From the NCBI RefSeq assembly GCF_020622065.1, contig NZ_JAHRYQ010000002.1, positions 555,905 through 619,904 on the forward strand: DNA of 64,000 nucleotides, given 5' to 3'. This DNA is from Geothrix sp. GTDB lineage: Bacteria > Acidobacteriota > Holophagae > Holophagales > Holophagaceae. A model generated the notes under the pieces. That model saw nothing but the letters and a program-made list of their open reading frames with translations, ran no database searches and was not told the DNA's origin. Both the position numbers and the translations under genes were made by a program. Below are positions 1-64,000 of this stretch, piece by piece; within the stretch, counting starts at the first letter, position 1; the number at the start of each line of letters is the position of its first letter.

Positions 1-841
1 GCACCAGTGAACGGACCGCCGAGCGGAGGCGCCCCTTGGCCCGCACCTCCAGCGGCACCGGGCGGAAGGCCGGGGCGTCGGCTCCGGCCGCCAGCGCCCG
101 GAAATCCTGGCCTGCCAGCGCGAAGAGCCGGATCGCGGTGGCCTCCGTGATCCAACCCTGCATCGCGCCGGATTGCCCCGAACCCGCCCGCTGGAAGCGC
201 TCCTGGGTCCAGCCGTTCCGCACCACGGGCCAGCCGTAGCCGGCGGAGGCGGCCGTGTGCACCAGCAGGGCGCCTGCCGCCCCCCGGCGGCGGGCTTCCT
301 CGAACTTGTAGGTCCACCGCCCGTAGAAATTCTCTGGTTCGCAGCAGAGGGGCATGGGCGGCCCCGCGTGCCGGTCGCCTACGAGCATGACGAGGATGCG
401 GCCCCGCACATCCAGGCCCTTGTAGTCGTCCCGGCTGCCATCGGCCGCGATGCCGTGGCCCACGAACACCAGCGGCGCATCCACGGCCAGGGCGTCCTCC
501 GCCGCGGCTGCGCCCATCACCAGATCGGTGCCCAGGGCCGGAGTCAGGGCGCCCTTGGCCCCCTCGAAGCCCAGGCTGCTGGCGGCAACATCCAGCCGGA
601 GGCCCGAGAGGCGCACCGCCTGCCGGTAGCTGAGGCCATCTGCGGGCTGAAGGCCCAGCACCTGCAGCTGGGTCTCCAGGTAACGCACGGCCAGGTCCCC
701 GCCCCGTTGTCCTGTGCCCCGGCCCTCCAGCACATCATCCGCCAGGAAGGCGAGGTGGGCCCGGAGGGCGGCCTCGTCCACCCCCGGCCCCTGGGCCGCC
801 AGGGCAAGGCAGGCGAGAACGGCACAGAACAGGGATCGCAC
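1..841 (-). CDS. M28-type zinc peptidase with PA domain, N-terminal part (cut by window edge)
   Basis: The minus-strand frame opens with a GTG at 841-839, preceded by GGAGG at good spacing, and stays open to the window edge, giving about 280 residues. The first 17 or so residues are a short hydrophobic signal peptide (RSLFCAVLACLALA), so the product is probably secreted. The next stretch, with FLADDVLEGRGTG and a following helix, is typical of the N-terminus of PA-domain M28 aminopeptidases, and the middle looks like the PA insert (VFVGHGIAADG). The zinc ligands would lie beyond the window, so activity cannot be judged. It starts 31 bp after tatC and is probably cotranscribed. The family call rests on the N-terminal pattern only. 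Confidence 0.7.
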   Translation of the reverse strand, partial: MRSLFCAVLACLALAAQGPGVDEAALRAHLAFLADDVLEGRGTGQRGGDLAVRYLETQLQVLGLQPADGLSYRQAVRLSGLRLDVAASSLGFEGAKGALTPALGTDLVMGAAAAEDALAVDAPLVFVGHGIAADGSRDDYKGLDVRGRILVMLVGDRHAGPPMPLCCEPENFYGRWTYKFEEARRRGAAGALLVHTAASAGYGWPVVRNGWTQERFQRAGSGQSGAMQGWITEATAIRLFALAGQDFRALAAGADAPAFRPVPLEVRAKGRLRSAVRSLV

Positions 842-872
842 GGGGCCTCCGGAGATCCGACCATTGTGCGGC

Positions 873-1643
873 CTATTTGGGCCGGCGGGGTTCAGCGGCC
901 CAGGCGACGGCGACGGAGATGAAGTAGAGGCCGAGGAGGACCACGCTGAAGAAGATGGTGGTGACGACGACATCGCCGGGGGTGAAGAAGGCGCTGAAGA
1001 TCAGGATGGCCATGGTGGCGTGGCGCCAGTACTTCAGCATCAGGCGGGCGGTCACGATGCGGAATTTCGCCAGGAAGAAGAACAGGACGGGCAGCTCGAA
1101 CATCACGCCGGTGATGAGCGTGGTGGAGATGAAGAGGTCGAGGTAGTCCGAGACATGGAGGTTGGCGCGCAGTCCCGCGGCGGCGGCCTCCTGGAAGAGG
1201 ATGTCGCCCAGGAACTTGAAGGCCTGGAAGTAGGCGAAGGCCGACCCGGCCAGGAAGCAGCCCGAGGTGACCACCACGAAGGGGATGACGAGGCGGCGCT
1301 CCTTGGGCAGCAGGCCGGGCCGGATGAAGGCCCAGAGCTGGTAGAAGAGGAGCGGCGCGGCGAGGAAGGCGGCGGCCCAGAGGGAGAGCCGCATCATGCT
1401 GAAGAAGGGCTCGGTGAGATCCGTGAAGGCGAAGGGCTGGAGCTCGGCGGCGGCCTTGCCGGTCTGGCGGGCCATGGCGTCGAGGAAGGGCTTCTGGGCC
1501 CAGGTCCAGAGCTTGAATCGGAAGGCGTAGGTCGCCGCGAAACACACGGCCACGATGAGGAGCGAGCGCACGATGCGCACCCGCAGCTCCTGCAGGTGCT
1601 CCCAGAAGCTCATCTTGTCGGGCGGCGCGGCCGGCGTGGGCAT
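873..1643 (-). CDS. tatC: Sec-independent protein translocase TatC
   Basis: A 256-residue integral membrane protein with about six hydrophobic segments. TatC is the inner-membrane receptor of the twin-arginine pathway and binds the RR signal of folded cofactor-containing proteins. The N-terminus MSFWEHLQELRVRIVRSL is the hallmark TatC motif, with the conserved Glu and Arg residues, and the segment around FTDLTEPFF also fits the family. Translation may begin at the ATG at 1643 or at the internal MSFWEHL methionine ten residues later. It lies downstream of a Tat-exported flavoprotein and its cytochrome, with tatA on the far side of that pair, which suggests a Tat set serving this locus. No tatB is seen here. 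Confidence 0.95.
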   Translation of the reverse strand: MPTPAAPPDKMSFWEHLQELRVRIVRSLLIVAVCFAATYAFRFKLWTWAQKPFLDAMARQTGKAAAELQPFAFTDLTEPFFSMMRLSLWAAAFLAAPLLFYQLWAFIRPGLLPKERRLVIPFVVVTSGCFLAGSAFAYFQAFKFLGDILFQEAAAAGLRANLHVSDYLDLFISTTLITGVMFELPVLFFFLAKFRIVTARLMLKYWRHATMAILIFSAFFTPGDVVVTTIFFSVVLLGLYFISVAVAWAAEPRRPK

Positions 1644-1793
1644 GGTGTCCGATCAGAAAAGCGCCCAACCCCGAGGGAGGCCGGGCGGTGGCGGTTCAGG
1701 CTGGGGCGGGAGGGTCCATCCGCGGAGGAAGATCGGCCGGATCAGCGTCCCTTCAGGGCCGGGTCACGGAAGGCGATGGCCACCTGGGTCGCC

Positions 1794-1827
1794 GGGCGAG
1801 GATGGGGTGCATGCCCCACCCTCGCCC
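1794..1827 (-). terminator. Hairpin downstream of the cytochrome gene
   Basis: Two 14-base arms (1794-1807 and 1814-1827) pair around a 6-base loop. On minus-strand RNA the only imperfect pair is a G-U wobble. It starts 10 bp past the cytochrome stop codon and about 150 bp before tatC. No U tract follows, so it may be a 3' stabiliser or a Rho-assisted stop rather than a simple intrinsic terminator. Confidence 0.6.
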
Positions 1828-1837
1828 GAGCCCTGGA

Positions 1838-2221
1838 TCAAGGCACTTTGAAATTGAACTTGTGGCAGGGGAGGCAGAGGTTTTCCGAGGTCATGTGCTC
1901 GTGGTGGCAGCGGTTGCAATCGGCCTCGGTACCGAAGTGCCGGTTTTCGTGAGGATTCGTCGGCTTGACCTGGGCGGTCCGAGCGGCGAGTGCCTTCGTG
2001 TCGCCATGGCAACCGAGGCACTGCTGCATCGCAACCACCGACTTCTTGGGGGCCTTGCCGTGGCACTGGGCGCAGGTGATTCCCTGGCCGGCATGCTTGG
2101 AGGTGCGTGTAGCCTGGCCCTTCGCGGCGGTCCCGGCGGCGGCCAGGCCGCCTCCGGACAGGGCGGTCAAGAGCAGAACGAGGAGTGCGGCGGCGGGCTT
2201 TGGAACAGTCGTGCGTTTCAT
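1838..2221 (-). CDS. Secreted tetraheme cytochrome c (c3-like), partner of the flavoprotein
   Basis: A 127-residue protein with a signal peptide (residues 1-30: two Lys/Arg, hydrophobic core, small residues) and four CxxCH heme-binding motifs starting near residues 50, 68, 102 and 116. Extra histidines near 43, 91, 95 and 107 could be distal ligands. Size and heme spacing fit the small tetraheme cytochromes that pass electrons to flavoprotein reductases, equivalent to the N-terminal domain of Shewanella flavocytochrome c3. The start at 2221 is chosen because GGGAGAAG precedes it; an ATG four codons upstream is possible. It follows the flavoprotein gene by 118 bp. The likely role is electron delivery in the periplasm; partnership is inferred from adjacency. 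Confidence 0.9.
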   Translation of the reverse strand: MKRTTVPKPAAALLVLLLTALSGGGLAAAGTAAKGQATRTSKHAGQGITCAQCHGKAPKKSVVAMQQCLGCHGDTKALAARTAQVKPTNPHENRHFGTEADCNRCHHEHMTSENLCLPCHKFNFKVP

Positions 2222-2293
2222 GTCTTCTCCCATCGTGGCGGCTTCTGGGGAAGCGGTCGGGGCGATTCCCCAGCTTGAAATGGATCGTCGGAT

Positions 2294-2329
2294 GGATGTC
2301 CCCGGGGAGCGGGCCCCCTGGGGACATCC
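2294..2329 (-). terminator. Intercistronic hairpin between flavoprotein and cytochrome genes
   Basis: A perfect 10-base inverted repeat (2294-2303 with 2320-2329) with a further G/C-rich inner pairing sits in the 118 bp between the flavoprotein stop and the cytochrome start. There is no U run. It could be a partial terminator or an mRNA stability or processing element that sets different amounts of the two partners. Confidence 0.55.
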
Positions 2330-2339
2330 GGAGCTTGGC

Positions 2340-4025
2340 CTACAGCTTTGCGACATGCCTTCCGGTGAGGTACCCGAAGGTGTAGCAGCGTCCCAGCGAG
2401 AGGCCGAAGACGGTGAGCGGATAGTCCACCCCGCCGTAGAACCCGCCACCGAGGTTGCCGATCAGGAAGAGCCCCTTGATGGGCTTGCCCTCGGCGTTCA
2501 GGGCCTGGTGGTTTTCGTCCACCAGCATGCCCGAGCAGATGGCCGAGACACGGACGCGGCGGTGGATCCCGTAGAACGGGGCCTTGACGACCGGGATCAG
2601 GCGGTCGGCAGGCTTGCCGAAATCGCTGTCCTTGCCCGAGGCGACCACCTCGTTGTAGCGCTTGACGGTGGCCGCCAGAATCGCCGGATCCGCCTCGATC
2701 TTCCGGGCGAGTTCCTCGATCGTGTCGGCCACATGCGTGTTGACCTGTGACTCGAATACGCCCTTCTTGGGACTCGGATCGTCGGGCATGTAGTTCTTCA
2801 GGCCCTCGGGCGGGACCAGCTTGCCCGGCCAGGTCGCGGCCTGGGTCATGTAGTTCGAGTCGAAGATCTGGGAGTAGTGCCCGGCATTCTCCGCGTCGCG
2901 AAGGTAGTTGTTCAGCAGGGACATCTCGACGGTCTCGTTCACGAACCGCCGGCCCTTGCGGTCCACGGCCAGGAACGGCATGTCGCACATGGAGGCCGGA
3001 CCCGCGTCAAAGTCGTGCAGCATCTTGGTGTGGCCGATGGGCTCAATGACCCCGCCGGCCCAGTAGGCCAGGGCGAAGCCGTCGCCGGTCTTGTCAAGTT
3101 GCTTGCGCCCCAGGTGCTTCACATCGGGCACGAAGTAGTCGGACATGGCCTTGTTGTTCTGGTAGTCGCCCGTGGCCAGGATCACGCCCTTCTTGGCCAG
3201 GAATTTCGTGTATTTGCCGTTGGAGCCCTTGGCGATCACGCCCATGACTTCGCCGGCCTTGTTCTGCACCAGCTGGACGGCAGGCATGAGGTAGAAGAAC
3301 CGGACACCGGCTTTCTCGGCGGTCTTGGCCAGGTGGCGCATGCCGTCGCCCGTGGTGTAGGGTTTCGGCCCGAAGAAAGAGGTGACATAGCCCATGCTGT
3401 AGCCGTTGACCTTGAGGATGGCCCGCTGGGCGGGGCTTCCCTGATCCACGACGGGGGACCCCCCCTGCCTGGCGCGGTCGATGACCCACCGAACGGCCTC
3501 GCCCGAGTGGTAGGCCCACTGCCGGATGAGCTTGGGATTGCAGCGGTGGTTGCTGTCGGCGATGAGCCTGGCGACCAGCGCCTCGACACCGGCCTTCTCG
3601 CTCGTGGCCAGATCAACGCCGGATCCCGTGTTCCCCTGGGAGAGGGCGAAGGGCGCCTTCTGGATCACCGCGACCTTGGCGCCGTTCTCAGCCGCCGAGA
3701 GGGCCGCCGGAACGCCCGAGGCGCCCGCACCGACCACGACGACATCGAAGGTCAGGGTCTCCGCGATCTCGCGGTCGCGGATGGGCTTCGGTTTCGGCAG
3801 GAAGGAGAGCGTCGCCCCGCCATCCGAGCTCGTCGCGACCTCCAGGTCCTTGGTTTTCGTGGTGCCCGCGGCCACGGCCGGCAGGCTGGAAAGCCCGAAT
3901 AGGCCCGCGGCGGCGGCGCCTCCCGCCGCCCGCGACAGGAAGCTCCGGCGCGAGAGGCCGTTTTCGATCACCTGCTTCGTGTACTGATCTGTTTCCTTGT
4001 CTTCCTGGAAATGTTCCTGGCTCAT
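2340..4025 (-). CDS. Tat-exported FAD-dependent reductase (fumarate reductase/urocanate reductase-like flavoprotein subunit)
   Basis: A 561-residue flavoprotein. Residues 24-31 (LSRRSFLSR region) followed by an Ala/Gly-rich hydrophobic stretch form a clear twin-arginine signal, so it is exported folded with FAD. The FAD-binding motif GAGASG lies near residue 99, TTGDGM near 223 and KTGDGFALA near 311, all typical of the FAD_binding_2 fumarate reductase/KstD superfamily. A strong AGGAGGAA site supports the start. By hand comparison with Shewanella flavocytochrome c, the positions of the catalytic Arg (after RRFVNE, near 367), the substrate His and the second Arg are occupied by other residues, so fumarate is unlikely. 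No cytochrome domain is fused; the tetraheme cytochrome is a separate downstream gene. Substrate unknown. Confidence 0.88.
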   Translation of the reverse strand: MSQEHFQEDKETDQYTKQVIENGLSRRSFLSRAAGGAAAAGLFGLSSLPAVAAGTTKTKDLEVATSSDGGATLSFLPKPKPIRDREIAETLTFDVVVVGAGASGVPAALSAAENGAKVAVIQKAPFALSQGNTGSGVDLATSEKAGVEALVARLIADSNHRCNPKLIRQWAYHSGEAVRWVIDRARQGGSPVVDQGSPAQRAILKVNGYSMGYVTSFFGPKPYTTGDGMRHLAKTAEKAGVRFFYLMPAVQLVQNKAGEVMGVIAKGSNGKYTKFLAKKGVILATGDYQNNKAMSDYFVPDVKHLGRKQLDKTGDGFALAYWAGGVIEPIGHTKMLHDFDAGPASMCDMPFLAVDRKGRRFVNETVEMSLLNNYLRDAENAGHYSQIFDSNYMTQAATWPGKLVPPEGLKNYMPDDPSPKKGVFESQVNTHVADTIEELARKIEADPAILAATVKRYNEVVASGKDSDFGKPADRLIPVVKAPFYGIHRRVRVSAICSGMLVDENHQALNAEGKPIKGLFLIGNLGGGFYGGVDYPLTVFGLSLGRCYTFGYLTGRHVAKL

Positions 4026-4100
4026 GCCTCATTCCTCCTGAGTGGACGGGTTCATGTCACAGCACGCCGGGCAGGCTGGTTTCCCCGCCCCGCGGCCTGG

Positions 4101-4286
4101 CTACTTGACCTTCGCCTCGGGGGCGACGGATTCCTTGGCCGAGTCCGTGATCTCGCGGCCGGCCTTCTTGAATTCCTGAATGCTCTTGCCCAGCGACTTG
4201 CCCAGTTCGGGCAGCCGCGATGGGCCGAAGAAGACCAGCAGCGCGACGCCGATCAGAAGAATTTCAGTCATGCCTAGATTGCCCAT
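4101..4286 (-). CDS. tatA: Twin-arginine translocase subunit TatA/TatE
   Basis: A 61-residue protein with one N-terminal membrane helix (TEILLIGVALLVFFG), the FGP hinge with SRLPELGKSLGKS, and an amphipathic helix plus charged tail, all diagnostic of TatA, the pore-forming Tat subunit. The start at 4286 is chosen because GGAG lies 6-7 bases upstream; a TTG four codons earlier is possible. It sits 75 bp upstream of the flavoprotein gene and downstream of the porin, so it should be coexpressed with the reductase whose RR signal it would serve. Confidence 0.95.
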   Translation of the reverse strand: MGNLGMTEILLIGVALLVFFGPSRLPELGKSLGKSIQEFKKAGREITDSAKESVAPEAKVK

Positions 4287-4326
4287 GGCGTGCTCCAAAA
4301 AGGGGGTGTGTCTGGTCGTGGAGCCG

Positions 4327-4364
4327 GGGCGCGGGTGCCCTCACCGGGGGAGTCCCCCGCGCCC
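4327..4364 (-). terminator. Hairpin between porin and tatA
   Basis: A 9-base outer stem (4327-4335 with 4356-4364) lies 9 bp past the porin stop; an alternative inner stem of six pairs (4345-4350 with 4354-4359) overlaps it. On the minus strand a run of five T follows about 30 bases later, just before the tatA ribosome binding site. Probably a terminator or attenuator between the porin and the reductase genes. Confidence 0.5.
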
Positions 4365-4373
4365 GGCGTCCCG

Positions 4374-5633
4374 TCAGAAGGTGTAGAGGATGCCCAGGCC
4401 GAAGCCTGTGGTGGAGGCGCCGGGGGCGACCCTGCCCACGGGCGGGAACAGCGCGTAGGTGGCGGATCGCTCGTTGGTCATCCCGTAGACGGAGGTGTAG
4501 AGATCCGCCGTCTTCGTCAGGCTGTAGGTGTACCCCGCGCTCCACTGGGAACCGCCCAGCCCGTTCGTCGTCGTCGGACCGCCGCCCACCAGCTTGGCGC
4601 TGCCCGCGTTGGCCTTGCCGTAGGCACCGAACACCTGATGGGCACCCCAGCGCTGCTGCAGCAGCAGGTACCAGGCGTCACGCTCATAGTGATTCACCTT
4701 CCCCACCACGGTGTCGTCCGTGTCGTAGCTCAGCCGCTCCACGATGGCCGACACCCGCGTGCCTGTGCTGAAGGCGTAGCTCGCCACCAGCTCATGGCCC
4801 ACATCCTTGGAGCCGGTATTCGTGGCCGTCGCTCCGGCCGATCCGCCCAGCTGCGCCAGGCCGAAGTAGTCGTTGTGCTGCTCGAATCCATAGCTGATGT
4901 TGAAGGCCCCGGCCTTGTAGCTCAGCAGCGCCGACCACAGATCCGGACTGGCCGAAGGCGCCGTTGCCGTGGCCGTGGTCTTGCCCTCGTTCACCGAGTA
5001 GGCGATCCGGCCCGAGAAACCGTTCACCACGGGGCTCCAGTACTGGATGCTGTTCCCCTGGCGGCGGTTGAAGGCGGCGTCTGCCGCAGTATTCGCCCGA
5101 CCGTTCTGGGTGGTGGTCCCGGGCACATTGAAGCCAGGATTGGCCGTCAGCGCGTTGTCAAAGGGGTTCAGGCCCCGCAGCGCGCCCACGAACAGCAGGG
5201 GATATTTGTAGGGCGTGTCCCAGTTCCCGTAGAACACCCGGCCCCAGCTGCCCTCGAGGCCCAGAGCACTGTTGCGGCTGGTGAGGCTGTTGGGCGCATC
5301 CCCGTCGGGGCTGACGGCGCTCTCGATCTGCCAGATGATCTTCAGGTCCTCGTTCACCTTGTAGCTGCCCTTGAAGCCCAGATTCGAGGTGCCCGAGGTC
5401 ATGCGATTCCGACCCGGCAGGTTGCCCAGGTCGCCGGTGTAGGCCGAGGCCGCCACCTGGGTGGCGCCGCCGTTGGCCGGGGACAGGCCCGGCGCGGTCG
5501 CCCCGCTGGTCTTCACATGATCCAGAAACGGCAGGAAGGTGCCGTAGATCTGCACATCACTCGCCTGCGCCGCCAAACCCAGCGGCAGCGCGCACGCTCC
5601 GACCAGGGTGAAAAGAAGGGTTCTCGATGTCAC
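4374..5633 (-). CDS. Outer-membrane porin (Gram-negative general porin type)
   Basis: A 419-residue protein starting at GTG behind GGAGG. Residues 1-24 are a signal peptide ending LAAQA, followed by SDVQIYGTF, the usual first strand of trimeric general porins of the kind common in Betaproteobacteria. Alternating hydrophobic residues run throughout, the segment LKIIWQIESAV fits the family, and the chain ends in Phe (GILYTF), the C-terminal signal for outer-membrane insertion. The strain is therefore didermic. Position between an AraC regulator and the Tat/flavocytochrome genes suggests it admits the acceptor that the reductase uses; that link is inference. Confidence 0.9.
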   Translation of the reverse strand: MTSRTLLFTLVGACALPLGLAAQASDVQIYGTFLPFLDHVKTSGATAPGLSPANGGATQVAASAYTGDLGNLPGRNRMTSGTSNLGFKGSYKVNEDLKIIWQIESAVSPDGDAPNSLTSRNSALGLEGSWGRVFYGNWDTPYKYPLLFVGALRGLNPFDNALTANPGFNVPGTTTQNGRANTAADAAFNRRQGNSIQYWSPVVNGFSGRIAYSVNEGKTTATATAPSASPDLWSALLSYKAGAFNISYGFEQHNDYFGLAQLGGSAGATATNTGSKDVGHELVASYAFSTGTRVSAIVERLSYDTDDTVVGKVNHYERDAWYLLLQQRWGAHQVFGAYGKANAGSAKLVGGGPTTTNGLGGSQWSAGYTYSLTKTADLYTSVYGMTNERSATYALFPPVGRVAPGASTTGFGLGILYTF

Positions 5634-5829
5634 GACAGACCTCCGTCCGGTTGCTTAAAAGCAACATTTATATGATTTTGAGTTAATAACTACCCATGGG
5701 TTCTCAATGCCCACGGCATGGCCAGAGATTAGCTCCGGAACGCCTTTTCCTCCTGGTACCCGGCGACCAATTATTGGTAAATCCCGTACCCGAGGAACCC
5801 GAGATGCCCTGACGGCACCATCGCGTGAT
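5634..5829 (-). promoter_or_regulatory. AT-rich control region with three palindromes upstream of the porin gene
   Basis: This 196-bp gap is far richer in A and T than its surroundings. It contains inverted repeats at 5651-5664 (TTGCTT-AA-AAGCAA), 5692-5701 (ACCCATGGGT, perfect) and 5766-5778 (ACCAA-TTA-TTGGT). On the minus strand a TATAAA-like box lies near 5670. These are candidate operators for the adjacent AraC-type regulator or a redox regulator. No experiment or consensus match supports a particular protein. Confidence 0.5.
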
Positions 5830-6693
5830 TCAGTTTCTCGCTCCCGGCGCAGGCTGGATCAGGATCCGCGACTTCCGGAACTGGGAAGGGGTTTCCCCCG
5901 AGACCTTCCGGAAGGCCTTCGTGAAGTTCGACTGGTCCTCGCAACCCAGTTCGGCGGCGATCTGCTGGATGCTCAGGTCGGAGTGGAGCAGCAGCCGCTT
6001 CGCCTCCAGCATGGAGCGTTCAAGGATGAGAATCTGCGGAGTCTTGCCGAGAATGAGCCTGCAGGCTGAACTCAGGCGGCGCGCGGTGCAGCGCAGCTTC
6101 CTCGCGTAGAACTCCACCTCCTTCTCCGCGGCGAAGCTTTCGTCCAGCTGCCTCAGGAAAGCCTGGAAGAGCTTGAAGTCGGAACTTCGGTGGGCCTGCT
6201 TGTGGGCAGCCTGTTCGCGGATCCGCCCCTGGAGCAGGTGAAGGAAGGCCGAGAGCAGGTGGCGCAGCACCGGGCGCGACTCGTCGTTTCTGAGCTTGCC
6301 GAGATCCCACAGGAGCCGGGCCAGGGTCGAGGCCTGCTGGAACAGTTCGTCCTTGGGTAGCGGAAGGTTCGGCGAGGCGAGAAAATCCGAGAACAGCCAC
6401 GAGGCGTCCTCGTCCAGGAACTCCTCGTCGAAATCGAACATCCACCCCTCATCCTGAGCATCCGGCAGGTAGAGGTGCTTCTTCCCCTTGGGCACCAGCA
6501 TCACCCATGGGCCGTGGATCCGGGTCTCCTCACCGTCCACCCAGTGGGTGCCGGTCCCCTCCGTGATGAAGAAGACCTGGTGGAAGGCATGGCAGTGGGG
6601 CACCGGTTCCCCCAGGCGCCAGTTCAGGTTGCTGCGTTCATCAAGGGGCCAGACGGTAAAGAGCGTGTCCATGGAGGTGCTTTCGAAGAACAT
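5830..6693 (-). CDS. AraC/XylS-family transcriptional regulator
   Basis: A 287-residue regulator. The N-terminal half is a cupin-like sensor (PVPHCHAFHQVFFITEGTG, then the LVPKGKKHLYLP strand). The C-terminal 100 residues hold two helix-turn-helix motifs; the second, LSIQQIAAELGCEDQSNFTK followed by AFRKVSGETPSQFR, is the family signature. It lies immediately upstream of the porin in the same direction and is the obvious candidate to control the porin-Tat-flavocytochrome genes, perhaps in response to the acceptor. The start is uncertain: ATG at 6693 or the internal Met (MDTLFTVWPL) seven codons later, neither with a good ribosome binding site. Confidence 0.92.
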   Translation of the reverse strand: MFFESTSMDTLFTVWPLDERSNLNWRLGEPVPHCHAFHQVFFITEGTGTHWVDGEETRIHGPWVMLVPKGKKHLYLPDAQDEGWMFDFDEEFLDEDASWLFSDFLASPNLPLPKDELFQQASTLARLLWDLGKLRNDESRPVLRHLLSAFLHLLQGRIREQAAHKQAHRSSDFKLFQAFLRQLDESFAAEKEVEFYARKLRCTARRLSSACRLILGKTPQILILERSMLEAKRLLLHSDLSIQQIAAELGCEDQSNFTKAFRKVSGETPSQFRKSRILIQPAPGARN

Positions 6694-6813
6694 AGATGCC
6701 GTCTAGATCATTTTTGACGAAAGTGTTGTCACTTACAAGCACATGACCTGACTCAACGATCCGGATCCTTCCCGCGTAAGCTGCCTGGACCCCTCACGAG
6801 CCCGGAGCGTCGC

Positions 6814-9800
6814 ATGCGTCTTCTCCCCTTCTTCTCCACCGCCATCGTCGTGGCCGCCTCCGTCAGCGCCAGCGCGCAGGTCGACGCCCGGCTGATGCGC
6901 TATCCCGATGTCTCGGCCACCCAGATCGTCTTCACCTACGCCAACGACCTCTGGCTGGTGCCCAAGACCGGTGGCGTGGCCCAGCGGCTGTCCACCCCCA
7001 AGGGCGAGGAGTCCTTCGCCCGCTTCTCCCCGGACGGGAAGACGCTGGCTTTCACCGGGTTCTACGATGGCAACCCCGATCTCTACACCCTTCCGGTGGC
7101 GGGTGGCATCCCCGCTCGCATCACCCATCACCCCATGGCCGATCGCATGGTGGACTGGACCCCCGACGGCAAGTCCCTGCTCTTCGCCTCGGGCATGGAG
7201 TCCGGCAAGGACCGCTTCAACAAGCTCTTCACCGTCGCCAAGGACGGTGGCCTGCCCCAGGCCCTGCCCCTGCCCTACGCCGAGTTCGGCGCCCTGTCCC
7301 CGGATGGCAAGGTGCTCGCCTACCAGCCCGTCTCCACCGACTTCCGCACCTGGAAGCGCTACCGCGGCGGCATGGCCTCGGAGATCTGGTTCTACGACCT
7401 GGAGAAGAAGACCGCCAGCCGCCTGCCCAGCGCCGGCGGCTCCAATGACTCCCAGCCCATGTGGCATGGGGGGAAGCTCTACTTCCTCTCGGACCGCGAC
7501 GGCACGAAGCGCGCGAATATCTGGTCCTACGATCTCGCCGGCAAGGCCTTCAAGCAGATCACCTTCTTCAAGGATTATGACGCCCACTTCCCGGCCATCG
7601 GCCCCTCCGACATCGTGCTCGAGGCCGGGGGCCGCCTCCACCGCATCGAGCTGCCCTCCGAAAAGCTCGTGGAAGTGAAGGTCGAAGTGGTGACCGATGG
7701 CGCCACCCTGAAGCCCCGGGAGGAGAACGCCAGCCGTCTCATCAAGAACCCCGCCCTCTCCCCCCAGGGCAAGCGCGCAGTCTTCGAGGCCCGGGGTGAG
7801 ATCTTCTCCGTGCCCGCGGAAAAGGGCTATGTCATCAACCTCACCCGCACCCCCGGCGCGGCGGAGCGCCACCCTGCCCTGTCGCCCGACGGCAAGCAGG
7901 TGGCCTACTTCAGTGACCGCAGCGGCGAATACGAGCTGTGCGTGCGTCCCGCGGACGGATCCGGCGCCGAGCGGCAGGTCACCCACATGGGCCCCGGCTT
8001 CCGCTACCGCATCACCTGGTCTCCCGACGGCAAACGCGTGGTGTTCGCCGATCAGGCCATGCGCATCAACCTCTGCGACCTCGACACAGGCAAGGTGCAG
8101 CAGGTGGACAAGGGCCTCTTCATGTTCGAGGGCCCCCTGGACGACTTCCGCGCCACCTGGTCCCCCGACAGCCGCTGGTTCGCCTATCCCCGCGACACCG
8201 GGAACCGCAACAGCGTGGTGGCGCTCTACGACACCAAGACGGGCAAGCGCCACGAGGTGACCTCGCCCTTCTTCAACGCCGGAGACGCCGCCTTCGACCC
8301 GGAGGGCAACTACCTCTTCCTCACCTCGGGCCAGCAGTTCAGCCCCACCTACAGCGATCTCGACAACACCTGGGTCTATGCCGCCACCACCCGGCTCGCC
8401 GCCATCCCGCTGCGCCGGGATGTCCCCTCCCCCCTGGCCGCCCGCAATGATGCCGACGCTGCCAAGGATGAGAAGAAGGATGACAAGAAGGAGGGCGGTG
8501 CCGATAAATCAGGCGGGGACAAGAAGGATGCGGACAAGAAGGACGCTCCCAAGCCCGTCGAGATCGACCTCGAGGGAATGGAAAGCCGCATGGTGCTGCT
8601 GCCGCCCCCGGCCGGCTACTACGCGGATGTCGCTGCGGTGAAGGGCAAGCTGGTCTATCGGCGCGCCGCGCAGATGAACCCCATGGGCGAGACCAAGACC
8701 ACCCTCTACACCTACGACCTGGAGGAGCGCGAGGAGAAGGCCGTCCTGGCCGATGTGGACGGCGCCGTCCTCAGTGGCGACGGCAAGAAGGTGCTCGTGA
8801 ACCGCAAGCAGGAATACGCCCTGCTGGACCTCAAGCCCGATCAGAAGTTCGAGAAGAAGCTTCCCACCGCCGAGCTCAGGATGACGGTCGATCCCCAGTC
8901 GGAGTGGCAGCAGATCTACAACGACGCCTGGCGGCTCGAGCGCGACATGTTCTATGACCCCGGCATGCACGGCGTGGACTGGAAGGCCATGCGGACCCGC
9001 TACGGCAAGCTGCTCAAGGACTGCGTGACCCGCGAGGATGTGAACTTCGTCATCGGCGAGCTGATCGGCGAGCTGAACGCCTCCCACGCCTACCGCGGCG
9101 GCGGCGATCAGGAGATGCCCGCCCGCCTGGGTGTGGGCCTGCTCGGCGCGGACTTCGCGCTGGAGAACGGCGCCTTCCGCATCAAGACGATCCTCCGGGG
9201 CGCAGAGTGGGATGCCCAGGCCCGCGCCCCCCTGGCCCAGCCCGGCCTCAAGGTGAAGGAGGGCGACTACCTCCTGGCCGTGAACCGCATCCCCCTCGAT
9301 GTCCGCAAGGATCCCTGGGCCGCGTTCCAGGGCCTGGCCGGCAAGACCGTGCTCCTCACCGTCAATGAGAAGCCCACCCTGGAGGGCGCCCACGAAGTGC
9401 TCGTGGACACCCTCGCCAGCGACTATGCCCTCCGCTACGCCGCCTGGGTCGAAGCGAAACGGAAGTTCGTCGAGAAGACCTCCAACGGCCGCATCGGCTA
9501 TGTCTATGTGCCCGACACGGGCATCGGCGGCCAGACGGACCTGGTCCGCCAGTTCCGCGGCCAGTGGGACAAGGCCGGCCTGATCATCGACGAGCGCTTC
9601 AACAGCGGCGGGCAGATCCCCGACCGCTTCATCGAGATGCTGGGGCGCAGGACCATCAACTACTGGGGCGTGCGCGACGGCAAGGACTGGCAGTGGCCCG
9701 CGGTGGCCCACGACGGATCCATGGCCATGCTCATCAACGGCTGGAGCGGCTCCGGCGGCGACCTCTTCCCCCACTACTTCAAGAAGGCCGGCCTCGGTCC

Positions 9801-10089
9801 CCTCATCGGTCGCCGCACCTGGGGCGGGCTCATCGGCATCAGCGGCACCCCCGCCCTCATCGACGGCGGCAATGTGACCGTGCCCACCTTCGGGATCTAC
9901 TCCAAGGAGGGCCAGTGGGTCGTCGAAGGCTACGGCGTCGACCCCGACATTGAGGTGATGGACGATCCTGCGCTTCTGGCCCAGGGCAAGGATCCCCAGC
10001 TGGATCGGGCCATCCAGGAAGTGGAGGCCGCCCTCAAGAAGCAGCCCCCGGCCACTCGCAAGCCCGCCTACCCCAACCGCGCCAACTGA
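6814..10089 (+). CDS. Tricorn protease homologue (S41 family)
   Basis: A 1091-residue protein with a signal peptide (residues 1-21), then WD40/TolB-like propeller repeats (repeated FSPDGK, LSPDGK, WSPDGK motifs) to about residue 530, a Lys/Asp-rich linker (about 549-583), the tricorn core, a PDZ domain and the S41 catalytic domain. By comparison with archaeal tricorn, the tetrad is Ser757-His758 in LNASHAY, nucleophile Ser980 in GWSGSGGD and Glu1038 in VVEGYGVDPD. All are present, so it should be active in breaking down oligopeptides. The signal peptide places it in the periplasm, unlike cytosolic archaeal tricorn. It stands alone on the plus strand, divergent from the AraC gene, with GGAG six bases before ATG. 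Confidence 0.93.
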   Translation: MRLLPFFSTAIVVAASVSASAQVDARLMRYPDVSATQIVFTYANDLWLVPKTGGVAQRLSTPKGEESFARFSPDGKTLAFTGFYDGNPDLYTLPVAGGIPARITHHPMADRMVDWTPDGKSLLFASGMESGKDRFNKLFTVAKDGGLPQALPLPYAEFGALSPDGKVLAYQPVSTDFRTWKRYRGGMASEIWFYDLEKKTASRLPSAGGSNDSQPMWHGGKLYFLSDRDGTKRANIWSYDLAGKAFKQITFFKDYDAHFPAIGPSDIVLEAGGRLHRIELPSEKLVEVKVEVVTDGATLKPREENASRLIKNPALSPQGKRAVFEARGEIFSVPAEKGYVINLTRTPGAAERHPALSPDGKQVAYFSDRSGEYELCVRPADGSGAERQVTHMGPGFRYRITWSPDGKRVVFADQAMRINLCDLDTGKVQQVDKGLFMFEGPLDDFRATWSPDSRWFAYPRDTGNRNSVVALYDTKTGKRHEVTSPFFNAGDAAFDPEGNYLFLTSGQQFSPTYSDLDNTWVYAATTRLAAIPLRRDVPSPLAARNDADAAKDEKKDDKKEGGADKSGGDKKDADKKDAPKPVEIDLEGMESRMVLLPPPAGYYADVAAVKGKLVYRRAAQMNPMGETKTTLYTYDLEEREEKAVLADVDGAVLSGDGKKVLVNRKQEYALLDLKPDQKFEKKLPTAELRMTVDPQSEWQQIYNDAWRLERDMFYDPGMHGVDWKAMRTRYGKLLKDCVTREDVNFVIGELIGELNASHAYRGGGDQEMPARLGVGLLGADFALENGAFRIKTILRGAEWDAQARAPLAQPGLKVKEGDYLLAVNRIPLDVRKDPWAAFQGLAGKTVLLTVNEKPTLEGAHEVLVDTLASDYALRYAAWVEAKRKFVEKTSNGRIGYVYVPDTGIGGQTDLVRQFRGQWDKAGLIIDERFNSGGQIPDRFIEMLGRRTINYWGVRDGKDWQWPAVAHDGSMAMLINGWSGSGGDLFPHYFKKAGLGPLIGRRTWGGLIGISGTPALIDGGNVTVPTFGIYSKEGQWVVEGYGVDPDIEVMDDPALLAQGKDPQLDRAIQEVEAALKKQPPATRKPAYPNRAN

Positions 10090-10097
10090 AGGTCCCG

Positions 10098-10125
10098 GCT
10101 GCGCCCCGCCACCGCGGGGCGCAGC
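10098..10125. terminator. Bidirectional terminator hairpin
   Basis: A perfect 12-base stem (10098-10109 with 10114-10125) around a CACC loop sits between the convergent tricorn and dienelactone hydrolase genes and could stop transcription from both sides. Confidence 0.75.
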
Positions 10126-10134
10126 TCTGTACCC

Positions 10135-10893
10135 CTAGAAGATCTCCTTGAAGAAGTCCTTCATGTGCTGCCAGCTGCGACGGTGGGCGGCCTCGTTGTA
10201 GGCGGCACCCTTGCTGTTGTCGCTGCCCGCCTCCTTCTGGGTAAAGGCATGGACGGCCCCGGCGTAGGCCACGAACACATAGTCCGCCTTCGAGGCGCGC
10301 ATCTCCTCCTGGAAGGCCGCCACCTCCTTGGCGGGCACGAAGGGATCGTCGGCCCCGTGACAGACCAGCACCTTGGCCGTGACGGGTCCGGGCGCGAAGC
10401 CCGCGGGCACATCCAGCCCCCCGTGGAAGGAGACCACCCCCTTCACGGGTAGGCCGGCCCGCGCCGCCTCCAGGGCCCCCGTGCCTCCAAAGCAGAAGCC
10501 GATGACCGCCAGCCGGCTGGCATCCACACCCTTCTGGGCCTTCAGGGTCTCGAGCGCCGCGGCGATGCGGCGGCGGTAGAGGGCCCGGTCGCCCTTGTAC
10601 TGGCCCGCCAGCTTGCCGGCCGCGGCCGTGTCCGCGGGCCGCACGCCCTCGCCGTAGATGTCCGCGGCCAGGGCCACGAAGCCCAGCTTCGCCAGATCGT
10701 CGGAGACCTTCCGCTCATGGTCCGTGAGGCCCATCCACTGGTGGATCACCACCACGCCGGGAACCTTGCCCTTGGCGGCCGCCGGCTTCGAAAGATACCC
10801 CGCCAGCTTCGTGGCGCCATCCGCATAGGTGAGCGGCTGGCCTGCGAACGCGGGAAGGGCGGTGAGGGACAGGGCAAGGGCGGCTGCGCGCAT
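10135..10893 (-). CDS. Dienelactone hydrolase family protein, secreted
   Basis: A 252-residue alpha/beta hydrolase. The start at 10893 is favoured by GGAGG upstream and gives a good signal peptide (residues 1-18, ending AFA). The family nucleophile is Cys134 in GFCFGG, with Asp182/183 (HGADDPFV) and His215 (GAVHAFT) completing the triad. Family members hydrolyse dienelactones or other small esters; the natural substrate here is unknown. The signal peptide suggests periplasmic or outer action, which is common for DLH-like proteins in this type of genome. No pathway neighbours are present. Confidence 0.9.
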   Translation of the reverse strand: MRAAALALSLTALPAFAGQPLTYADGATKLAGYLSKPAAAKGKVPGVVVIHQWMGLTDHERKVSDDLAKLGFVALAADIYGEGVRPADTAAAGKLAGQYKGDRALYRRRIAAALETLKAQKGVDASRLAVIGFCFGGTGALEAARAGLPVKGVVSFHGGLDVPAGFAPGPVTAKVLVCHGADDPFVPAKEVAAFQEEMRASKADYVFVAYAGAVHAFTQKEAGSDNSKGAAYNEAAHRRSWQHMKDFFKEIF

Positions 10894-10956
10894 GGGGCCT
10901 CCGGGGTGGGAGACCGATCCTATAGCTGTTCCAACCGGCATTCCAGGGAAAACCCC

Positions 10957-11412
<456 letters not shown>

Positions 11413-11494
11413 GCTCCATCATTCAATGCCTTGGGGATCCGAGGCAAAGGAAACGCTGGTCACGGCAGGTACCAAGGCGCGGAATCCGGGCCGA

Positions 11495-12637
11495 TCATCC
11501 GTGGGTTTTTCCGTGCACTCCGCGGTATTCCGCGTCCTCCGCGACCAGCGCCCTGCCCTTCACCAGCTGTCCGCAGGCACCCTGCACATCGCGGCCGCGG
11601 CTGCGCCGGACCGTCACGAAGCAGCCTCGGGCCTTCAGCCATTCCGAGAACTGCTGCACGCGGTCCTCGCCCGGCTCGCGGAAGGTGCTGGCGGCGTGCT
11701 CGTTCATGGGGATGAGGTTCAGGTTGTGCCCGCTCCGCAGATCGCCCAGCCAGGCCGCCAACCGCTCCGCGTCGGCCTCGGTGTCGTTCTCCCCGGCCAG
11801 CAGCACATACTCGAAGCAGAACTTCTCGCCGCGCCGAGGGGCCCAGTCATCCAGGGCGCGCCGCAGCCGGGTCAGGTTCCACACGCGGTTCACGGGCATG
11901 GTGCGGCTTCTCGCCTCGTCCGTGGTGGCGTTGAGGCTGAGGGCCAGGAGGGGGCGGGGTTCCAGCTTGGAGAGTTTCTCGATGCCGCTCACCAGGCCGG
12001 AGGTGCTCACGGTGATGCGGTTCTTCCCCAGCCCCAGGCCCGCCGGGTGGCACATGAGACGGATGGCGCGGTGCAGGTGGTCCAGGTTGTGGAGCGGTTC
12101 GCCCATGCCCATGAAGACCAGCGTCAGCTCGTGGCCCCGGTCGGGCCCCAGGGCCGCCATCAAGGCCAGCACCTGGCCCAGGATCTCGCCGGGCTGTAAG
12201 TTGCGCAGGATTCCCATGCTGCCCGTGGCGCAGAAGGTGCACCCCATGGCGCAGCCCACCTGGCTGGAGATGCAGTAGGTCACGCGGGGGTTCCGCACCC
12301 GGCGCGGCATGTGGACGGCCTCGATGCGCCGGCCGTCCGCCAGCTCCAGGGCCAGCTTGGTCGATCCGTCGGATGAAGGCTGACGCTCGGCGAGGCGCGG
12401 CAGGCGCAGGTCCGCCACGCCCTCCAGCCAGCGGCGGATGCCCGAACCCAGGTCCGGAACACCGCCCTTCCAGGTCCAGGGCCGGTGCAGGCGCCGGAAG
12501 GTCTCCAGGGCGCTGCCGGGGCAGCCGAGCGCCGCCAGCTCCTCTGGAAAGAGCGACCAGGCCGAAGGCAGTCCCTCCCGCTCGGGGGCGGGGCGATCCC
12601 AGGGCATGGCGTGGTGATCGGTCATGGGGGATGACAC
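11495..12637 (-). CDS. rlmN: Dual-specificity 23S rRNA/tRNA adenine-C2 methyltransferase RlmN
   Basis: A 380-residue radical SAM enzyme that methylates C2 of A2503 in 23S rRNA and A37 in some tRNAs. The [4Fe-4S] ligands are Cys129, Cys133 and Cys136 (GCAMGCTFC). The methyl-carrying and resolving cysteines are expected near 122 (YCISSQ) and at 355 (QGACGQL). The motifs VFMGMGEPLHN and ISTSG-like VSTSGL fit RlmN. The start is uncertain: a GTG at 12637 lies 3 bases after AAGGA, and an ATG four codons later is possible. A terminator-like hairpin lies immediately upstream. Confidence 0.95.
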   Translation of the reverse strand: MSSPMTDHHAMPWDRPAPEREGLPSAWSLFPEELAALGCPGSALETFRRLHRPWTWKGGVPDLGSGIRRWLEGVADLRLPRLAERQPSSDGSTKLALELADGRRIEAVHMPRRVRNPRVTYCISSQVGCAMGCTFCATGSMGILRNLQPGEILGQVLALMAALGPDRGHELTLVFMGMGEPLHNLDHLHRAIRLMCHPAGLGLGKNRITVSTSGLVSGIEKLSKLEPRPLLALSLNATTDEARSRTMPVNRVWNLTRLRRALDDWAPRRGEKFCFEYVLLAGENDTEADAERLAAWLGDLRSGHNLNLIPMNEHAASTFREPGEDRVQQFSEWLKARGCFVTVRRSRGRDVQGACGQLVKGRALVAEDAEYRGVHGKTHG

Positions 12638-12648
12638 CGGTCCTTACG

Positions 12649-12669
12649 AAAAAGGGGGCCGAGGCCCCC
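12649..12669 (-). terminator. Intrinsic-terminator-like hairpin directly upstream of rlmN
   Basis: On the minus strand a GGGGGC/GCCCCC stem with a four-base loop (12654-12669) is followed by five T (12653-12649) and then, within a few bases, the rlmN Shine-Dalgarno and start. There is no minus-strand gene upstream for it to terminate, so it may be a leader attenuator. Confidence 0.6.
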
Positions 12670-12793
12670 GTTCATTCTAGCGGCATTCCACCCCGGGCTC
12701 CGGTGTCCCCTTCCTGGAGCACGGCCTCGCGGCGCGGTGGAATCCGGTAAGCTGAGTCACCCGCCTTCAGCCCACCCCGATCCGGAGTGATTC

Positions 12794-14848
12794 ATGCGCA
12801 TCCTTTCCGTCTTGCGCCTCGCGCTGTCCCTGTGCCTGGCCGGCCTGTCCACGGTCGTGAACGCCGCCGACGCCCCGGTCCCCCCGGACCTGAGCCGACG
12901 GGTGGCGCTCTACACCGCCCAGCCCACGCTCGGAGAAGGCCTCGCGGTGAAGAACTGGGAGCTTCCGGTGGGCCGGATGACCTTCAGCATGGCCTCCGGC
13001 ACCGTGGTGCCCCTGGTGTCCCAGGGCCGAACCCTCGGTTTCCACTTCAAGGGAAAGGGCTCCTTCCGATACCGTTCCGAAGAACCTCTGGAGCGCAGCG
13101 CTTTCGCCTCCAACCACAAGCACAACCTCGAGAAGCACGCCTCCAAGGCCATTCTCAGCGACGCGAACGGACAGCAGGTGCTGACGGAGGAGATCCGGAG
13201 CTTCACCCTCTGGCAGGCCGGCCTGAACTTCGCCTTCCCGGCAGGGAACACCGCGGAGGTGCCCAGGGATTCATTCGCCGCCGATTGGGCCTACTTCCAG
13301 CGGGACGGGCTGGGCGACCGCGGCCAGGACTTCGCCGTCCACCTTGCCAATACACCGAAGGTCGCCCTGGTGCGGGCCGAAATCACCGGCGTGGACAGCC
13401 CCTTCATCTACGCCATGGATCAGGGGGGTGCGCAGCGCGAGTGGCTCTGGGCCATTGCGGATCCCTATCGGCCTGCCATTTACGATGGTCTGCGGCTGAT
13501 CCCGTTGTCCGAGCAGCCCATTGGCTGGACCTGGAAGGCGCCCCTGGCGCCGCTGCTCAACCTTACAGCCGTCGACATTGATATGAAGGCCGGAAAGGGG
13601 GGGGCGGACCTGAAGGTCACCGAGACCCTCGCCGCCGGGGATGAAGACCTGGCCGTCCTGTCGCTGAATCTCTACGACCTCGTGGACCGGGCCTACAAGC
13701 GGGGATTCTACAAGGTCTCCCGGGTGCTCGATGCCGAGGGGCGGAGCCTCGCCTTCCATCACCGGAACAACACCCTTCTCGTCCAGCTCGACCACCCCCA
13801 ACCGGCGGGACAGCCCTTCGCCCTGACCTTCGAATACGGTGGCCCGATCCTGCTCCGCCCCGGCGGCGACAACTACTGGGAACTCGGCGTCGAACCCTGG
13901 TTCCCGCAACCGGAGATGGACGGGCAAGCCTACACGGTGCATGCCCTCGTCCAGACGCCCAAGGACGATGTGCCGGTCGCTCCAGGCCGGACCCTGCGAC
14001 GCATCCAGAGCGAGACAGGAAACCTCCTCGAAGTCCGCATCGACAAGCCCGTGCAGTTCTTCTCCATGTTCGCAGGGGCCTACAGCCTCGTCGAAGACAC
14101 CAAGGATGGCCTCACCATCCGCGTGGCCACCTACGGCAACAAGGGCGGCAGCATGCAGAAGCGGCTCATCGACATCGCCCGGCAGACCATCGGCTTCTAC
14201 GAAGATCTGTTCGAGGCCTTCCCTTTCCCTGAGTTCGACATCATCCAGGTCAATTCCCTGGGCTACGGCCAAGCCCCTCCCGGGATGATGATCATCACCA
14301 ACGAAGCCTTCGACGCGAAGATGGACACCATCAGCAGCTTCTTCACCAAGGGCATCAACCAGCGCTTCGCCCACGAGATCGCCCACCAGTATTGGGGCCA
14401 CCTCGTGAAGATGCCCTCCTCCGAAGAACAGTGGATCACCGAATCCTTCGCGAACTATGCCTCGGCCTTGGCCATGCGCAGCATGAAGAACCAGGGGACG
14501 AGCGCCTACGAAGGCCTGCTGAGCCGCTGGCGGAACCAGGCCTCGGCCTACGCGGGATCGGGCACCATCCCCTTCGCCAACCGGCTCCGTTGGGTCGATG
14601 ACCCCCGAGGTTCCTTCATGGCCCGCACCTCCCTCCTCTACGAGAAGGGGGCGCTCATTCTCGCCGCCATGCACAAGGAGATGGGCGACAAGGCCTTCGC
14701 GATCTTCATGAAGTCGATCATCGCCAACTTCCGCTGGAAGACCGTGACCACCGCCTCCGTCGAGCAGGTCGCCACCATGGCCGGCAGGAAGGATTTCGGC
14801 CCCCTGTTCCGCGATTGCTACTGGGGTCTTCAGATGCCGCCCCATTAG
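12794..14848 (+). CDS. M1-family zinc aminopeptidase (gluzincin), secreted
   Basis: A 684-residue protein with a signal peptide (residues 1-24, cleavage near VNAAD). The zinc site is H527-E-I-A-H531 with the third ligand Glu550 in WITESFANY, exactly the HExxH-x18-E spacing of M1 peptidases. The expected exopeptidase motif before it is not the standard GAMEN: the segment reads GQAPPGMM, so peptide end specificity is uncertain. The first 350 residues are beta-rich. It is monocistronic on the plus strand with GGAG before the ATG. It probably hydrolyses periplasmic peptides, complementing the tricorn and M28 enzymes nearby. Confidence 0.9.
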   Translation: MRILSVLRLALSLCLAGLSTVVNAADAPVPPDLSRRVALYTAQPTLGEGLAVKNWELPVGRMTFSMASGTVVPLVSQGRTLGFHFKGKGSFRYRSEEPLERSAFASNHKHNLEKHASKAILSDANGQQVLTEEIRSFTLWQAGLNFAFPAGNTAEVPRDSFAADWAYFQRDGLGDRGQDFAVHLANTPKVALVRAEITGVDSPFIYAMDQGGAQREWLWAIADPYRPAIYDGLRLIPLSEQPIGWTWKAPLAPLLNLTAVDIDMKAGKGGADLKVTETLAAGDEDLAVLSLNLYDLVDRAYKRGFYKVSRVLDAEGRSLAFHHRNNTLLVQLDHPQPAGQPFALTFEYGGPILLRPGGDNYWELGVEPWFPQPEMDGQAYTVHALVQTPKDDVPVAPGRTLRRIQSETGNLLEVRIDKPVQFFSMFAGAYSLVEDTKDGLTIRVATYGNKGGSMQKRLIDIARQTIGFYEDLFEAFPFPEFDIIQVNSLGYGQAPPGMMIITNEAFDAKMDTISSFFTKGINQRFAHEIAHQYWGHLVKMPSSEEQWITESFANYASALAMRSMKNQGTSAYEGLLSRWRNQASAYAGSGTIPFANRLRWVDDPRGSFMARTSLLYEKGALILAAMHKEMGDKAFAIFMKSIIANFRWKTVTTASVEQVATMAGRKDFGPLFRDCYWGLQMPPH

Positions 14849-14875
14849 CCCCGTCGGAAGTCACAGTCCCAGCGT

Positions 14876-15769
14876 TCAGACGGGTGCCCCCTTGGGTCGT
14901 GGCGGCCTGGGCAACACCAGGGCATTGCCCGCCAGGCAGAGGCCCGCGCCCAGGGCCAGACCCCAGTGCCACCGGAGGCCTTCCATGGCCGTGGAGAGGG
15001 CCAGGGCCACCACGGGGATGGCCACCATCGCATAGCCCGCCCGTCCCGCCCCGATGCGGCCCACGAGCGTGAGGTAGGCGCCGAAGGCCAGGATCGACCC
15101 GAACACGGACAGGAAGGCCAGGGAACCCAGGTAGTGGAGAGATGAGTCGAAGGTGAAGGTCCGGCCTGAGAGTGCGCAGTAGAGGGCCACGAAGGCCGCG
15201 CCGTAGGCCATGCTCACCGCATTGCCCTGCATGACCGGGATGCCGTGCCGTTGATTGCGCTGGGAAACCAGGTTGCTCAGGCTGGCGGTGACGGTTCCGC
15301 CCAGGGCCAGGGCCAGCCCCGCGCGGAGGGACGCCGCGCCGAAGGTTGGTCCCGCCCCGGGCAGGCAGACGATTCCCACGCCCGCCACGCCGAGGGCCAC
15401 GCCCCCGAGGGCCTTCCCGGCCAAGGGCGTTCCGAAGAAGAGCCGCGCGCCCAAGAGGTTGAGGATGGCCAGCAGGGAGAAGATCACCGCCATGAGGCCG
15501 GAAGGGATCCGCTGCTCGGCAAGGTACACGCAGACATAGTTGATTCCGAACATCAGGGCACCCTGGAGGGCCAACCAACCGTGCTCGCGCCGTGTGAATC
15601 GGAGCTTCAGCCCCCGCAGGAAGCACCAGGCCGCCAGCAGGAGGGCGGCGAGGCCGAAGCGGTAGACCACGGAGACTTCAGGGGCCACCCGTCCGTATTG
15701 GAAGGTGATGGCGATCCAGGTGGACCCCCAGATCAGCACGGACGCCAGGTAGAGGGACAGGTCGTTCAT
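14876..15769 (-). CDS. EamA/DMT-family transporter
   Basis: A 297-residue membrane protein with ten predicted helices in two EamA repeats (about 1-140 and 150-285). The opening SVLIWGSTWIAITFQ is the family's usual first helix. Such proteins export amino acids or other small metabolites; substrate unknown. It is the last gene of a four-gene minus-strand operon, 6 bp after the DoxX-like gene, with GAGG before its ATG. The operon is divergent from a MocR-type regulator, which often controls EamA exporters. Confidence 0.9.
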   Translation of the reverse strand: MNDLSLYLASVLIWGSTWIAITFQYGRVAPEVSVVYRFGLAALLLAAWCFLRGLKLRFTRREHGWLALQGALMFGINYVCVYLAEQRIPSGLMAVIFSLLAILNLLGARLFFGTPLAGKALGGVALGVAGVGIVCLPGAGPTFGAASLRAGLALALGGTVTASLSNLVSQRNQRHGIPVMQGNAVSMAYGAAFVALYCALSGRTFTFDSSLHYLGSLAFLSVFGSILAFGAYLTLVGRIGAGRAGYAMVAIPVVALALSTAMEGLRWHWGLALGAGLCLAGNALVLPRPPRPKGAPV

Positions 15770-15775
15770 GGGGCC

Positions 15776-16201
15776 TCAGGAATCCGGAGAAGGGTGCAGG
15801 GCCAGGAGCAGGGCCGCCGAGGAGGCCGAGAAAACCGAGTAGTCGAGCGGTTCCTTCAGGCCGAAGGACAGGGCCATGGCGAGCCCGAAGACCGCCAGGA
15901 GCGCGGCGCTGCCCAGCGCCACCGCCCGGGCGGCACCGCCGCGGAGCGGCAGCAGCAGGGCCAGACCCAGGAGCAGCTCGGCGGCCGTGGCCGCCCAGGC
16001 GAGGAAGGGGATGGTCGAGGCGGGCATGAAGCTGTTCACCTGAGCCGTGTACTTCATGAAGTTCGCGAAGGATCCGTAACCCCGGCCCGGGCCCCAGAGG
16101 CCGAAGCGGGAGGCGATGCCGGAGAGGAAGGCCGCGCCCAGGGCCAGGCGGGTGTAGCGCAGGGCCCACCGGGCCAGGGGTGGGCGCGAAGGCGCCATCA
16201 T
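15776..16201 (-). CDS. DoxX-like small membrane protein
   Basis: A 141-residue protein with four predicted helices (about 15-32, 53-75, 80-100 and 113-130). Size and topology match DoxX/DoxD-like proteins, whose roles in bacteria are mostly undefined though some take part in thiol or quinone redox. The ATG at 16201 overlaps the upstream GNAT stop as ATGA, showing translational coupling. The family call rests on topology and the segment RLALGAAFLSGIASRFGLWG, so it is tentative. Confidence 0.65.
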   Translation of the reverse strand: MMAPSRPPLARWALRYTRLALGAAFLSGIASRFGLWGPGRGYGSFANFMKYTAQVNSFMPASTIPFLAWAATAAELLLGLALLLPLRGGAARAVALGSAALLAVFGLAMALSFGLKEPLDYSVFSASSAALLLALHPSPDS

Positions 16202-16659
16202 GCCTTCGCCGCCAGGTCCGCGTGCTCCGCCTGATAGGCGTCGTAGGGCCCGGGAGTCCAGCCCGCGCGGTCCATCTTCCAGCCGTTCCCGATCTGCTCC
16301 CAGCCCGCATGGGCGTAGTAATCCCGGGCGAGGGGCGCGGCCTGGAGCACCCATTGGATGCCTTCGTCCAGCCCCCGGGCCAGCTCCAGCAGGCGGCGCC
16401 CCACACCCGCCTTCTGGTGGGCGGGATGCACCGCGAGGTCACAGATGTAGCCGTCGTAGACGAAATCCGTCCAGCCGCGCAGCAGACCCACGAGACGGTC
16501 CCCGTCCCAGGCGGAGATCACGACATTGGAGCCCTCGAACATGCGGCGGATGCGCTCGGGATCGTGGATGGGACGGCGCAGGGGCGCGGCGGCGTACAGG
16601 GCCCGGATCGCCTCCACCTCCGGCCGCCGATCCAGGCTGTAGGTGAGGACGGCGCTCAT
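16198..16659 (-). CDS. GNAT-family N-acetyltransferase
   Basis: A 153-residue acetyltransferase. The core GNAT features are visible: the strand GYICDLAVHPAHQKAGVGRR with the acetyl-CoA pyrophosphate loop (Q/RxxGxG) near residue 83, the following helix LLELARG, and the late YYAHAGW motif (residues 115-121). It transfers an acetyl group from acetyl-CoA to an unknown amine. It overlaps the AhpD-like gene upstream by four bases (ATGA) and the DoxX-like gene downstream by four, so it is in the middle of a tightly coupled operon. Confidence 0.92.
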   Translation of the reverse strand: MSAVLTYSLDRRPEVEAIRALYAAAPLRRPIHDPERIRRMFEGSNVVISAWDGDRLVGLLRGWTDFVYDGYICDLAVHPAHQKAGVGRRLLELARGLDEGIQWVLQAAPLARDYYAHAGWEQIGNGWKMDRAGWTPGPYDAYQAEHADLAAKA

Positions 16660-17105
16660 GCGGTCACCCCGGGGAGGTCGGGCTGAAGACCCACGCCCAG
16701 GCGGTTCCAGGCGTTGATGAGGGCGATGGCGTAGGTCAGGTCCACCATCTCCTGCTCGGTGAAGTGCTCGCGGGTGGCCGCGTAGAGGGCATCGTCGGCC
16801 CCGTGCCGGCCCAGGTCCGTCAGCGCCTCGGTCCAGGCCAGGGCCGCACGCTCACGGGGGGAAAACACGGGCGCCTCGCGCCAGGCGGCCAGGAGGTTCA
16901 GGCGGCGCTCGGACTCGCCGCCCTCCAGTGCCGCCGTGGCGTGCATGTCCATGCAGAAGGCGCAGCCGTTCATCTGGGAGGCCCGAACTTCGAGGAGGTG
17001 CAGCAGGCCGTGCTCCAGCCCCGAGGCGCTGACATGCCGGACGACCTGGAGCAGGCCCTGGTAGCCCTTGGGGGCGAGTTCGGGGTGGGGTTTCGAGGTG
17101 CGCAT
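16656..17105 (-). CDS. Carboxymuconolactone decarboxylase/AhpD-like protein
   Basis: A 149-residue all-helical protein. The peroxidase-type motif CAFCMDMHA (CxxC followed by His) near residue 48 matches AhpD-like alkylhydroperoxidase domains, in which the two cysteines form a redox-active disulfide. The start at 17105 is chosen from the GGAGG six bases upstream. It is the first gene of the operon AhpD-GNAT-DoxX-EamA and is read from a promoter that overlaps the promoter of the divergent MocR-type gene. Probable role: hydroperoxide or thiol redox defence. Confidence 0.92.
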   Translation of the reverse strand: MRTSKPHPELAPKGYQGLLQVVRHVSASGLEHGLLHLLEVRASQMNGCAFCMDMHATAALEGGESERRLNLLAAWREAPVFSPRERAALAWTEALTDLGRHGADDALYAATREHFTEQEMVDLTYAIALINAWNRLGVGLQPDLPGVTA

Positions 17106-17155
17106 GGAGCCTCCGGGGCCGGGGTGGCCATCTCCAGGATCGGGCGGCATGGCAC

Positions 17156-17184
17156 ATTGAAAAGATCCATTTTTATCATTACAA
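17156..17184. promoter_or_regulatory. Face-to-face overlapping divergent promoters of the AhpD operon and the MocR-type gene
   Basis: Plus strand: TTGAAA (17157-17162), a 17-base spacer, then TACAAC (17180-17185), placing the transcript start at about the ATG at 17192, so the regulator mRNA would be leaderless. Minus strand: TTGTAA (17184-17179), a 17-base spacer, then TTCAAT (17161-17156), facing the AhpD gene. The -35 box of each overlaps the -10 box of the other, so RNA polymerase can use only one at a time. Each box matches its consensus at four or five of six positions. Confidence 0.6.
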
Positions 17185-17191
17185 CTAGACC

Positions 17192-18622
17192 ATGCGCCCC
17201 TGGACCTTCCCCGTCGCCCTCCAGGCCGGTCCCTCCCGGGAGCCGGTCTTCCAGCAGGTCGCCCAGGCCATCCGGGCGGACATCCGGCGCGGCCGCCTGC
17301 GCCCGGGAGACCCTCTGCCCGGCTCGCGCACCCTCGCCGACACGCTGGGCGTCCACCGCAACACCGTGCTGGCCGCCTACCGGGAGCTGGAGGCCGAGGG
17401 CTGGACCGTAGCCGAGCAACGCACCACCCGGATCGCCCGGGACCTGCCACAGCCCCCCGCCGGTCCGCGGGCCGAGGCGATGGGCCGGGCGGGCTACGAC
17501 CTGCCGGCGCCGCGCCCGCGGAAGAGCCTCCGGGAACCAGGCCTGTTGGCCTTCGGCGGCGGATTGCCGGACCTGCGCCTTGTGCCCACGGACCTCCTCG
17601 CGCGGGCCTACCGCCGCGCGCTCGGCAGCCGGGAGCTGCTCGGGTACGGGGATGCGCGCGGAGAACCGCGGCTGCGCGCCGCGCTGGCCCGGCTCCTGTC
17701 CGAGATGCGCGGTCTGGCCGTGGACGAGGGCCGCCTGATGATCACGGGCGGCAGCCAGGGCGCTCTGGACCTGGTGGCGCGGACCCTGATCCGGCCCGGC
17801 GACCGGGTGGCCGTGGAGGACCCCGGCTATCCCGCCACCTGGGCCACCTTGCGGGCCGCGGGGGCGGAACTCGTACCGGTGCCGGTGGACGAGGCGGGCC
17901 TCCGGGTGGAGGCCCTGGCGGCGCGGCTGGCCGAGGGACCCATCCGCGCGGTCTACCTGACTCCCCACCATCAGTTCCCCACCACCGTGACCATGGGCGC
18001 CGCCCGCCGCATGCGCCTCCTGGACCTGGCCGCGCGCCACCGGATCGCCGTCCTGGAGGACGACTACGACAACGAGTTCCACTTCGAGGGGCGCCCCGTG
18101 CTCCCGCTGGCGTGCGAGGACCCGGGCGGCGTGGTGATCTACCTGGGGACCCTGTCGAAGATCCTCGCCCCTGGGCTCCGCCTCGGCTTCGTGGCGGGCC
18201 CCCGCACCCTGGTGGAACTCCTGGCCGCCCGGCGGGAGGCCGCCGACGGCCAGGGGGACCAGGTGCTCCAGCGGGCGGCGGCGGAGCTCCTGGAGGACGG
18301 ACTGATCCAGCGGCACGCGCGGAAGATGCGGCGGATCTACCAGGCCCGGCGAGAGGTCCTGGCCGGAGCCCTGCGCCGACACCTGGGCGGGGCCGTGACT
18401 TTCGACCTCCCGGCCGGGGGCATGTGCCTCTGGCTCCGCGTGGATCCGGCGATCGACGCGGAGGCCTGGACGGCCCGGGCGCGGCGGGCGGGCGTGGCTC
18501 TCGTCACGGGCCGCGCCTTCGACTTCCAGGGCCGGCCGCTGTCCAACCTGCGCCTCGGGTTCTCGGCGCTGGACGAAGCGGAGCTGGAGGAGGCCGTGCG
18601 CCGCCTCGCGGGGGCGTTGTAG
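17192..18622 (+). CDS. MocR/PdxR-type regulator (GntR HTH fused to aminotransferase-like domain)
   Basis: A 476-residue protein. Residues 17-75 form a GntR winged helix (PVFQQVAQAIRADIRRG, then SRTLADTLGVHRNTVLAAYREL). Residues 110-476 form a fold-type I PLP domain; the Schiff-base lysine is in GTLSKILAPGLRLGF near 325, and the preceding DDYDNEFHF motif holds the pyridine-binding Asp. Such regulators sense PLP or an amino-acid derivative. It is divergent from the AhpD-GNAT-DoxX-EamA operon, which it probably controls along with itself. No Shine-Dalgarno is seen before the ATG, in line with a leaderless transcript. Confidence 0.93.
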   Translation: MRPWTFPVALQAGPSREPVFQQVAQAIRADIRRGRLRPGDPLPGSRTLADTLGVHRNTVLAAYRELEAEGWTVAEQRTTRIARDLPQPPAGPRAEAMGRAGYDLPAPRPRKSLREPGLLAFGGGLPDLRLVPTDLLARAYRRALGSRELLGYGDARGEPRLRAALARLLSEMRGLAVDEGRLMITGGSQGALDLVARTLIRPGDRVAVEDPGYPATWATLRAAGAELVPVPVDEAGLRVEALAARLAEGPIRAVYLTPHHQFPTTVTMGAARRMRLLDLAARHRIAVLEDDYDNEFHFEGRPVLPLACEDPGGVVIYLGTLSKILAPGLRLGFVAGPRTLVELLAARREAADGQGDQVLQRAAAELLEDGLIQRHARKMRRIYQARREVLAGALRRHLGGAVTFDLPAGGMCLWLRVDPAIDAEAWTARARRAGVALVTGRAFDFQGRPLSNLRLGFSALDEAELEEAVRRLAGAL

Positions 18623-18662
18623 GCCACGACGCGCGGCCGCATGGGGGTTTTGTCCGGCGCCC

Positions 18663-19931
18663 TCAGGCCACCAGATCCTGGGACCGGATGTCGCAGCCGC
18701 GGCGCGTGCCCAGGGCGCTGAGGCCGAGCTGGGCGGGATCGAGCAGGGACTGCGCCACCCGGAGAAGATCCGCCGGATTGACGGCTTCGATCTCGGCCAT
18801 CTGCTGATCGAGGCTGCGCAGCTCGCCGTGGTGGATGGCCTGGTGGGCGAGGCTGAACATGCGGCTGCTGCTGCTTTCCTGGCTGAACACGAGGCTGGTG
18901 CGAGCCTGGAGCTTGGCGCGCTCCAATTCGTCGGCCTCCACGCCCCGGTCGCGGACCCGCGCACATTCGACCATGGTCCGCTGCACCAGCTCCCGCAGCT
19001 GGGCCGGGGCGCAGCTGGCGGTGATCTGAAGGGCGCCCGTGTCGGCGTAGGGGCTGAGATAGCTTCCCACCTGGTAGCAAAGGCCCCGGCGCTCCCGCAG
19101 CTCCATGAAGAGCCGCGAGGCCATGCCGCCGCCCAATACATGGCTCAACAGGTGGGCCGCCGCGCGGTCCGGCGAGTGGTGATCCGGTGCGGGAAAGCCC
19201 ATGACGAGGTTGGCCTGCTGGAGGTCCTTCCGGGGCACATTCAGCAGGAAGGGGCGGGTGCGCGCCAGGGTGCCGGGCGCATGGTCAGTACCCCTCGGCA
19301 GGCGGTCGAGAATCGGCTTCAGCAAGGCGAGAAAGGGTTCCGCCTCGAGGGCGCCCGCGGCGGCCACCACCAGGTTCGGCGCCCGGTAGGTGTGGTCGAA
19401 GAAGGCCCGGGCTTCCGTGGGACCGTACCCCGACACCTGCTCCCGGCTGCCCAGAATGGGATGGGCCAGGGGCGTGCCTTCCCAGAAGCCGCCATAGAAC
19501 AGTTCGCTCACCCAGTCGTCCGGCTGGTCCTCGCTTTGCGCGATTTCCTCGAGGATGACGCTGCGCTCGCGGACCAGTTCCTCACCATCGAAGCGGGGTG
19601 CGGTCACCAGTTCGCCCAGCAGGTGGATCAGCTCCGGCAGCTGGTCCGACAGCACCTTGCCATAGAAGCAGGCCACTTCCTTCCCCGTGAAGGCATCCAC
19701 ATGGCCACCCAGACGGTCGGTGGCGGCGGCCAGCTCGTCGGGCGTGGGATAGGCTGCCGTGCCCTTGAAGACCGTGTGCTCGAGGAAGTGGGCCAGGCCC
19801 TCTTCGGAAGTGGCCTCGTGGCGGGAGCCCCGCCGCACCCAGAAGCCCACGGCACAACTCCGCACATGGGGGAGAGGCTCGATCAGGATCTCGGTGCCTG
19901 CAGGCGTGACGGTGCGGAAGGGTTCGGCCAT
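18663..19931 (-). CDS. M16-family zinc peptidase
   Basis: A 422-residue protein with the inverted zinc motif H48-F-L-E51-H52 in GLAHFLEHTVFKGT and the downstream acidic ligand in RSVILEEIAQSEDQP near residue 127, as in processing peptidases and YmxG/PqqL-type enzymes. The C-terminal half has the second M16 domain with the typical RERRGLCYQVGSYLSPYAD segment. It has no signal peptide. It lies 25 bp downstream of an ABC permease at the end of a two-transporter operon. It could process a peptide that the transporters export; that is inference from position. Confidence 0.95.
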   Translation of the reverse strand: MAEPFRTVTPAGTEILIEPLPHVRSCAVGFWVRRGSRHEATSEEGLAHFLEHTVFKGTAAYPTPDELAAATDRLGGHVDAFTGKEVACFYGKVLSDQLPELIHLLGELVTAPRFDGEELVRERSVILEEIAQSEDQPDDWVSELFYGGFWEGTPLAHPILGSREQVSGYGPTEARAFFDHTYRAPNLVVAAAGALEAEPFLALLKPILDRLPRGTDHAPGTLARTRPFLLNVPRKDLQQANLVMGFPAPDHHSPDRAAAHLLSHVLGGGMASRLFMELRERRGLCYQVGSYLSPYADTGALQITASCAPAQLRELVQRTMVECARVRDRGVEADELERAKLQARTSLVFSQESSSSRMFSLAHQAIHHGELRSLDQQMAEIEAVNPADLLRVAQSLLDPAQLGLSALGTRRGCDIRSQDLVA

Positions 19932-19956
19932 CCTTCCAGTCTACAGGGGGCGGCCC

Positions 19957-20745
19957 CTACCCCTCGGCCTCGCTCCCCGCCAGCCCCACGGGCGTGCGGT
20001 GGAGCTTCCAGCCCGCCAGGGCCCAGCAGAGGGCACCGAAGGCGAGGAGGGCGAGGATGGCCAGCGCCGGGTGGGTGCTCACCTGCTCCTGGGCCAGCAG
20101 CTGATGGGCCTGCACTTGGCCGGCGCGGCTGCCGGCGAGGCTTTCAATGTGGTGGGTGAAGGTGAGGCGCTGCAGAATCGGTGGGAAGATCCGCACCAGA
20201 GGCTCCCACAGGAAGAAGTAGAGCGCCCCCCACAGCGTGCCGCGCTTGAAGAGCAGGCCCGCGAGCGTCATCAGGGCCAGTTCGCCCCACCAGGCTCCCA
20301 CCAGGGCCAGGATGCGGCCGGGCAGGAGGGCCGGATCTCCACCGACGACTTGGAGGCCCAGGGCGCCGAGGATCAGCCAGAGGGCCCCCCAGGCGAACCA
20401 GGGCAGTCCCTTCCCCAGGGGCAGGGCCCAGGCGGGCGCGGGGCGCACCAGCAGCAGGGGCAGCGTGCGCTGTTCCAGATCCTCGCGGATGCCTGCGGGC
20501 GCGGCCACCAGGGCCATGATGGGCAGCATCATCTTCACCAGCACTTCGTGGAAGACCTTCAGGACCTCGGCCGGATCGCCATCCGCCCCCTTGAGGCGGG
20601 CGATCACGGACAAGAGCAGGCTGAGGCCCACGGGGACCGCCACGAGTGCGGCCAGAACCCAGCCGCGCCCCTGCAGGACGCGGGGTGCGTAGCCGCGGGC
20701 CGTGGCCCGGAGGGTCGCCAGGGGAGAGGGTGCCGTGATGATCAT
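19957..20745 (-). CDS. ABC-2 type transporter permease
   Basis: A 262-residue membrane protein with about six hydrophobic segments (residues 27-47, 68-85, 107-125, 140-165, 180-195 and 232-250). The segment GIREDLEQRTLPLLLVRP is the cytoplasmic helix typical of ABC-2 permeases. The start at 20745 follows a purine-rich stretch. It is the partner of the ATPase encoded 124 bp upstream. Substrate unknown; related systems export antibiotics, peptides or polysaccharides, or manage the envelope. Confidence 0.85.
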   Translation of the reverse strand: MIITAPSPLATLRATARGYAPRVLQGRGWVLAALVAVPVGLSLLLSVIARLKGADGDPAEVLKVFHEVLVKMMLPIMALVAAPAGIREDLEQRTLPLLLVRPAPAWALPLGKGLPWFAWGALWLILGALGLQVVGGDPALLPGRILALVGAWWGELALMTLAGLLFKRGTLWGALYFFLWEPLVRIFPPILQRLTFTHHIESLAGSRAGQVQAHQLLAQEQVSTHPALAILALLAFGALCWALAGWKLHRTPVGLAGSEAEG

Positions 20746-20869
20746 GGATTCCCCCAAGTGGGATCGAGTCGGGTCGCAGCGTCTGAGAAGGCAAGCCTGG
20801 AGGGGACTCCGCCCGCTCCAGGTGCGGGGGCCCGCAGGTGTTCGCGCAGCGAGGAATCCCCGGACAGCA

Positions 20870-21790
20870 TTAGGCATGATCCTTGGTGAGATACTGGAAG
20901 ACCGCATCCAGGTTCAGGTCCAGGGGGTCCAGGGCGCGCAGGGGGATGCCGCCTTCGGCTGCGGCCTTCTGCAGGCGGGGCAGGATGTCCCTGGGGGAAC
21001 TCACCGAGATCACCACGGCGCCGTCCTCCATGCGCAGGGCCGCCAGTTCCGGCTGCTCCACCGCCCAGCGGGCCAGCACCTGGGCCTCCCCCGTAAGGCG
21101 CAACTCCACCGGGTGGCGATCCAGCAGCTGGCGGATTTCCGTGACCGTGCCCTCGGCCAGCAGGCGGCCCCGGAACAGCAGGAGGATGCGGTCCGTGAGC
21201 TGGGCGATCTCGCCGAGGATGTGGCTCGAAACCAGGACCCGCGCGCCCTTGGTGGCCAGATCCCGCAGCAGGGCCATGAGCGTGAGGCGGGCTTCCGGGT
21301 CCAGCCCGTTGAAGGGCTCGTCGAGAATGAGCAGCTGCGGCTCGTGCAGCAGGGCCTGGGCCAGGCGGATGCGCTGCCGCATGCCCTTGGACATCCGTGC
21401 GAACGGAAGGTGGGCGCGGTCGGCCATGCCCACGGTGTCCAGGGCCCGGCTCACGGCGGCCTTCAGGTCTTCGCCCGACAGTCCCGAGAGCTCGCCCATC
21501 ATGTGAAGCCAGCGATCGGCGCGCAGGCCCGAGGGCAGCCGGTCGCCTTCGGGCACGAGCCCCAGGCGGGCGAGCACGGCGGGATTGCGGAAAGGGGCCT
21601 CGCCGAAGATCTTCACCTCGCCGCCTGAAGGCGGCAGCAGGCCGGAAAGGAGCTGCAGCAGCGAGGACTTGCCGGCACCATTGGGGCCCAGCAGGCCCGT
21701 GATGCCGCCGCCATCCGGCAGCTCGAAGGTGGTGGGGCTGAGGCCGAGGATGGGGCCGTAGCGGAGGGAGGCGCGGTCGAGGGAGATCAT
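20870..21790 (-). CDS. ABC transporter ATP-binding protein (second pair)
   Basis: A 306-residue ATPase. Walker A is GPNGAGKSS near residue 35, the signature is MSKGMRQRIRLAQAL near 135, and Walker B is LLILDEPFNGLDPE near 155, followed by the switch His in SSHILGEI. The SKGMR variant of the signature is usual for ABC-2 exporters. The C-terminal 90 residues are a small alpha/beta domain found in such ATPases. Its ATG overlaps the stop of the upstream permease by one base (TGATG), so the two are translationally coupled. Confidence 0.93.
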   Translation of the reverse strand: MISLDRASLRYGPILGLSPTTFELPDGGGITGLLGPNGAGKSSLLQLLSGLLPPSGGEVKIFGEAPFRNPAVLARLGLVPEGDRLPSGLRADRWLHMMGELSGLSGEDLKAAVSRALDTVGMADRAHLPFARMSKGMRQRIRLAQALLHEPQLLILDEPFNGLDPEARLTLMALLRDLATKGARVLVSSHILGEIAQLTDRILLLFRGRLLAEGTVTEIRQLLDRHPVELRLTGEAQVLARWAVEQPELAALRMEDGAVVISVSSPRDILPRLQKAAAEGGIPLRALDPLDLNLDAVFQYLTKDHA

Positions 21791-22650
21791 CAAATCACCG
21801 CCTCCGAAGGCTGGGTCCGCCGGGCCGCCACGAAGGTCCAGAGGCCGATGTGGAAGGCGGTGCCGAGCAGCGCCGGAACCCAGCCCACCAGGGGGCGGGC
21901 GACGCCCACCAAGAGCTGAGGCCAGGCCTCGGCCAGCATGACGGGGTTCAGGCCATCGATGGCCCGGATGCCCGTGAGGCCGTGGATCATGGAAGCCAGG
22001 GTGCCTGCACCCAGCACGAGGCCCAGCACCCAGCCGATGCCGGCCCGGGGGGTGGCGGCCATGCTGGAGGCGCCCACGGCCAGCGAACCCATGAGCACCG
22101 AGCTGATGGCCATGGCCGGCAGCAGGCGGAGGGGCGCCGTCACCCATACCGGCCCGCTCGTGCCGGCCAGCAGCAGGGACATGAGCCAGGGCAGCAGGGC
22201 GAAGGGCAGCAGGATGGCGAACGGCAGCGCCGAGGCGAAGCCGAGCTTGGCGAGCAGGTAGTCCCGGGGCGCCACGGGATGCGCGTACATCAGGGGCCGC
22301 ACACGGTAGAGGGTGTCCCTCGCCACGAGTCCGCCGCCCACCAGGGCCACCAGGAACCAGAGCAGGTAGCTGGCGGGATTCAGCAGGTCCGCCTGGAAAT
22401 CCGCGCCCTGGGTGAGGACCGTCTTGGCGAAGTCCTGCATGGCCTTGAAGGCCTGGTTCGTCTGGAGCAGGTGATCCACATAGATGCGGGCCACCTTCCA
22501 GATCAGGAGCATGAGGAAGGCGAAGCCGAAGAAGCGGCCGATCTTCTGGCGCCAGAGCCGTGCGACATCGAAGCGCAGGAGCACCAGGACCGGGGGATGG
22601 CCGTGGCTGAGATCCGGGGCCGGCGGCAGGGTGGGGGCGTAGATGGGCAT
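21790..22650 (-). CDS. ABC transporter permease (first pair)
   Basis: A 286-residue membrane protein with about six hydrophobic segments (near residues 40-55, 93-110, 138-160, 175-195, 205-225 and 255-275). The segment GLVARDTLYRVRPLMYAHPV between helices two and three fits the ABC-2 coupling region. It begins 2 bp after the first ATPase gene and overlaps the second by one base, so it lies in a tight operon. Substrate unknown. Confidence 0.85.
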   Translation of the reverse strand: MPIYAPTLPPAPDLSHGHPPVLVLLRFDVARLWRQKIGRFFGFAFLMLLIWKVARIYVDHLLQTNQAFKAMQDFAKTVLTQGADFQADLLNPASYLLWFLVALVGGGLVARDTLYRVRPLMYAHPVAPRDYLLAKLGFASALPFAILLPFALLPWLMSLLLAGTSGPVWVTAPLRLLPAMAISSVLMGSLAVGASSMAATPRAGIGWVLGLVLGAGTLASMIHGLTGIRAIDGLNPVMLAEAWPQLLVGVARPLVGWVPALLGTAFHIGLWTFVAARRTQPSEAVI

Positions 22651-22652
22651 CG

Positions 22653-23591
22653 TCAGGCTCCCGTTCCAACGGCCGCCGGAGCCCCGTGGAGGGCCCGCAG
22701 CAGCACTTCATCCAGGCGATCGTGGCGCGGCGTGAGCTGCACCAGGGTGGCGCCATGGTTCTCGGCCCAGCGGAAGGCAGCCGTGGGGTCCGCCTCGACC
22801 AGTTCCAGGTCGTAGAGGCCGTTCCGGCCTTCCAGCACGGTGCCCAGCTCCGCCAAGGCGGCTTCCTGGGCCGCGTCCAGCGAATCGAGGAAACGCAGCT
22901 CCACGCGACGCGCCAGGGCCTTCCGCAATCCAGCCATGGAGCCTGCCGCCTTGATCTGGCCCTGGTCGAGGATCACCAGCTGGTCGGCCACGCGCTCCAC
23001 ATCGCCCAACAGGTGCGAGGCCAGGATGACGCCCGTGCCCAGCTCCGCGTGGACCCGCAGCACGAGATCCAGCATGCGGCGGCGACCGTCGGGATCGAGG
23101 CCGTTGGTGGGTTCGTCCAGGAAGATCAGCTCGGGGCTGTGCACCAGGGCCTGGGCCAGCTTCACCCGCTGCCGCATGCCGGTGGAATAGCCGCTCACCG
23201 GCCGGTAGCGGGCCTCGTCGAGCCCCACGAAGTAGAGCACTTCGTGGGCGCGATCCCGGGCGGATTCCGGCGCGAGACCGCTCAGCTCACCCCAGAAGGC
23301 CACCTGCTCGTAGGCCGAGGTGTCCTCGATGAGGGCATCGTACTCGGGCATGTAGCCGATGCGGGCCCGCAACCGTGCAGCCTCGGGCGCCCCCAGGCCA
23401 ACCCCCAGCACCGTGCCGGAACCCCGGGAGGGCGTCAAGAGGCCCAGCAGGGTCTTCAGCAGCGTGGACTTGCCGGAGCCGTTGGGACCCAGCAGGCCCA
23501 CGATGCCGCGGTCCAGGGCGAGGGTCAGGCCCTTCAGGGCGGGTGCGGCCGTGGCGGCGTAGCGCACTTCCAGGTTTTCGAAGGCGATCAA
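22653..23591 (-). CDS. ABC transporter ATP-binding protein (first pair)
   Basis: A 312-residue ATPase with Walker A GPNGSGKST near residue 37, signature STGMRQRVKLAQAL near 142, Walker B LIFLDEPTNGLDPD near 161 and switch His in ASHLLGDV. It is the first gene of the minus-strand operon ATPase-permease-ATPase-permease-M16 peptidase. The two ATPases are related but distinct, as are the permeases, so this is either two half-exporters or one four-component exporter. Substrate unknown. Confidence 0.93.
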   Translation of the reverse strand: MIAFENLEVRYAATAAPALKGLTLALDRGIVGLLGPNGSGKSTLLKTLLGLLTPSRGSGTVLGVGLGAPEAARLRARIGYMPEYDALIEDTSAYEQVAFWGELSGLAPESARDRAHEVLYFVGLDEARYRPVSGYSTGMRQRVKLAQALVHSPELIFLDEPTNGLDPDGRRRMLDLVLRVHAELGTGVILASHLLGDVERVADQLVILDQGQIKAAGSMAGLRKALARRVELRFLDSLDAAQEAALAELGTVLEGRNGLYDLELVEADPTAAFRWAENHGATLVQLTPRHDRLDEVLLRALHGAPAAVGTGA

Positions 23592-23725
23592 GGAAGCCTC
23601 CCGATGACGATCGCGGCATTCTCAAGGGCGGTCACGGCATTCTCCAGCATGTTGGTTGCTACGAACGGGACCCAGGATGGATTAGGCTGGACCCATCCAT
23701 CCTCCCACCCCCGCAAGGGAATCGC

Positions 23726-24940
23726 ATGCAACTCCTGGACTGGCCCTTCCTCGATGCCCTGCAGACCGGGGCCCTGGCGGCCCTGTTTGTCAGCTACATC
23801 ACGGATGCCCTGTCGCGGCGGGACCGCATGATGGGCTGGCTGGCCCTCACCTGCCTGCTGGTGGGGTGCCGGCATGGCGTCCTGGCCCTGGGCACCCTGC
23901 CCGGCATGAACCCCGATCTGGTGGACCGGGCCCAGAGCCTGCTGGTGGTCTTCGGCTTCATCGCCCTTTGCACGGCCCTCACCAAGCTCTTCCCGAACCA
24001 CATCCCCCCCCGGTTCCCTGGATGGATCGCCCTGGGCATGATTCCCAACTATGTCCGCAACCTGGTGCTGCCCCATCCCGGTTTGGCGGATGCCTGGGCC
24101 CACCATGCCTACAACGCCACCTACCTCGTGGGCTGCGGCTGCATCATCTTCTGGACCCTTCGGGCCAAGCAGGATGGGGATCCGCTGGGGCGCCGGCTCT
24201 TCCTGGGGTTCATCGGGGTCACCCTGCCCGTGGTGATCGAGATCGCCGCCCACAGCCTCTTCGGCCTGAAGATTCGCCTCTCGGGCTTCAGCCTCGTCAT
24301 CCTCGCCATGGCCATCGGGACCTCCTGGCAGTGGTTCGTGGTCCACGCCATGGAATCGCGCATCCACCGGGCCGAGATGGAGGTGGAGGTCTGGCGCAGC
24401 CTCGTGCCCGGCAACGCCTTCCGCACCGACCGGCCCTCGGCGCTGATGGAGAACCTCTTCGGAACCACCTGGGCCGACCGCGTGCGGGAGTTCCCCGACC
24501 TGCCGCTGCTGGCGGTGGACGGCGTGCCCTATCGGCTGAAGACCCGCGTCCTCTACCACCACGAGCGGCTGGGGTGGTACGAGCGTGACGGGGAGACGCA
24601 GCCCGGTGCCCGGGGCTTCCTCTCCGGCTGGACCGTGGCCCTGGGCATGGACGATCCCGCCTCCGCCGCCCGGGTCCAAGCCTGGCTGCGGGAGTGGGGC
24701 GCCGAGGTTCAGCTCTGGGGCACCATGCCGCCGAGGGAAGGCCCCTACCCCAGCGTCCTGATCTGGGCCCGGGAGCCCAGCATTCTCGCGGTCTGGCGGG
24801 AAGGCGACATCCAGCGCCGCCGCCCCCGCTGGGTGCAGGTGGGGGGGCCCACCACCGAAGGACCCCACGCCCGCTTGGAGGGGACCGCGGAGGAGCGGCC
24901 GCTCCGGGAGCTCCTCCAGGACCTGCTGTCCCGGCGCTGA
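23726..24940 (+). CDS. Uncharacterised seven-helix membrane protein with soluble C-terminal domain
   Basis: A 404-residue protein I do not recognise. The first 200 residues hold about seven hydrophobic helices (near 12-28, 38-56, 70-86, 97-112, 128-144, 155-175 and 182-200), and residues 205-404 form a soluble domain without a kinase, cyclase or HTH motif that I can see. The topology resembles membrane-embedded sensors (7TM input domains) but with no recognised output. The start at 23726 is set by AAGGGA six bases upstream. It is divergent from the ABC operon and directly upstream of dnaE with an 87-bp gap. Confidence 0.75.
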   Translation: MQLLDWPFLDALQTGALAALFVSYITDALSRRDRMMGWLALTCLLVGCRHGVLALGTLPGMNPDLVDRAQSLLVVFGFIALCTALTKLFPNHIPPRFPGWIALGMIPNYVRNLVLPHPGLADAWAHHAYNATYLVGCGCIIFWTLRAKQDGDPLGRRLFLGFIGVTLPVVIEIAAHSLFGLKIRLSGFSLVILAMAIGTSWQWFVVHAMESRIHRAEMEVEVWRSLVPGNAFRTDRPSALMENLFGTTWADRVREFPDLPLLAVDGVPYRLKTRVLYHHERLGWYERDGETQPGARGFLSGWTVALGMDDPASAARVQAWLREWGAEVQLWGTMPPREGPYPSVLIWAREPSILAVWREGDIQRRRPRWVQVGGPTTEGPHARLEGTAEERPLRELLQDLLSRR

Positions 24941-25027
24941 GCGCCCCTAAAGCCGACAGAGCGCCCAAAAGCATGTTGAGCCCTGGGCACTTGCCCCGGA
25001 GCCGACCTTCCATCGGAGAATGGCTGC

Positions 25028-28000
25028 ATGAGCTTCGCCCATCTCCACCTGCACACCGAACATTCGCTCCTCGACGGCCTGACGCGCATTCCCGATCTCG
25101 TGAAGAAGTGCCGGGCCTCCGGCATGCCCGCCGTGGCCGTCACCGATCACGGGAACATGTTCGGCATGATGAAGCTCTACGACGCCTGCGAGAAGACGAA
25201 GGATGCCGAGGGCAACTGGGCGGTGAAACCCATCCTGGGCTGCGAGGTCTATGTGGCCCCCAAGACCCGCTTCGACCGCAAGCTCGAGGCGAAGAACACC
25301 ACTGGCGAGGAGGGCCTGGAGGACTGCGTGGATCCCAGCGGGTCCCGCGACGCGGGCTACCACCTGGTGCTGCTGGCGAAGAATTCCGTGGGCTTCGCCA
25401 ACCTCTCCAAGCTGGTCTCCGCAGGCTTCACCGAGGGTTTCTACTACAAGCCCCGCATCGACAAGGACATCCTCCGCGAGCACAGCGAGGGCCTCATCGC
25501 CCTGTCAGCCTGCCTGGGCGGCGAGGTCCAGGCCCGCATCCTTCAGAACCGCCTGGACCAGGCGGAGCGCGTGTCCCGCGATTTCCGCGACATCTTCGGG
25601 GAGGACTTCTACCTGGAGATCCAGGACCAGGGCTTCGACAAGGAGAGGGAGATCATCCCCTACCAGATGGAACTGGCGAAGAAGCTGGGCATTCCCCTGG
25701 TGGCGACCAACGACGCCCACTACCTCAACCACGAGGACGCCGACTTGCACGACACGCTCCTGTGCATCGGCACCAAGACCACCAAGGCCAAGGAGAAGCG
25801 CATGCGCTTTTCCACCGATCAGTTTTTCGTCAAGACGCCCGAGGAGATGCGGTCCGTCTTCCCGGATCACCCGGAGTATCTGGAACGCACCCTCGAGATC
25901 GCCGCCAAGATCGACCTCTTCCCCATCACGCGGAAACCCGTCACGCCTCGCTTCCCGGTGCCTGAAGGCTACGACCTGGAATCCTACTTCCTGCATGTGG
26001 CGAAGGAGACCTTCGAGCAGCGCCTGGCCGAATGCCGCCCTCTCTGGCAGGCGGGCGCCCTCAAGCATGCCGAGGAGAAATACCGCGAGCGCCTGGCCTT
26101 CGAGCTCGACATGATCCTGAAGATGGGCTTCCCGGGTTACTTCCTCCTGGTCTGGGATTTCATCCGCAAGGCCCGGGAGATGGGCGTGCCCGTGGGCCCC
26201 GGCCGCGGTTCGGCGGCGGGCAGCATCGTGGCCTGGTCCATGAAGATCACCGACATCGACCCCATGCAGTACGACCTGCTGTTCGAGCGGTTCCTGAATC
26301 CCGAGCGCGTCTCCATGCCCGATGTGGACATCGACTTCTGCCGGGACGGCCGCCAGAAGGTCATCGACTATGTCACCGAGAAGTACGGCCAGGACAAGGT
26401 GAGCAACATCGTCACCATCAACCAGCTCAAGACGAAGGCCGTCATCAAGGATGTGGCGCGGGTCTTCGAGAAGGACTTCGCCTTCGCCAACAACCTCACC
26501 AAGCTGGTTCCCCAGGAGCCCGGCAAGCCCATCACCGTTGGCGAGGCGCTCGAGAAGAGCGACAAGCTCCGCGAGTTGTACGAGTCCGATCCCGAGGTGA
26601 GGAACATCCTCGACATCTCGGCGCGCCTTGAGGGCCTGTCCCGCAACACCGGCGTCCACGCGGCGGGGGTGATTATCGCGCCGGACGAGCTGACGCAGTT
26701 CGCGCCGCTCAGCATGGACAAGGACAAGAAGGTGATGGTTCAGTACACCATGATCGAGGCCGAGCGCGCGGGCCTGCTGAAGATGGACTTCCTGGGCCTC
26801 GAGACGCTCACCCAGATCGCGAAGACGCAGGAAGTCATCGCCCGGCGTCATGGCCAGCCCAAGGACATGACCACCATCCGCACCTTCGACGACAAGAAGA
26901 CCTTCGAGCTCTTCGCCGCCGGAGACACGGACGGGGTCTTCCAGTTCGAATCCGGGGGCATGAAGCAGCTGCTCCGTCAGCTGGGCCCGGACCGCTTCGA
27001 CGACCTCATCGCGCTCAACGCGCTCTTCCGCCCGGGGCCCCTCGGCGCGGGCATGGGCACGACCTATGTGGAGCGCCGCCACGGCCGCGAGCCCGTGACC
27101 TACATGTTCCCGGATCTGGAGCCCATCCTCGCCCCCACCTACGGCGTGATCCTCTACCAGGAACAGGTCATGCAGATCGCCAGCCTCGTCGCCGGCTACT
27201 CCCTCGGCGAGGCCGACATGCTGCGCCGCGCCATGGGCAAGAAGGACAAGGAGAAGATGGCGAAGGAGAAGACCAAGTTCATCGAGCAGGGCGCCGCCCG
27301 CGGCTACGACAAGGCCAAGGTCGCGGAGATGTTCGACCTCATCGAGTACTTCGCCGGCTATGGCTTCAACAAGAGCCATAGCGCCGCCTACGCCATGGTC
27401 GCCTACGAGACCGCCTACCTGAAGGCCAACTACCCCGTGGAGTTCATGGCGGGCCTGCTCTCCACCAAGTCGGGCCGTACGGACGATGTGGCGAAATATG
27501 TGCAGAACTGCCGGGAACGGGGCATCGAGGTGCTGGGCCCCGACATCAACCAGTCGGCGCTGGATTTCACCGCCACCTCCGAACGGCAGATCCGCTTCGG
27601 GTTTGCCGCGGTCAAGGGGCTCGGAGAGGCGGCGCTCCAGGCCATTCTCGAAGCCCGCGAAGCCGAAGGCGGGTTCAAGGACCTCTTCCATGCCCTGAAG
27701 AGCACCGATCTGCAGAAGGCCAACCGCAAGGTGTGGGAATCCCTCATCAAGGCCGGGGCCTTCGACAGCCTGGAACCCAACCGGGCCGCCCTCATCGAAG
27801 GCCTCCCCGGAGCCGTGTCCGCAGCCTCCCGCAGCGGCGGCGACGAGGGTATGACCAGCCTCTTCGACGATGCGGAGCTGGCCAGCCTCAGCGAGGACTG
27901 GCGTGTGCCCGAGAATGTCGAGCCCTGGGACCGCAAGACGCGGCTGGCCGCTGAACGAGAGGTGCTGGGCCTCTTCGTCAGTGGGCACCCCCTCGAGGAG

Positions 28001-28663
28001 TTCGCCGACGCCATCCAGGTGCACACGCACGGCACCCTGTCGAAAATCCTGGAGGATGTGGCCTCGGGCCGCCTCCGCGACCGGAACGAGGTGACGCTGG
28101 GCGCCATGGTCTCCACCGTGGCTTTCAAGACCAACCAGAAAGGCGAGCCCTGGGCCATCCTCCAGGTGGAGGACCCCGCCGGGAAGATGGAAGTGCTGCT
28201 CATGGCCAGCAAGTGGGATCCCGTCACCAAGAAGCCCGGTCGGCGGCCCTTCGAGCAGTACGGCCACCTCGCCCTGCCCGAGGCCATGCTGCGCATCACC
28301 GGCGAGTTGCGGGTGGAGACGATCCAGGCCAACGGAAACGGCAATGGCAACGGCGACTCCGAAGAAGAGGAGGAACAGACCGTGGTGAAGGTCTTCGCCA
28401 CGCAGCTCGAGCCCCTGGAGCGCTTCCAGGGCCAGGGCTTCACCGGGGCCCTGGTGCGCCTGCCCCCGGGGGAATGCCCCCCGCGCCTGGCCGCCCTCCT
28501 GGGCGACCACCGGGGCGACCTTCCCGTGACCTTTGAATACCGCTCCAAGGAGGGGCTCGTGGCCCGCGTGAGGGCCAGCCGGGATCTGCGCCTGAAGCAT
28601 GATCCCGACCTGGCGGAAAAGCTCGCCAAGGAAACAGGCTGCTCGCTGACCTGGACCTACTAG
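25028..28663 (+). CDS. dnaE: DNA polymerase III subunit alpha
   Basis: A 1211-residue replicative polymerase. The PHP domain opens with HLHLHTEHSLLDG (residues 5-17) and has VTDHGNMFG near 40. The palm has GRGSAAGS and the catalytic aspartates in PDVDIDFCRDGR near residue 433. The HhH-type region (GYGFNKSHSAAYA) and an OB fold (about 1020-1080) follow. Near residue 1100 a low-complexity NGNGNGNGD-EEEEE insert interrupts the C-terminal domain. Length is normal for DnaE1. It is the chromosomal leading/lagging strand polymerase. The ATG at 25028 is preceded by GGAGAA at a slightly long spacing. Confidence 0.98.
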   Translation: MSFAHLHLHTEHSLLDGLTRIPDLVKKCRASGMPAVAVTDHGNMFGMMKLYDACEKTKDAEGNWAVKPILGCEVYVAPKTRFDRKLEAKNTTGEEGLEDCVDPSGSRDAGYHLVLLAKNSVGFANLSKLVSAGFTEGFYYKPRIDKDILREHSEGLIALSACLGGEVQARILQNRLDQAERVSRDFRDIFGEDFYLEIQDQGFDKEREIIPYQMELAKKLGIPLVATNDAHYLNHEDADLHDTLLCIGTKTTKAKEKRMRFSTDQFFVKTPEEMRSVFPDHPEYLERTLEIAAKIDLFPITRKPVTPRFPVPEGYDLESYFLHVAKETFEQRLAECRPLWQAGALKHAEEKYRERLAFELDMILKMGFPGYFLLVWDFIRKAREMGVPVGPGRGSAAGSIVAWSMKITDIDPMQYDLLFERFLNPERVSMPDVDIDFCRDGRQKVIDYVTEKYGQDKVSNIVTINQLKTKAVIKDVARVFEKDFAFANNLTKLVPQEPGKPITVGEALEKSDKLRELYESDPEVRNILDISARLEGLSRNTGVHAAGVIIAPDELTQFAPLSMDKDKKVMVQYTMIEAERAGLLKMDFLGLETLTQIAKTQEVIARRHGQPKDMTTIRTFDDKKTFELFAAGDTDGVFQFESGGMKQLLRQLGPDRFDDLIALNALFRPGPLGAGMGTTYVERRHGREPVTYMFPDLEPILAPTYGVILYQEQVMQIASLVAGYSLGEADMLRRAMGKKDKEKMAKEKTKFIEQGAARGYDKAKVAEMFDLIEYFAGYGFNKSHSAAYAMVAYETAYLKANYPVEFMAGLLSTKSGRTDDVAKYVQNCRERGIEVLGPDINQSALDFTATSERQIRFGFAAVKGLGEAALQAILEAREAEGGFKDLFHALKSTDLQKANRKVWESLIKAGAFDSLEPNRAALIEGLPGAVSAASRSGGDEGMTSLFDDAELASLSEDWRVPENVEPWDRKTRLAAEREVLGLFVSGHPLEEFADAIQVHTHGTLSKILEDVASGRLRDRNEVTLGAMVSTVAFKTNQKGEPWAILQVEDPAGKMEVLLMASKWDPVTKKPGRRPFEQYGHLALPEAMLRITGELRVETIQANGNGNGNGDSEEEEEQTVVKVFATQLEPLERFQGQGFTGALVRLPPGECPPRLAALLGDHRGDLPVTFEYRSKEGLVARVRASRDLRLKHDPDLAEKLAKETGCSLTWTY

Positions 28664-28710
28664 CCCCCGGTGCCGCACCCGCCCAAGATGGACGGAGCCA
28701 TGGAGCCCTT

Positions 28711-29430
28711 CTGATCCCCCTTCCGCTGCTGCCGGGCTTCGCCCGCTGGGGCGCCCACCTGGACGCGGTGGTGACCCGCACCGAGGGGCTATGGGTCCAT
28801 GGTCCCGCGGGCTCCGGCGTCTCCTCGCTGGCGGCCGAGCTCGCCCGGCGCCGCGGGACACCCTGGACCGAAGCCGGGGAGGAATCCGATGCGGGGGCCT
28901 GGCTCACCACCCATCCGGGGGGTGTGATCGCTGCCCGGCACCCGGCCCCCGAGGGCCTTGCCTGCCTGGATCTGGCTCTGCCGGAGCTGGAGGAACATCC
29001 CGAGGCCATACCGGCCGTCCTGGCGGCCCTCGCCGCGGAGGAGGGCCTGGAGGGGCCCCTGCCCCCAACCCTGGGCACCCTGCCCTGCCCCGGCAACCTG
29101 CGGGAATTGCGGAACCGCATCCTGCGCTGGAAGCTGCTGGGCCAGCTGCCCGAGCCCGGTCCCGCGGGGCCGCCACGCTTCGAGGCCGAGGACTTGGCCA
29201 CCAACCTGCACGAGCTGGAGCGCTTCCTCCTGCATCGCGCCCTGCGCCGGGCCTACGGCAACCGCGTGGAGGCCGCCGCGCGCCTCGGGGTGAGCCGCCG
29301 CCAGCTCTACCTGCTCATCCGCCGCCATGGCGACCCCGTGCGGGGCGAATCCGGGGCCGGGGACCTCCCCCACCGGCTCCGGAAGCGCCGACCCCCCCAA
29401 AACTCCAGTCCCGACTCCAGCACCCGATAA
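28711..29430 (+). CDS. Degenerate sigma54-activator-like protein (reduced AAA+ remnant with Fis-type HTH)
   Basis: An unbroken frame from about 28711 to 29430 with no ATG near its start: a CTG at 28711 follows GGAG by five bases, and a GTG at 28768 is the first usual start (220 residues). It begins LIPLPLLPGFARWGAHLDAV, then a P-loop-like GPAGSGVSS that lacks the Walker A lysine. The middle has the sigma54-activator motif PCPGNLRELRNRI, and the C-terminus is a Fis-type helix-turn-helix (HRALRRAYGNRVEAAARLGV). The GAFTGA loop and Walker B are absent. It is 39 bp upstream of an intact NtrC-type gene. It may be a DNA-binding or anti-activator partner; the function is unknown. Confidence 0.65.
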   Translation: MIPLPLLPGFARWGAHLDAVVTRTEGLWVHGPAGSGVSSLAAELARRRGTPWTEAGEESDAGAWLTTHPGGVIAARHPAPEGLACLDLALPELEEHPEAIPAVLAALAAEEGLEGPLPPTLGTLPCPGNLRELRNRILRWKLLGQLPEPGPAGPPRFEAEDLATNLHELERFLLHRALRRAYGNRVEAAARLGVSRRQLYLLIRRHGDPVRGESGAGDLPHRLRKRRPPQNSSPDSSTR

Positions 29431-29469
29431 CAGGTGGAGCGGCCGTCATGGCCGCCTGGATGCTGAGCT

Positions 29470-31008
29470 ATGGCGACTCCCCTTCGGGTGCTGGTGGTGG
29501 ACGACGATCCCGGAATGCGGGATGGCATGGCCATGAGCCTCAAACGGTCCGGGTTCTTCGCGGAACAGGCCCGGGGCGGCGAGGAGGCCCTGCGCATGGT
29601 GCGGCCCGGCGCCTACGATGCCGTGGTCACGGATCTGCGCATGCCCGGCATGGACGGCCTGCAGCTCACGGCCCGCCTGAAGGCGGTGGATCCGGGCCTG
29701 CCCGTCCTGCTCATCACCGCCTTCGGCAGCCTCGAGACAGCACGGGAAGCGATGCGCCTGGGCGCCTTCGACTTCCTCTCCAAGCCCTTCAGCCCCGAGG
29801 AACTCACCCTCGCCCTGAACAAGGCGCTCAAGTCCGAGGGCCACCTGAAGGCCGAAGAGCCGGCCCAGGCCCCGGTGATCCTCACCCAGGATCCCGTGCT
29901 GGGCGAGACGCTGGCCCTGGCGCGCCGGGCCGCCGACAGCCGCGCCACCATCCTCATCCAGGCCGAAAGCGGCACCGGCAAGGAGCTGCTGGCCAAGCTC
30001 ATCCATGGCTCCAGCCCCCGTCGCAGCGGCCCCTTCGTGGCCATCAACTGCGCGGCCATCCCCGAGAACCTGCTGGAATCGGAACTGTTCGGCTACGAGA
30101 AGGGCGCCTTCACCGGCGCCACCGGCACCAAGGCCGGGCGTTTCGAGCAGGCCGACGGCGGCACCCTGGTGCTGGACGAAGTGGGCGAGCTGCCCCTGGG
30201 GCTCCAGGGCAAGCTGCTGCGCGTGCTGCAGGAACGCACGGTGGACCGCCTGGGCGGCACCCGCCCCATTCCCGTGGATGTGCGGCTCATCGCGCTCACC
30301 AACCGCGACCTGCAAGCCGAGGTGAAGGCCGGACGCTTCCGCGAGGACCTCTACTACCGCCTGAATGTGATCCCCCTGGACCTGCCCCCCCTGCGCGACC
30401 GGCCGGGTGACCTGAACCTGTTGGCCTCCCACTTCGCCGAACGGTACGCCCGGGAGAACGAGCGCCCCGTGCCCGAGCTCGTCCCCAGCTTCTTCGCCGC
30501 CCTCACGCGCCATCCCTGGGCCGGCAACATCCGCGAGCTGGAGAATGTCATCCAGCGCTGCGTGGTGCTGAGTCAGGGCCGTCGCCTCAGCCAGCAGGAC
30601 CTCCGCTGGCTGCTGCCGGCCGAGGCCTTCGAGGACCTGCCCGACGACCCCCCCGAAAGCCTGGTCATCGAGGCCTGGACACCCGCCGCCAGCAGCGCAG
30701 CGCCCCCCCGGCGCGAAGCGGTGGCCGCAGCCACCGGTACCGCGCCCGCCGGGGCCGTGGTCGCCGACCCCCAGAAGCCCCTCGTCGGCGTGCCCATGGG
30801 CACGCCCGTGGTGCTGCCCCTGGGCCTGAGCCTGCCCGAACTCGAGCGATTCTGGCTGCTCTCCACCCTCAGCGCCCTGAAGGGCAACCGCACCCACGCC
30901 GCCGAGCAGCTGGACATCGCCCTCCGCACCGTGCGCAACAAGATCAACGAGTACAAGGCCGACGGCTACGCCATCCCCGCCAGCCAGCGGGGACGGGACG
31001 ACGACTGA
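29470..31008 (+). CDS. NtrC-family sigma54-dependent response regulator
   Basis: A 512-residue regulator. The receiver (residues 5-120) has VVDDDPG, the phospho-acceptor Asp in [12 protein letters not shown] and the Lys in FLSKPFS. The AAA+ domain (about 135-370) has Walker A AESGTGKE, the sigma54-contacting GAFTGA loop, Walker [13 protein letters not shown] and [14 protein letters not shown] 70-residue Ala/Pro-rich linker leads to a Fis-type HTH ([20 protein letters not shown]). It activates sigma54 promoters when phosphorylated. No histidine kinase gene is adjacent. The HTH resembles those of flagellar regulators, but no flagellar gene is in the window. Confidence 0.95.
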
Positions 31009-31017
31009 ATCCGGGAC

Positions 31018-32292
31018 CTACTTCAGATCCTCGCCATATCGGCTGGCCTTGAGGATCCCTTCGAAGTCGTTTGAGGTGAGGATGTCCCGGACCGCCTGTG
31101 GCTTGTCCTTCGCCCGGCCGTAGTAGGCCTGGGCGATGCGGAATCCCAGGAAATAGCCGAGGTCGGCAGGGCGTCCCTCGCGCCTGCTGCTGCCGTAGAG
31201 CCACCTCGACGCGTCGCCTCCCCCCATCTCCGTCCGGAACTGCCTCCACAGCTCGGCCTCGTGGGCGTAGCCGTAATCGTAGGCGGCCTGGTTGAAGTTC
31301 CCCTCGGAGATCAGCGAGGCGAGAAAATCGGCGGAGCCTTCATGGAAGGCCTTCCCGAGCAGGGTCTGTGCGTCGTGCCTCTGCTGGAAGTGGATCAGCT
31401 CGTGGGCGATGATGCTGGGCAGATCCGTGGGTTCGTGAATGGCCGCCCGGCACCAGTCGTCCATCTCGTCCAGGGGCACCCCCGGCCCTCCGCCGAACAG
31501 GTCGGCGCCGATCAACAGGCCGTTGGAGGAGGAGGTCCCTCCGGAATTCAGGGCGCCCATGACGAAGTAGACATCGGGGAAGGTGGCCTCGGCATAGAGC
31601 GCCTTGAAGCGCCGGAAGGCCTGGCGCACGGCCGGTTCCGCGCCGGCCGCCTTCATCGTGTGGTTCCGGATGGCCGCGAAGTACCTGGGGTGGCTCTGGA
31701 GAACGGCCCGGAGGTTCGCGGCGCTCAGGATCCGGTTCGGGATGAAGTCCTGCAGCCCCACGCTGCCTGCGTCGAGGTATTCGCGGGCCAGCAGATTCAC
31801 CGGATCGGCGGCGGCGTGGAGCTTTGGATAGACCTTCCAGAAGCGTTCCACATCAGAAGTGACGAAAGCCGCACCTTCTGGGTCCGCATGCCTGGCCAGG
31901 AAGCGGGCTTCGTTCGCCACGGCGCCAGCCACCAGGTCCGTCCACCTCGGATCGCCCTGGAGCGGGGCCAGGTCGGCGCTGCCGCGCAGCTCTCCAGCCT
32001 CACGGAATCCGAGCTCGATGGCCCGCCGCAGCAGGGTGAACGCGCCCTCCCGATCCCCCGCCTGGACGCTGGCCCGCGCCCCGTCGAAGGGAGTCCGGGC
32101 GCTCCTCGCCCCCTGCGCGACCGCGCGCCGGTAACACTCGGCGGCTCGGGCATAATCCTTCGCCAGGTGAGCCTTGCGACCCTGCAGGGCGAGTTCCACC
32201 GCCGAAACCCGGGATTCCTGGGCGAAGGCGCAGACGCTGAGGGTCAGGGCGGCGGCGACGAGCCGAAGGCCTGGCGTGCGAAGGTTTCGCAA
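31018..32292 (-). CDS. Secreted DUF2268-like zinc protease with TPR-like N-terminus
   Basis: A 424-residue protein starting at TTG behind GAGG. Residues 1-24 are a signal peptide ending CAFAQ. Residues 30-110 form two or three TPR-like helical repeats (AKDYARAAECYRRAVAQ). The C-terminal half carries the zinc motif HELIHFQQ and, 30 residues later, the acidic FHEGSADFL. The tail LGYFLGFRIAQAYYGRAKDK fits DUF2268 predicted Zn-dependent proteases. It is convergent with the NtrC-type gene, with only 9 bp between them. Substrate unknown. Confidence 0.82.
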   Translation of the reverse strand: MRNLRTPGLRLVAAALTLSVCAFAQESRVSAVELALQGRKAHLAKDYARAAECYRRAVAQGARSARTPFDGARASVQAGDREGAFTLLRRAIELGFREAGELRGSADLAPLQGDPRWTDLVAGAVANEARFLARHADPEGAAFVTSDVERFWKVYPKLHAAADPVNLLAREYLDAGSVGLQDFIPNRILSAANLRAVLQSHPRYFAAIRNHTMKAAGAEPAVRQAFRRFKALYAEATFPDVYFVMGALNSGGTSSSNGLLIGADLFGGGPGVPLDEMDDWCRAAIHEPTDLPSIIAHELIHFQQRHDAQTLLGKAFHEGSADFLASLISEGNFNQAAYDYGYAHEAELWRQFRTEMGGGDASRWLYGSSRREGRPADLGYFLGFRIAQAYYGRAKDKPQAVRDILTSNDFEGILKASRYGEDLK

Positions 32293-32375
32293 GGGGAACC
32301 TCGTCCGGAAAGGGACCAGCGGTCAGGCTGGCGATGGACGGAGCTACGATGGCCTGTTCCGGCGGTTTAGATCGC

Positions 32376-33332
32376 CTAGGATTTCGCCGGGTCCTCGGCC
32401 TTCGCCCGCAGCCAGGGCGGCACGATGGTGGCGCCCGATTCGTGGCGGTAGAAGGCCGCCGTGATCTCGGCGCCCAGCAGCAGGATGGCGCAGCTGTAGT
32501 AGAGGAAGGTCAGGGCCGCGACGATGCCCAGCAGGGAGCCGTACATGATGCCCCAGGTCAGGGTGTGCCGCAGGTAGACGCCGAAGCCCCACTTCGCCAG
32601 CCACCACAGGGCCGTGGAAATGGCCGCGCCGAGAAAGGCATGGCGGAACTTCACATGCAGGCGCGGGAGGTGCTGCAGCACCATGGTCACCACCAGCAGG
32701 CCCAGCAGGGGCCCCATGTAGGGCAGCAGGTCCGCCTGCTTCATGGGGATGAATTTCCGCAGGGCGCCGCCGATGATCAGCGTCAGGAAGATCACCATCG
32801 TGAGCAGTCCGCCCACCAGGAAGGCCACCTGGCGAAGCAGGTGGTTCTTGCGTGTCTGCCGGTGCTTCTTGATGCGCAGGCCGAAGACATGGGCGAGGCT
32901 GGTGTCCAGCTGGCTGATGCCCCAGTAGCTGCCGAAGAGCAGCACGAACCAGGAGAGGCCCATGCCGCCGATCTTCTGGCTGTTGGCCAGGGCGTCCACG
33001 ACGAGCTTGTCCGGCAGGTAGGGCACGATCTCCTCCAGCGTCTTCAAGGTCGCCGGCCCATAGGCGCGGCTGCCGAGGATGGCCCCCAGCAGCTTGAAGA
33101 GCAGCGTGGACAGGGGCACCAGGCTCACGATGAGCCAGAAGCTGAGGCCGGCGGCGTAGCTCAGGCAGTCGTCCTTGTGGTACTTGCCCAGCACCTCGAC
33201 CGTGAAGGCCCCCGCCCGGCCCAGGGGCGGCACGGCGCGGGCGATCTCGTGCCACAGGACGGCCAGCACCCGGGCGATCCGCTCCAGGATGGCGATCAGG
33301 TTCGCCCAGAGGCCCAGGACCTTCTCGACCAC
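32376..33332 (-). CDS. YihY/BrkB-family inner-membrane protein
   Basis: A 318-residue membrane protein with about six helices, starting at GTG five bases after AGGAGG. The segments CLSYAAGLSFWLIVSLVPLS (residues 56-75) and GLLGVV/ALTFLYYSCAILLLGAEITAAF near the C-terminus are the family hallmarks, with the conserved Ala-Glu near the last helix. YihY proteins were once annotated as ribonuclease BN; their real role is unknown. It is downstream of a tiny membrane protein gene (16 bp gap). Confidence 0.92.
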   Translation of the reverse strand: MVEKVLGLWANLIAILERIARVLAVLWHEIARAVPPLGRAGAFTVEVLGKYHKDDCLSYAAGLSFWLIVSLVPLSTLLFKLLGAILGSRAYGPATLKTLEEIVPYLPDKLVVDALANSQKIGGMGLSWFVLLFGSYWGISQLDTSLAHVFGLRIKKHRQTRKNHLLRQVAFLVGGLLTMVIFLTLIIGGALRKFIPMKQADLLPYMGPLLGLLVVTMVLQHLPRLHVKFRHAFLGAAISTALWWLAKWGFGVYLRHTLTWGIMYGSLLGIVAALTFLYYSCAILLLGAEITAAFYRHESGATIVPPWLRAKAEDPAKS

Positions 33333-33348
33333 GGCCCCTCCTTCCGGG

Positions 33349-33549
33349 TCAGAAGCGGACGGGATGCCAGGGCAGCAAGTACATCAGCCAGGCCAGGACC
33401 AGCCCGATGCCGATGAGCCCTGCCGCATGCTTGAGGATCGAGGCCCGCGTCCGTTCCGGTCGCGTCGTCGGGTGCAGCAGGCCCAGCACCAGGGCGATGC
33501 CGAGACCCATGACGACGAAGTGGAGGACATGACTGGCGAGAAAGCGCAT
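33349..33549 (-). CDS. Small two-helix membrane protein, hypothetical
   Basis: A 66-residue protein with two clear hydrophobic helices (residues 8-24 and 44-60) separated by a basic loop (RPERTRASILK). I do not recognise a family. No good Shine-Dalgarno precedes the ATG, so the gene call is moderate. It sits between lon and the YihY-family gene on the same strand and could be cotranscribed with either. Confidence 0.55.
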   Translation of the reverse strand: MRFLASHVLHFVVMGLGIALVLGLLHPTTRPERTRASILKHAAGLIGIGLVLAWLMYLLPWHPVRF

Positions 33550-33583
33550 GGGGAAAGGGTAGCAGGCCGGAGCCCGGCCTTCC

Positions 33584-36001
<2,418 letters not shown>

Positions 36002-36013
36002 GGAAGCCTCGAT

Positions 36014-37258
36014 TCAGCCCGCGGCGGAGATGGGCTGGGAGGGCAGGCCCAGCACTTCCTCCACCTTCTGGCGGGTGATGCGCAGGGACTCGCGGGAGGT
36101 GCGCTTGTCCGAGGGCAGCTCGTACATGGGCTCCAGCAGGATCTGCTCGACCAGGCTGCGGAGGCCGCGGGCGCCCAGCTTGCGGGTGAGCGCCTGCTCC
36201 GCGATGGCGGCGATGGCCCCCTCCTCGAAGCTCAGATCCACATCGTCCATGTCGAAGAGCTTCACGAACTGCTTGGTGATGGCGTTCTTCGGCTGGGTGA
36301 GGATGGCCACCAGGGCCTCGCAGTCCAGGGGCGACAGGCCCGCCACCACGGGGAGGCGGCCCACCAGCTCGGGGATGAGGCCGAACTTGATGATGTCCTC
36401 AGGCTCCACCAGGCGCAGGAAGTTCTCCTTGTCCTCCTTGGAGGAGGGCGTGGAGCCGAAACCCACGGCCTTGGCGCGGATGCGCTGCTTGATGATGTCC
36501 TCGATGCCCACGAAGGCGCCGCCGCAGATGAACAGGATGTTGCTGGTGTCCAGCTGGATGAACTCCTGGTGCGGGTGCTTGCGGCCGCCCTGGGGCGGGA
36601 CATTGGCGACCGTGCCCTCCACCAGCTTCAGCAGGGCCTGCTGCACGCCCTCGCCGCTCACATCGCGGGTGATGCTGGGGTTCTCGCTCTTGCGGCCCAC
36701 CTTGTCGATCTCGTCGATGAAGACGATGCCGCGCTGGGCCCGCTCCACATCGTAGTTGGCGGCCTGCAGCAGCTTGGTGAGGATGTTCTCGACATCCTCG
36801 CCCACATAGCCGGCCTCGGTCAGCGTGGTGGCGTCGGCCATGGCGAGCGGCACATCCAGGAAGCGGGCCAGGGTCTGGGCCAGCAGGGTCTTGCCGGTGC
36901 CCGTGGGGCCCAGCAGCAGGATGTTGCTCTTGGACAGCTCCACCTCGGCCCCGCCGAGGGCCTTGCGGGGGGTGAGGATGCGCTTGTAGTGGTTGTAGAC
37001 CGCCACGCTCAGGCGCTTCTTGGCGGCCTCCTGGCCGATGACATAGTCGTCCAGGAAGGCCTTGATCTCCTTGGGCCGGCTGAGCCGGGCCTCGTGCTTG
37101 CCCAGGGGCTTGCCCTGGCGGCTCATGCGCAGCTGGAGCTGCCCGGCTTCCAGGCACTCGTTGCAGATGAAGGCCTCGGGTCCCGCGAGGAGCTGTTCCA
37201 CCTCGTGGGGCTCCTTGCCGCAGAAGGAGCATTTCTGCTCGCGCTTGTATTTATTCAT
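36014..37258 (-). CDS. clpX: ATP-dependent Clp protease ATP-binding subunit ClpX
   Basis: A 414-residue unfoldase. The N-terminal zinc-binding domain has CSFCGKE near residue 10 and CNECLEAG near 33. The AAA+ domain has Walker [14 protein letters not shown] near 112, the pore loop [11 protein letters not shown] near 150 (GYVG), Walker [13 protein letters not shown] near 180, and the ClpP-contacting loop just after residue 260, where the family usually has an IGF-like tripeptide and here VGFGSTPSS reads VGF. A strong AGGAGGGGAG precedes the ATG. It feeds unfolded substrates to ClpP, whose gene must lie elsewhere. Confidence 0.98.
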
Positions 37259-37300
37259 CTGTCACTCCCCTCCTGGGGGCTGAACTGAACGGCACCGTGC

Positions 37301-37777
37301 CTAGGCTACATCGTGAATGGTCTTGAGTTCCAGGATCTCGAAGCGCCGGGTGCCCGCGGGGATCTGGACGCGGACCTCGTTGCCCTCTTCCTGGCCCACC
37401 AGCGCCATGCCGATGGGGGAGCTGATGCTGAGATGCTGCGGGTGGCCATCCAGTTCCTCCGGAAGCACCAGCGTGTAGGTGAATTCCTCCTCGGAATCGA
37501 GGTCCAGGATCGTGACTTTGGAGCCGTAGGCGGCCCGGGACTTGGGCAGGCGGCTGATGTCCAGGCTGGCCACTTCGGAGATGCGCTTCTCGATGGTCAC
37601 GAGCTTGTTCTGGAACATGTCGCGCTTGGCCAGCGCCTGCTCGTATTCGGCGTTTTCGGACAGGTCGCCCTGCCCGGCCGCCCGGGCGATCTCCTGGGGG
37701 ATGTCCACCAGAAGGGCCTGCTTGATGTCCTTGAGTTCCTTCTCGAGCTTCACGAGCACGTGCTTGGGCATGGTCAT
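37301..37777 (-). CDS. greA: Transcription elongation factor GreA
   Basis: A 158-residue factor, the same length as E. coli GreA. The N-terminal coiled coil ends in the acidic tip GDLSENAEYEQA (residues 41-52), which provides the Asp and Glu that promote RNA cleavage in backtracked RNA polymerase. The C-terminal FKBP-like domain has SPIGMALVGQEEGNEV. Starts at 37777 or 37771 are both possible, and neither has a clear Shine-Dalgarno. A terminator of the upstream acyltransferase gene ends only 16 bases before the start, leaving little room for a separate promoter. Confidence 0.96.
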   Translation of the reverse strand: MTMPKHVLVKLEKELKDIKQALLVDIPQEIARAAGQGDLSENAEYEQALAKRDMFQNKLVTIEKRISEVASLDISRLPKSRAAYGSKVTILDLDSEEEFTYTLVLPEELDGHPQHLSISSPIGMALVGQEEGNEVRVQIPAGTRRFEILELKTIHDVA

Positions 37778-37793
37778 GTCCGGGGAAAGGGTC

Positions 37794-37818
37794 AAAAAAA
37801 GGCGGGCCGAGGGGCCCG
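37794..37818 (-). terminator. Intrinsic terminator between the LpxL-like gene and greA
   Basis: On the minus strand a CGGGCC/GGCCCG stem with a four-base loop (37803-37818) starts right after the acyltransferase stop codon and is followed, after two bases, by seven T (37800-37794). The greA start codon is 16 bases further on. Confidence 0.8.
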
Positions 37819-37819
37819 G

Positions 37820-38797
37820 TCACACGCGGGAGAGTTGAACCGATTCTACCCATTCTGGGGGCGGAAGCGGAGCCGGAAGGGGGTTCCCCTCGCCGGGACG
37901 GGTCTTGAAGCGGCGGTGCATCCAGAACCACCAGCGGGGGTCCTTCCGGATCTGATCTTCGATGCGGGCGGTCATGAGCTGGGTGGCCACCCAGGCGTCC
38001 TTCGCCGCATCGCCGGTGACGGGCACCTGGAAGGGGGGCTCGAAGCGGACGGTGGTGGTGCCGTCGGGGTTGGGCCAGCTGAAGACCGGCAGCACGGGCA
38101 GGCCATAGCGCGCGGCCAGGCTGCCGGCGGTACCGAAGGTGGAGGCCCACTGGCCGAGGAACTTCACCCACACCCCCATGGTGAGGGCATCCTGATCCAG
38201 CAGGAAACCCACGCCGCGGCCGGCCTTGAGGGCTTTCAGCGTCTCCCGCATGGCGCCGTCCTTGAGGATCACCCGGTTGCCGAACCGGGTGCGGAAGCCC
38301 AGGGAGATGGGCTCCAGCAGCGGGTTGTCCAGCTCCCGCCCGATGGCATCCAGGGTACGGCCGTGGCGGCTCTGGGCCAGGGCGATGGCCTCCCAGTTGC
38401 CGTAGTGGCCCGTGAGCTGGATGAAGCCCTTGCCGGAAGCCTGGGCGGCATCAAAGTGCTCCAGACCCTCGACTTTGATCCAGCGGTCCAGTTCCTCGGG
38501 GGTGGCTCGGCGCAATCGCAGCAGGCCCACGAACAAGGCCCCGAAGTGCCGGAAGCAGGTGCGGGCCATGGCCCGGGTCTCCGCCTCGGAGAGGCCCAGG
38601 TCCGCGAAGCGCAGGTTCTCCCGGACGATGCGGCGGTGCCGGGGGTCCACCAGATAGAACAAGGTGCCCGCGGCCTCCCCGAGGGCCTGCACTGTGGCCC
38701 AGGGCAGGCGCCCGATCACCCCATCCAGCAGGCGGAAGACACCGTACTCCAGGCGGTGCCGGAGCGTGGGAGCGGGAGAGGGGGTCATGTCAGCCAT
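37820..38797 (-). CDS. LpxL/HtrB-type lipid A (or phospholipid) acyltransferase
   Basis: A 325-residue inner-membrane protein of the lysophospholipid acyltransferase family. The catalytic H-x4-E motif is in TGHYGNWEAI near residue 127, followed by GRELDNPLLEP and the DQD motif in GFLLDQDALTMGV near 200. The first 50 residues include a hydrophobic anchor. It probably adds a secondary acyl chain to lipid A. The ATG at 38797 directly abuts a run of seven T ending a terminator; an ATG three codons later is the alternative start. The neighbouring GT9 gene supports a lipopolysaccharide role. Confidence 0.92.
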   Translation of the reverse strand: MADMTPSPAPTLRHRLEYGVFRLLDGVIGRLPWATVQALGEAAGTLFYLVDPRHRRIVRENLRFADLGLSEAETRAMARTCFRHFGALFVGLLRLRRATPEELDRWIKVEGLEHFDAAQASGKGFIQLTGHYGNWEAIALAQSRHGRTLDAIGRELDNPLLEPISLGFRTRFGNRVILKDGAMRETLKALKAGRGVGFLLDQDALTMGVWVKFLGQWASTFGTAGSLAARYGLPVLPVFSWPNPDGTTTVRFEPPFQVPVTGDAAKDAWVATQLMTARIEDQIRKDPRWWFWMHRRFKTRPGEGNPLPAPLPPPEWVESVQLSRV

Positions 38798-38829
38798 AAA
38801 AAAAGGGGCGCCTCGGGGTGACGAGGCGC
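38798..38829 (-). terminator. Intrinsic terminator between the GT9 gene and the LpxL-like gene
   Basis: On the minus strand a perfect 8-base stem (38822-38829 with 38808-38815) around a 6-base loop is followed by three C and seven T (38804-38798). The next base is the A of the downstream ATG, so terminator and start codon touch. Confidence 0.85.
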
Positions 38830-38855
38830 GGACAGTCAGTCTAGCAGGAACCCCT

Positions 38856-39968
38856 TCAGGATTCTTTCGTCAGCAATGTCAACACTTCCATCACGCGAGA
38901 TGGGGAAATCCGATGGGCGCTGGAGCCATGGGTGGGGAAGTCCGCCGCCACCCCGGGGTCGCAGTCCACATCCGGCCCCCGCAGGGCCAGGGCCCGGGGC
39001 CCGATGGGGTTCACCCACACCTCGGGGCTGGGGCCGAAGAGGGTCACCGTGGGCCGCCCCGTAGCCGCGGCCGTGTGCGCCAGACCTGTATCGATGGCCA
39101 CATTGCCCCAGGCCGCGGACTGGACGGCACAGGCTTCAGGCAGGGTCGTCCTTCCCGCCAGGTTCAATGCGCCGGGCACCGCCGCGGCGAGCTCGGCGCC
39201 CAGCGGCGCCTCGTCCGGCCCGCCCAGCAGGACCGGGCGGAGGCCGCGGGCCTGAAGGAGCCGCATCAGCTCCGGCCAGGTGCGGTCCTCGGGGAACCAG
39301 CGTTTGCCGAAGCCGCGGGTGCCGAAGGCCAGGGTGGCGTAGGGCTCGCCCGCCCAGCCCACCTCGCGGAGCTTCTCGGGCCCCTTCCGCCCGCCCAGCA
39401 GGTCCGGCGTGAGGGGCAGCCACAGGGCCCGGTCATCGCCCGTGAGCGTCGCCAGCAGGGGCTGGATGCGGGTGGCAATGTGCAGGGGCAGGTCGCGGTA
39501 CTTGATGGGGTGGTGGTAGAGCAGGCGCAGATGGTTGTCCGCGATGCCGGCCCGGATGGGCACCCGGCTCAGCCAGGCGGCGAAGGGCAGCCGGGCGCTC
39601 TGCGAGAGGTTCAGGAAGGCGGCGGGAGGGCGCTTGCGCCAGCCCCGCACCAGGGCCCAGGGATCGGGCTTGGCGGCCCCGCCGCCTTCGATGAGGGACG
39701 CGGCGATGAAGGCGGGATCGGCCTCCGACAGCAAGGCGGCGCCGATGTGATGGCCCACGGCGATCCACCGCAGGTGTACGCCCCGGGCCGTGGCCACCCC
39801 GTTCCAGTGGTGCTGGAGGGTCCGCAGGAAGGGGAGGGTCATCACGACATCGCCCAGCTGGCGCGGGAAGCGGATCCACACCTCGGGCGCGGCGCCCTGG
39901 GCCAGGGCGCGGTCCAGGTCGGCCAGCACCGGGTGGCCAGTCGCGCGCTCGCCCGGGCCCGCGCTCAT
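38856..39968 (-). CDS. Glycosyltransferase family 9 (heptosyltransferase-like)
   Basis: A 370-residue GT-B enzyme. The N-terminal IRFPRQLGDVVMTLPFLRTL (residues 32-51) and the C-terminal IDTGLAHTAAATGRPTVTLF with GPSPE (donor binding) are typical of ADP-heptose LPS heptosyltransferases. It would transfer a sugar to the lipopolysaccharide inner core. The true donor sugar is not shown by sequence. It overlaps the arginine deiminase gene upstream by four bases (ATGA), an unusual coupling, and is followed by a strong terminator. Confidence 0.92.
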   Translation of the reverse strand: MSAGPGERATGHPVLADLDRALAQGAAPEVWIRFPRQLGDVVMTLPFLRTLQHHWNGVATARGVHLRWIAVGHHIGAALLSEADPAFIAASLIEGGGAAKPDPWALVRGWRKRPPAAFLNLSQSARLPFAAWLSRVPIRAGIADNHLRLLYHHPIKYRDLPLHIATRIQPLLATLTGDDRALWLPLTPDLLGGRKGPEKLREVGWAGEPYATLAFGTRGFGKRWFPEDRTWPELMRLLQARGLRPVLLGGPDEAPLGAELAAAVPGALNLAGRTTLPEACAVQSAAWGNVAIDTGLAHTAAATGRPTVTLFGPSPEVWVNPIGPRALALRGPDVDCDPGVAADFPTHGSSAHRISPSRVMEVLTLLTKES

Positions 39969-41266
39969 GCGCCTTCCCGTGACAGCGGCATGGTCATGCA
40001 GCGGGGACCGCCCCGGGCCCGGCTCAGCTCACCGGCCTCGATCTGGATCAGGTACTTCTGGCCATCCAGCAGGTCCAGGCTCGCCTCCGTCAGGACCTGC
40101 CGGGCCGTCACCACCCGGTAGCCGGCCTTGTCGAGGGCCTCCCCCGTGGCGATGTTGCGGGCATAGCTGGCGATGACTCCCGGGGCCAGGCAGAAGGCGT
40201 TGGCGCCGTCGGTCCACTGCTCCCGCTGCTGGAGGATGGGATCCTTCCCGCCACAGAAGATGGGCTGCAGGTCCACGCCCACGGCCTTCAGCGACCGGAG
40301 CAGGCTCGGTTGGGTGCTCATGCGCAGCTCCGGGTGGCGCAGGTCGATGCTGGTGACATTCAGGAGTTCCCGGCTGCCCTCCACGAAGTAGGGCGGATAG
40401 ACCAGACATTCGTCTTCGCTGGTGCGGGTGAAGATGGTGTCCAGGTGCATCGCGCTGCGCTTCTTTGGCATGAGCACCATGAGCAGGTGGTCGAAGCTGT
40501 CTTCGTTCTCGGCCCGGTGCGCCCGCAGGGATTCGGCCAGCAGGTGGATGGCGTCGGCCTGGGTGCGCTCGCTGCAGCCCACGGCCAGCACTTTGCGGCT
40601 GAGCACCAGAATGTCGCCGCCTTCCAGACTCACCGGGGCCTTGATCTCGCCGCGGACCAGGGGCGTGACCTGATCGAACCATTTGTCCTGGTCCGTGTGG
40701 TGCTTCAGCCGCGGGTGGTGCCGGAACACATAGCTGAGGATCAGCGGCTCGCGCTCCCGGGCCCAGGTGGCCATGGAGTTCACGCTGTAGCCGTCCCCGA
40801 TGACCGAGGCGGGATCCCGCATGAACAGCAGGTTCGGGATGGGCCGAACCCGGTAATCGAACTCCTCCTCCCAGCGCGTGTGGCCGGGCATGTCATCCCA
40901 GGGGAGGCCGCCGATGACGCTGCGCGCCGCGTCGGCCGGGGCCATGTCCCGCAACAGGTTGCAGGTGTCGTCCGGCAGGCCCACCAGGCGCCGCAGGTCC
41001 TCGATGAAGGCCAGCTTGACGCCCTGGTCCTGGAGCGACTCGATGAAGAGGTCCTGGATGTCCAGCACCTCGTCGGCCACCTTGGCCAGCACCTTCCGGA
41101 ACTGCTCGTGCTCGTAGCGCGCCAGGTCGCCGTGGAGGATGTCGTCGAAAAGCAGCTTTTCCATCATCCCCGGCACCATCAAGTCCACCTCGGGGCCGGG
41201 GTTGTGGATCACCACCTGCTTGAGGCGGGCGGTCTCGGAGAACACGGAGAGGTGGATGGGCTGCAT
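39965..41266 (-). CDS. arcA: Arginine deiminase
   Basis: A 433-residue enzyme that converts arginine to citrulline and ammonia. Motifs fit [15 protein letters not shown] near 22, [10 protein letters not shown] near 157 (Asp), [11 protein letters not shown] near 222 and, near the C-terminus, the nucleophile Cys423 in GGPRCMTMP, where the family usually has GGHCMS. The start at 41266 is set by AGGA upstream. No ornithine carbamoyltransferase or carbamate kinase is near, so this is not an arc operon. It is translationally coupled to a GT9 gene. It may serve nitrogen supply or acid resistance rather than fermentation. Confidence 0.9.
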
Positions 41267-41463
41267 GGAGGTCCTGGGCGGGTCTGGAACCCCGCAGGTT
41301 AGCATGGAAGCCGCATCCTGACTGCATCTGCGCATCTCAGTTGACCTACGGGTTCAATATTCTTTACCAATTTGGTCGGACATTCTCCTTGAACCCCCCC
41401 GAGCCCCGCCGTAGCCTGATTCTTCCCACCGGACCCAGGGGCAAGTCCCCATTTGGAGGCATC

Positions 41464-42045
41464 ATGGCCGCATTCGTCACCCAGCCCGCACCCGACTTCA
41501 AGGCCAAGGCCCTGGTCAACGGCGAGTTCAAGGAAGTCTCGCTGTCCGACTACAAGGGCAAGAAGGTCGTGCTGTTCTTCTACCCCCTCGACTTCACCTT
41601 CGTGTGCCCCACCGAGATCCTGGCCTTCTCCGACGCCATCAAGGAGTTCGAGGCCCGCAACACCCAGGTCATCGGCGTGAGCGTGGATTCCCATTTCAGC
41701 CACTGGGCCTGGGCCAACACGCCCCGCAAGGACGGCGGCATCCACGGCGTGTCCTTCCCCCTGGTCTCCGACCTGAACAAGACCATCGCCCAGGACTACG
41801 GCGTGCTGCTGCCCGCCGGCATCGCCCTGCGTGGCCTGTTCATCATCAACACCAAGGGTGAGCTGAAGCACATCACCGTGAACCACAACGACCTGGGCCG
41901 CAGCGTGGAGGAAGTCCTCCGCCTCCTCGACGCCATCGACTTCACCGAAGAGCACGGCGAAGTCTGCCCCGCCAACTGGCACAAGGGCGAGAAGGCCATG
42001 AAGCCGACCTCCGACGGATTGAAGGCCTATGTAGCCTCCAAGTAA
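41464..42045 (+). CDS. Typical 2-Cys peroxiredoxin (AhpC/Prx1 type)
   Basis: A 193-residue thioredoxin-fold peroxidase. The peroxidatic Cys48 is in FTFVCPTE and the resolving Cys168 in GEVCPANW, the typical 2-Cys layout. It reduces hydrogen peroxide and organic hydroperoxides using thioredoxin or AhpF. The ATG at 41464 is preceded by GGAGG at good spacing. It is monocistronic, with a terminator hairpin 20 bp after the stop. An inverted repeat ACCAA-T-TTGGT (41366-41376) lies in its upstream region. Confidence 0.97.
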
Positions 42046-42064
42046 TTGGAAGAGATCACACGCA

Positions 42065-42086
42065 GCGGGCGCCGAAAGGCGCCCGC
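42065..42086 (+). terminator. Terminator of the peroxiredoxin gene
   Basis: A perfect 9-base stem (42065-42073 with 42078-42086) closed by a stable GAAA tetraloop lies 20 bp after the stop codon. Only a short T-rich stretch follows. Confidence 0.8.
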
Positions 42087-42140
42087 GGTGTTTGTGGGGG
42101 AAGCCGGGTTAATCTGGGGGCCCGTCTTGCGAGGAACCGG

Positions 42141-42752
42141 TTGAAGCAGCCCCTGGAATGCCCCCACCCTCCCGAGGGCCTCCGTCAGGTCCGGAGCCGG
42201 ATCTGGCCTGCGCTCGGACGGGCCTACCTGCGGCTGGCGGGCTGGCGGGTCGAGGGCGCATTCCCGGAGGTCCCCAAGTGCGTGGCCGTGGTGGCCCCCC
42301 ACACCTCGAACTGGGATTTCACCCTGGGCGTGGCGTTCATGTTCGCGGCCGGACTGCGCGTGTCCTGGCTCGGCAAGCACGCGCTGTTCAAGGCCCCGTT
42401 CAGGCGATTGCTCCGGTCGCTGGGCGGCATTCCCGTGGATCGCCGGGCCAGCCACGGCGTGGTCGGCGCCTGTGTGAAGGCCTTCGAGGCCGCCCCCGCC
42501 CTCCTGCTGGCCCTGGCGCCGGAGGGCACCCGCAAGGGCGTGAGCCAGTGGAAGACGGGCTTCTATCAGATCGCCTCCGAGGCCGGGGTGCCCATCCTGC
42601 CCGTGGGCTTCGACTACCGGAACCATGTGATCCGCCTGATGCCCCTGTTCAGGCCCAGCGGCGACCGGGAGCAGGACATCCCCCGGATCCAGGCCCTGTT
42701 CGATCAGGTTCACGGCCTGCGCGAACGCCCCACGGAAGGCCCGAAGGGCTGA
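42141..42752 (+). CDS. 1-acyl-sn-glycerol-3-phosphate acyltransferase-like protein
   Basis: A 203-residue PlsC-type acyltransferase. The start is TTG at 42141 behind GAGGAA. The catalytic H-x4-D motif is in APHTSNWDFTLG near residue 54, the second motif near 85-92 is FRRLLRSLGGIPVDR, and APEGTRK near 132 is motif III. This short type is often found in genomes as a lysophospholipid acyltransferase of unknown acceptor. It is 5 bp upstream of the protoporphyrinogen oxidase gene, so the two are probably cotranscribed. Confidence 0.9.
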   Translation: MKQPLECPHPPEGLRQVRSRIWPALGRAYLRLAGWRVEGAFPEVPKCVAVVAPHTSNWDFTLGVAFMFAAGLRVSWLGKHALFKAPFRRLLRSLGGIPVDRRASHGVVGACVKAFEAAPALLLALAPEGTRKGVSQWKTGFYQIASEAGVPILPVGFDYRNHVIRLMPLFRPSGDREQDIPRIQALFDQVHGLRERPTEGPKG

Positions 42753-42757
42753 GCCCC

Positions 42758-44071
42758 GTGGACGCCCCCCGGACCCGCATCCTCATCCTCGGCGGCGGCC
42801 TCTCTGGGCTGCTGGCCGCCTGGCAGCTGCGCCGGCTGGACCGGGCCATCGAAGTGTGGGAGGCTTCCTCCGCCGTGGGCGGCTGGGCACAGACGCTGGC
42901 CTGGCCTGGGCCGCACGGTGAGGCGGGCTTTCTCGAACGGGGCCCGCAATCGCTCCGGGTGGGCCGGGGCGGGGCCCTGGAGCGCCTGCTCCGCGACCTG
43001 GACCTCGAGCTGCGCCCCCCCGGGCCCAAGGGCCCCCGCTGGCTGGGCAAGGGGGGGCGCCGACATCCCAGCCCGGCCTCGCTCGCGGGCCTGGTGCGGG
43101 CGCCGGGGCTCAGCCTCGGGGAGAAGCTGCGGCTGCTGGCGGAACCCCTCATCCCGCCGGGAGATGGAGCGGAAGAGACCCTGCGCGCCTTCTTCGCCCG
43201 ACGCCTGGGCGAAGGGTTCGCCCGGGAGTTGCTGCCCGCGCTGGTGGCCGGCGTGCTCGCGGCCCCGCCCGAGCGCCTCAGCGCGGACGCGCTCCCACGC
43301 CTGCGGCGCCTGGACGAAAAGGGGGGCCTCCTGCTGGGCGGCCTGCGGGTCGGCCTGGAGCGCACGGGCCTTCCGGCGGGCGGAACCGGCGCCCTGGCCC
43401 AGGCGCTGGCCGCTCGCCTCGGGTGCGTGAGGACGAACCGCGCCGCCCGGACCCTGGAGCCCCTGCCGGAGGGGCGCTGGCAGGTCCACGGAGAGGGCCT
43501 GAGCCAGGCGGCGGACGCCGTGGTCCTGGCCCTTCCTGCGCAGGTGGCGGCGGGCCTCCTGAGGCCCGTGGCGCCCGAGCCCTCGGCCCTCCTCGAGGCG
43601 ATCCCCCGCCTGGACCTCCGCGTCTGGCACAGCCGCCACGCCCTTCCTCTCGGTGGCGGCAGCGCCGGTTGGGAACGCGGCTTCGGGCTCCTCATCCACC
43701 CCCCGGAGGGCCACGGCCTCCTGGGGTCCGTCTCCTTCGCGGCGGACGATCCGCGCGGCGTGCCGGGGCTGCTCCAGGTCCGCTCCTATGTCGGAGGTGC
43801 CCATCCGGTGGCCCCCGGGCTGGAGGCCTGGCCCGGCGTGTTCCAGGAGCTGCGCCGCTGGCTGCCGGAACTCACCGAGCCCCTTCAGGTGCGCGAGGAG
43901 GCCTGCCCCGGGGCCTTCCCTCTTCTGGAACCCGGCCACCGGGCCCGGGCGGCCCGCCTGGCTGCGGGCCTTCCGCGGGGACTCCACTGGCTCGGCGCCG
44001 CGCGGTTCGGCCCGGGCGTCCCCGATCTCGCTGAGGGCACCGAAGCCTGGGCGGCAAGCGCGGCTATTTGA
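42758..44071 (+). CDS. hemY: Protoporphyrinogen oxidase (HemY type)
   Basis: A 437-residue FAD-dependent enzyme starting at GTG 42758. The dinucleotide motif ILGGGLSGLLAAW lies near residue 9, followed by EVWEASSAVGGW. The segment FLERGPQSLRVG near 60 and the C-terminal LHWLGAARFGPGVPDL fit protoporphyrinogen IX oxidase, which makes protoporphyrin IX for heme. Identity with the family looks low in the middle, so another amine-oxidase-fold function is possible. Its stop lies inside the convergent DUF748 gene, with an 8-bp overlap. Confidence 0.8.
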   Translation: MDAPRTRILILGGGLSGLLAAWQLRRLDRAIEVWEASSAVGGWAQTLAWPGPHGEAGFLERGPQSLRVGRGGALERLLRDLDLELRPPGPKGPRWLGKGGRRHPSPASLAGLVRAPGLSLGEKLRLLAEPLIPPGDGAEETLRAFFARRLGEGFARELLPALVAGVLAAPPERLSADALPRLRRLDEKGGLLLGGLRVGLERTGLPAGGTGALAQALAARLGCVRTNRAARTLEPLPEGRWQVHGEGLSQAADAVVLALPAQVAAGLLRPVAPEPSALLEAIPRLDLRVWHSRHALPLGGGSAGWERGFGLLIHPPEGHGLLGSVSFAADDPRGVPGLLQVRSYVGGAHPVAPGLEAWPGVFQELRRWLPELTEPLQVREEACPGAFPLLEPGHRARAARLAAGLPRGLHWLGAARFGPGVPDLAEGTEAWAASAAI

Positions 44072-46931
44072 GGGTGAAGACCACGGCCGCGCCTTTGGCC
44101 TGGCCGGTCCGCACGGGAAAGATTCGGGCGGGATCGGCCTTCGCCGTGTCCTGGAGCCAGCCGATGACCGCCTTCCCCCGGGCATCGGCCAGGTGGATGA
44201 GTTCCGAAGGATCCACCCCCTGGGCGGAGAGCAGGCGCTGCTCCATCTCCGCAGGAGGCGGGGGCGGCGGGGCCGGTTTGACATCCTTGGCGGGCGGGAA
44301 GGCCCCCTCGTAGGCGACCCTCAGCCAGCGTTCGCGCTCGGCGGCGGGCACGGGCCCCGCCTCGACCTGCTTCAGGGCCTTGGCCCGCGTCCGCCGCAGG
44401 AGCGCTTCCAGGCTGGCCTTGCGCAGGGCCGCCCCATCCTGCTCCGGATCCACCGCGCCTTCGGCCTCCAGGCGCAGCTCCGGCCGCTCGTGCAGCGCCT
44501 TGGCCAGAGCCTGCAGCTTGGGCGTGGCGGCCGCCTCCAGGGCGCTGGAGCCCGGAGCGAAGGCCAGGCTGCTGAGGTCCCCCGCATCGCTGCCGAAGAG
44601 CTTGCCGATCAAGGTGAAGGGCGAGGTGGCGATCTTCCCCAGCAGGTTGAAGACGGCCTTCCACACGAGCTTGCCGTACTTCACATCGGGATCGTCCAGG
44701 TTGCCCTCGATGGGCAGGTCGAAGGCGATGACGCCCTTGCGGTCCCGCAGGATGGCCAGCCCCAGCTTCACGGGCAGGCCTGTGGCATCGGGGCTTTGCA
44801 CCTTCTCGCCCAGGTAGAACTGGTCGAGCTTCACGGCGTTGTCGGCCTTCAGGTTCCGGTGGTCGATGCGCAGGTGGGCATCCACATCCAGCTTGCCCTT
44901 CTGCACGGTGTAGCCCAGATACTTGCCGGTGTAGGGCGTGAAGTCCGTGAGGTCGGCGCCCTGGATCTTCAGGATCACATCGGTATCCAGGTCGCTGCGG
45001 AGGGGCATCGCGTGACCCGTGATGGTGATGGGTGCGAGTCCGCCGGCACGGCCCTTGAAATCGACCTTCGACGAGACATCGGGACGGCTGGAGAGGCCCA
45101 GGTAACTCCCTTCCAGGTCGCTGAGCACCAACGCCGCGTTCGGCTGCAGGGAACGGTCGATGTAGCTGAGTCGGCCGCCGGTGATGCCGAAGGTCACGAT
45201 GGTCAGGTCCGGGGCGCCGGCGGGCGTGGCGGGCAGCACAGCGGCGGTCGGGGCGGCGGGCTTGCCTTCCGGGGCCAGCCGCAGGGCCCGGGCCACATTG
45301 GTGCTGCCGTCGGGCTGCACCACCACGCGGCCTTCAGGATCCGTCCAGTCGACGGTCTGGATGGTCATGGACAGGGGGGCCGAGCGGAGGTCCGCTCCCG
45401 CCAGGCGCAACTGCTTCCAGCGCAGGAAGGGCTCGTTCAGGGCCGCGTCCCGCACCTCGAAACCCTGCACCGAGGCGGCACCCCGATAGGTGACGCCATC
45501 GGTCTTGCGTCCTTCGAAGACGAAGCGCACGCGGCCCTCGGCCCCCAACCTGCCCGAGGCGATGCGCAGGTCCAGGGCCGCGTCGAGGTAGGGATCCCAA
45601 GGTGCCAGCTCCAGTCCCTCCACCTTCAGCTGAAGGTCTCCGGTCCCCTTCAGGGGTGCCACGCGTCCCTCGGCTTTCAGGGAGCCGCCCCCGAGCTTCA
45701 GGTCCAACGACATCGGGCTCGTGGCGGCGGGATCCGCCGAGAGATCCTGCCCGTGCAGGTTCAGGTCCGTGGCCTCCGCCTGGACCGGGCGGGCGGGGCC
45801 CAGGTCCTCCCAGCCCACACGGAAGCCCTTGAGGGCGAGGTCGCGGATCCGCCATTGAAGGGGTTTCTCGTCGGGATGCTTGGCCCGGGGTTTGGGTGGC
45901 GCCACCAGGCGGGCCAGGTTGAGGCCCCCGTCCTTCGCCATCTGCACGCGCAGCACACCCCCTTCTGCGGTGATGGACTCCAGCTCCAGTGAGGGCGCCA
46001 GCAGGTCCGCCTTTCCGCCGCGGATGTCCAGGAGGGGCAGCTCGATGGCAGGCTGGGCGGCGCCGCGTTCGGCGACCTTCACATCCTTCAGGGTGAGCCC
46101 CAGGTCCGTCAGCTCCACCACCCGGCGGCCCCCGCCCCACTCGACGCGATACTGCGCCCGCACAGCCGCCGTGCCGCTGCGGATCTCGCTGGAGACCTGC
46201 TCCTGCTCATAGGGGCGGTACTTGGGGAGGGAGAGGTTCTCCAGCAGGAGGCTGCCCCTGGAGGTGAAAGGCTGGAAACCCAGGTCCCCCTTCCATGCCA
46301 CATGCTCCTTGGCCTCAGTCCAGGCCTCCAGCACCACGCCGCTGTGGTTCCCCACCTCCGTCCGCAACCCCTCCAGGGTGAACGCGATGGGTCCCACCAC
46401 GGTCCGGAAGGGCGCCGACGCCGAACCATCGCTGAATTCGACGCGGCCTTCCCGCAACCGGAAGCGGCGGACATCCAGCACCCATTTGGAAGGGCTGGAG
46501 GGCGCGGCCTCCGAGGCCTTGCCGTCCTCTTCCAGCAGATCTTGGAAGTTCAGGCGCCCCTGGGCGTCCAGCGCAGTCCTGAAGGTCAGGCCTTCGACTT
46601 CCACCGTGGACAGGCCCACCGTGTGGCTCAACAGGCGCCAGACATCGTAGTTCACGAAGAGGCGGCGGAGCGTGATCCAGTCGCCTCCCCCCCGCTCGGC
46701 GACGCGCACGCCTTCGACCGTGATGCCGAAGGTGAAGGGGTTGAAGCGGAGCTTCGCCACCGTGACGGGCCGCTTCAGGGCCTTGGTCGCCTCCCGCTCG
46801 ATGCGGGGCCGCACCAGGGCCGGCACCAGGAAGAACCCCGCCAGCAGCCACGCCCCGTACAGGCCCGCCAGGGCCCCAATCAGGCGTCGCCAGCGGCGGG
46901 AGAAGGCCAAGAGAGCGGCTGGAATGGGCAT
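44064..46931 (-). CDS. DUF748/AsmA-like large membrane-anchored protein
   Basis: A 955-residue protein with one N-terminal membrane helix (residues 14-36) and a long periplasmic beta-rich body of repeated AsmA-like segments. The opening PVTVAKLRFNPFTFGITVEG and repeats such as LTDFTPYTGKYLGY are typical of DUF748 proteins. The last 160 residues are an OmpA-like region (LSSLAFAPGSSALEAAATPK). AsmA-like proteins help move phospholipids between the membranes, so an envelope lipid transport role is likely but not shown. It shares 8 bp with the convergent hemY-like gene. Confidence 0.85.
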   Translation of the reverse strand: MPIPAALLAFSRRWRRLIGALAGLYGAWLLAGFFLVPALVRPRIEREATKALKRPVTVAKLRFNPFTFGITVEGVRVAERGGGDWITLRRLFVNYDVWRLLSHTVGLSTVEVEGLTFRTALDAQGRLNFQDLLEEDGKASEAAPSSPSKWVLDVRRFRLREGRVEFSDGSASAPFRTVVGPIAFTLEGLRTEVGNHSGVVLEAWTEAKEHVAWKGDLGFQPFTSRGSLLLENLSLPKYRPYEQEQVSSEIRSGTAAVRAQYRVEWGGGRRVVELTDLGLTLKDVKVAERGAAQPAIELPLLDIRGGKADLLAPSLELESITAEGGVLRVQMAKDGGLNLARLVAPPKPRAKHPDEKPLQWRIRDLALKGFRVGWEDLGPARPVQAEATDLNLHGQDLSADPAATSPMSLDLKLGGGSLKAEGRVAPLKGTGDLQLKVEGLELAPWDPYLDAALDLRIASGRLGAEGRVRFVFEGRKTDGVTYRGAASVQGFEVRDAALNEPFLRWKQLRLAGADLRSAPLSMTIQTVDWTDPEGRVVVQPDGSTNVARALRLAPEGKPAAPTAAVLPATPAGAPDLTIVTFGITGGRLSYIDRSLQPNAALVLSDLEGSYLGLSSRPDVSSKVDFKGRAGGLAPITITGHAMPLRSDLDTDVILKIQGADLTDFTPYTGKYLGYTVQKGKLDVDAHLRIDHRNLKADNAVKLDQFYLGEKVQSPDATGLPVKLGLAILRDRKGVIAFDLPIEGNLDDPDVKYGKLVWKAVFNLLGKIATSPFTLIGKLFGSDAGDLSSLAFAPGSSALEAAATPKLQALAKALHERPELRLEAEGAVDPEQDGAALRKASLEALLRRTRAKALKQVEAGPVPAAERERWLRVAYEGAFPPAKDVKPAPPPPPPAEMEQRLLSAQGVDPSELIHLADARGKAVIGWLQDTAKADPARIFPVRTGQAKGAAVVFTLK

Positions 46932-47085
46932 GGGAAAAGCATAGACCCTTCCCGCACCTGTGATTCAAGCCACAACCCTGTTCTCATGCCACGCCCGAGG
47001 TGGCTATCCTCCCTGAGTCGCGGAACGGCCAGGACTGCCACCCCCGAGCGTGTCGGCCCTCCGCTGGACCGAGAGGCATGGTGTC

Positions 47086-48405
47086 ATGGCGACACGACGC
47101 GTGGTGATCCTGGGAGCCGCTGGACGCGACTTCCACAACTTCAATACCGTCTACCGGGACAATCCGGACTACCAGGTGGTGGCCTTCACCGCCACCCAGA
47201 TCCCCGACATCGCGGGTCGCCGCTACCCGGCCGTGCTGGCCGGCAAGCTGTACCCCCAGGGCATCCCCATCTTCGACGAATCCGAGCTGGTGGCCCTGAT
47301 CCAGCGCGAGAAGCCGGATGCGGCGGTGTTCTCCTACTCCGATGTCACCCACGCCACGGTCATGCACCTGGCCAGCCTCTGCATCGCCCACGGCGTCGAC
47401 TTCGAGCTGCTCGGCGCCGACAAGACCATGATCACCTCCACCAAGCCCGTCATCGGCATCACGGCCGTGCGCACGGGGGCGGGCAAGAGCCAGACCACGC
47501 GCTACATCAGCAACATCCTCAAGAAGCTCGGCAAGAAGGTCGTCGCCATCCGCCACCCCATGCCCTACGGCGATCTGGCCAAGCAGGCCTGCCAGCGCTT
47601 CGCCGACTACGGCGATCTCGACAAGCACGAATGCACCATCGAGGAGCGGGAGGAATACGAACCGCACATCGACAACGGCTTCGTGGTCTACGCAGGCGTG
47701 GACTACGAGCAGATCATCCGCAGCGCCGAGAAGGAGGCGGATGTGATCCTCTGGGACGGCGGCAACAATGACCTGCCCTTCTACAAGAGCGACCTCCACA
47801 TCTGCATCGCCGATCCTCTGCGTTCGGGCCACGAGATGGCCTACCACCCCGGCGAAGCCAACTTCCGCATGGCCCACCTCATCGTCATCAACAAGTGCGA
47901 CAGCGCGAAGGAGGCCGACATCGCCGCCATCGAGCAGAACGCCGCCGCCGTGAATCCGAAGGCCCGCGTCATCCGTGCCAACAGCCCGGTCACCTGCGAC
48001 CGCCCCGACATGGTGAAGGGCAAGCGCGCCCTCGTCATCGAGGACGGCCCCACGCTCACCCACGGCTCCATGTCCTACGGCGCCGGCGTGGTGGCGGCCA
48101 AGGCCGCGGGGGCCCATGAGATCGTGGATCCCACGCCCTACGCCGTGGCCAGCCTCGCCGCCACCTATCGGAAGTATCCCAACGCCAAGGGCATCCTGCC
48201 CGCCATGGGCTACGGCGACCAGCAGGTGAAGGACCTCGAAGCCACCATCGAGGCCACCCCCTGCGATGTGGTCCTCAGCGGCACACCCATCGACCTCACC
48301 CGCGTCCTGAAGGTCACCAAGCCCATGACCCGCGTCCGCTACGACCTGGCGGAGATCCGCGAGGGGGTGCTGGAGGCAGAGGTCAAGAAGGCCCTCCGCA
48401 TGTAA
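47086..48405 (+). CDS. Cyclic 2,3-diphosphoglycerate synthetase-like GTPase family protein
   Basis: A 439-residue cytosolic protein. The first 130 residues form a Rossmann-like domain ([20 protein letters not shown]); the P-loop [13 protein letters not shown] lies near 142, [11 protein letters not shown] near 220 and [11 protein letters not shown] (NKCD-type) near 265. This combination matches the family named for archaeal cyclic 2,3-diphosphoglycerate synthetase, which makes a thermostabilising solute in methanogens. Bacterial members are widespread but their function is not established. The start at 47086 is the best ATG. A terminator follows the stop by 15 bp. Confidence 0.85.
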
Positions 48406-48419
48406 TTCCAGCCTTCGCC

Positions 48420-48449
48420 AACGGGAGGGGTCCACGGATCCCTCCCGTT
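48420..48449 (+). terminator. Terminator of the 2,3-DPG synthetase-like gene
   Basis: A perfect 10-base inverted repeat (48420-48429 with 48440-48449) encloses a further short pairing. It lies between the stop codon of the upstream gene and the Old Yellow Enzyme gene. Confidence 0.75.
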
Positions 48450-48479
48450 CCATGTACGCTCATCCTTGTCGGAGTCCCC

Positions 48480-49574
48480 ATGCCACGCCTGTTCCAGCCC
48501 CTCACCCTCCGCGGCCTCACGCTGCCCAACCGCATCGCGGTGTCGCCCATGTGCCAGTACCAGGCCCAGGACGGCTTCACCAATGACTGGCACCTGGTCC
48601 ACCTGGGCGGCTTGGCCCAAGGCGGCGCGGGGCTGGTGATCACGGAGGCCACGGCGGTGGTGCCCGAAGGCCGCATCAGCCCGGACGATCTGGGCCTCTG
48701 GAACAACGCCCAGGCCGAGGGCCTCGCCCGCATCGCCCACTTCATCGCCTCCCAGGGCGCCGTGCCGGGCATTCAGCTGGCCCATGCCGGCCGCAAGGCC
48801 TCGAATCCGGCCCCCTGGAAGGGCAGCGGCAGCCTCCCCGCCACGGCGGGCGGCTGGACACCGGTGGCCCCCAGCCCCCTGGCCTTCGATGAGGGCTGGA
48901 CCGTGCCCACGGCCCTGGACGAGCCTGGGATCCTGGCCGTCATCGAGGCCTTCATGGACGCGGCCCGCCGCGCCGTGGCCGCGGGCTTCCGGGTCATCGA
49001 GGTCCATGCCGCCCACGGGTACCTGCTGCACCAGTTCCTGTCGCCCCTGTCGAACCACCGCACCGATGCCTACGGCGGCTCCTTCGAGAACCGCACGCGC
49101 CTGGTTCGCGAGGTGGTGGGCGCCTTGCGCAACATCCTGCCCGACGAACTGCCCCTCCTTGCCCGGATCTCCGCCACAGATTGGGTGGAAGGCGGCTGGA
49201 ACCTCGACCAGTCCGTGGCCCTTGCGAAGGAACTCAAGGCCCTGGGGGTGGACCTGGTGGACTGCTCCTCGGGCGGCCTGGCCCCCCGCGCCGAAATCCC
49301 CCTGGGTCCGGGCTACCAGGTGCCCTTCGCCGCCCGGATCCGCGCCGAGGCGGGCCTCCCCACCGGCGCCGTGGGCCTCATCACCGACGCTGAGCAGGCC
49401 GAGGCCATCCTGGCCCAGGAATCCGCCGACCTCGTCCTGCTGGGTCGCGAGCTCCTCCGCGACCCCCGCTGGCCCCTGCACGCCGCCAAGAGGCTGGGCG
49501 TGGAGGTGCCCTGGCCGGCCTCCTACCTGCGCGCGGCCAGGGGCCCCGTGCCCGCGAGGCAGCCGCTCCACTAG
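48480..49574 (+). CDS. namA: Old Yellow Enzyme family ene-reductase (YqjM/NamA type)
   Basis: A 364-residue FMN-dependent oxidoreductase that reduces activated C=C bonds with NADPH. The YqjM-type signature is clear: Cys25 and Tyr27 in SPMCQYQ, the paired substrate His residues in [19 protein letters not shown], and [15 protein letters not shown], which supplies the arginine finger to the neighbouring monomer. Length matches the family. GGAG lies five bases before the ATG. It converges with comF. Confidence 0.95.
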
Positions 49575-49592
49575 GCGGAACGGCGGCCCTCT

Positions 49593-50324
49593 CTACAGCG
49601 CCCGGAACAGCGTCAGCACACGCACCTCGTCGGCCCCGCCCTCCAGCAGGGCCTGGGCACAGCGCAGCAGGGTGGTGCCGGTGGTCCAGACATCGTCCAC
49701 CAGCAGCACCCGACCTGCCGGCGTCGCCCCCCGGCTCAGGGTGATGGCCCGCTTTGGCAGCCGCCGCCGCTCGCTTTCCGTCCGGGAAGCCTGACGACCG
49801 CTGCGCCAGGCTTTGGCGAGCAGGGGCTCGAAGGGCCGCTCGAGCCGGGCCGCGATCACCTGGGCGGCCTCCGCCCCGAAATCGAACCCGCGGAGAAGGC
49901 GGCGGGGAAGGGTGCTGGGCGCCGAAGTCACCCGGTCCGCCTCGGCCGCCCAGGCCGGCAGCGGCACTCGCGGCAGGCGGTTCAGCAGGGCTTTCCGCCA
50001 GCCGGCTTCGCCCTGCTTGATGCCCGGCAGGAGCAGGGCCCCCAGGGGCGGGCGGCCACCGTGATAGTCCCAGAGGGCGTCCCCCAGGGCCCAGGCCACC
50101 GCCTCAGGGCAACCCGCCTCGGGATCCTCGCCGTGAAAAGCCTCCCCCCCATGGACCAGCGCACAGCGCGGGCAGCGCCCCTCGGGCAGGGGAACCAGGC
50201 CATCCCAGCAGCGGGCGCAGAGGCCCGCTTCGGAGCCCTCTCCCACCGGACCGAGGCAGCCCCGGCAGAGGAGCAGGGAACGCCGCGCCTGGACAAGGCG
50301 GGTGAGGAATCCAACCGGGAGCAT
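49593..50324 (-). CDS. comF: ComF-family phosphoribosyltransferase-like protein
   Basis: A 243-residue protein. The N-terminal half has a zinc-ribbon-like set of cysteines (CRGC, CARC and CPRC between residues 20 and 54). The C-terminal half is a PRTase fold with the PRPP loop VLLVDDVWTTGTTL near 208 and SERRRLPKRA before it. ComF proteins are linked to DNA uptake in naturally competent bacteria, and in other species their role is less clear. It is divergent from the amino-acid permease gene. Confidence 0.92.
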   Translation of the reverse strand: MLPVGFLTRLVQARRSLLLCRGCLGPVGEGSEAGLCARCWDGLVPLPEGRCPRCALVHGGEAFHGEDPEAGCPEAVAWALGDALWDYHGGRPPLGALLLPGIKQGEAGWRKALLNRLPRVPLPAWAAEADRVTSAPSTLPRRLLRGFDFGAEAAQVIAARLERPFEPLLAKAWRSGRQASRTESERRRLPKRAITLSRGATPAGRVLLVDDVWTTGTTLLRCAQALLEGGADEVRVLTLFRAL

Positions 50325-50346
50325 GGGGCATCATAGCCAGCATCCG

Positions 50347-50374
50347 TTGGCCCCCAGGCTCGATCTGCTAGGAT
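50347..50374 (+). promoter_or_regulatory. Candidate sigma70-type promoter of the amino-acid permease gene
   Basis: TTGGCC (50347-50352), a 16-base spacer and an extended -10 TGC-TAGGAT (50366-50374) lie 77 bp before the permease start. No other good match was found in this divergent gap. Confidence 0.4.
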
Positions 50375-50450
50375 CGCCGGAAGCCCCCTGGCCCATCCTC
50401 CTGGAATCCCCTTCCGGGCCCCCGATCCCGGATTGCATGGAGTTGTGTTC

Positions 50451-51959
50451 ATGTCGAACGACCCGCGTCCCGAATCCCCGCTTTTCGCGCGCAAACCCCT
50501 GGCCCTCCTCCTCGAGGAAGCCAAGGGTGAGAACCGCCTCCGCCGCGTGCTCGGTCCCGTGCAGCTCACGGCGCTCGGCGTGGGCGCCATCATCGGCGCG
50601 GGTATCTTCGTGGCCACGGGCGCCGCGGCCCACAACATCGCCGGCCCCTCGCTGATGGTCTCCTATGTCATCGCCGGCATCACCTGCATCTTCGCGGCGC
50701 TCTGCTACGCGGAATTCGCCGCCATGGTGCCCGTGGCGGGATCGGCCTACACCTATGCCTACGCCACACTCGGTGAGCTGTTCGCCTGGATCATCGGCTG
50801 GGACCTCATCCTCGAATACGGCGTGTCCAGCGCCGCGGTCGCCACAGGATGGAGCGCCTACTTCCAGAGCGCCGTCAGCAACATCGGCATCCACATTCCC
50901 AAGCTGGTGAGCGAATCCCCCTGGAAATACGACCCGGCCACGGGGCACTTCGCCTCCACGGGCGCCGTGATGAACCTGCCCGCGCTCATCATCGTGGCCA
51001 TCATCACCGCCATCCTCGTGAAGGGCATCCAGGAGAGCGCCACCTTCAACGGCGTCATGGTGGCCATCAAGGTGGCCGCCGTGCTCTTCGTCATCGGGGT
51101 GGGCGCCTTCTTCATCAACACCACCAACTGGCACCCCTTCGCGCCCTTCGGCTGGACCGGCATCAGCTTCTTCGGCCACCATGTGGCGGGCCAGGTGGAT
51201 GGCGGCGGCGCGCCCATCGGCACCATGGCCGGCGCGGCCATCATCTTCTTCGCGTACATCGGCTTCGATTCCGTTTCCACCCACGCGGAAGAGGCCAAGA
51301 ACCCCCAGCGCGATGTGCCCATCGGCATCATCGTGTCCCTGGTGGTCTGCACCTTCCTCTACATCGCCGTGGTGGCCGTCCTCACGGGCATGGTCAAGTT
51401 CGACCACCTGGACATCAACGCGCCGGTCTCCATCGCCTTCCGCCAGAACGGCATGCCCTGGGCCGAGGGGCTCATCGCCACGGCGGGCGTGGCCGGCATC
51501 ACCTCCGTGCTGCTGGTCATGATGCTCAGCGGCCCCCGCGTGTTCCTGGCCATGGCCCGGGACGGTCTGCTCCCCAAGGCCACCTTCGGCGATGTGCACC
51601 CCAAGTTCCGCACCCCCTGGAAGTCCACCATGCTGGTCGGCTGTTTCGTGGGCATCCTGGCCGGCTTCCTGCCCATCGACGCCCTGCTGCACCTGGCCAA
51701 CATCGGCACCCTGCTCGCCTTCGTCATCGTCTGCGCCGCCGTTCTGATCATGCGGAAGAAGCACCCTGAAGCCGAGCGCCCCTTCCGCTGCCCCTGGGTG
51801 CCCTTCGTGCCCGTCATGGGCGTGCTCAGCTGCCTCATGCTCATGTTCTCCCTGCCCGTGGCCAACTGGTGGCGCCTCATCGCCTGGCTCGCCCTGGGCT
51901 TCGTCATCTACTTCTTCTACGGCAAGAAGCACAGCGTCATGCGGAAGCAGAACGCCTGA
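50451..51959 (+). CDS. APC-superfamily amino-acid permease (cationic amino-acid transporter type)
   Basis: A 502-residue membrane protein with about 12-14 helices. The first helix region TALGVGAIIGAGIFVATG (residues 43-60) is the APC signature that binds the amino-acid backbone. The central FAYIGFDSVSTHAEEAKNPQRD motif is typical of CAT-type permeases. The C-terminal region FRCPWVPFVPVMGVLSC also fits that group. It takes up amino acids by proton or gradient-driven transport; specificity is not visible. Start ATG 50451 has GGAG eight bases upstream. Confidence 0.95.
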   Translation: MSNDPRPESPLFARKPLALLLEEAKGENRLRRVLGPVQLTALGVGAIIGAGIFVATGAAAHNIAGPSLMVSYVIAGITCIFAALCYAEFAAMVPVAGSAYTYAYATLGELFAWIIGWDLILEYGVSSAAVATGWSAYFQSAVSNIGIHIPKLVSESPWKYDPATGHFASTGAVMNLPALIIVAIITAILVKGIQESATFNGVMVAIKVAAVLFVIGVGAFFINTTNWHPFAPFGWTGISFFGHHVAGQVDGGGAPIGTMAGAAIIFFAYIGFDSVSTHAEEAKNPQRDVPIGIIVSLVVCTFLYIAVVAVLTGMVKFDHLDINAPVSIAFRQNGMPWAEGLIATAGVAGITSVLLVMMLSGPRVFLAMARDGLLPKATFGDVHPKFRTPWKSTMLVGCFVGILAGFLPIDALLHLANIGTLLAFVIVCAAVLIMRKKHPEAERPFRCPWVPFVPVMGVLSCLMLMFSLPVANWWRLIAWLALGFVIYFFYGKKHSVMRKQNA

Positions 51960-51985
51960 TCCGGCTCCTTTTCTCGAACAGCCAC

Positions 51986-52078
51986 TGATCCACCCCGAAG
52001 ACCCAAAGACGCGAAAGCCGCTTGCGAGAAGGCCTGCCTGCTTCCTTTCTTCGTGCCTTCGCGTCTTCGTGGTGATCA
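51986..52078. repeat. Imperfect inverted-repeat element (REP/MITE-like)
   Basis: The 93 bp between the permease and the next gene have matching ends: TGATCCACCCCGAAGAC (51986-52002) and, inverted, GTCTTCGTGGTGATCA (52063-52078). Inside are further purine-rich copies of the GACGCGAAAG/CTTCGCGTC type. Similar GAAGACGCGAAG-type dispersed repeats are common in many bacterial genomes. It may be a small mobile repeat or a long hairpin in RNA. Confidence 0.6.
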
Positions 52079-52096
52079 TTCCCTTGAGATGTTTCG

Positions 52097-53557
52097 ATGT
52101 CGATCTGGACTGACCTGACCCCTTCCAAGCGCTGCGACTGGATCGACCAGCTGCGGGGCTGGGCGGTGATCGTGATGATCGAAGTGCATGTGGTGAATGT
52201 CTGGCTGCAGTCTGGACTCCGCCCGGACTGGCTCAACTACCTGAACGGCCTGGTGGCCCCGAGCTTCACCATGGCGGCCGGCTACAGCCTGACGATCTCC
52301 ACCTTCCGCACCGACGGCACCCTGCGCCCCTTCTGGCCCGACACGGCCCGGCGCCTGGGCTTCATCCTCCTCTGCGCCTACGCCCTGCACGCCCCCGGCA
52401 TCACGGCGGCGGACTGGACGGTGCTCAACACCACGCAGAAGGCCCGGGAGCTGTTCAAGATCGATGTGCTCCAGTGCATCGTCTACTCCCTGCTGATCCT
52501 CCAGGGCTTGGCGCGCCTGGTGCGGAACCCGCGCGTCTTCACGGGTCTGGCCCTGGCCATCGCGGTCTTCGTGCCGGTGATCTCGCCGCACCTCTGGGCC
52601 ACGGGCGTGGCCGACGGCCTGTGGCTCCCCATCCGCGGCCTCTTCAACGGCAACCCCGACCGCGGCGTCCAGGCCCTCTTCCCACTCTTCCCCTGGCTCG
52701 CCTTCCCGGCCTTCGGCGCCTTCCTGGGCGGCCTCTACCGGCACCTGCGGGTCGAACCCCTCGAGGGGAAGGCCCGCTGGAGCGAAGCCCGCTATCTCTT
52801 GGGGCTCGGGATCCTCGGCGCCCTTCTGCTGGCCTGGGGCGCCTCCGCCCAACACGCCTGGCTCTGGGGCGGCCGGTGGCTCCAGCAGAACGGCGTGTGG
52901 CTGCTCCACAGCCCCTCGGGCGCCTTCACCTACAGCGAGCTGGGCGCCCTCTCGAACACGACCCTGCCCAGCGTGGCCGCCCGCCTCGGCTGGATCCTCC
53001 TGGGCGGCACGCTCATGGGAGCCGTGGACCTCCTCCGGCCCCGCTGGAAGGGCTCCAACCCCATCGATGCCGCCAGCCGGGAGTCGCTGCTCCTCTACAT
53101 GCTGCACCTCAACCTGATCTTCAGCGTGCTGCTGGCGCCCGCCGTCATCGCCGTCACGGGCTGGGGCTGGGGCAGCCTCGGCTGGACCGGCACCCTCCTG
53201 ATGACCGCGGCCATCATCGGCCTGAACCTCTGGGCCGGCGTGGCCTGGCAGAAGGTGCGCCGGACGCCGGATCGCATGCGCCTGCTCCAGCACCGGGCCG
53301 TGGCCGCGCTGGGCATCTGGTTCGTGCTGGGTGGCTGGTGGACCTTCCGCCACTTCCTGCAGAGCCCGGAGCTGGCCAAGGAGCCCTACGGCTTCCTGAA
53401 CGCCGCCCGGGCCCGCAAGGGCCTGCCCCCCACGCCGGATGGCCTCTGCCGCGACCCCGAGGAATACTTCCGCGAGGCCGACCGCCTCCGGCTGAAGCTC
53501 GGCCCCGAGGCCCGCGCCGACCTGGCCCGGCAGATCCGCGCCCGGGAAAGCCGCTAG
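52097..53557 (+). CDS. DUF1624/heparan-alpha-glucosaminide N-acetyltransferase-like membrane protein
   Basis: A 486-residue membrane protein with about ten helices. The opening RCDWIDQLRGWAVIVMIEVH is the diagnostic first helix of DUF1624/HGSNAT-type acyltransferases, which carry acetyl groups across the membrane. The His in MIEVHVVN and later SRESLLLYMLHLNLIFS support the family. The C-terminal 60 residues are soluble and charged. Acceptor unknown; envelope sugar acetylation is likely. The CorC-like gene starts 13 bp downstream. Confidence 0.82.
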   Translation: MSIWTDLTPSKRCDWIDQLRGWAVIVMIEVHVVNVWLQSGLRPDWLNYLNGLVAPSFTMAAGYSLTISTFRTDGTLRPFWPDTARRLGFILLCAYALHAPGITAADWTVLNTTQKARELFKIDVLQCIVYSLLILQGLARLVRNPRVFTGLALAIAVFVPVISPHLWATGVADGLWLPIRGLFNGNPDRGVQALFPLFPWLAFPAFGAFLGGLYRHLRVEPLEGKARWSEARYLLGLGILGALLLAWGASAQHAWLWGGRWLQQNGVWLLHSPSGAFTYSELGALSNTTLPSVAARLGWILLGGTLMGAVDLLRPRWKGSNPIDAASRESLLLYMLHLNLIFSVLLAPAVIAVTGWGWGSLGWTGTLLMTAAIIGLNLWAGVAWQKVRRTPDRMRLLQHRAVAALGIWFVLGGWWTFRHFLQSPELAKEPYGFLNAARARKGLPPTPDGLCRDPEEYFREADRLRLKLGPEARADLARQIRARESR

Positions 53558-53570
53558 ACTGTTCCTGACA

Positions 53571-54815
53571 ATGGCTGATTTAGGCAGCAATGCCCCCCCA
53601 TCCTGGCTCCTGCTCGCCGCACTGGTGGTTCTGACCTACCGGGGCGCGACGATGGCCCTCCTTTCGGCCTTCCACGCCATGCCCTCCGTCCAGCGGCGGC
53701 GCCTGCTGGAGGAGGGCAGCGTCGAAGATCCGCGGCTCGCCACGCTCCTGGAGCGGCCCCGCACCCTGGGCATGGGTCTCGAGTTCTGGAACCAGGTGCT
53801 GCTGCTGATCCTCCTGGGGCTGCTCTGGCCCTTCCACCTCGCCCTGCCCGGCGGGGCGTGGACCCTGGGCATCCTCGTGCTGGCGGCCCTCTGGACGCTC
53901 GATCTGGCCCTGCCGGTCCTCCTCACCTCCCGCGATGCGGCCGACTGGCTGATCCGCCTCTTCCCCCTGTATGCCCCGGTGCAGCCGGTGCTGGCGGTCC
54001 TGGTGGATCCCGTGGTCCGGCTCATCGAGCGCCGCACCCAGGAGCGGGCGAAAGAATCCGAACCCGAAGAAGCCACCGAGGAGGCCGTCACGGCCCTGCT
54101 GGAGGAAGGCGAGGCCGAGGGCATTCTGGAGGCCGAGGACCGCGAGCTCATCCGCAATGTCGTCACCTTCGGGGACACGCTGGTGCGCGAGGTCATGATG
54201 CCCCGCACCCGCATCGTCGCCCTGCCCCTGGAGGCCAGCGTCGAAGAGGCCTGGAAGGCCTTCACCAGCAGCCGCCACTCCCGCCTGCCGCTCTATGAAG
54301 GCGGCATCGACCACATCCGCGGCGTGCTGCTCCTCAAGGACCTGATGCAGCTGCCGGACGGCGCCAAACCCGCCCTGGCCACGCTGATGAAACCGCCCCA
54401 CTTCGTACCGGAGAGCAAACCCGTGGCGGACCTCCTCCGCGATCTCCAGCGCGCCCGCACCCAGCTGGCCCTGGTCGTGGACGAGTTCGGCGGCGTGTCG
54501 GGGCTCGTCACCATGGAGGACCTGCTGGAAGAGGTCTTCGGCGAAATCCAGGACGAGCACGAGGCCCCCGCAGGCCTGGTGGAGCAGGCCCCCGGCGTCT
54601 ACCTCGTCTCCGGCCATGCCCATGTGGAGGATGTGGCCCAGCGCCTCGACATGACCTGGGAGCGGGACGGCTTCGACACCCTGGCCGGCCTCGTCCTGGC
54701 CCGCCTGGGCCGCGTGCCCCGGCCCCAGGAATCCGTGGAGGTCGAAGGCGCCCGCCTCACCGTCCTCCGCATGGACGGCACCCGCATCGTGCAGGTCCGG
54801 GTCGAACGGATCTAG
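53571..54815 (+). CDS. CNNM/CorC-family protein with CBS domain pair
   Basis: A 414-residue protein. Residues 10-165 hold three or four hydrophobic helices of the CNNM transmembrane domain. Residues 195-330 form a CBS pair (VREVMMPRTRIVALPLEASV and VVDEFGGVSGLVTMEDLLEE, both classic). Residues 345-414 are the CorC/HlyC C-terminal domain. Such proteins take part in Mg2+/Co2+ efflux. The TM region is weakly conserved, so the transport role is inferred from the C-terminal part. Confidence 0.9.
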   Translation: MADLGSNAPPSWLLLAALVVLTYRGATMALLSAFHAMPSVQRRRLLEEGSVEDPRLATLLERPRTLGMGLEFWNQVLLLILLGLLWPFHLALPGGAWTLGILVLAALWTLDLALPVLLTSRDAADWLIRLFPLYAPVQPVLAVLVDPVVRLIERRTQERAKESEPEEATEEAVTALLEEGEAEGILEAEDRELIRNVVTFGDTLVREVMMPRTRIVALPLEASVEEAWKAFTSSRHSRLPLYEGGIDHIRGVLLLKDLMQLPDGAKPALATLMKPPHFVPESKPVADLLRDLQRARTQLALVVDEFGGVSGLVTMEDLLEEVFGEIQDEHEAPAGLVEQAPGVYLVSGHAHVEDVAQRLDMTWERDGFDTLAGLVLARLGRVPRPQESVEVEGARLTVLRMDGTRIVQVRVERI

Positions 54816-54861
54816 GTTCCGCGAGATTCAGCCGTTAGGCTGAACCCTGGAGCCCGTCCGC

Positions 54862-56121
54862 ATGCCCCGTCGCATCCTCGTCGCCCTGACCATCCTCATT
54901 CTCCCCCTCACCCTCTGGTTCGTGCGCCGCATGCACCGGAAGGCCCTGGTGCCCCAACCGCGGGGCATGGTGCTCGGCCTCTACGCCGGCGTGCCCGACT
55001 ACGACTATGCGGAAGAACTGGACCGCATCGCCGCCACCGGCGCCACCTGCGTCAGCCTGCAGGCCATCTACCGCATGGACACGGGCCATAGCACCGAGAT
55101 CCGCCGCCACCCCACCTCCAGCCCCACGGAAGAGAGCCTGCGCCGCACCTTCCGGCAGGCCAAGGTCCGTGGGCTGCGCATGATGTTCTTCCCCACCATC
55201 AACCTGCGGGACGAAGCCGACAACGCCGACTGGTGGCGGGGCAACATCCAGCCTTCGGACTGGGACCTCTGGTGGCGGAACTACACGGACTTCAACCTGC
55301 GCCTGGCGGCCCTGGCCCAGGAAGGTGGCGTGGAGTGGTACTCGCTGGGCACGGAGATGGCCTCCACCCACCCCTTCCCCGACCAGTGGCGGCGCCTGGC
55401 CACCGAGGTGCGCACGGTCTTCAAGGGCAAGCTGGTCTACAGCGTGAACTTCGACAGCCATGACAGCTTCACCTTCGGCGACTGCCTCGATGTCATCGGC
55501 ATCAACACCTACGACCCCATCGCCAAGTACGACGACTACCCCAGCGCCGACCAGATCCGCGACGCCTGGTGGTGGGTCGTCTACAAGGCCCGCACCCTCA
55601 CGGCGCGGTTCCAGCGCCCCGTCATGATCACCGAAGTGGGCTACCCCAGCGTGGCCCACGCCCATGTGGGGCCCTGGGACTTCCGCACGGATAAGCCCCT
55701 GGATCTGGCCCTCCAGGACCACCTCCTGAAGGGTGCTTTCGGCGTGCTGCGCCACTGGAGCGACGGGGACGCGGTGTTCTACTACCTCTACGGCGAGAAC
55801 CTGAACCAGAAGCCCGTCGGCGGCCCCGAGGACCGCACCTACGCCGTGTGGGGCAAGCCCGCGGAGGCCACCCTGCGGAAGTACTTCCACGAGCCCATCT
55901 GGGAGGGGCACATCCCCCCCAAGGCCGAGAACATCCACGAGGCCGTGGTGCAGACCCTCGTGAGCTGGCACCGGAAGCTCCGGGACTATGAGGACGCCGA
56001 GCTGCCCCCCTGGGTGGTGGACTGGGAAGCCCGCCACCCCCGGGACGCCGCCGAAGCCCTGGCCGCCCTGGCGAAGGAGCCCGCCCCGGCGCGCAAAATT
56101 CCCAAGGGCGAAGCCCGCTGA
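54862..56121 (+). CDS. Membrane-anchored glycoside hydrolase, GH113-like TIM barrel
   Basis: A 419-residue protein with an N-terminal anchor helix (residues 4-21), then a TIM barrel. The proposed acid/base is Glu165 in WYSLGTEMAS and the nucleophile Glu258 in PVMITEVGYPS, the layout of GH113 beta-mannanases and relatives. The SVNFDSHDSF and IGINTYDP segments between them fit such barrels. Substrate is probably a beta-mannose or other envelope polysaccharide, unproven. A small hairpin (54827-54844) lies upstream of its start. Confidence 0.8.
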   Translation: MPRRILVALTILILPLTLWFVRRMHRKALVPQPRGMVLGLYAGVPDYDYAEELDRIAATGATCVSLQAIYRMDTGHSTEIRRHPTSSPTEESLRRTFRQAKVRGLRMMFFPTINLRDEADNADWWRGNIQPSDWDLWWRNYTDFNLRLAALAQEGGVEWYSLGTEMASTHPFPDQWRRLATEVRTVFKGKLVYSVNFDSHDSFTFGDCLDVIGINTYDPIAKYDDYPSADQIRDAWWWVVYKARTLTARFQRPVMITEVGYPSVAHAHVGPWDFRTDKPLDLALQDHLLKGAFGVLRHWSDGDAVFYYLYGENLNQKPVGGPEDRTYAVWGKPAEATLRKYFHEPIWEGHIPPKAENIHEAVVQTLVSWHRKLRDYEDAELPPWVVDWEARHPRDAAEALAALAKEPAPARKIPKGEAR

Positions 56122-56133
56122 CGATAATCGACC

Positions 56134-56874
56134 ATGGACCCCATGAACCTGCCTGCCCGTCCCCGCCCCCTGCCCCAGCCCGAGCTCCCCACCAAGACGC
56201 TGCTGGTGGTGGAGGATGACCGCGCCACCCTGAGCCTCTACCGCGCCGGGCTGAAGGGCCTCCAGGGCTTCCGGATCCTCATGGCCCAGAACGGGGCCCA
56301 GGCCCTGGAGGTGCTGCGCCAGGAAGCGGTGAATGTGCTGGTCACGGATCTGAACATGCCGGTGATGGACGGCTTCAACCTCATCGCCAAGGTGAGCCGC
56401 TTCTACCCCCAGGTGCCCGTCATCGTCATGACCGGCCTGGATGCGACCCAGCACCTGAACACCCCCTTGCAGCTAGGGGCGGTCCGCATCCTCACCAAGC
56501 CCCCGCGCCTCACCATCCTCATGGACGCCATCCGGGCCGCGGCCCAGTTCGAGCCCGCGGGCATGATCCGGGGCATCAGCCTCAACAGCATCCTCCAGCT
56601 CCTCAACTGGGAGCAGAAGTCCTGCACCCTCACCGTGAAGTCCGGGGCGGGCATGGGGCTGCTCTACCTCAAGCGGGGCGAGGTCATCCACGCCGCCTTC
56701 CAGGACCAGGAGAGCCTCCCCGCCGCCTACGAGATCCTCTGCTGGGATCGCCCGGACATCGAGTTCGTGGAGACCTGCCGGGTGGAGCGGACCATCGACC
56801 TCCCCCTGACCGAGCTCCTGATGAACGCCGCCCTGATCACCGACCAGCGGAGACCCGCGTCCGACGAGGTCTGA
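56134..56874 (+). CDS. Response regulator with receiver and DUF4388 (PatA-like) domain
   Basis: A 246-residue protein. The receiver (about 20-140) has VVEDDRATLS, the phospho-Asp in VLVTDLNMPVMDGF and the Lys in RILTKPPRL. The rest (150-235) is a DUF4388 domain (GISLNSILQLLNWEQKSCTL, GLLYLKRGEVIHAAF), frequent in deltaproteobacteria and acidobacteria and of unknown output. The partner kinase is not in the window. It starts 12 bp after the glycosidase gene, probably in the same transcript. The ATG four codons in is an alternative start. Confidence 0.9.
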   Translation: MDPMNLPARPRPLPQPELPTKTLLVVEDDRATLSLYRAGLKGLQGFRILMAQNGAQALEVLRQEAVNVLVTDLNMPVMDGFNLIAKVSRFYPQVPVIVMTGLDATQHLNTPLQLGAVRILTKPPRLTILMDAIRAAAQFEPAGMIRGISLNSILQLLNWEQKSCTLTVKSGAGMGLLYLKRGEVIHAAFQDQESLPAAYEILCWDRPDIEFVETCRVERTIDLPLTELLMNAALITDQRRPASDEV

Positions 56875-56969
56875 CCCGTCTGCGGAAGGCCCACGAGTTT
56901 GACGGTTTGGGCCCGCCTGGGGGCAAGTATGGGACTTTCGTCAAAAGAGGGCTGAACTGGGCCACCAAA

Positions 56970-57036
56970 GGGCACCTGCCGGGGAATAATGGCGCGTGTG
57001 CGGCCCCACGGGGGCCCCCTTCCCAGGCAGGTGCCC
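56970..57036 (+). promoter_or_regulatory. Long RNA hairpin that covers the ribosome binding site of the serine operon
   Basis: A perfect 11-base inverted repeat (56970-56980 with 57026-57036) continues, after one G-A mismatch, with five more pairs (56982-56986 with 57020-57024). An inner hairpin GGCCCC-ACG-GGGGCC sits at 57002-57016. The right arm contains the AGGCAGG ribosome binding sequence and ends exactly at the base before the ATG at 57037. Upstream, 56898-56904 pairs with 56939-56945 (TTTGACG/CGTCAAA). This looks like a structured leader that blocks translation unless refolded. I match it to no known riboswitch class. Confidence 0.65.
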
Positions 57037-58278
57037 ATGTCCCAGCTGAAGCCGTTCCGCGCCCACCGCCCCCGGCCTGAACTCGCCGCCCAGGTGGCCG
57101 CCGTGCCCTACGATGTGGTGAACACCCAGGAGGCCGCCGAGCTGGCCAAGGGCAACCCCCACTCCTTCCTCCATGTGGGCCGCCCCGAGATCGACCTGCC
57201 CGCGGGCATCGACATCCATGCCGACGAGGTCTATGCCAAGGGCGTGGCCAACCTCCGCGGCCTGATCGAGAACGGCACCCTGTTCCAGGAGAACACGCCC
57301 TGCCTCTATGTCTATCAGCAGCGCATGGGTGACCATGTCCAGGCGGGCCTGGTGGGTCTCTGCTCCGTGGAGGAGTACGAGAACGGCACCATCAAGCGCC
57401 ACGAATTCACGCGCAAGGACAAGGAGGATGACCGCACCCGCCATGTCACCGAGCAGGGCGCCAACGCCGAGCCCGTGTTCCTCACCTACAAGGCCGTGCC
57501 CTACATTGATCACATCGTCAACGACATCCGGAAGCAGCCGCCGGTCTACGATGTGGTCACGCCCGATGGCATCGGCCACACCGTGTGGGTCGTCTCCGGC
57601 GAGACCGTGGTCTACGAGCTGGTGAACCTCTTCAACGGCGTGCCCGCCCTCTACATCGCCGACGGCCACCACCGCACCGCCGCCGCCATCCGCTACGCCC
57701 AGGCCCGCCGCGCCGCCGCCGGCGCCAGCGCCACCGGGGACGAGCCCTTCGAGAGCTTCATGGCCGTGGTCTTCCCCCACGACCAGCTCAAGATCATGGA
57801 TTACAACCGCGTGGTGAAGGATCTCAACGGCCTGACCCAGGACGCCTTCCTCGCCAAGGTGAAGGACAAGTTCGAGGTGGCCGTCTCCGCCCACCGCGCA
57901 CCCCAGGCCCCCACCACCTTCGGGATGTACCTGGGCGGCACCTGGTACGAGCTGAAGGCCAAGCCCGGCAGCTTCCCCGCCGCCGATCCCGTCCGCGGCC
58001 TCGATGTGAGCATCCTGCAGGAGAACCTGCTCAACCCGATCCTCGGCATCGATGATCCCCGCACCAACACCCGCATCGACTTCGTGGGCGGCATCCGCGG
58101 CATGGACGAACTGGAGCGCCGCGTGAAGGAAGGCTGCGCCGTGGCCTTCTCCGTGTACCCGACCTCGCTCACCCAGCTCATGAGCGTCGCCGACGCCGGC
58201 GAGGTCATGCCCCCCAAGTCCACCTGGTTCGAACCCAAGCTGCGCTCCGGACTGCTGGTCCGGATGTACGAAGGTTAA
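57037..58278 (+). CDS. DUF1015-family protein, first gene of a serine operon
   Basis: A 413-residue cytosolic protein of the DUF1015 family. The opening LKPFRAHRPRPELAAQVAAV and PYDVVN, KDKEDDRTRH and especially IADGHHRTAAA (Asp209-Gly-His-His-Arg213) are family hallmarks. The DGHHR element resembles the ParB-like active site of free serine kinases (SerK/SbnI). It is followed by serA after 12 bp and serC after that, and no serB is near. A role in the phosphoserine step is therefore plausible, but unproven. The leader hairpin directly precedes its start at 57037. Confidence 0.85.
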   Translation: MSQLKPFRAHRPRPELAAQVAAVPYDVVNTQEAAELAKGNPHSFLHVGRPEIDLPAGIDIHADEVYAKGVANLRGLIENGTLFQENTPCLYVYQQRMGDHVQAGLVGLCSVEEYENGTIKRHEFTRKDKEDDRTRHVTEQGANAEPVFLTYKAVPYIDHIVNDIRKQPPVYDVVTPDGIGHTVWVVSGETVVYELVNLFNGVPALYIADGHHRTAAAIRYAQARRAAAGASATGDEPFESFMAVVFPHDQLKIMDYNRVVKDLNGLTQDAFLAKVKDKFEVAVSAHRAPQAPTTFGMYLGGTWYELKAKPGSFPAADPVRGLDVSILQENLLNPILGIDDPRTNTRIDFVGGIRGMDELERRVKEGCAVAFSVYPTSLTQLMSVADAGEVMPPKSTWFEPKLRSGLLVRMYEG

Positions 58279-58290
58279 AAGGGAGCCCCC

Positions 58291-59163
58291 ATGCAGATCC
58301 TCATCGCCGACGCCTTTGACGCCAAGCTCCCCGAGCGCCTGTCCCCCTTCGGGCAGGTCAGTTCCGACATGGCCGCCCTCGGGCAGGCCCATGTCCTCCT
58401 CGTCCGCTCCAAGACCAAGGTGAACGCCGACCTTCTCGCCCAGGCCCCCAGCCTCAAGCTCGTCATCCGCGGCGGCGTGGGCATGGACAATGTGGACAAG
58501 AAGCTCTGCGCCGAGAAGGGCATCCGGGCCGTCAACACCCCCAGGGCCAGCAGCGTGGCCGTGGCGGAGATGGCCATGGCCTTCATGGTGGCCATCCCCG
58601 CCCGCCTGATCGAGGCCCACACCTCCATGAAGGAGGGCAAGTTCCTCAAGAGCGAGCTGAAGCGCACCGAGCTCTTCAAGAAGACGCTGGGCCTCGTCGG
58701 CGCCGGAAACATCGCCACCGAGGTCGCCAAGCGCGCCCAGGCCTTCGGCATGGAAGTGATCGCCTTCGATCCCTTCCTCAAGGAGCATCCCATCGCCCGC
58801 ATGGTGAGCCTGGACGAGCTGGCCGCCAAGGCCGATGTCATCAGCCTGCACACGCCCCTGACCGATGACACCAAGGGCATGATCAACGCTGCCTTCCTTG
58901 CCAAGATGAAGGACGGCGCCATCCTCATCAACACCGGCCGCGGCAAGTGCGTGGTCGAGGCCGACCTCGCCGCCGCCCTGCAGAGCGGGAAACTCCGCGC
59001 CTACGGCACCGATGTGTGGCCCAGCGACCCGCCGCCCGCGGACTGCCCCCTGCTCACCGCCCCCAATGTCTTCATGGCCCCGCACCTGGGTGCCAGCTCC
59101 AAGGAGAACCTCGGCCGCATCGGCGACGAGGTGGTTCAGATTCTTCAGGATTTCAAAGCGTAA
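58291..59163 (+). CDS. serA: D-3-phosphoglycerate dehydrogenase, short form
   Basis: A 290-residue NAD-dependent 2-hydroxyacid dehydrogenase. Catalytic residues are visible: Arg in INTGRGKCV and the substrate-binding RGGVGMDNVD, with the acid/base His in APHLGASS near 271. The NAD loop reads LVGAGNIATEV. There is no C-terminal ACT or ASB domain, so the serine feedback control of long SerA is absent. It lies between the DUF1015 gene and serC. It oxidises 3-phosphoglycerate to 3-phosphohydroxypyruvate. A GGGAG sits before the ATG. Confidence 0.92.
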   Translation: MQILIADAFDAKLPERLSPFGQVSSDMAALGQAHVLLVRSKTKVNADLLAQAPSLKLVIRGGVGMDNVDKKLCAEKGIRAVNTPRASSVAVAEMAMAFMVAIPARLIEAHTSMKEGKFLKSELKRTELFKKTLGLVGAGNIATEVAKRAQAFGMEVIAFDPFLKEHPIARMVSLDELAAKADVISLHTPLTDDTKGMINAAFLAKMKDGAILINTGRGKCVVEADLAAALQSGKLRAYGTDVWPSDPPPADCPLLTAPNVFMAPHLGASSKENLGRIGDEVVQILQDFKA

Positions 59164-59174
59164 AAGGAGCCCTC

Positions 59175-60275
59175 ATGACCCATCGCGTGATCAACTTCTA
59201 CGCTGGCCCGGCGGGCCTGCCGCTGCCCGCCCTCGAGCGCGCCCAGGAAGAGCTGCTGGACTTCGCCGGCACCGGCATGTCCGTCATGGAGGTCAGCCAC
59301 CGCTCGAAGGAATACGACGCGGTGCACGAGGAGGCCATCGCCCTCACCAAGGAGCTGATGGGCCTGCCCTCCAACTACAAGGTGCTGCTGCTCCAGGGCG
59401 GCGCCCACCTCAGCTTCGGCATGATCCCCCTGAACCTGCTCCGCAACGACAAGAAGGCCGACTACATCGTCACCGGCAACTGGGCCGAGAAGGCCACCAA
59501 GGAGGCCAAGCTCGTGGCCGGCGACCGCGTGCGCGTGGCCGCCAGCACCAAGGAGCAGAAGTTCAGCCGCCTGCCCCACGCCGACGAGATCAAGGTCGGC
59601 CCCGACAGCGCCTTCGTGCACTTCACCTCCAACAACACGGTCGAAGGCACCCAGTGGCACGAGTTCCCCCAGGTCGGGAAGGTGCCCTACATCTGCGACA
59701 TGAGCTCGGACTTCATGTGGCGTCCGTTTGATGTGAGCCCCTTCGGCCTCATCTATGGCGGCGCCCAGAAGAACCTCGGCCCCAGCGGCGTGACCCTCAC
59801 CATCATCCGCGAGGACTTCCTCGAGATGTGCGAGGCCCAGGACCTGCCCAGCTACCTGCGTTACAAGATCCACGCCGAGAAGAACTCGCTCTACAACACC
59901 CCGCCGACCTTTGGCATCTACATCCTGCGGAATGTCCTGGCCTACAACAAGAGCATCGGCGGCCTGAAGGCCATCGAGGCCAGCAACAAGAAGAAGGCCG
60001 AGCTGCTCTACGGGTGCGTCGACAAGCACAGCGGCTTCTACAAGGGCTTCGTGACCGAGAAGGCCCACCGCAGCGTCATGAATGTGGACTTCTTCCTGCC
60101 CACCCCCGAGCTGGACGACCAGTTCGTGAAGGAGGCCAAGAAGGCCGGCATGGTGGGCCTCAAGGGCTACCGCGACATCGGCGGCATCCGCGTCAGCACC
60201 TACAACGCCGTCACCGTGGATCATGTGAAGACCCTCGTGGACTTCATGGAACAGTTCGTCAAGACGAACGGGTAG
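59175..60275 (+). CDS. serC: Phosphoserine aminotransferase
   Basis: A 366-residue PLP enzyme that transaminates 3-phosphohydroxypyruvate with glutamate to give phosphoserine. The Schiff-base lysine is Lys199 in YGGAQKNLGPSG. MSVMEVSHRSKEY (residues 35-47), LQGGAHLSFGMIP (73-85) and VHFTSNNTVEGTQ match SerC. The start at 59175 has AAGGAG upstream. It ends the operon, followed by a strong terminator. Length is normal. Confidence 0.97.
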   Translation: MTHRVINFYAGPAGLPLPALERAQEELLDFAGTGMSVMEVSHRSKEYDAVHEEAIALTKELMGLPSNYKVLLLQGGAHLSFGMIPLNLLRNDKKADYIVTGNWAEKATKEAKLVAGDRVRVAASTKEQKFSRLPHADEIKVGPDSAFVHFTSNNTVEGTQWHEFPQVGKVPYICDMSSDFMWRPFDVSPFGLIYGGAQKNLGPSGVTLTIIREDFLEMCEAQDLPSYLRYKIHAEKNSLYNTPPTFGIYILRNVLAYNKSIGGLKAIEASNKKKAELLYGCVDKHSGFYKGFVTEKAHRSVMNVDFFLPTPELDDQFVKEAKKAGMVGLKGYRDIGGIRVSTYNAVTVDHVKTLVDFMEQFVKTNG

Positions 60276-60313
60276 AACCAGGCCGGCCTCCCGCCAGGCC
60301 GATCTTCCGCCAG

Positions 60314-60335
60314 GGGGCACCGGAAACGGTGCCCC
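60314..60335 (+). terminator. Terminator of the serine operon
   Basis: A perfect 9-base stem (60314-60322 with 60327-60335) closed by a GAAA tetraloop and followed by three T lies 38 bp after the serC stop. Confidence 0.85.
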
Positions 60336-60440
60336 TTTCGGTGTCGGGAAAGCCAAGCCATCCTATTCTTGGGTGACCCCGCCTCAGAACCGATGACTTG
60401 TGGGTATCCACCCGCCCGCCTGGAAGTTGCCCGACCGCCC

Positions 60441-62135
60441 ATGGAAACGCCCCCCCTCACGCTCGATCGCCTCAAGCTGCTGGCCGCCGCCGAAACGCTG
60501 CGCCTGGACGCCATCGGCCGCGAGGGATTGGCCGACCTCCTCGCCCAGGGGCTCATCCAGAAGGACCAGCGTCCTCTGCAGGCCAGCCTGGAGGGCCGGT
60601 ACGAGGCCCTGCAGGAGACCCACCGGCAGATCGTCGAGGCCAAGGGCTGCGCGGACCGCCTCCAGCGACGCCTGGCACCCAAGTCCCGCCTGGCGGGCCT
60701 GTTTCCCATGGGCGCTCCCGCTGGGCCGAGGCCGGACGATCCCGATGCCGTCCAGCTCGTCGACCTGCTGGAGCTCCTGAAGCTCCAGGTGCGGGGCGTG
60801 AAGGGCTCCCAGGATGTGCTGCCGAACCTGGAGCGCATCCTGGACTACCTGCAAGTAGAAGGGCGCGAGTGCCTGGATCGCCTGGCCACCACGGACCGGG
60901 AGATCGACCAGGCCCAGAAGCAGGCCGCCCCGGGCACCCAGGTGGAGGGCGAGGGCTATTTCCGGCTCACGGCGGCCGGCGAGGCCGCCCTGCCCGAGGC
61001 CCCCGTGATGGAGCTGCTCGACGCCTCCCTCCAGACCGCCTTCGGCTCCAGCCTCCGGGGCGGAAGCTATGCCCACTTCAAGGAGGATCCCTCGGGGCTC
61101 CTTTCCTTCCTCGTGGATCGCATGGCCGCCGGCGACCGGCCCTCCGCGGTCGTCAGCGAGTACGAGGATCTGCTGGAAGCCTTCGACCGGGTGCCCACCC
61201 TCGCCGACCTGCAGCCCCTCCGCGCCAAGATCGCCTTCCTCGTGCGCCTCCTGCGGGCCTCCCGGGATGAGCCCAAGCGGGCCTACCTCTGGTGCAACCG
61301 CGAGCGCCTGAATGCCGCCACGCATCGCATGCGCGCCGTGCTGCCCCCCACCGTGGCCGCCTCCGGCTGGCGTCTGCCTTACGCGGCGGATCTCTTCCTC
61401 GTCGACGGCGGCCGATCCGACGACGAGGAGCAGGCCGAGCAGCGGATCCGCCTCTTCGAGGCCGTCCACCGCATCCAGACGGAGCTGCTGCAGGACATCC
61501 GCATCCGGGACGGCCAGTTCTTCCGCCTGGCCCTGGTCCTCGCCCACGGGGCCCGGGTCCGCAACTTCGCGCCGGGCATCCTCATGGATCGCTTCGTCCG
61601 CCAGGGCCTCGAAGCCGTGATGGAGGCCGCCCAGACCGCTCCCTACGACCTGGGCGACCGGGGCACCTCCCTGATCTTCGGCACCCACCTGGCTCATGCC
61701 GCGGGCTTCACCAAGGCGCGGCTCCAGGGCCCCCTGCAGGCCTTCGCTGCCATCCACGCCCGGTTCCGCGGCGACGATTCCCCCACCCGCGTCTCGGTCC
61801 AGGTGCTGCTGCACGCCTTCGCCACCCTCGATCGCCTGGAGCGCCTGGGGGCGCCCATGCCCCTGGAGGACTACGCCGTGCTCTTCGAGCGGATCCGCAA
61901 GCGGCTCCGGCACCACAAGGCCGCCTCCCGCGCCTTCAGCACGGCCCAGATCAAGGCTGGCGACGAGGCCGCCCTCGCCGCCAACCTGTCCGCCCTGGTC
62001 TGCTTCCGGGGCCTGTCCCTGCCCCCGAAGAGCCTGTACCACGCCGATGTGGGCCTGGCGGGCCTCTACGAGGAGCGCCTTCCCGGCCGGCCGCCCCTGC
62101 TGGGATCACCCTTCGGGACGCTGATGTTGATTTGA
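60441..62135 (+). CDS. Hypothetical soluble protein, unknown family
   Basis: A 564-residue protein that I do not recognise. It has no signal peptide or membrane segment, is mainly helical, and has Ala/Leu/Arg/Glu-rich composition with coiled-coil-prone stretches near 45-85 and 130-170. Possible landmarks are YLQVEGRECLDRLATTDREI and YLWCNRERLNAATHRMR, which match no motif I know. The start is uncertain because no good Shine-Dalgarno is seen; ATG 60441 gives the first plausible start. The stop is followed by a convergent acyltransferase gene with 28 bp between them. The reading frame is uninterrupted and has codon use like its neighbours. Confidence 0.7.
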   Translation: METPPLTLDRLKLLAAAETLRLDAIGREGLADLLAQGLIQKDQRPLQASLEGRYEALQETHRQIVEAKGCADRLQRRLAPKSRLAGLFPMGAPAGPRPDDPDAVQLVDLLELLKLQVRGVKGSQDVLPNLERILDYLQVEGRECLDRLATTDREIDQAQKQAAPGTQVEGEGYFRLTAAGEAALPEAPVMELLDASLQTAFGSSLRGGSYAHFKEDPSGLLSFLVDRMAAGDRPSAVVSEYEDLLEAFDRVPTLADLQPLRAKIAFLVRLLRASRDEPKRAYLWCNRERLNAATHRMRAVLPPTVAASGWRLPYAADLFLVDGGRSDDEEQAEQRIRLFEAVHRIQTELLQDIRIRDGQFFRLALVLAHGARVRNFAPGILMDRFVRQGLEAVMEAAQTAPYDLGDRGTSLIFGTHLAHAAGFTKARLQGPLQAFAAIHARFRGDDSPTRVSVQVLLHAFATLDRLERLGAPMPLEDYAVLFERIRKRLRHHKAASRAFSTAQIKAGDEAALAANLSALVCFRGLSLPPKSLYHADVGLAGLYEERLPGRPPLLGSPFGTLMLI

Positions 62136-62163
62136 CCGGCCGCCGGATCGCGGAGCGGCCCCA

Positions 62164-63051
62164 TCAGGCCTGGGCCGACTGCCCCTGCAGCACGATCTCC
62201 TCGATGCGCGCGTCCTTCTCCGCCCACAGCTCCTGCACCCAGGCCTGCAGGCGCGCGCGGAAGACGGGATCACCCTCATAGTCGCCGGTCAGCAGATCCG
62301 TCGGGATCTTCAGCTCCCGCACCCGCACCACCACCCGCTTCACCTGGCCTGACAGCAGGTCCCAGAAGCTGGGCACACCCTCGGGATAGACGATGGTGAC
62401 ATCAAGCAGGGCATCGAAGCGCTCGCCCATGGCGCTGAGGGCCGTGGCGAGCCCGCCCACCTTGGGCTTGAGCAGGTGCCGGTAGGGCGATTGCTGCTGG
62501 TCGTGTTTGGCCCGACTGAAGCGGCTCCCTTCCAGGAAGTTCATCACCGAGGTGGGGATCTGGCGGAACTTCTCGCAGGCCTTGCGGGCCGTGGCCAGGT
62601 CCTGGGACCGGCTGCCGCTGCGCCGCCGCATGAAGGGGAAATCCAGGGCCCACCAGGCCAGGCCCATCACCGGCACGAAGAGCAGCTGCCGCTTGAGGAA
62701 GAACTTCAGGAAGGGCACCTTCCGGTGGAAGACCTTCTGCAGCACCAGGATGTCCACCCAGCTCTGGTGGTTGCTGCTCACCAGGTACCAGCCCTTTCGC
62801 CGCAGGCCCTCCAGGCCCGTCACATCCCAGCGCGTGCGCTGCACCAGGGCCATCCACCAGCCGTTCACGGCGATCCAGCCCTCGGCCAGGCCGTTGAGCA
62901 GGCGGTCCGCCCCGCGCCGGATGAAGCCGACCGGGAGGGCCAGCTTCACCAGGGCCACAGGGATCATCCCCGAGAAGATGCCCACCGCATTGACCGCCAG
63001 CACAACGCTGGCCCAGGCGCCTTTGAGGGTGGACCACAGGCGGTTGAACAT
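62164..63051 (-). CDS. PlsC-type acyltransferase (YihG-like)
   Basis: A 295-residue membrane-associated acyltransferase. Residues 15-35 form a membrane anchor. The catalytic H-x4-D is in SNHQSWVDIL near residue 93, motif II is near 135-140 (PFMRRRSGS), and FLEGSRFSRAK near 172 is the substrate-binding motif III (EGTRF-type). The start at 63051 is set by GGAG five bases upstream. It probably acylates a lysophosphatidic or related lipid. It is convergent with the hypothetical gene and follows the zincin gene. Confidence 0.92.
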   Translation of the reverse strand: MFNRLWSTLKGAWASVVLAVNAVGIFSGMIPVALVKLALPVGFIRRGADRLLNGLAEGWIAVNGWWMALVQRTRWDVTGLEGLRRKGWYLVSSNHQSWVDILVLQKVFHRKVPFLKFFLKRQLLFVPVMGLAWWALDFPFMRRRSGSRSQDLATARKACEKFRQIPTSVMNFLEGSRFSRAKHDQQQSPYRHLLKPKVGGLATALSAMGERFDALLDVTIVYPEGVPSFWDLLSGQVKRVVVRVRELKIPTDLLTGDYEGDPVFRARLQAWVQELWAEKDARIEEIVLQGQSAQA

Positions 63052-63151
63052 GCGGCTCCTCATCTTCCGGGCCGACCCGGTGGACCAGAATATCGGAGGA
63101 TCCGAAGGCCCGCGGTCGGGAAAAATCGGCCTAGAACCCACCCGTCTCAGG

Positions 63152-63523
63152 CTAACCCCAGCCCAGTTCCTCCAGCCGTTCCTCGCTGATGCCGAAGTGG
63201 TGGGCGATCTCATGGATGACCGTGGTGGCGATCTCGTCCCGCAGCTCGTCCTCGTCCCGGCAATCCTCCAGCAATGGCCCTCGGTAAATGGTGATGCGGG
63301 GGGGCAGCTCGCCGGATTCCGCGCGGCCCTCGGTCAGGGCCCGACCCGAATAGAGGCCGTAGAGCGTCTCGTCCTCGGGCACGCCCAGGTCATCCAGCAG
63401 GGCGTCCGGCGCCCAGTCCTCGATGACCACCGGGACGCCCGCAAGGTAGGGGCGGAACTCCGCCGGCACCAGCGCCAGCGCCTCGTCCACCAGGCGCCGG
63501 AAGGGGAGGTCAGACATGCGCAT
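63152..63523 (-). CDS. Minimal zincin-like metallopeptidase family protein (DUF1025-type)
   Basis: A 123-residue protein with the zinc motif HEIAHHFG near residue 103 followed by ISEERLEELG. The preceding LYGLYSGRALTEG and the strand PPRITIYRGPLLEDCRDEDELR fit the short DUF1025 metallopeptidases, which have the basic HExxH fold but little else. Activity is not demonstrated for the family as far as I know. The start may be at 63523 or 63517. Confidence 0.9.
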   Translation of the reverse strand: MRMSDLPFRRLVDEALALVPAEFRPYLAGVPVVIEDWAPDALLDDLGVPEDETLYGLYSGRALTEGRAESGELPPRITIYRGPLLEDCRDEDELRDEIATTVIHEIAHHFGISEERLEELGWG

Positions 63524-63641
63524 GGGACGATCCTACTGCCCCTGCCGCCAGGGGGAGGAGGGCGGATCACAGAAGGGGGGAATCATATGGAAGCCCCGAA
63601 GAAGACACCCCGTACCCTCGTTTCCTTCCGCGACCAGCCCC

Positions 63642-64000
63642 TCACAACCCGTCCAGCGGGCTCGCCACACCGCGGCCGCCGCGGTTCAGCACATGGGTGT
63701 AGATCATCGTGGTGGCCACATCCTTGTGGCCCAGCAGCTCCTGCACGGTGCGGATGTCGTGGCCCGAGGCCAGCAGGTGGGTGGCGAAGCTGTGGCGCAG
63801 CACATGGGGCGTGACGGGCTTGACCAGCTCTGCGGCCCGGGCTGCCAGCCGCACGGCCTTCTGCACGCTCTCGGGATGGAGGTGATGGCGGCGCACCAGG
63901 CCGGAGCGGGGGTCCACCGAGCGCTGCGCCGAGGGGAAGACCCACTGCCAGCCCCAGGCGCGGGGCGCAGCCCTGAACTTCTCCGCCAGCGCATCCGGCA
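63642..64000 (-). CDS. intI: Integron-type tyrosine recombinase, C-terminal part (cut by window edge)
   Basis: Only the last 119 codons are in the window; the frame is open to the edge. The tyrosine recombinase catalytic residues are HVLRHSF (H-x-x-R), the His in LLGHKD, and the nucleophile Tyr in TTMIYTHV. Upstream, [19 protein letters not shown] and [14 protein letters not shown] match the extra segment ([17 protein letters not shown]) that is specific to integron integrases and absent from XerC/D and phage integrases. The end [11 protein letters not shown] also fits. The N-terminal part, attI and any cassette array would lie to the right, outside the window. Confidence 0.88.

Follow-up and report, generated by a model that had tools for sequence, protein, structure and literature searches.

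A reduced sigma54-activator-like protein encoded beside an NtrC-type regulator in Holophagaceae

Introduction

Sigma54 activators (bEBPs) are usually treated as ATP-driven proteins, and the C-termini of NtrC are related to Fis. Some bEBPs lack GAFTGA, the motif that contacts sigma54. Such proteins are reported to act at sigma70 promoters, as is the case for Rhodobacter capsulatus NtrC, Caulobacter NtrC and Vibrio VpsR; ATP binding is reported to matter for the first and intact Walker motifs for the second (PMC10274813). Other bEBPs come in pairs. Those of the HrpR/HrpS type are described as co-activators of RpoN-dependent promoters (PMC9542535).

Here we analyse a gene, referred to as X, that lies upstream of an NtrC-type regulator gene (ntrC, the partner) in a 64,000-nucleotide stretch of DNA (the window) from a genome that is closest, among named organisms, to Geothrix (Holophagaceae, Acidobacteriota). 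With NtrC-family bEBPs such as NtrX, ZraR, FleQ and FlrC, the X protein has in common a predicted AAA+ fold, a lid, a PGNLREL-type motif and a Fis-type helix-turn-helix (HTH). It differs from them in an AAA+ region that is about 100 residues shorter and in the absence of the Walker lysine, GAFTGA, Walker B, the arginine-finger motif and a sensory domain. Like the three GAFTGA-less bEBPs named above, X is without the sigma54-contact motif; unlike R. capsulatus and Caulobacter NtrC, for which ATP binding and intact Walker motifs, respectively, are reported to matter, it is also without the Walker motifs. The degenerate partner found in a Geothrix clade resembles the GAFTGA-less bEBPs of sigma70 promoters (PMC10274813).

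The likeness to pairs of the HrpR/HrpS type (PMC9542535) is that X and its partner are two bEBP-like proteins encoded by adjacent, conserved genes (52/53 loci). Unlike HrpR/HrpS, X is never activation-competent by its motifs, and the partner has lost its activation motifs in two lineages. With Fis, X shares a Fis-type HTH (HTH_8); it differs from Fis in carrying an AAA+ remnant and lid, together about 150 residues, before the HTH, to give 239 aa in total. To our knowledge, no protein like X has been described, and a search of one literature collection returned nothing on Geothrix sigma-54 response regulators or Holophagaceae NtrC transcriptional regulators.

Start codon of X and selection on the gene

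The genes considered here and the candidate ribosome-binding site are as follows.

28711..29430, + strand: gene X, a 239-aa reduced sigma54-activator-like protein with a CTG start and a TAA stop, delimited by the open frame, aligned starts, dN/dS and the family alignment
28702..28705, + strand: GGAG, by its sequence a candidate Shine-Dalgarno site for CTG 28711, 5 nt upstream of it
29470..31008, + strand: partner gene, an NtrC-type response regulator that is intact here (receiver, GAFTGA-containing AAA+ domain, Fis HTH)

The preliminary description of this locus had noticed that X has no ATG, and translation of the open frame indeed gives 239 aa with no methionine at all. The frame is bounded upstream by a stop at 28600-28602, its first GTG lies at 28768, and there is no in-frame ATG, GTG or TTG between the two. 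Translation beginning at 28768 would leave out the conserved LPG..W box of X. At the alignment column of CTG 28711, 40 of 43 alignable loci have a start codon other than CTG (GTG in 27, ATG in 8, TTG in 5), and the remaining three have CTG. This count covers 43 of the 53 loci, as nine loci in which the first codon did not align cleanly were omitted together with L081, where the frame of X is broken near its end in the contig and which was also left out of the tree below. Outside the count, locus L031 has the identical CTTCTG sequence. The start of X is most likely CTG 28711, and the gene has no ATG because this CTG, aligned with the starts of its relatives, takes its place. CUG is an uncommon start codon in bacteria with less stable initiation complexes (PMC11497404), and X expression may therefore be low.

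Under a first-order Markov null at 74% G+C, the chance that a given frame runs through 239 codons without a stop is about 3%. The open frame of X is by itself weak evidence for a gene at this base composition. We compared X with its counterpart in a sister species (G032/L002, 93% identical) by the Nei-Gojobori method. The dN/dS was 0.16 for the whole gene; taken separately, residues 1-120 gave 0.22 and the C-terminal half (121-239) gave 0.08. The same calculation gave 1.2 and 6.7 for forward frames +1 and +2 of the region. The neighbouring ntrC had a dN/dS of 0.10 against the same species. Both the start and the stop positions of X are conserved among relatives. Given the conservation across relatives and the dN/dS of 0.16, X is a real gene that is under selection and is not decaying. 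Nor is it the product of a frameshift, as had been stated previously: the frame is open throughout and its coordinates are correct.

Predicted domain architecture of X

Three elements were recognised in the X protein.

28801..28827, + strand: P-loop GPAGSGVSS, residues 31-39, without the Walker lysine (sequence and family alignment)
29089..29121, + strand: lid or sensor-II type motif PGNLRELRNRI, residues 127-137 (family alignment and hhalign)
29209..29313, + strand: Fis-type helix-turn-helix HTH_8, residues 167-201 (Pfam E 2.8e-8)

The HTH_8 match scored 33.8 bits against a Pfam cut-off of 22, and residues 160-213, which span the HTH, had a pooled dN/dS of 0.08. No NCBIfam model reached its cut-off for X. 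The position of the Walker A lysine is occupied by valine in the window and by a residue other than lysine in all 25 rows of the family alignment. GAFTGA, Walker B (LDE) and the arginine-finger segment (FREDL/FREDLYYR) are absent from the window protein. The motifs listed initially are thus correct, both those present (a P-loop with Val for Lys, PGNLRELRNRI and the Fis HTH) and those missing (GAFTGA and Walker B).

A structure was predicted from the 25-row alignment, with a mean pLDDT of 79.8 and a pTM of 0.62. Its best VIA-align rows were AAA+ domains of sigma54 activators (FleQ, NtrC1, FlrC and NtrX; Z 9.5-10.1), and with most of the best bEBP rows it aligned over 138-146 residues at an rmsd of 2.6-3.1. 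AAA+ domains of bEBPs have about 250 residues, so that X falls short of them by about 100. RFC- and RuvB-type AAA+ proteins followed closely (Z ~9) and the Foldseek TMq was modest, at 0.40-0.45 for the best bEBP rows. The bEBP-type assignment therefore rests on fold and sequence jointly. In sequence, the lid and HTH of X are similar to those of ZraR (E 5.4e-6), and hhalign matched X to the neighbouring NtrC-type protein with a probability of 93% over the lid and HTH only. X is predicted to consist of a miniature bEBP-type AAA+ domain, a lid and a Fis HTH. The fold matches, the lid and the HTH_8 hit (E 2.8e-8) all agree with its original designation as a reduced sigma54-activator-like protein.

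Distribution of X and linkage to ntrC

X is present in 68 of the 93 genomes of the class (E 1e-12), comprising 68 of 77 Holophagaceae and none of the 16 genomes from the other two families. In one of the positive genomes (G091), X is split by a frameshift or an assembly error. Six of the nine X-negative Holophagaceae genomes are less than 90% complete (G013, G077, G083, G085, G097 and G099). The other three (G060-G062) are reduced genomes of 0.9-1.2 Mb, in which X, the ntrC ortholog and the Sigma54_DBD family (PF04552) are all absent. Seven of these nine genomes also gave no ntrC ortholog, and in G097 its match is cut by the contig end. Across the phylum, 54 of 396 genomes match X at E 1e-10. 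Of these matches, 37 are full length, all in Holophagaceae; the other 17 begin at profile position 71 or later, inside longer frames, and look like the C-termini of seemingly ordinary activators. A Bacillota-labelled contig (JAJTBC010000249.1, locus L075) also carries a Holophagaceae-type X-ntrC locus and is probably mis-binned.

In 52 of 53 loci, X is the gene directly 5' of the ntrC ortholog. The neighbour on its upstream side is not fixed, being dnaE in one group and others elsewhere. X and ntrC can each persist alone, since L049 (genome G004) has kept X with no ntrC ortholog found, and G099 has an ntrC ortholog without X in the preceding 2.8 kb.

We rejected a recent duplication of the neighbouring gene as the origin of X. 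Other bEBPs outscore the partners on the X profile (L115, L117 and L116 with 51, 41 and 40 bits; partners from other loci, L118-L121, with 13-21 bits), and the hhalign match to the neighbour is confined to the lid and HTH. The two HTHs share 8 of 27 positions and have different recognition helices. Leaving X itself aside, the neighbour's HTH is the fourth-best match to the X HTH in the genome, with marginal E-values throughout. An earlier suggestion that X may bind the sites of its neighbour is not supported, given the 8/27 match and the three loci that resemble the X HTH more closely, again at marginal E-values. Binding sites adjacent to those of the partner are possible.

Putative regulatory DNA before ntrC

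Two conserved elements precede ntrC.

29398..29430, + strand: bipartite, promoter-like element CAAAACTCCAGT-N14-CCGATAA, overlapping the end of X and conserved across loci
29439..29455, + strand: hairpin GCGGCC-GTCAT-GGCCGC in the ntrC leader, with six consensus pairs, three of which show compensatory changes

Of the 53 loci, 43 carry the bipartite element without a mismatch and 49 with no more than two. Its distance from the start of ntrC, which lies downstream, is 22-48 nt in 47 of 51 loci compared. The genome holds no second copy, even with three mismatches allowed. Six loci have a shorter X that ends ahead of the element, which is intergenic there. It is therefore conserved as DNA or RNA and not as protein. 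In the hairpin, each of the 13 changes that affect one side only leaves a G-U pair and none gives A-C (32 chosen rows of 47 leaders, the rows being related). This suggests an RNA structure in the ntrC leader and makes a DNA operator the less likely interpretation. An Rfam search gave chance-level hits only, far below the gathering scores. We read the element and the hairpin as a putative ntrC promoter and structured leader.

A sigma28 (FliA) promoter was considered for the element and rejected: the -10-like CCGATAA fits, but the spacing does not. The FliA promoter pattern is TAAA-N15-GCCGATAA, for which the genome holds no match at up to one mismatch. We can name no sigma factor that the spacing fits. 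That X itself binds the element is doubtful, as four loci (L073, L075, L077 and L078) are without it and have a nearly unchanged X HTH.

The presence of a promoter-like element and a leader of its own before ntrC raises the possibility that the two genes are functionally independent, with X a stand-alone regulator that keeps its position because rearrangement is rare and because its 3' end contains the putative ntrC promoter. The difference between the DNA-binding helices of X and ntrC and the separated cases of L049 and G099 are also in line with this. However, X and ntrC stayed together when the upstream neighbour (dnaE or others) changed, including in loci that have no such element or have it beyond the end of X. 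We consider independence unlikely.

Loss of activation motifs in the partner

The neighbour had been described as an intact NtrC-type regulator. This holds for the window, whereas ten related genomes encode a partner that has lost motifs. Eight Geothrix partners are degenerate, namely L032, L033, L034, L035, L037, L040 and L043, plus L004 (genome G014), and their clade includes G. fermentans. All eight have lost GAFTGA, the Walker B Glu, the sensor-I Asn, the first Arg of FREDLYYR and the receiver Lys; the receiver Asp is lost in L034, L043 and L004 and kept in five. The partners in L077 and L078 have lost the Walker A Lys, GAFTGA, the arginine-finger motif and the receiver Asp and have kept LDE. 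On the tree of 52 X proteins, the nine rows with a degenerate partner correspond to two changes, both forced by supported branches. The loss in L077/L078 is independent of that in the Geothrix clade. For L041, where the ntrC frame is broken, and L075, where ntrC is truncated, the partner motifs were partly unread. Separately, the L079 partner has the Walker A sequence AQSGTGPE, in which the Lys is lost, and retains GAFTGA and LDE.

The degenerate ntrC genes are still full length, with frame and HTH kept. We estimated dN/dS along the partner from hand-chosen pairs, which share branches and are non-independent. For the receiver, values were 0.18-0.61 in the degenerate Geothrix clade and 0.10 in L077/L078 (near saturation), versus 0.00-0.06 in intact pairs. 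The AAA+ domain gave 0.14-0.30 in degenerate versus 0.01-0.10 in intact pairs, and the HTH 0.05-0.19 in degenerate (five Geothrix pairs) versus 0.00-0.12 in intact pairs. Sigma54 was found in all nine genomes searched, seven with a degenerate and two with an intact partner. The annotation of the ntrC ortholog as a sigma54 regulator could mislead in some Geothrix, such as G. fermentans.

Constraint on X and the state of its partner

With pairs chosen in the same way, the pooled dN/dS of X was 0.18 where the partner is degenerate (6 pairs) versus 0.25 where it is intact (10 pairs). The X HTH had a value of 0.08 in both situations, and the AAA+ remnant was moderately constrained (0.21-0.32). Since the pairs share branches, the equal constraint on X regardless of partner state is an indication and not a formal test. 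The preliminary description had proposed that X may modulate its neighbour. Modulation of the partner's sigma54-activating ATPase is unlikely, because X is equally constrained where the partner has lost that activity.

One way to modulate that ATPase would be for X to join the NtrC ring as a subunit and tune or poison it. Hetero-oligomeric bEBPs are known, with HrpR/HrpS and VnfA paralogs as examples (PMC9542535). The conserved adjacency of X and ntrC, the AAA+ remnant and lid that X has kept and an intact partner in most lineages would all be compatible with a mixed ring. Against this, X shows no relaxation of selection in lineages whose partner is missing the Walker B Glu, GAFTGA and the first finger Arg, and classical ring contacts are doubtful for a protein that has no GAFTGA, Walker B or finger motifs of its own. 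We therefore regard a mixed ring as unlikely.

Discussion

On balance, and with modest confidence, we favour the view that X is an ATP-independent, putative DNA-binding descendant of a bEBP that acts as a co-regulator with its NtrC-type partner in a sigma54-independent job. X would descend from a sigma54 activator that lost about 100 residues, among them those of the sigma54-contact loop, of Walker B and of the arginine-finger segment, as well as the P-loop lysine; what remains would be a folded AAA+ remnant, the lid and the Fis-type HTH. Judging from these motifs, X should be unable to remodel sigma54 polymerase by ATP. From the reduced anatomy of a real gene, its linkage to ntrC, the selection acting on it and the two losses in the partner, we infer that X most probably contacts DNA via its HTH, as a dimer and independently of ATP. 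It would do so as a repressor or architectural co-regulator, forming one genetic module with the downstream NtrC-type protein. What is conserved in this module would be its binding to DNA and not the activation of sigma54, given that residues for activation and signalling disappeared from the partner on two occasions and its HTH was kept.

A DNA-binding role for X that is independent of sigma54 agrees better with the data than an effect on the partner's ATPase would. The moderate constraint on the AAA+ remnant is unexplained by a pure DNA-binding reading and could reflect a protein-protein role. More tentatively, X and its neighbour may be a sigma54-independent two-protein regulator in transition to an ATP-independent DNA-binding complex whose DNA specificity is fixed. 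X would then have lost its ATP engine ahead of the diversification of the family, with the neighbour losing its own repeatedly. The absence of an ATG and of catalytic motifs in X, and the chance occurrence of long open frames at 74% G+C, would suit a decaying activator, as the preliminary description had proposed as one option, or a spurious frame, but the check proposed with that description, for loss or frame disruption in close relatives with a dN/dS near 1, did not refute X as a gene: the observed dN/dS of 0.16, the conservation across ten genera and the kept start and stop positions make either very improbable.

Selection thus maintains both X, which has no ATPase motifs, and its twice-degenerate partner, and the DNA-binding helices of the two are constrained. 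Loci with an intact partner, with a degenerate one, with X only and with ntrC only form a natural series, in part within cultured Geothrix species, in which the functions of bEBPs other than sigma54 activation can be studied.
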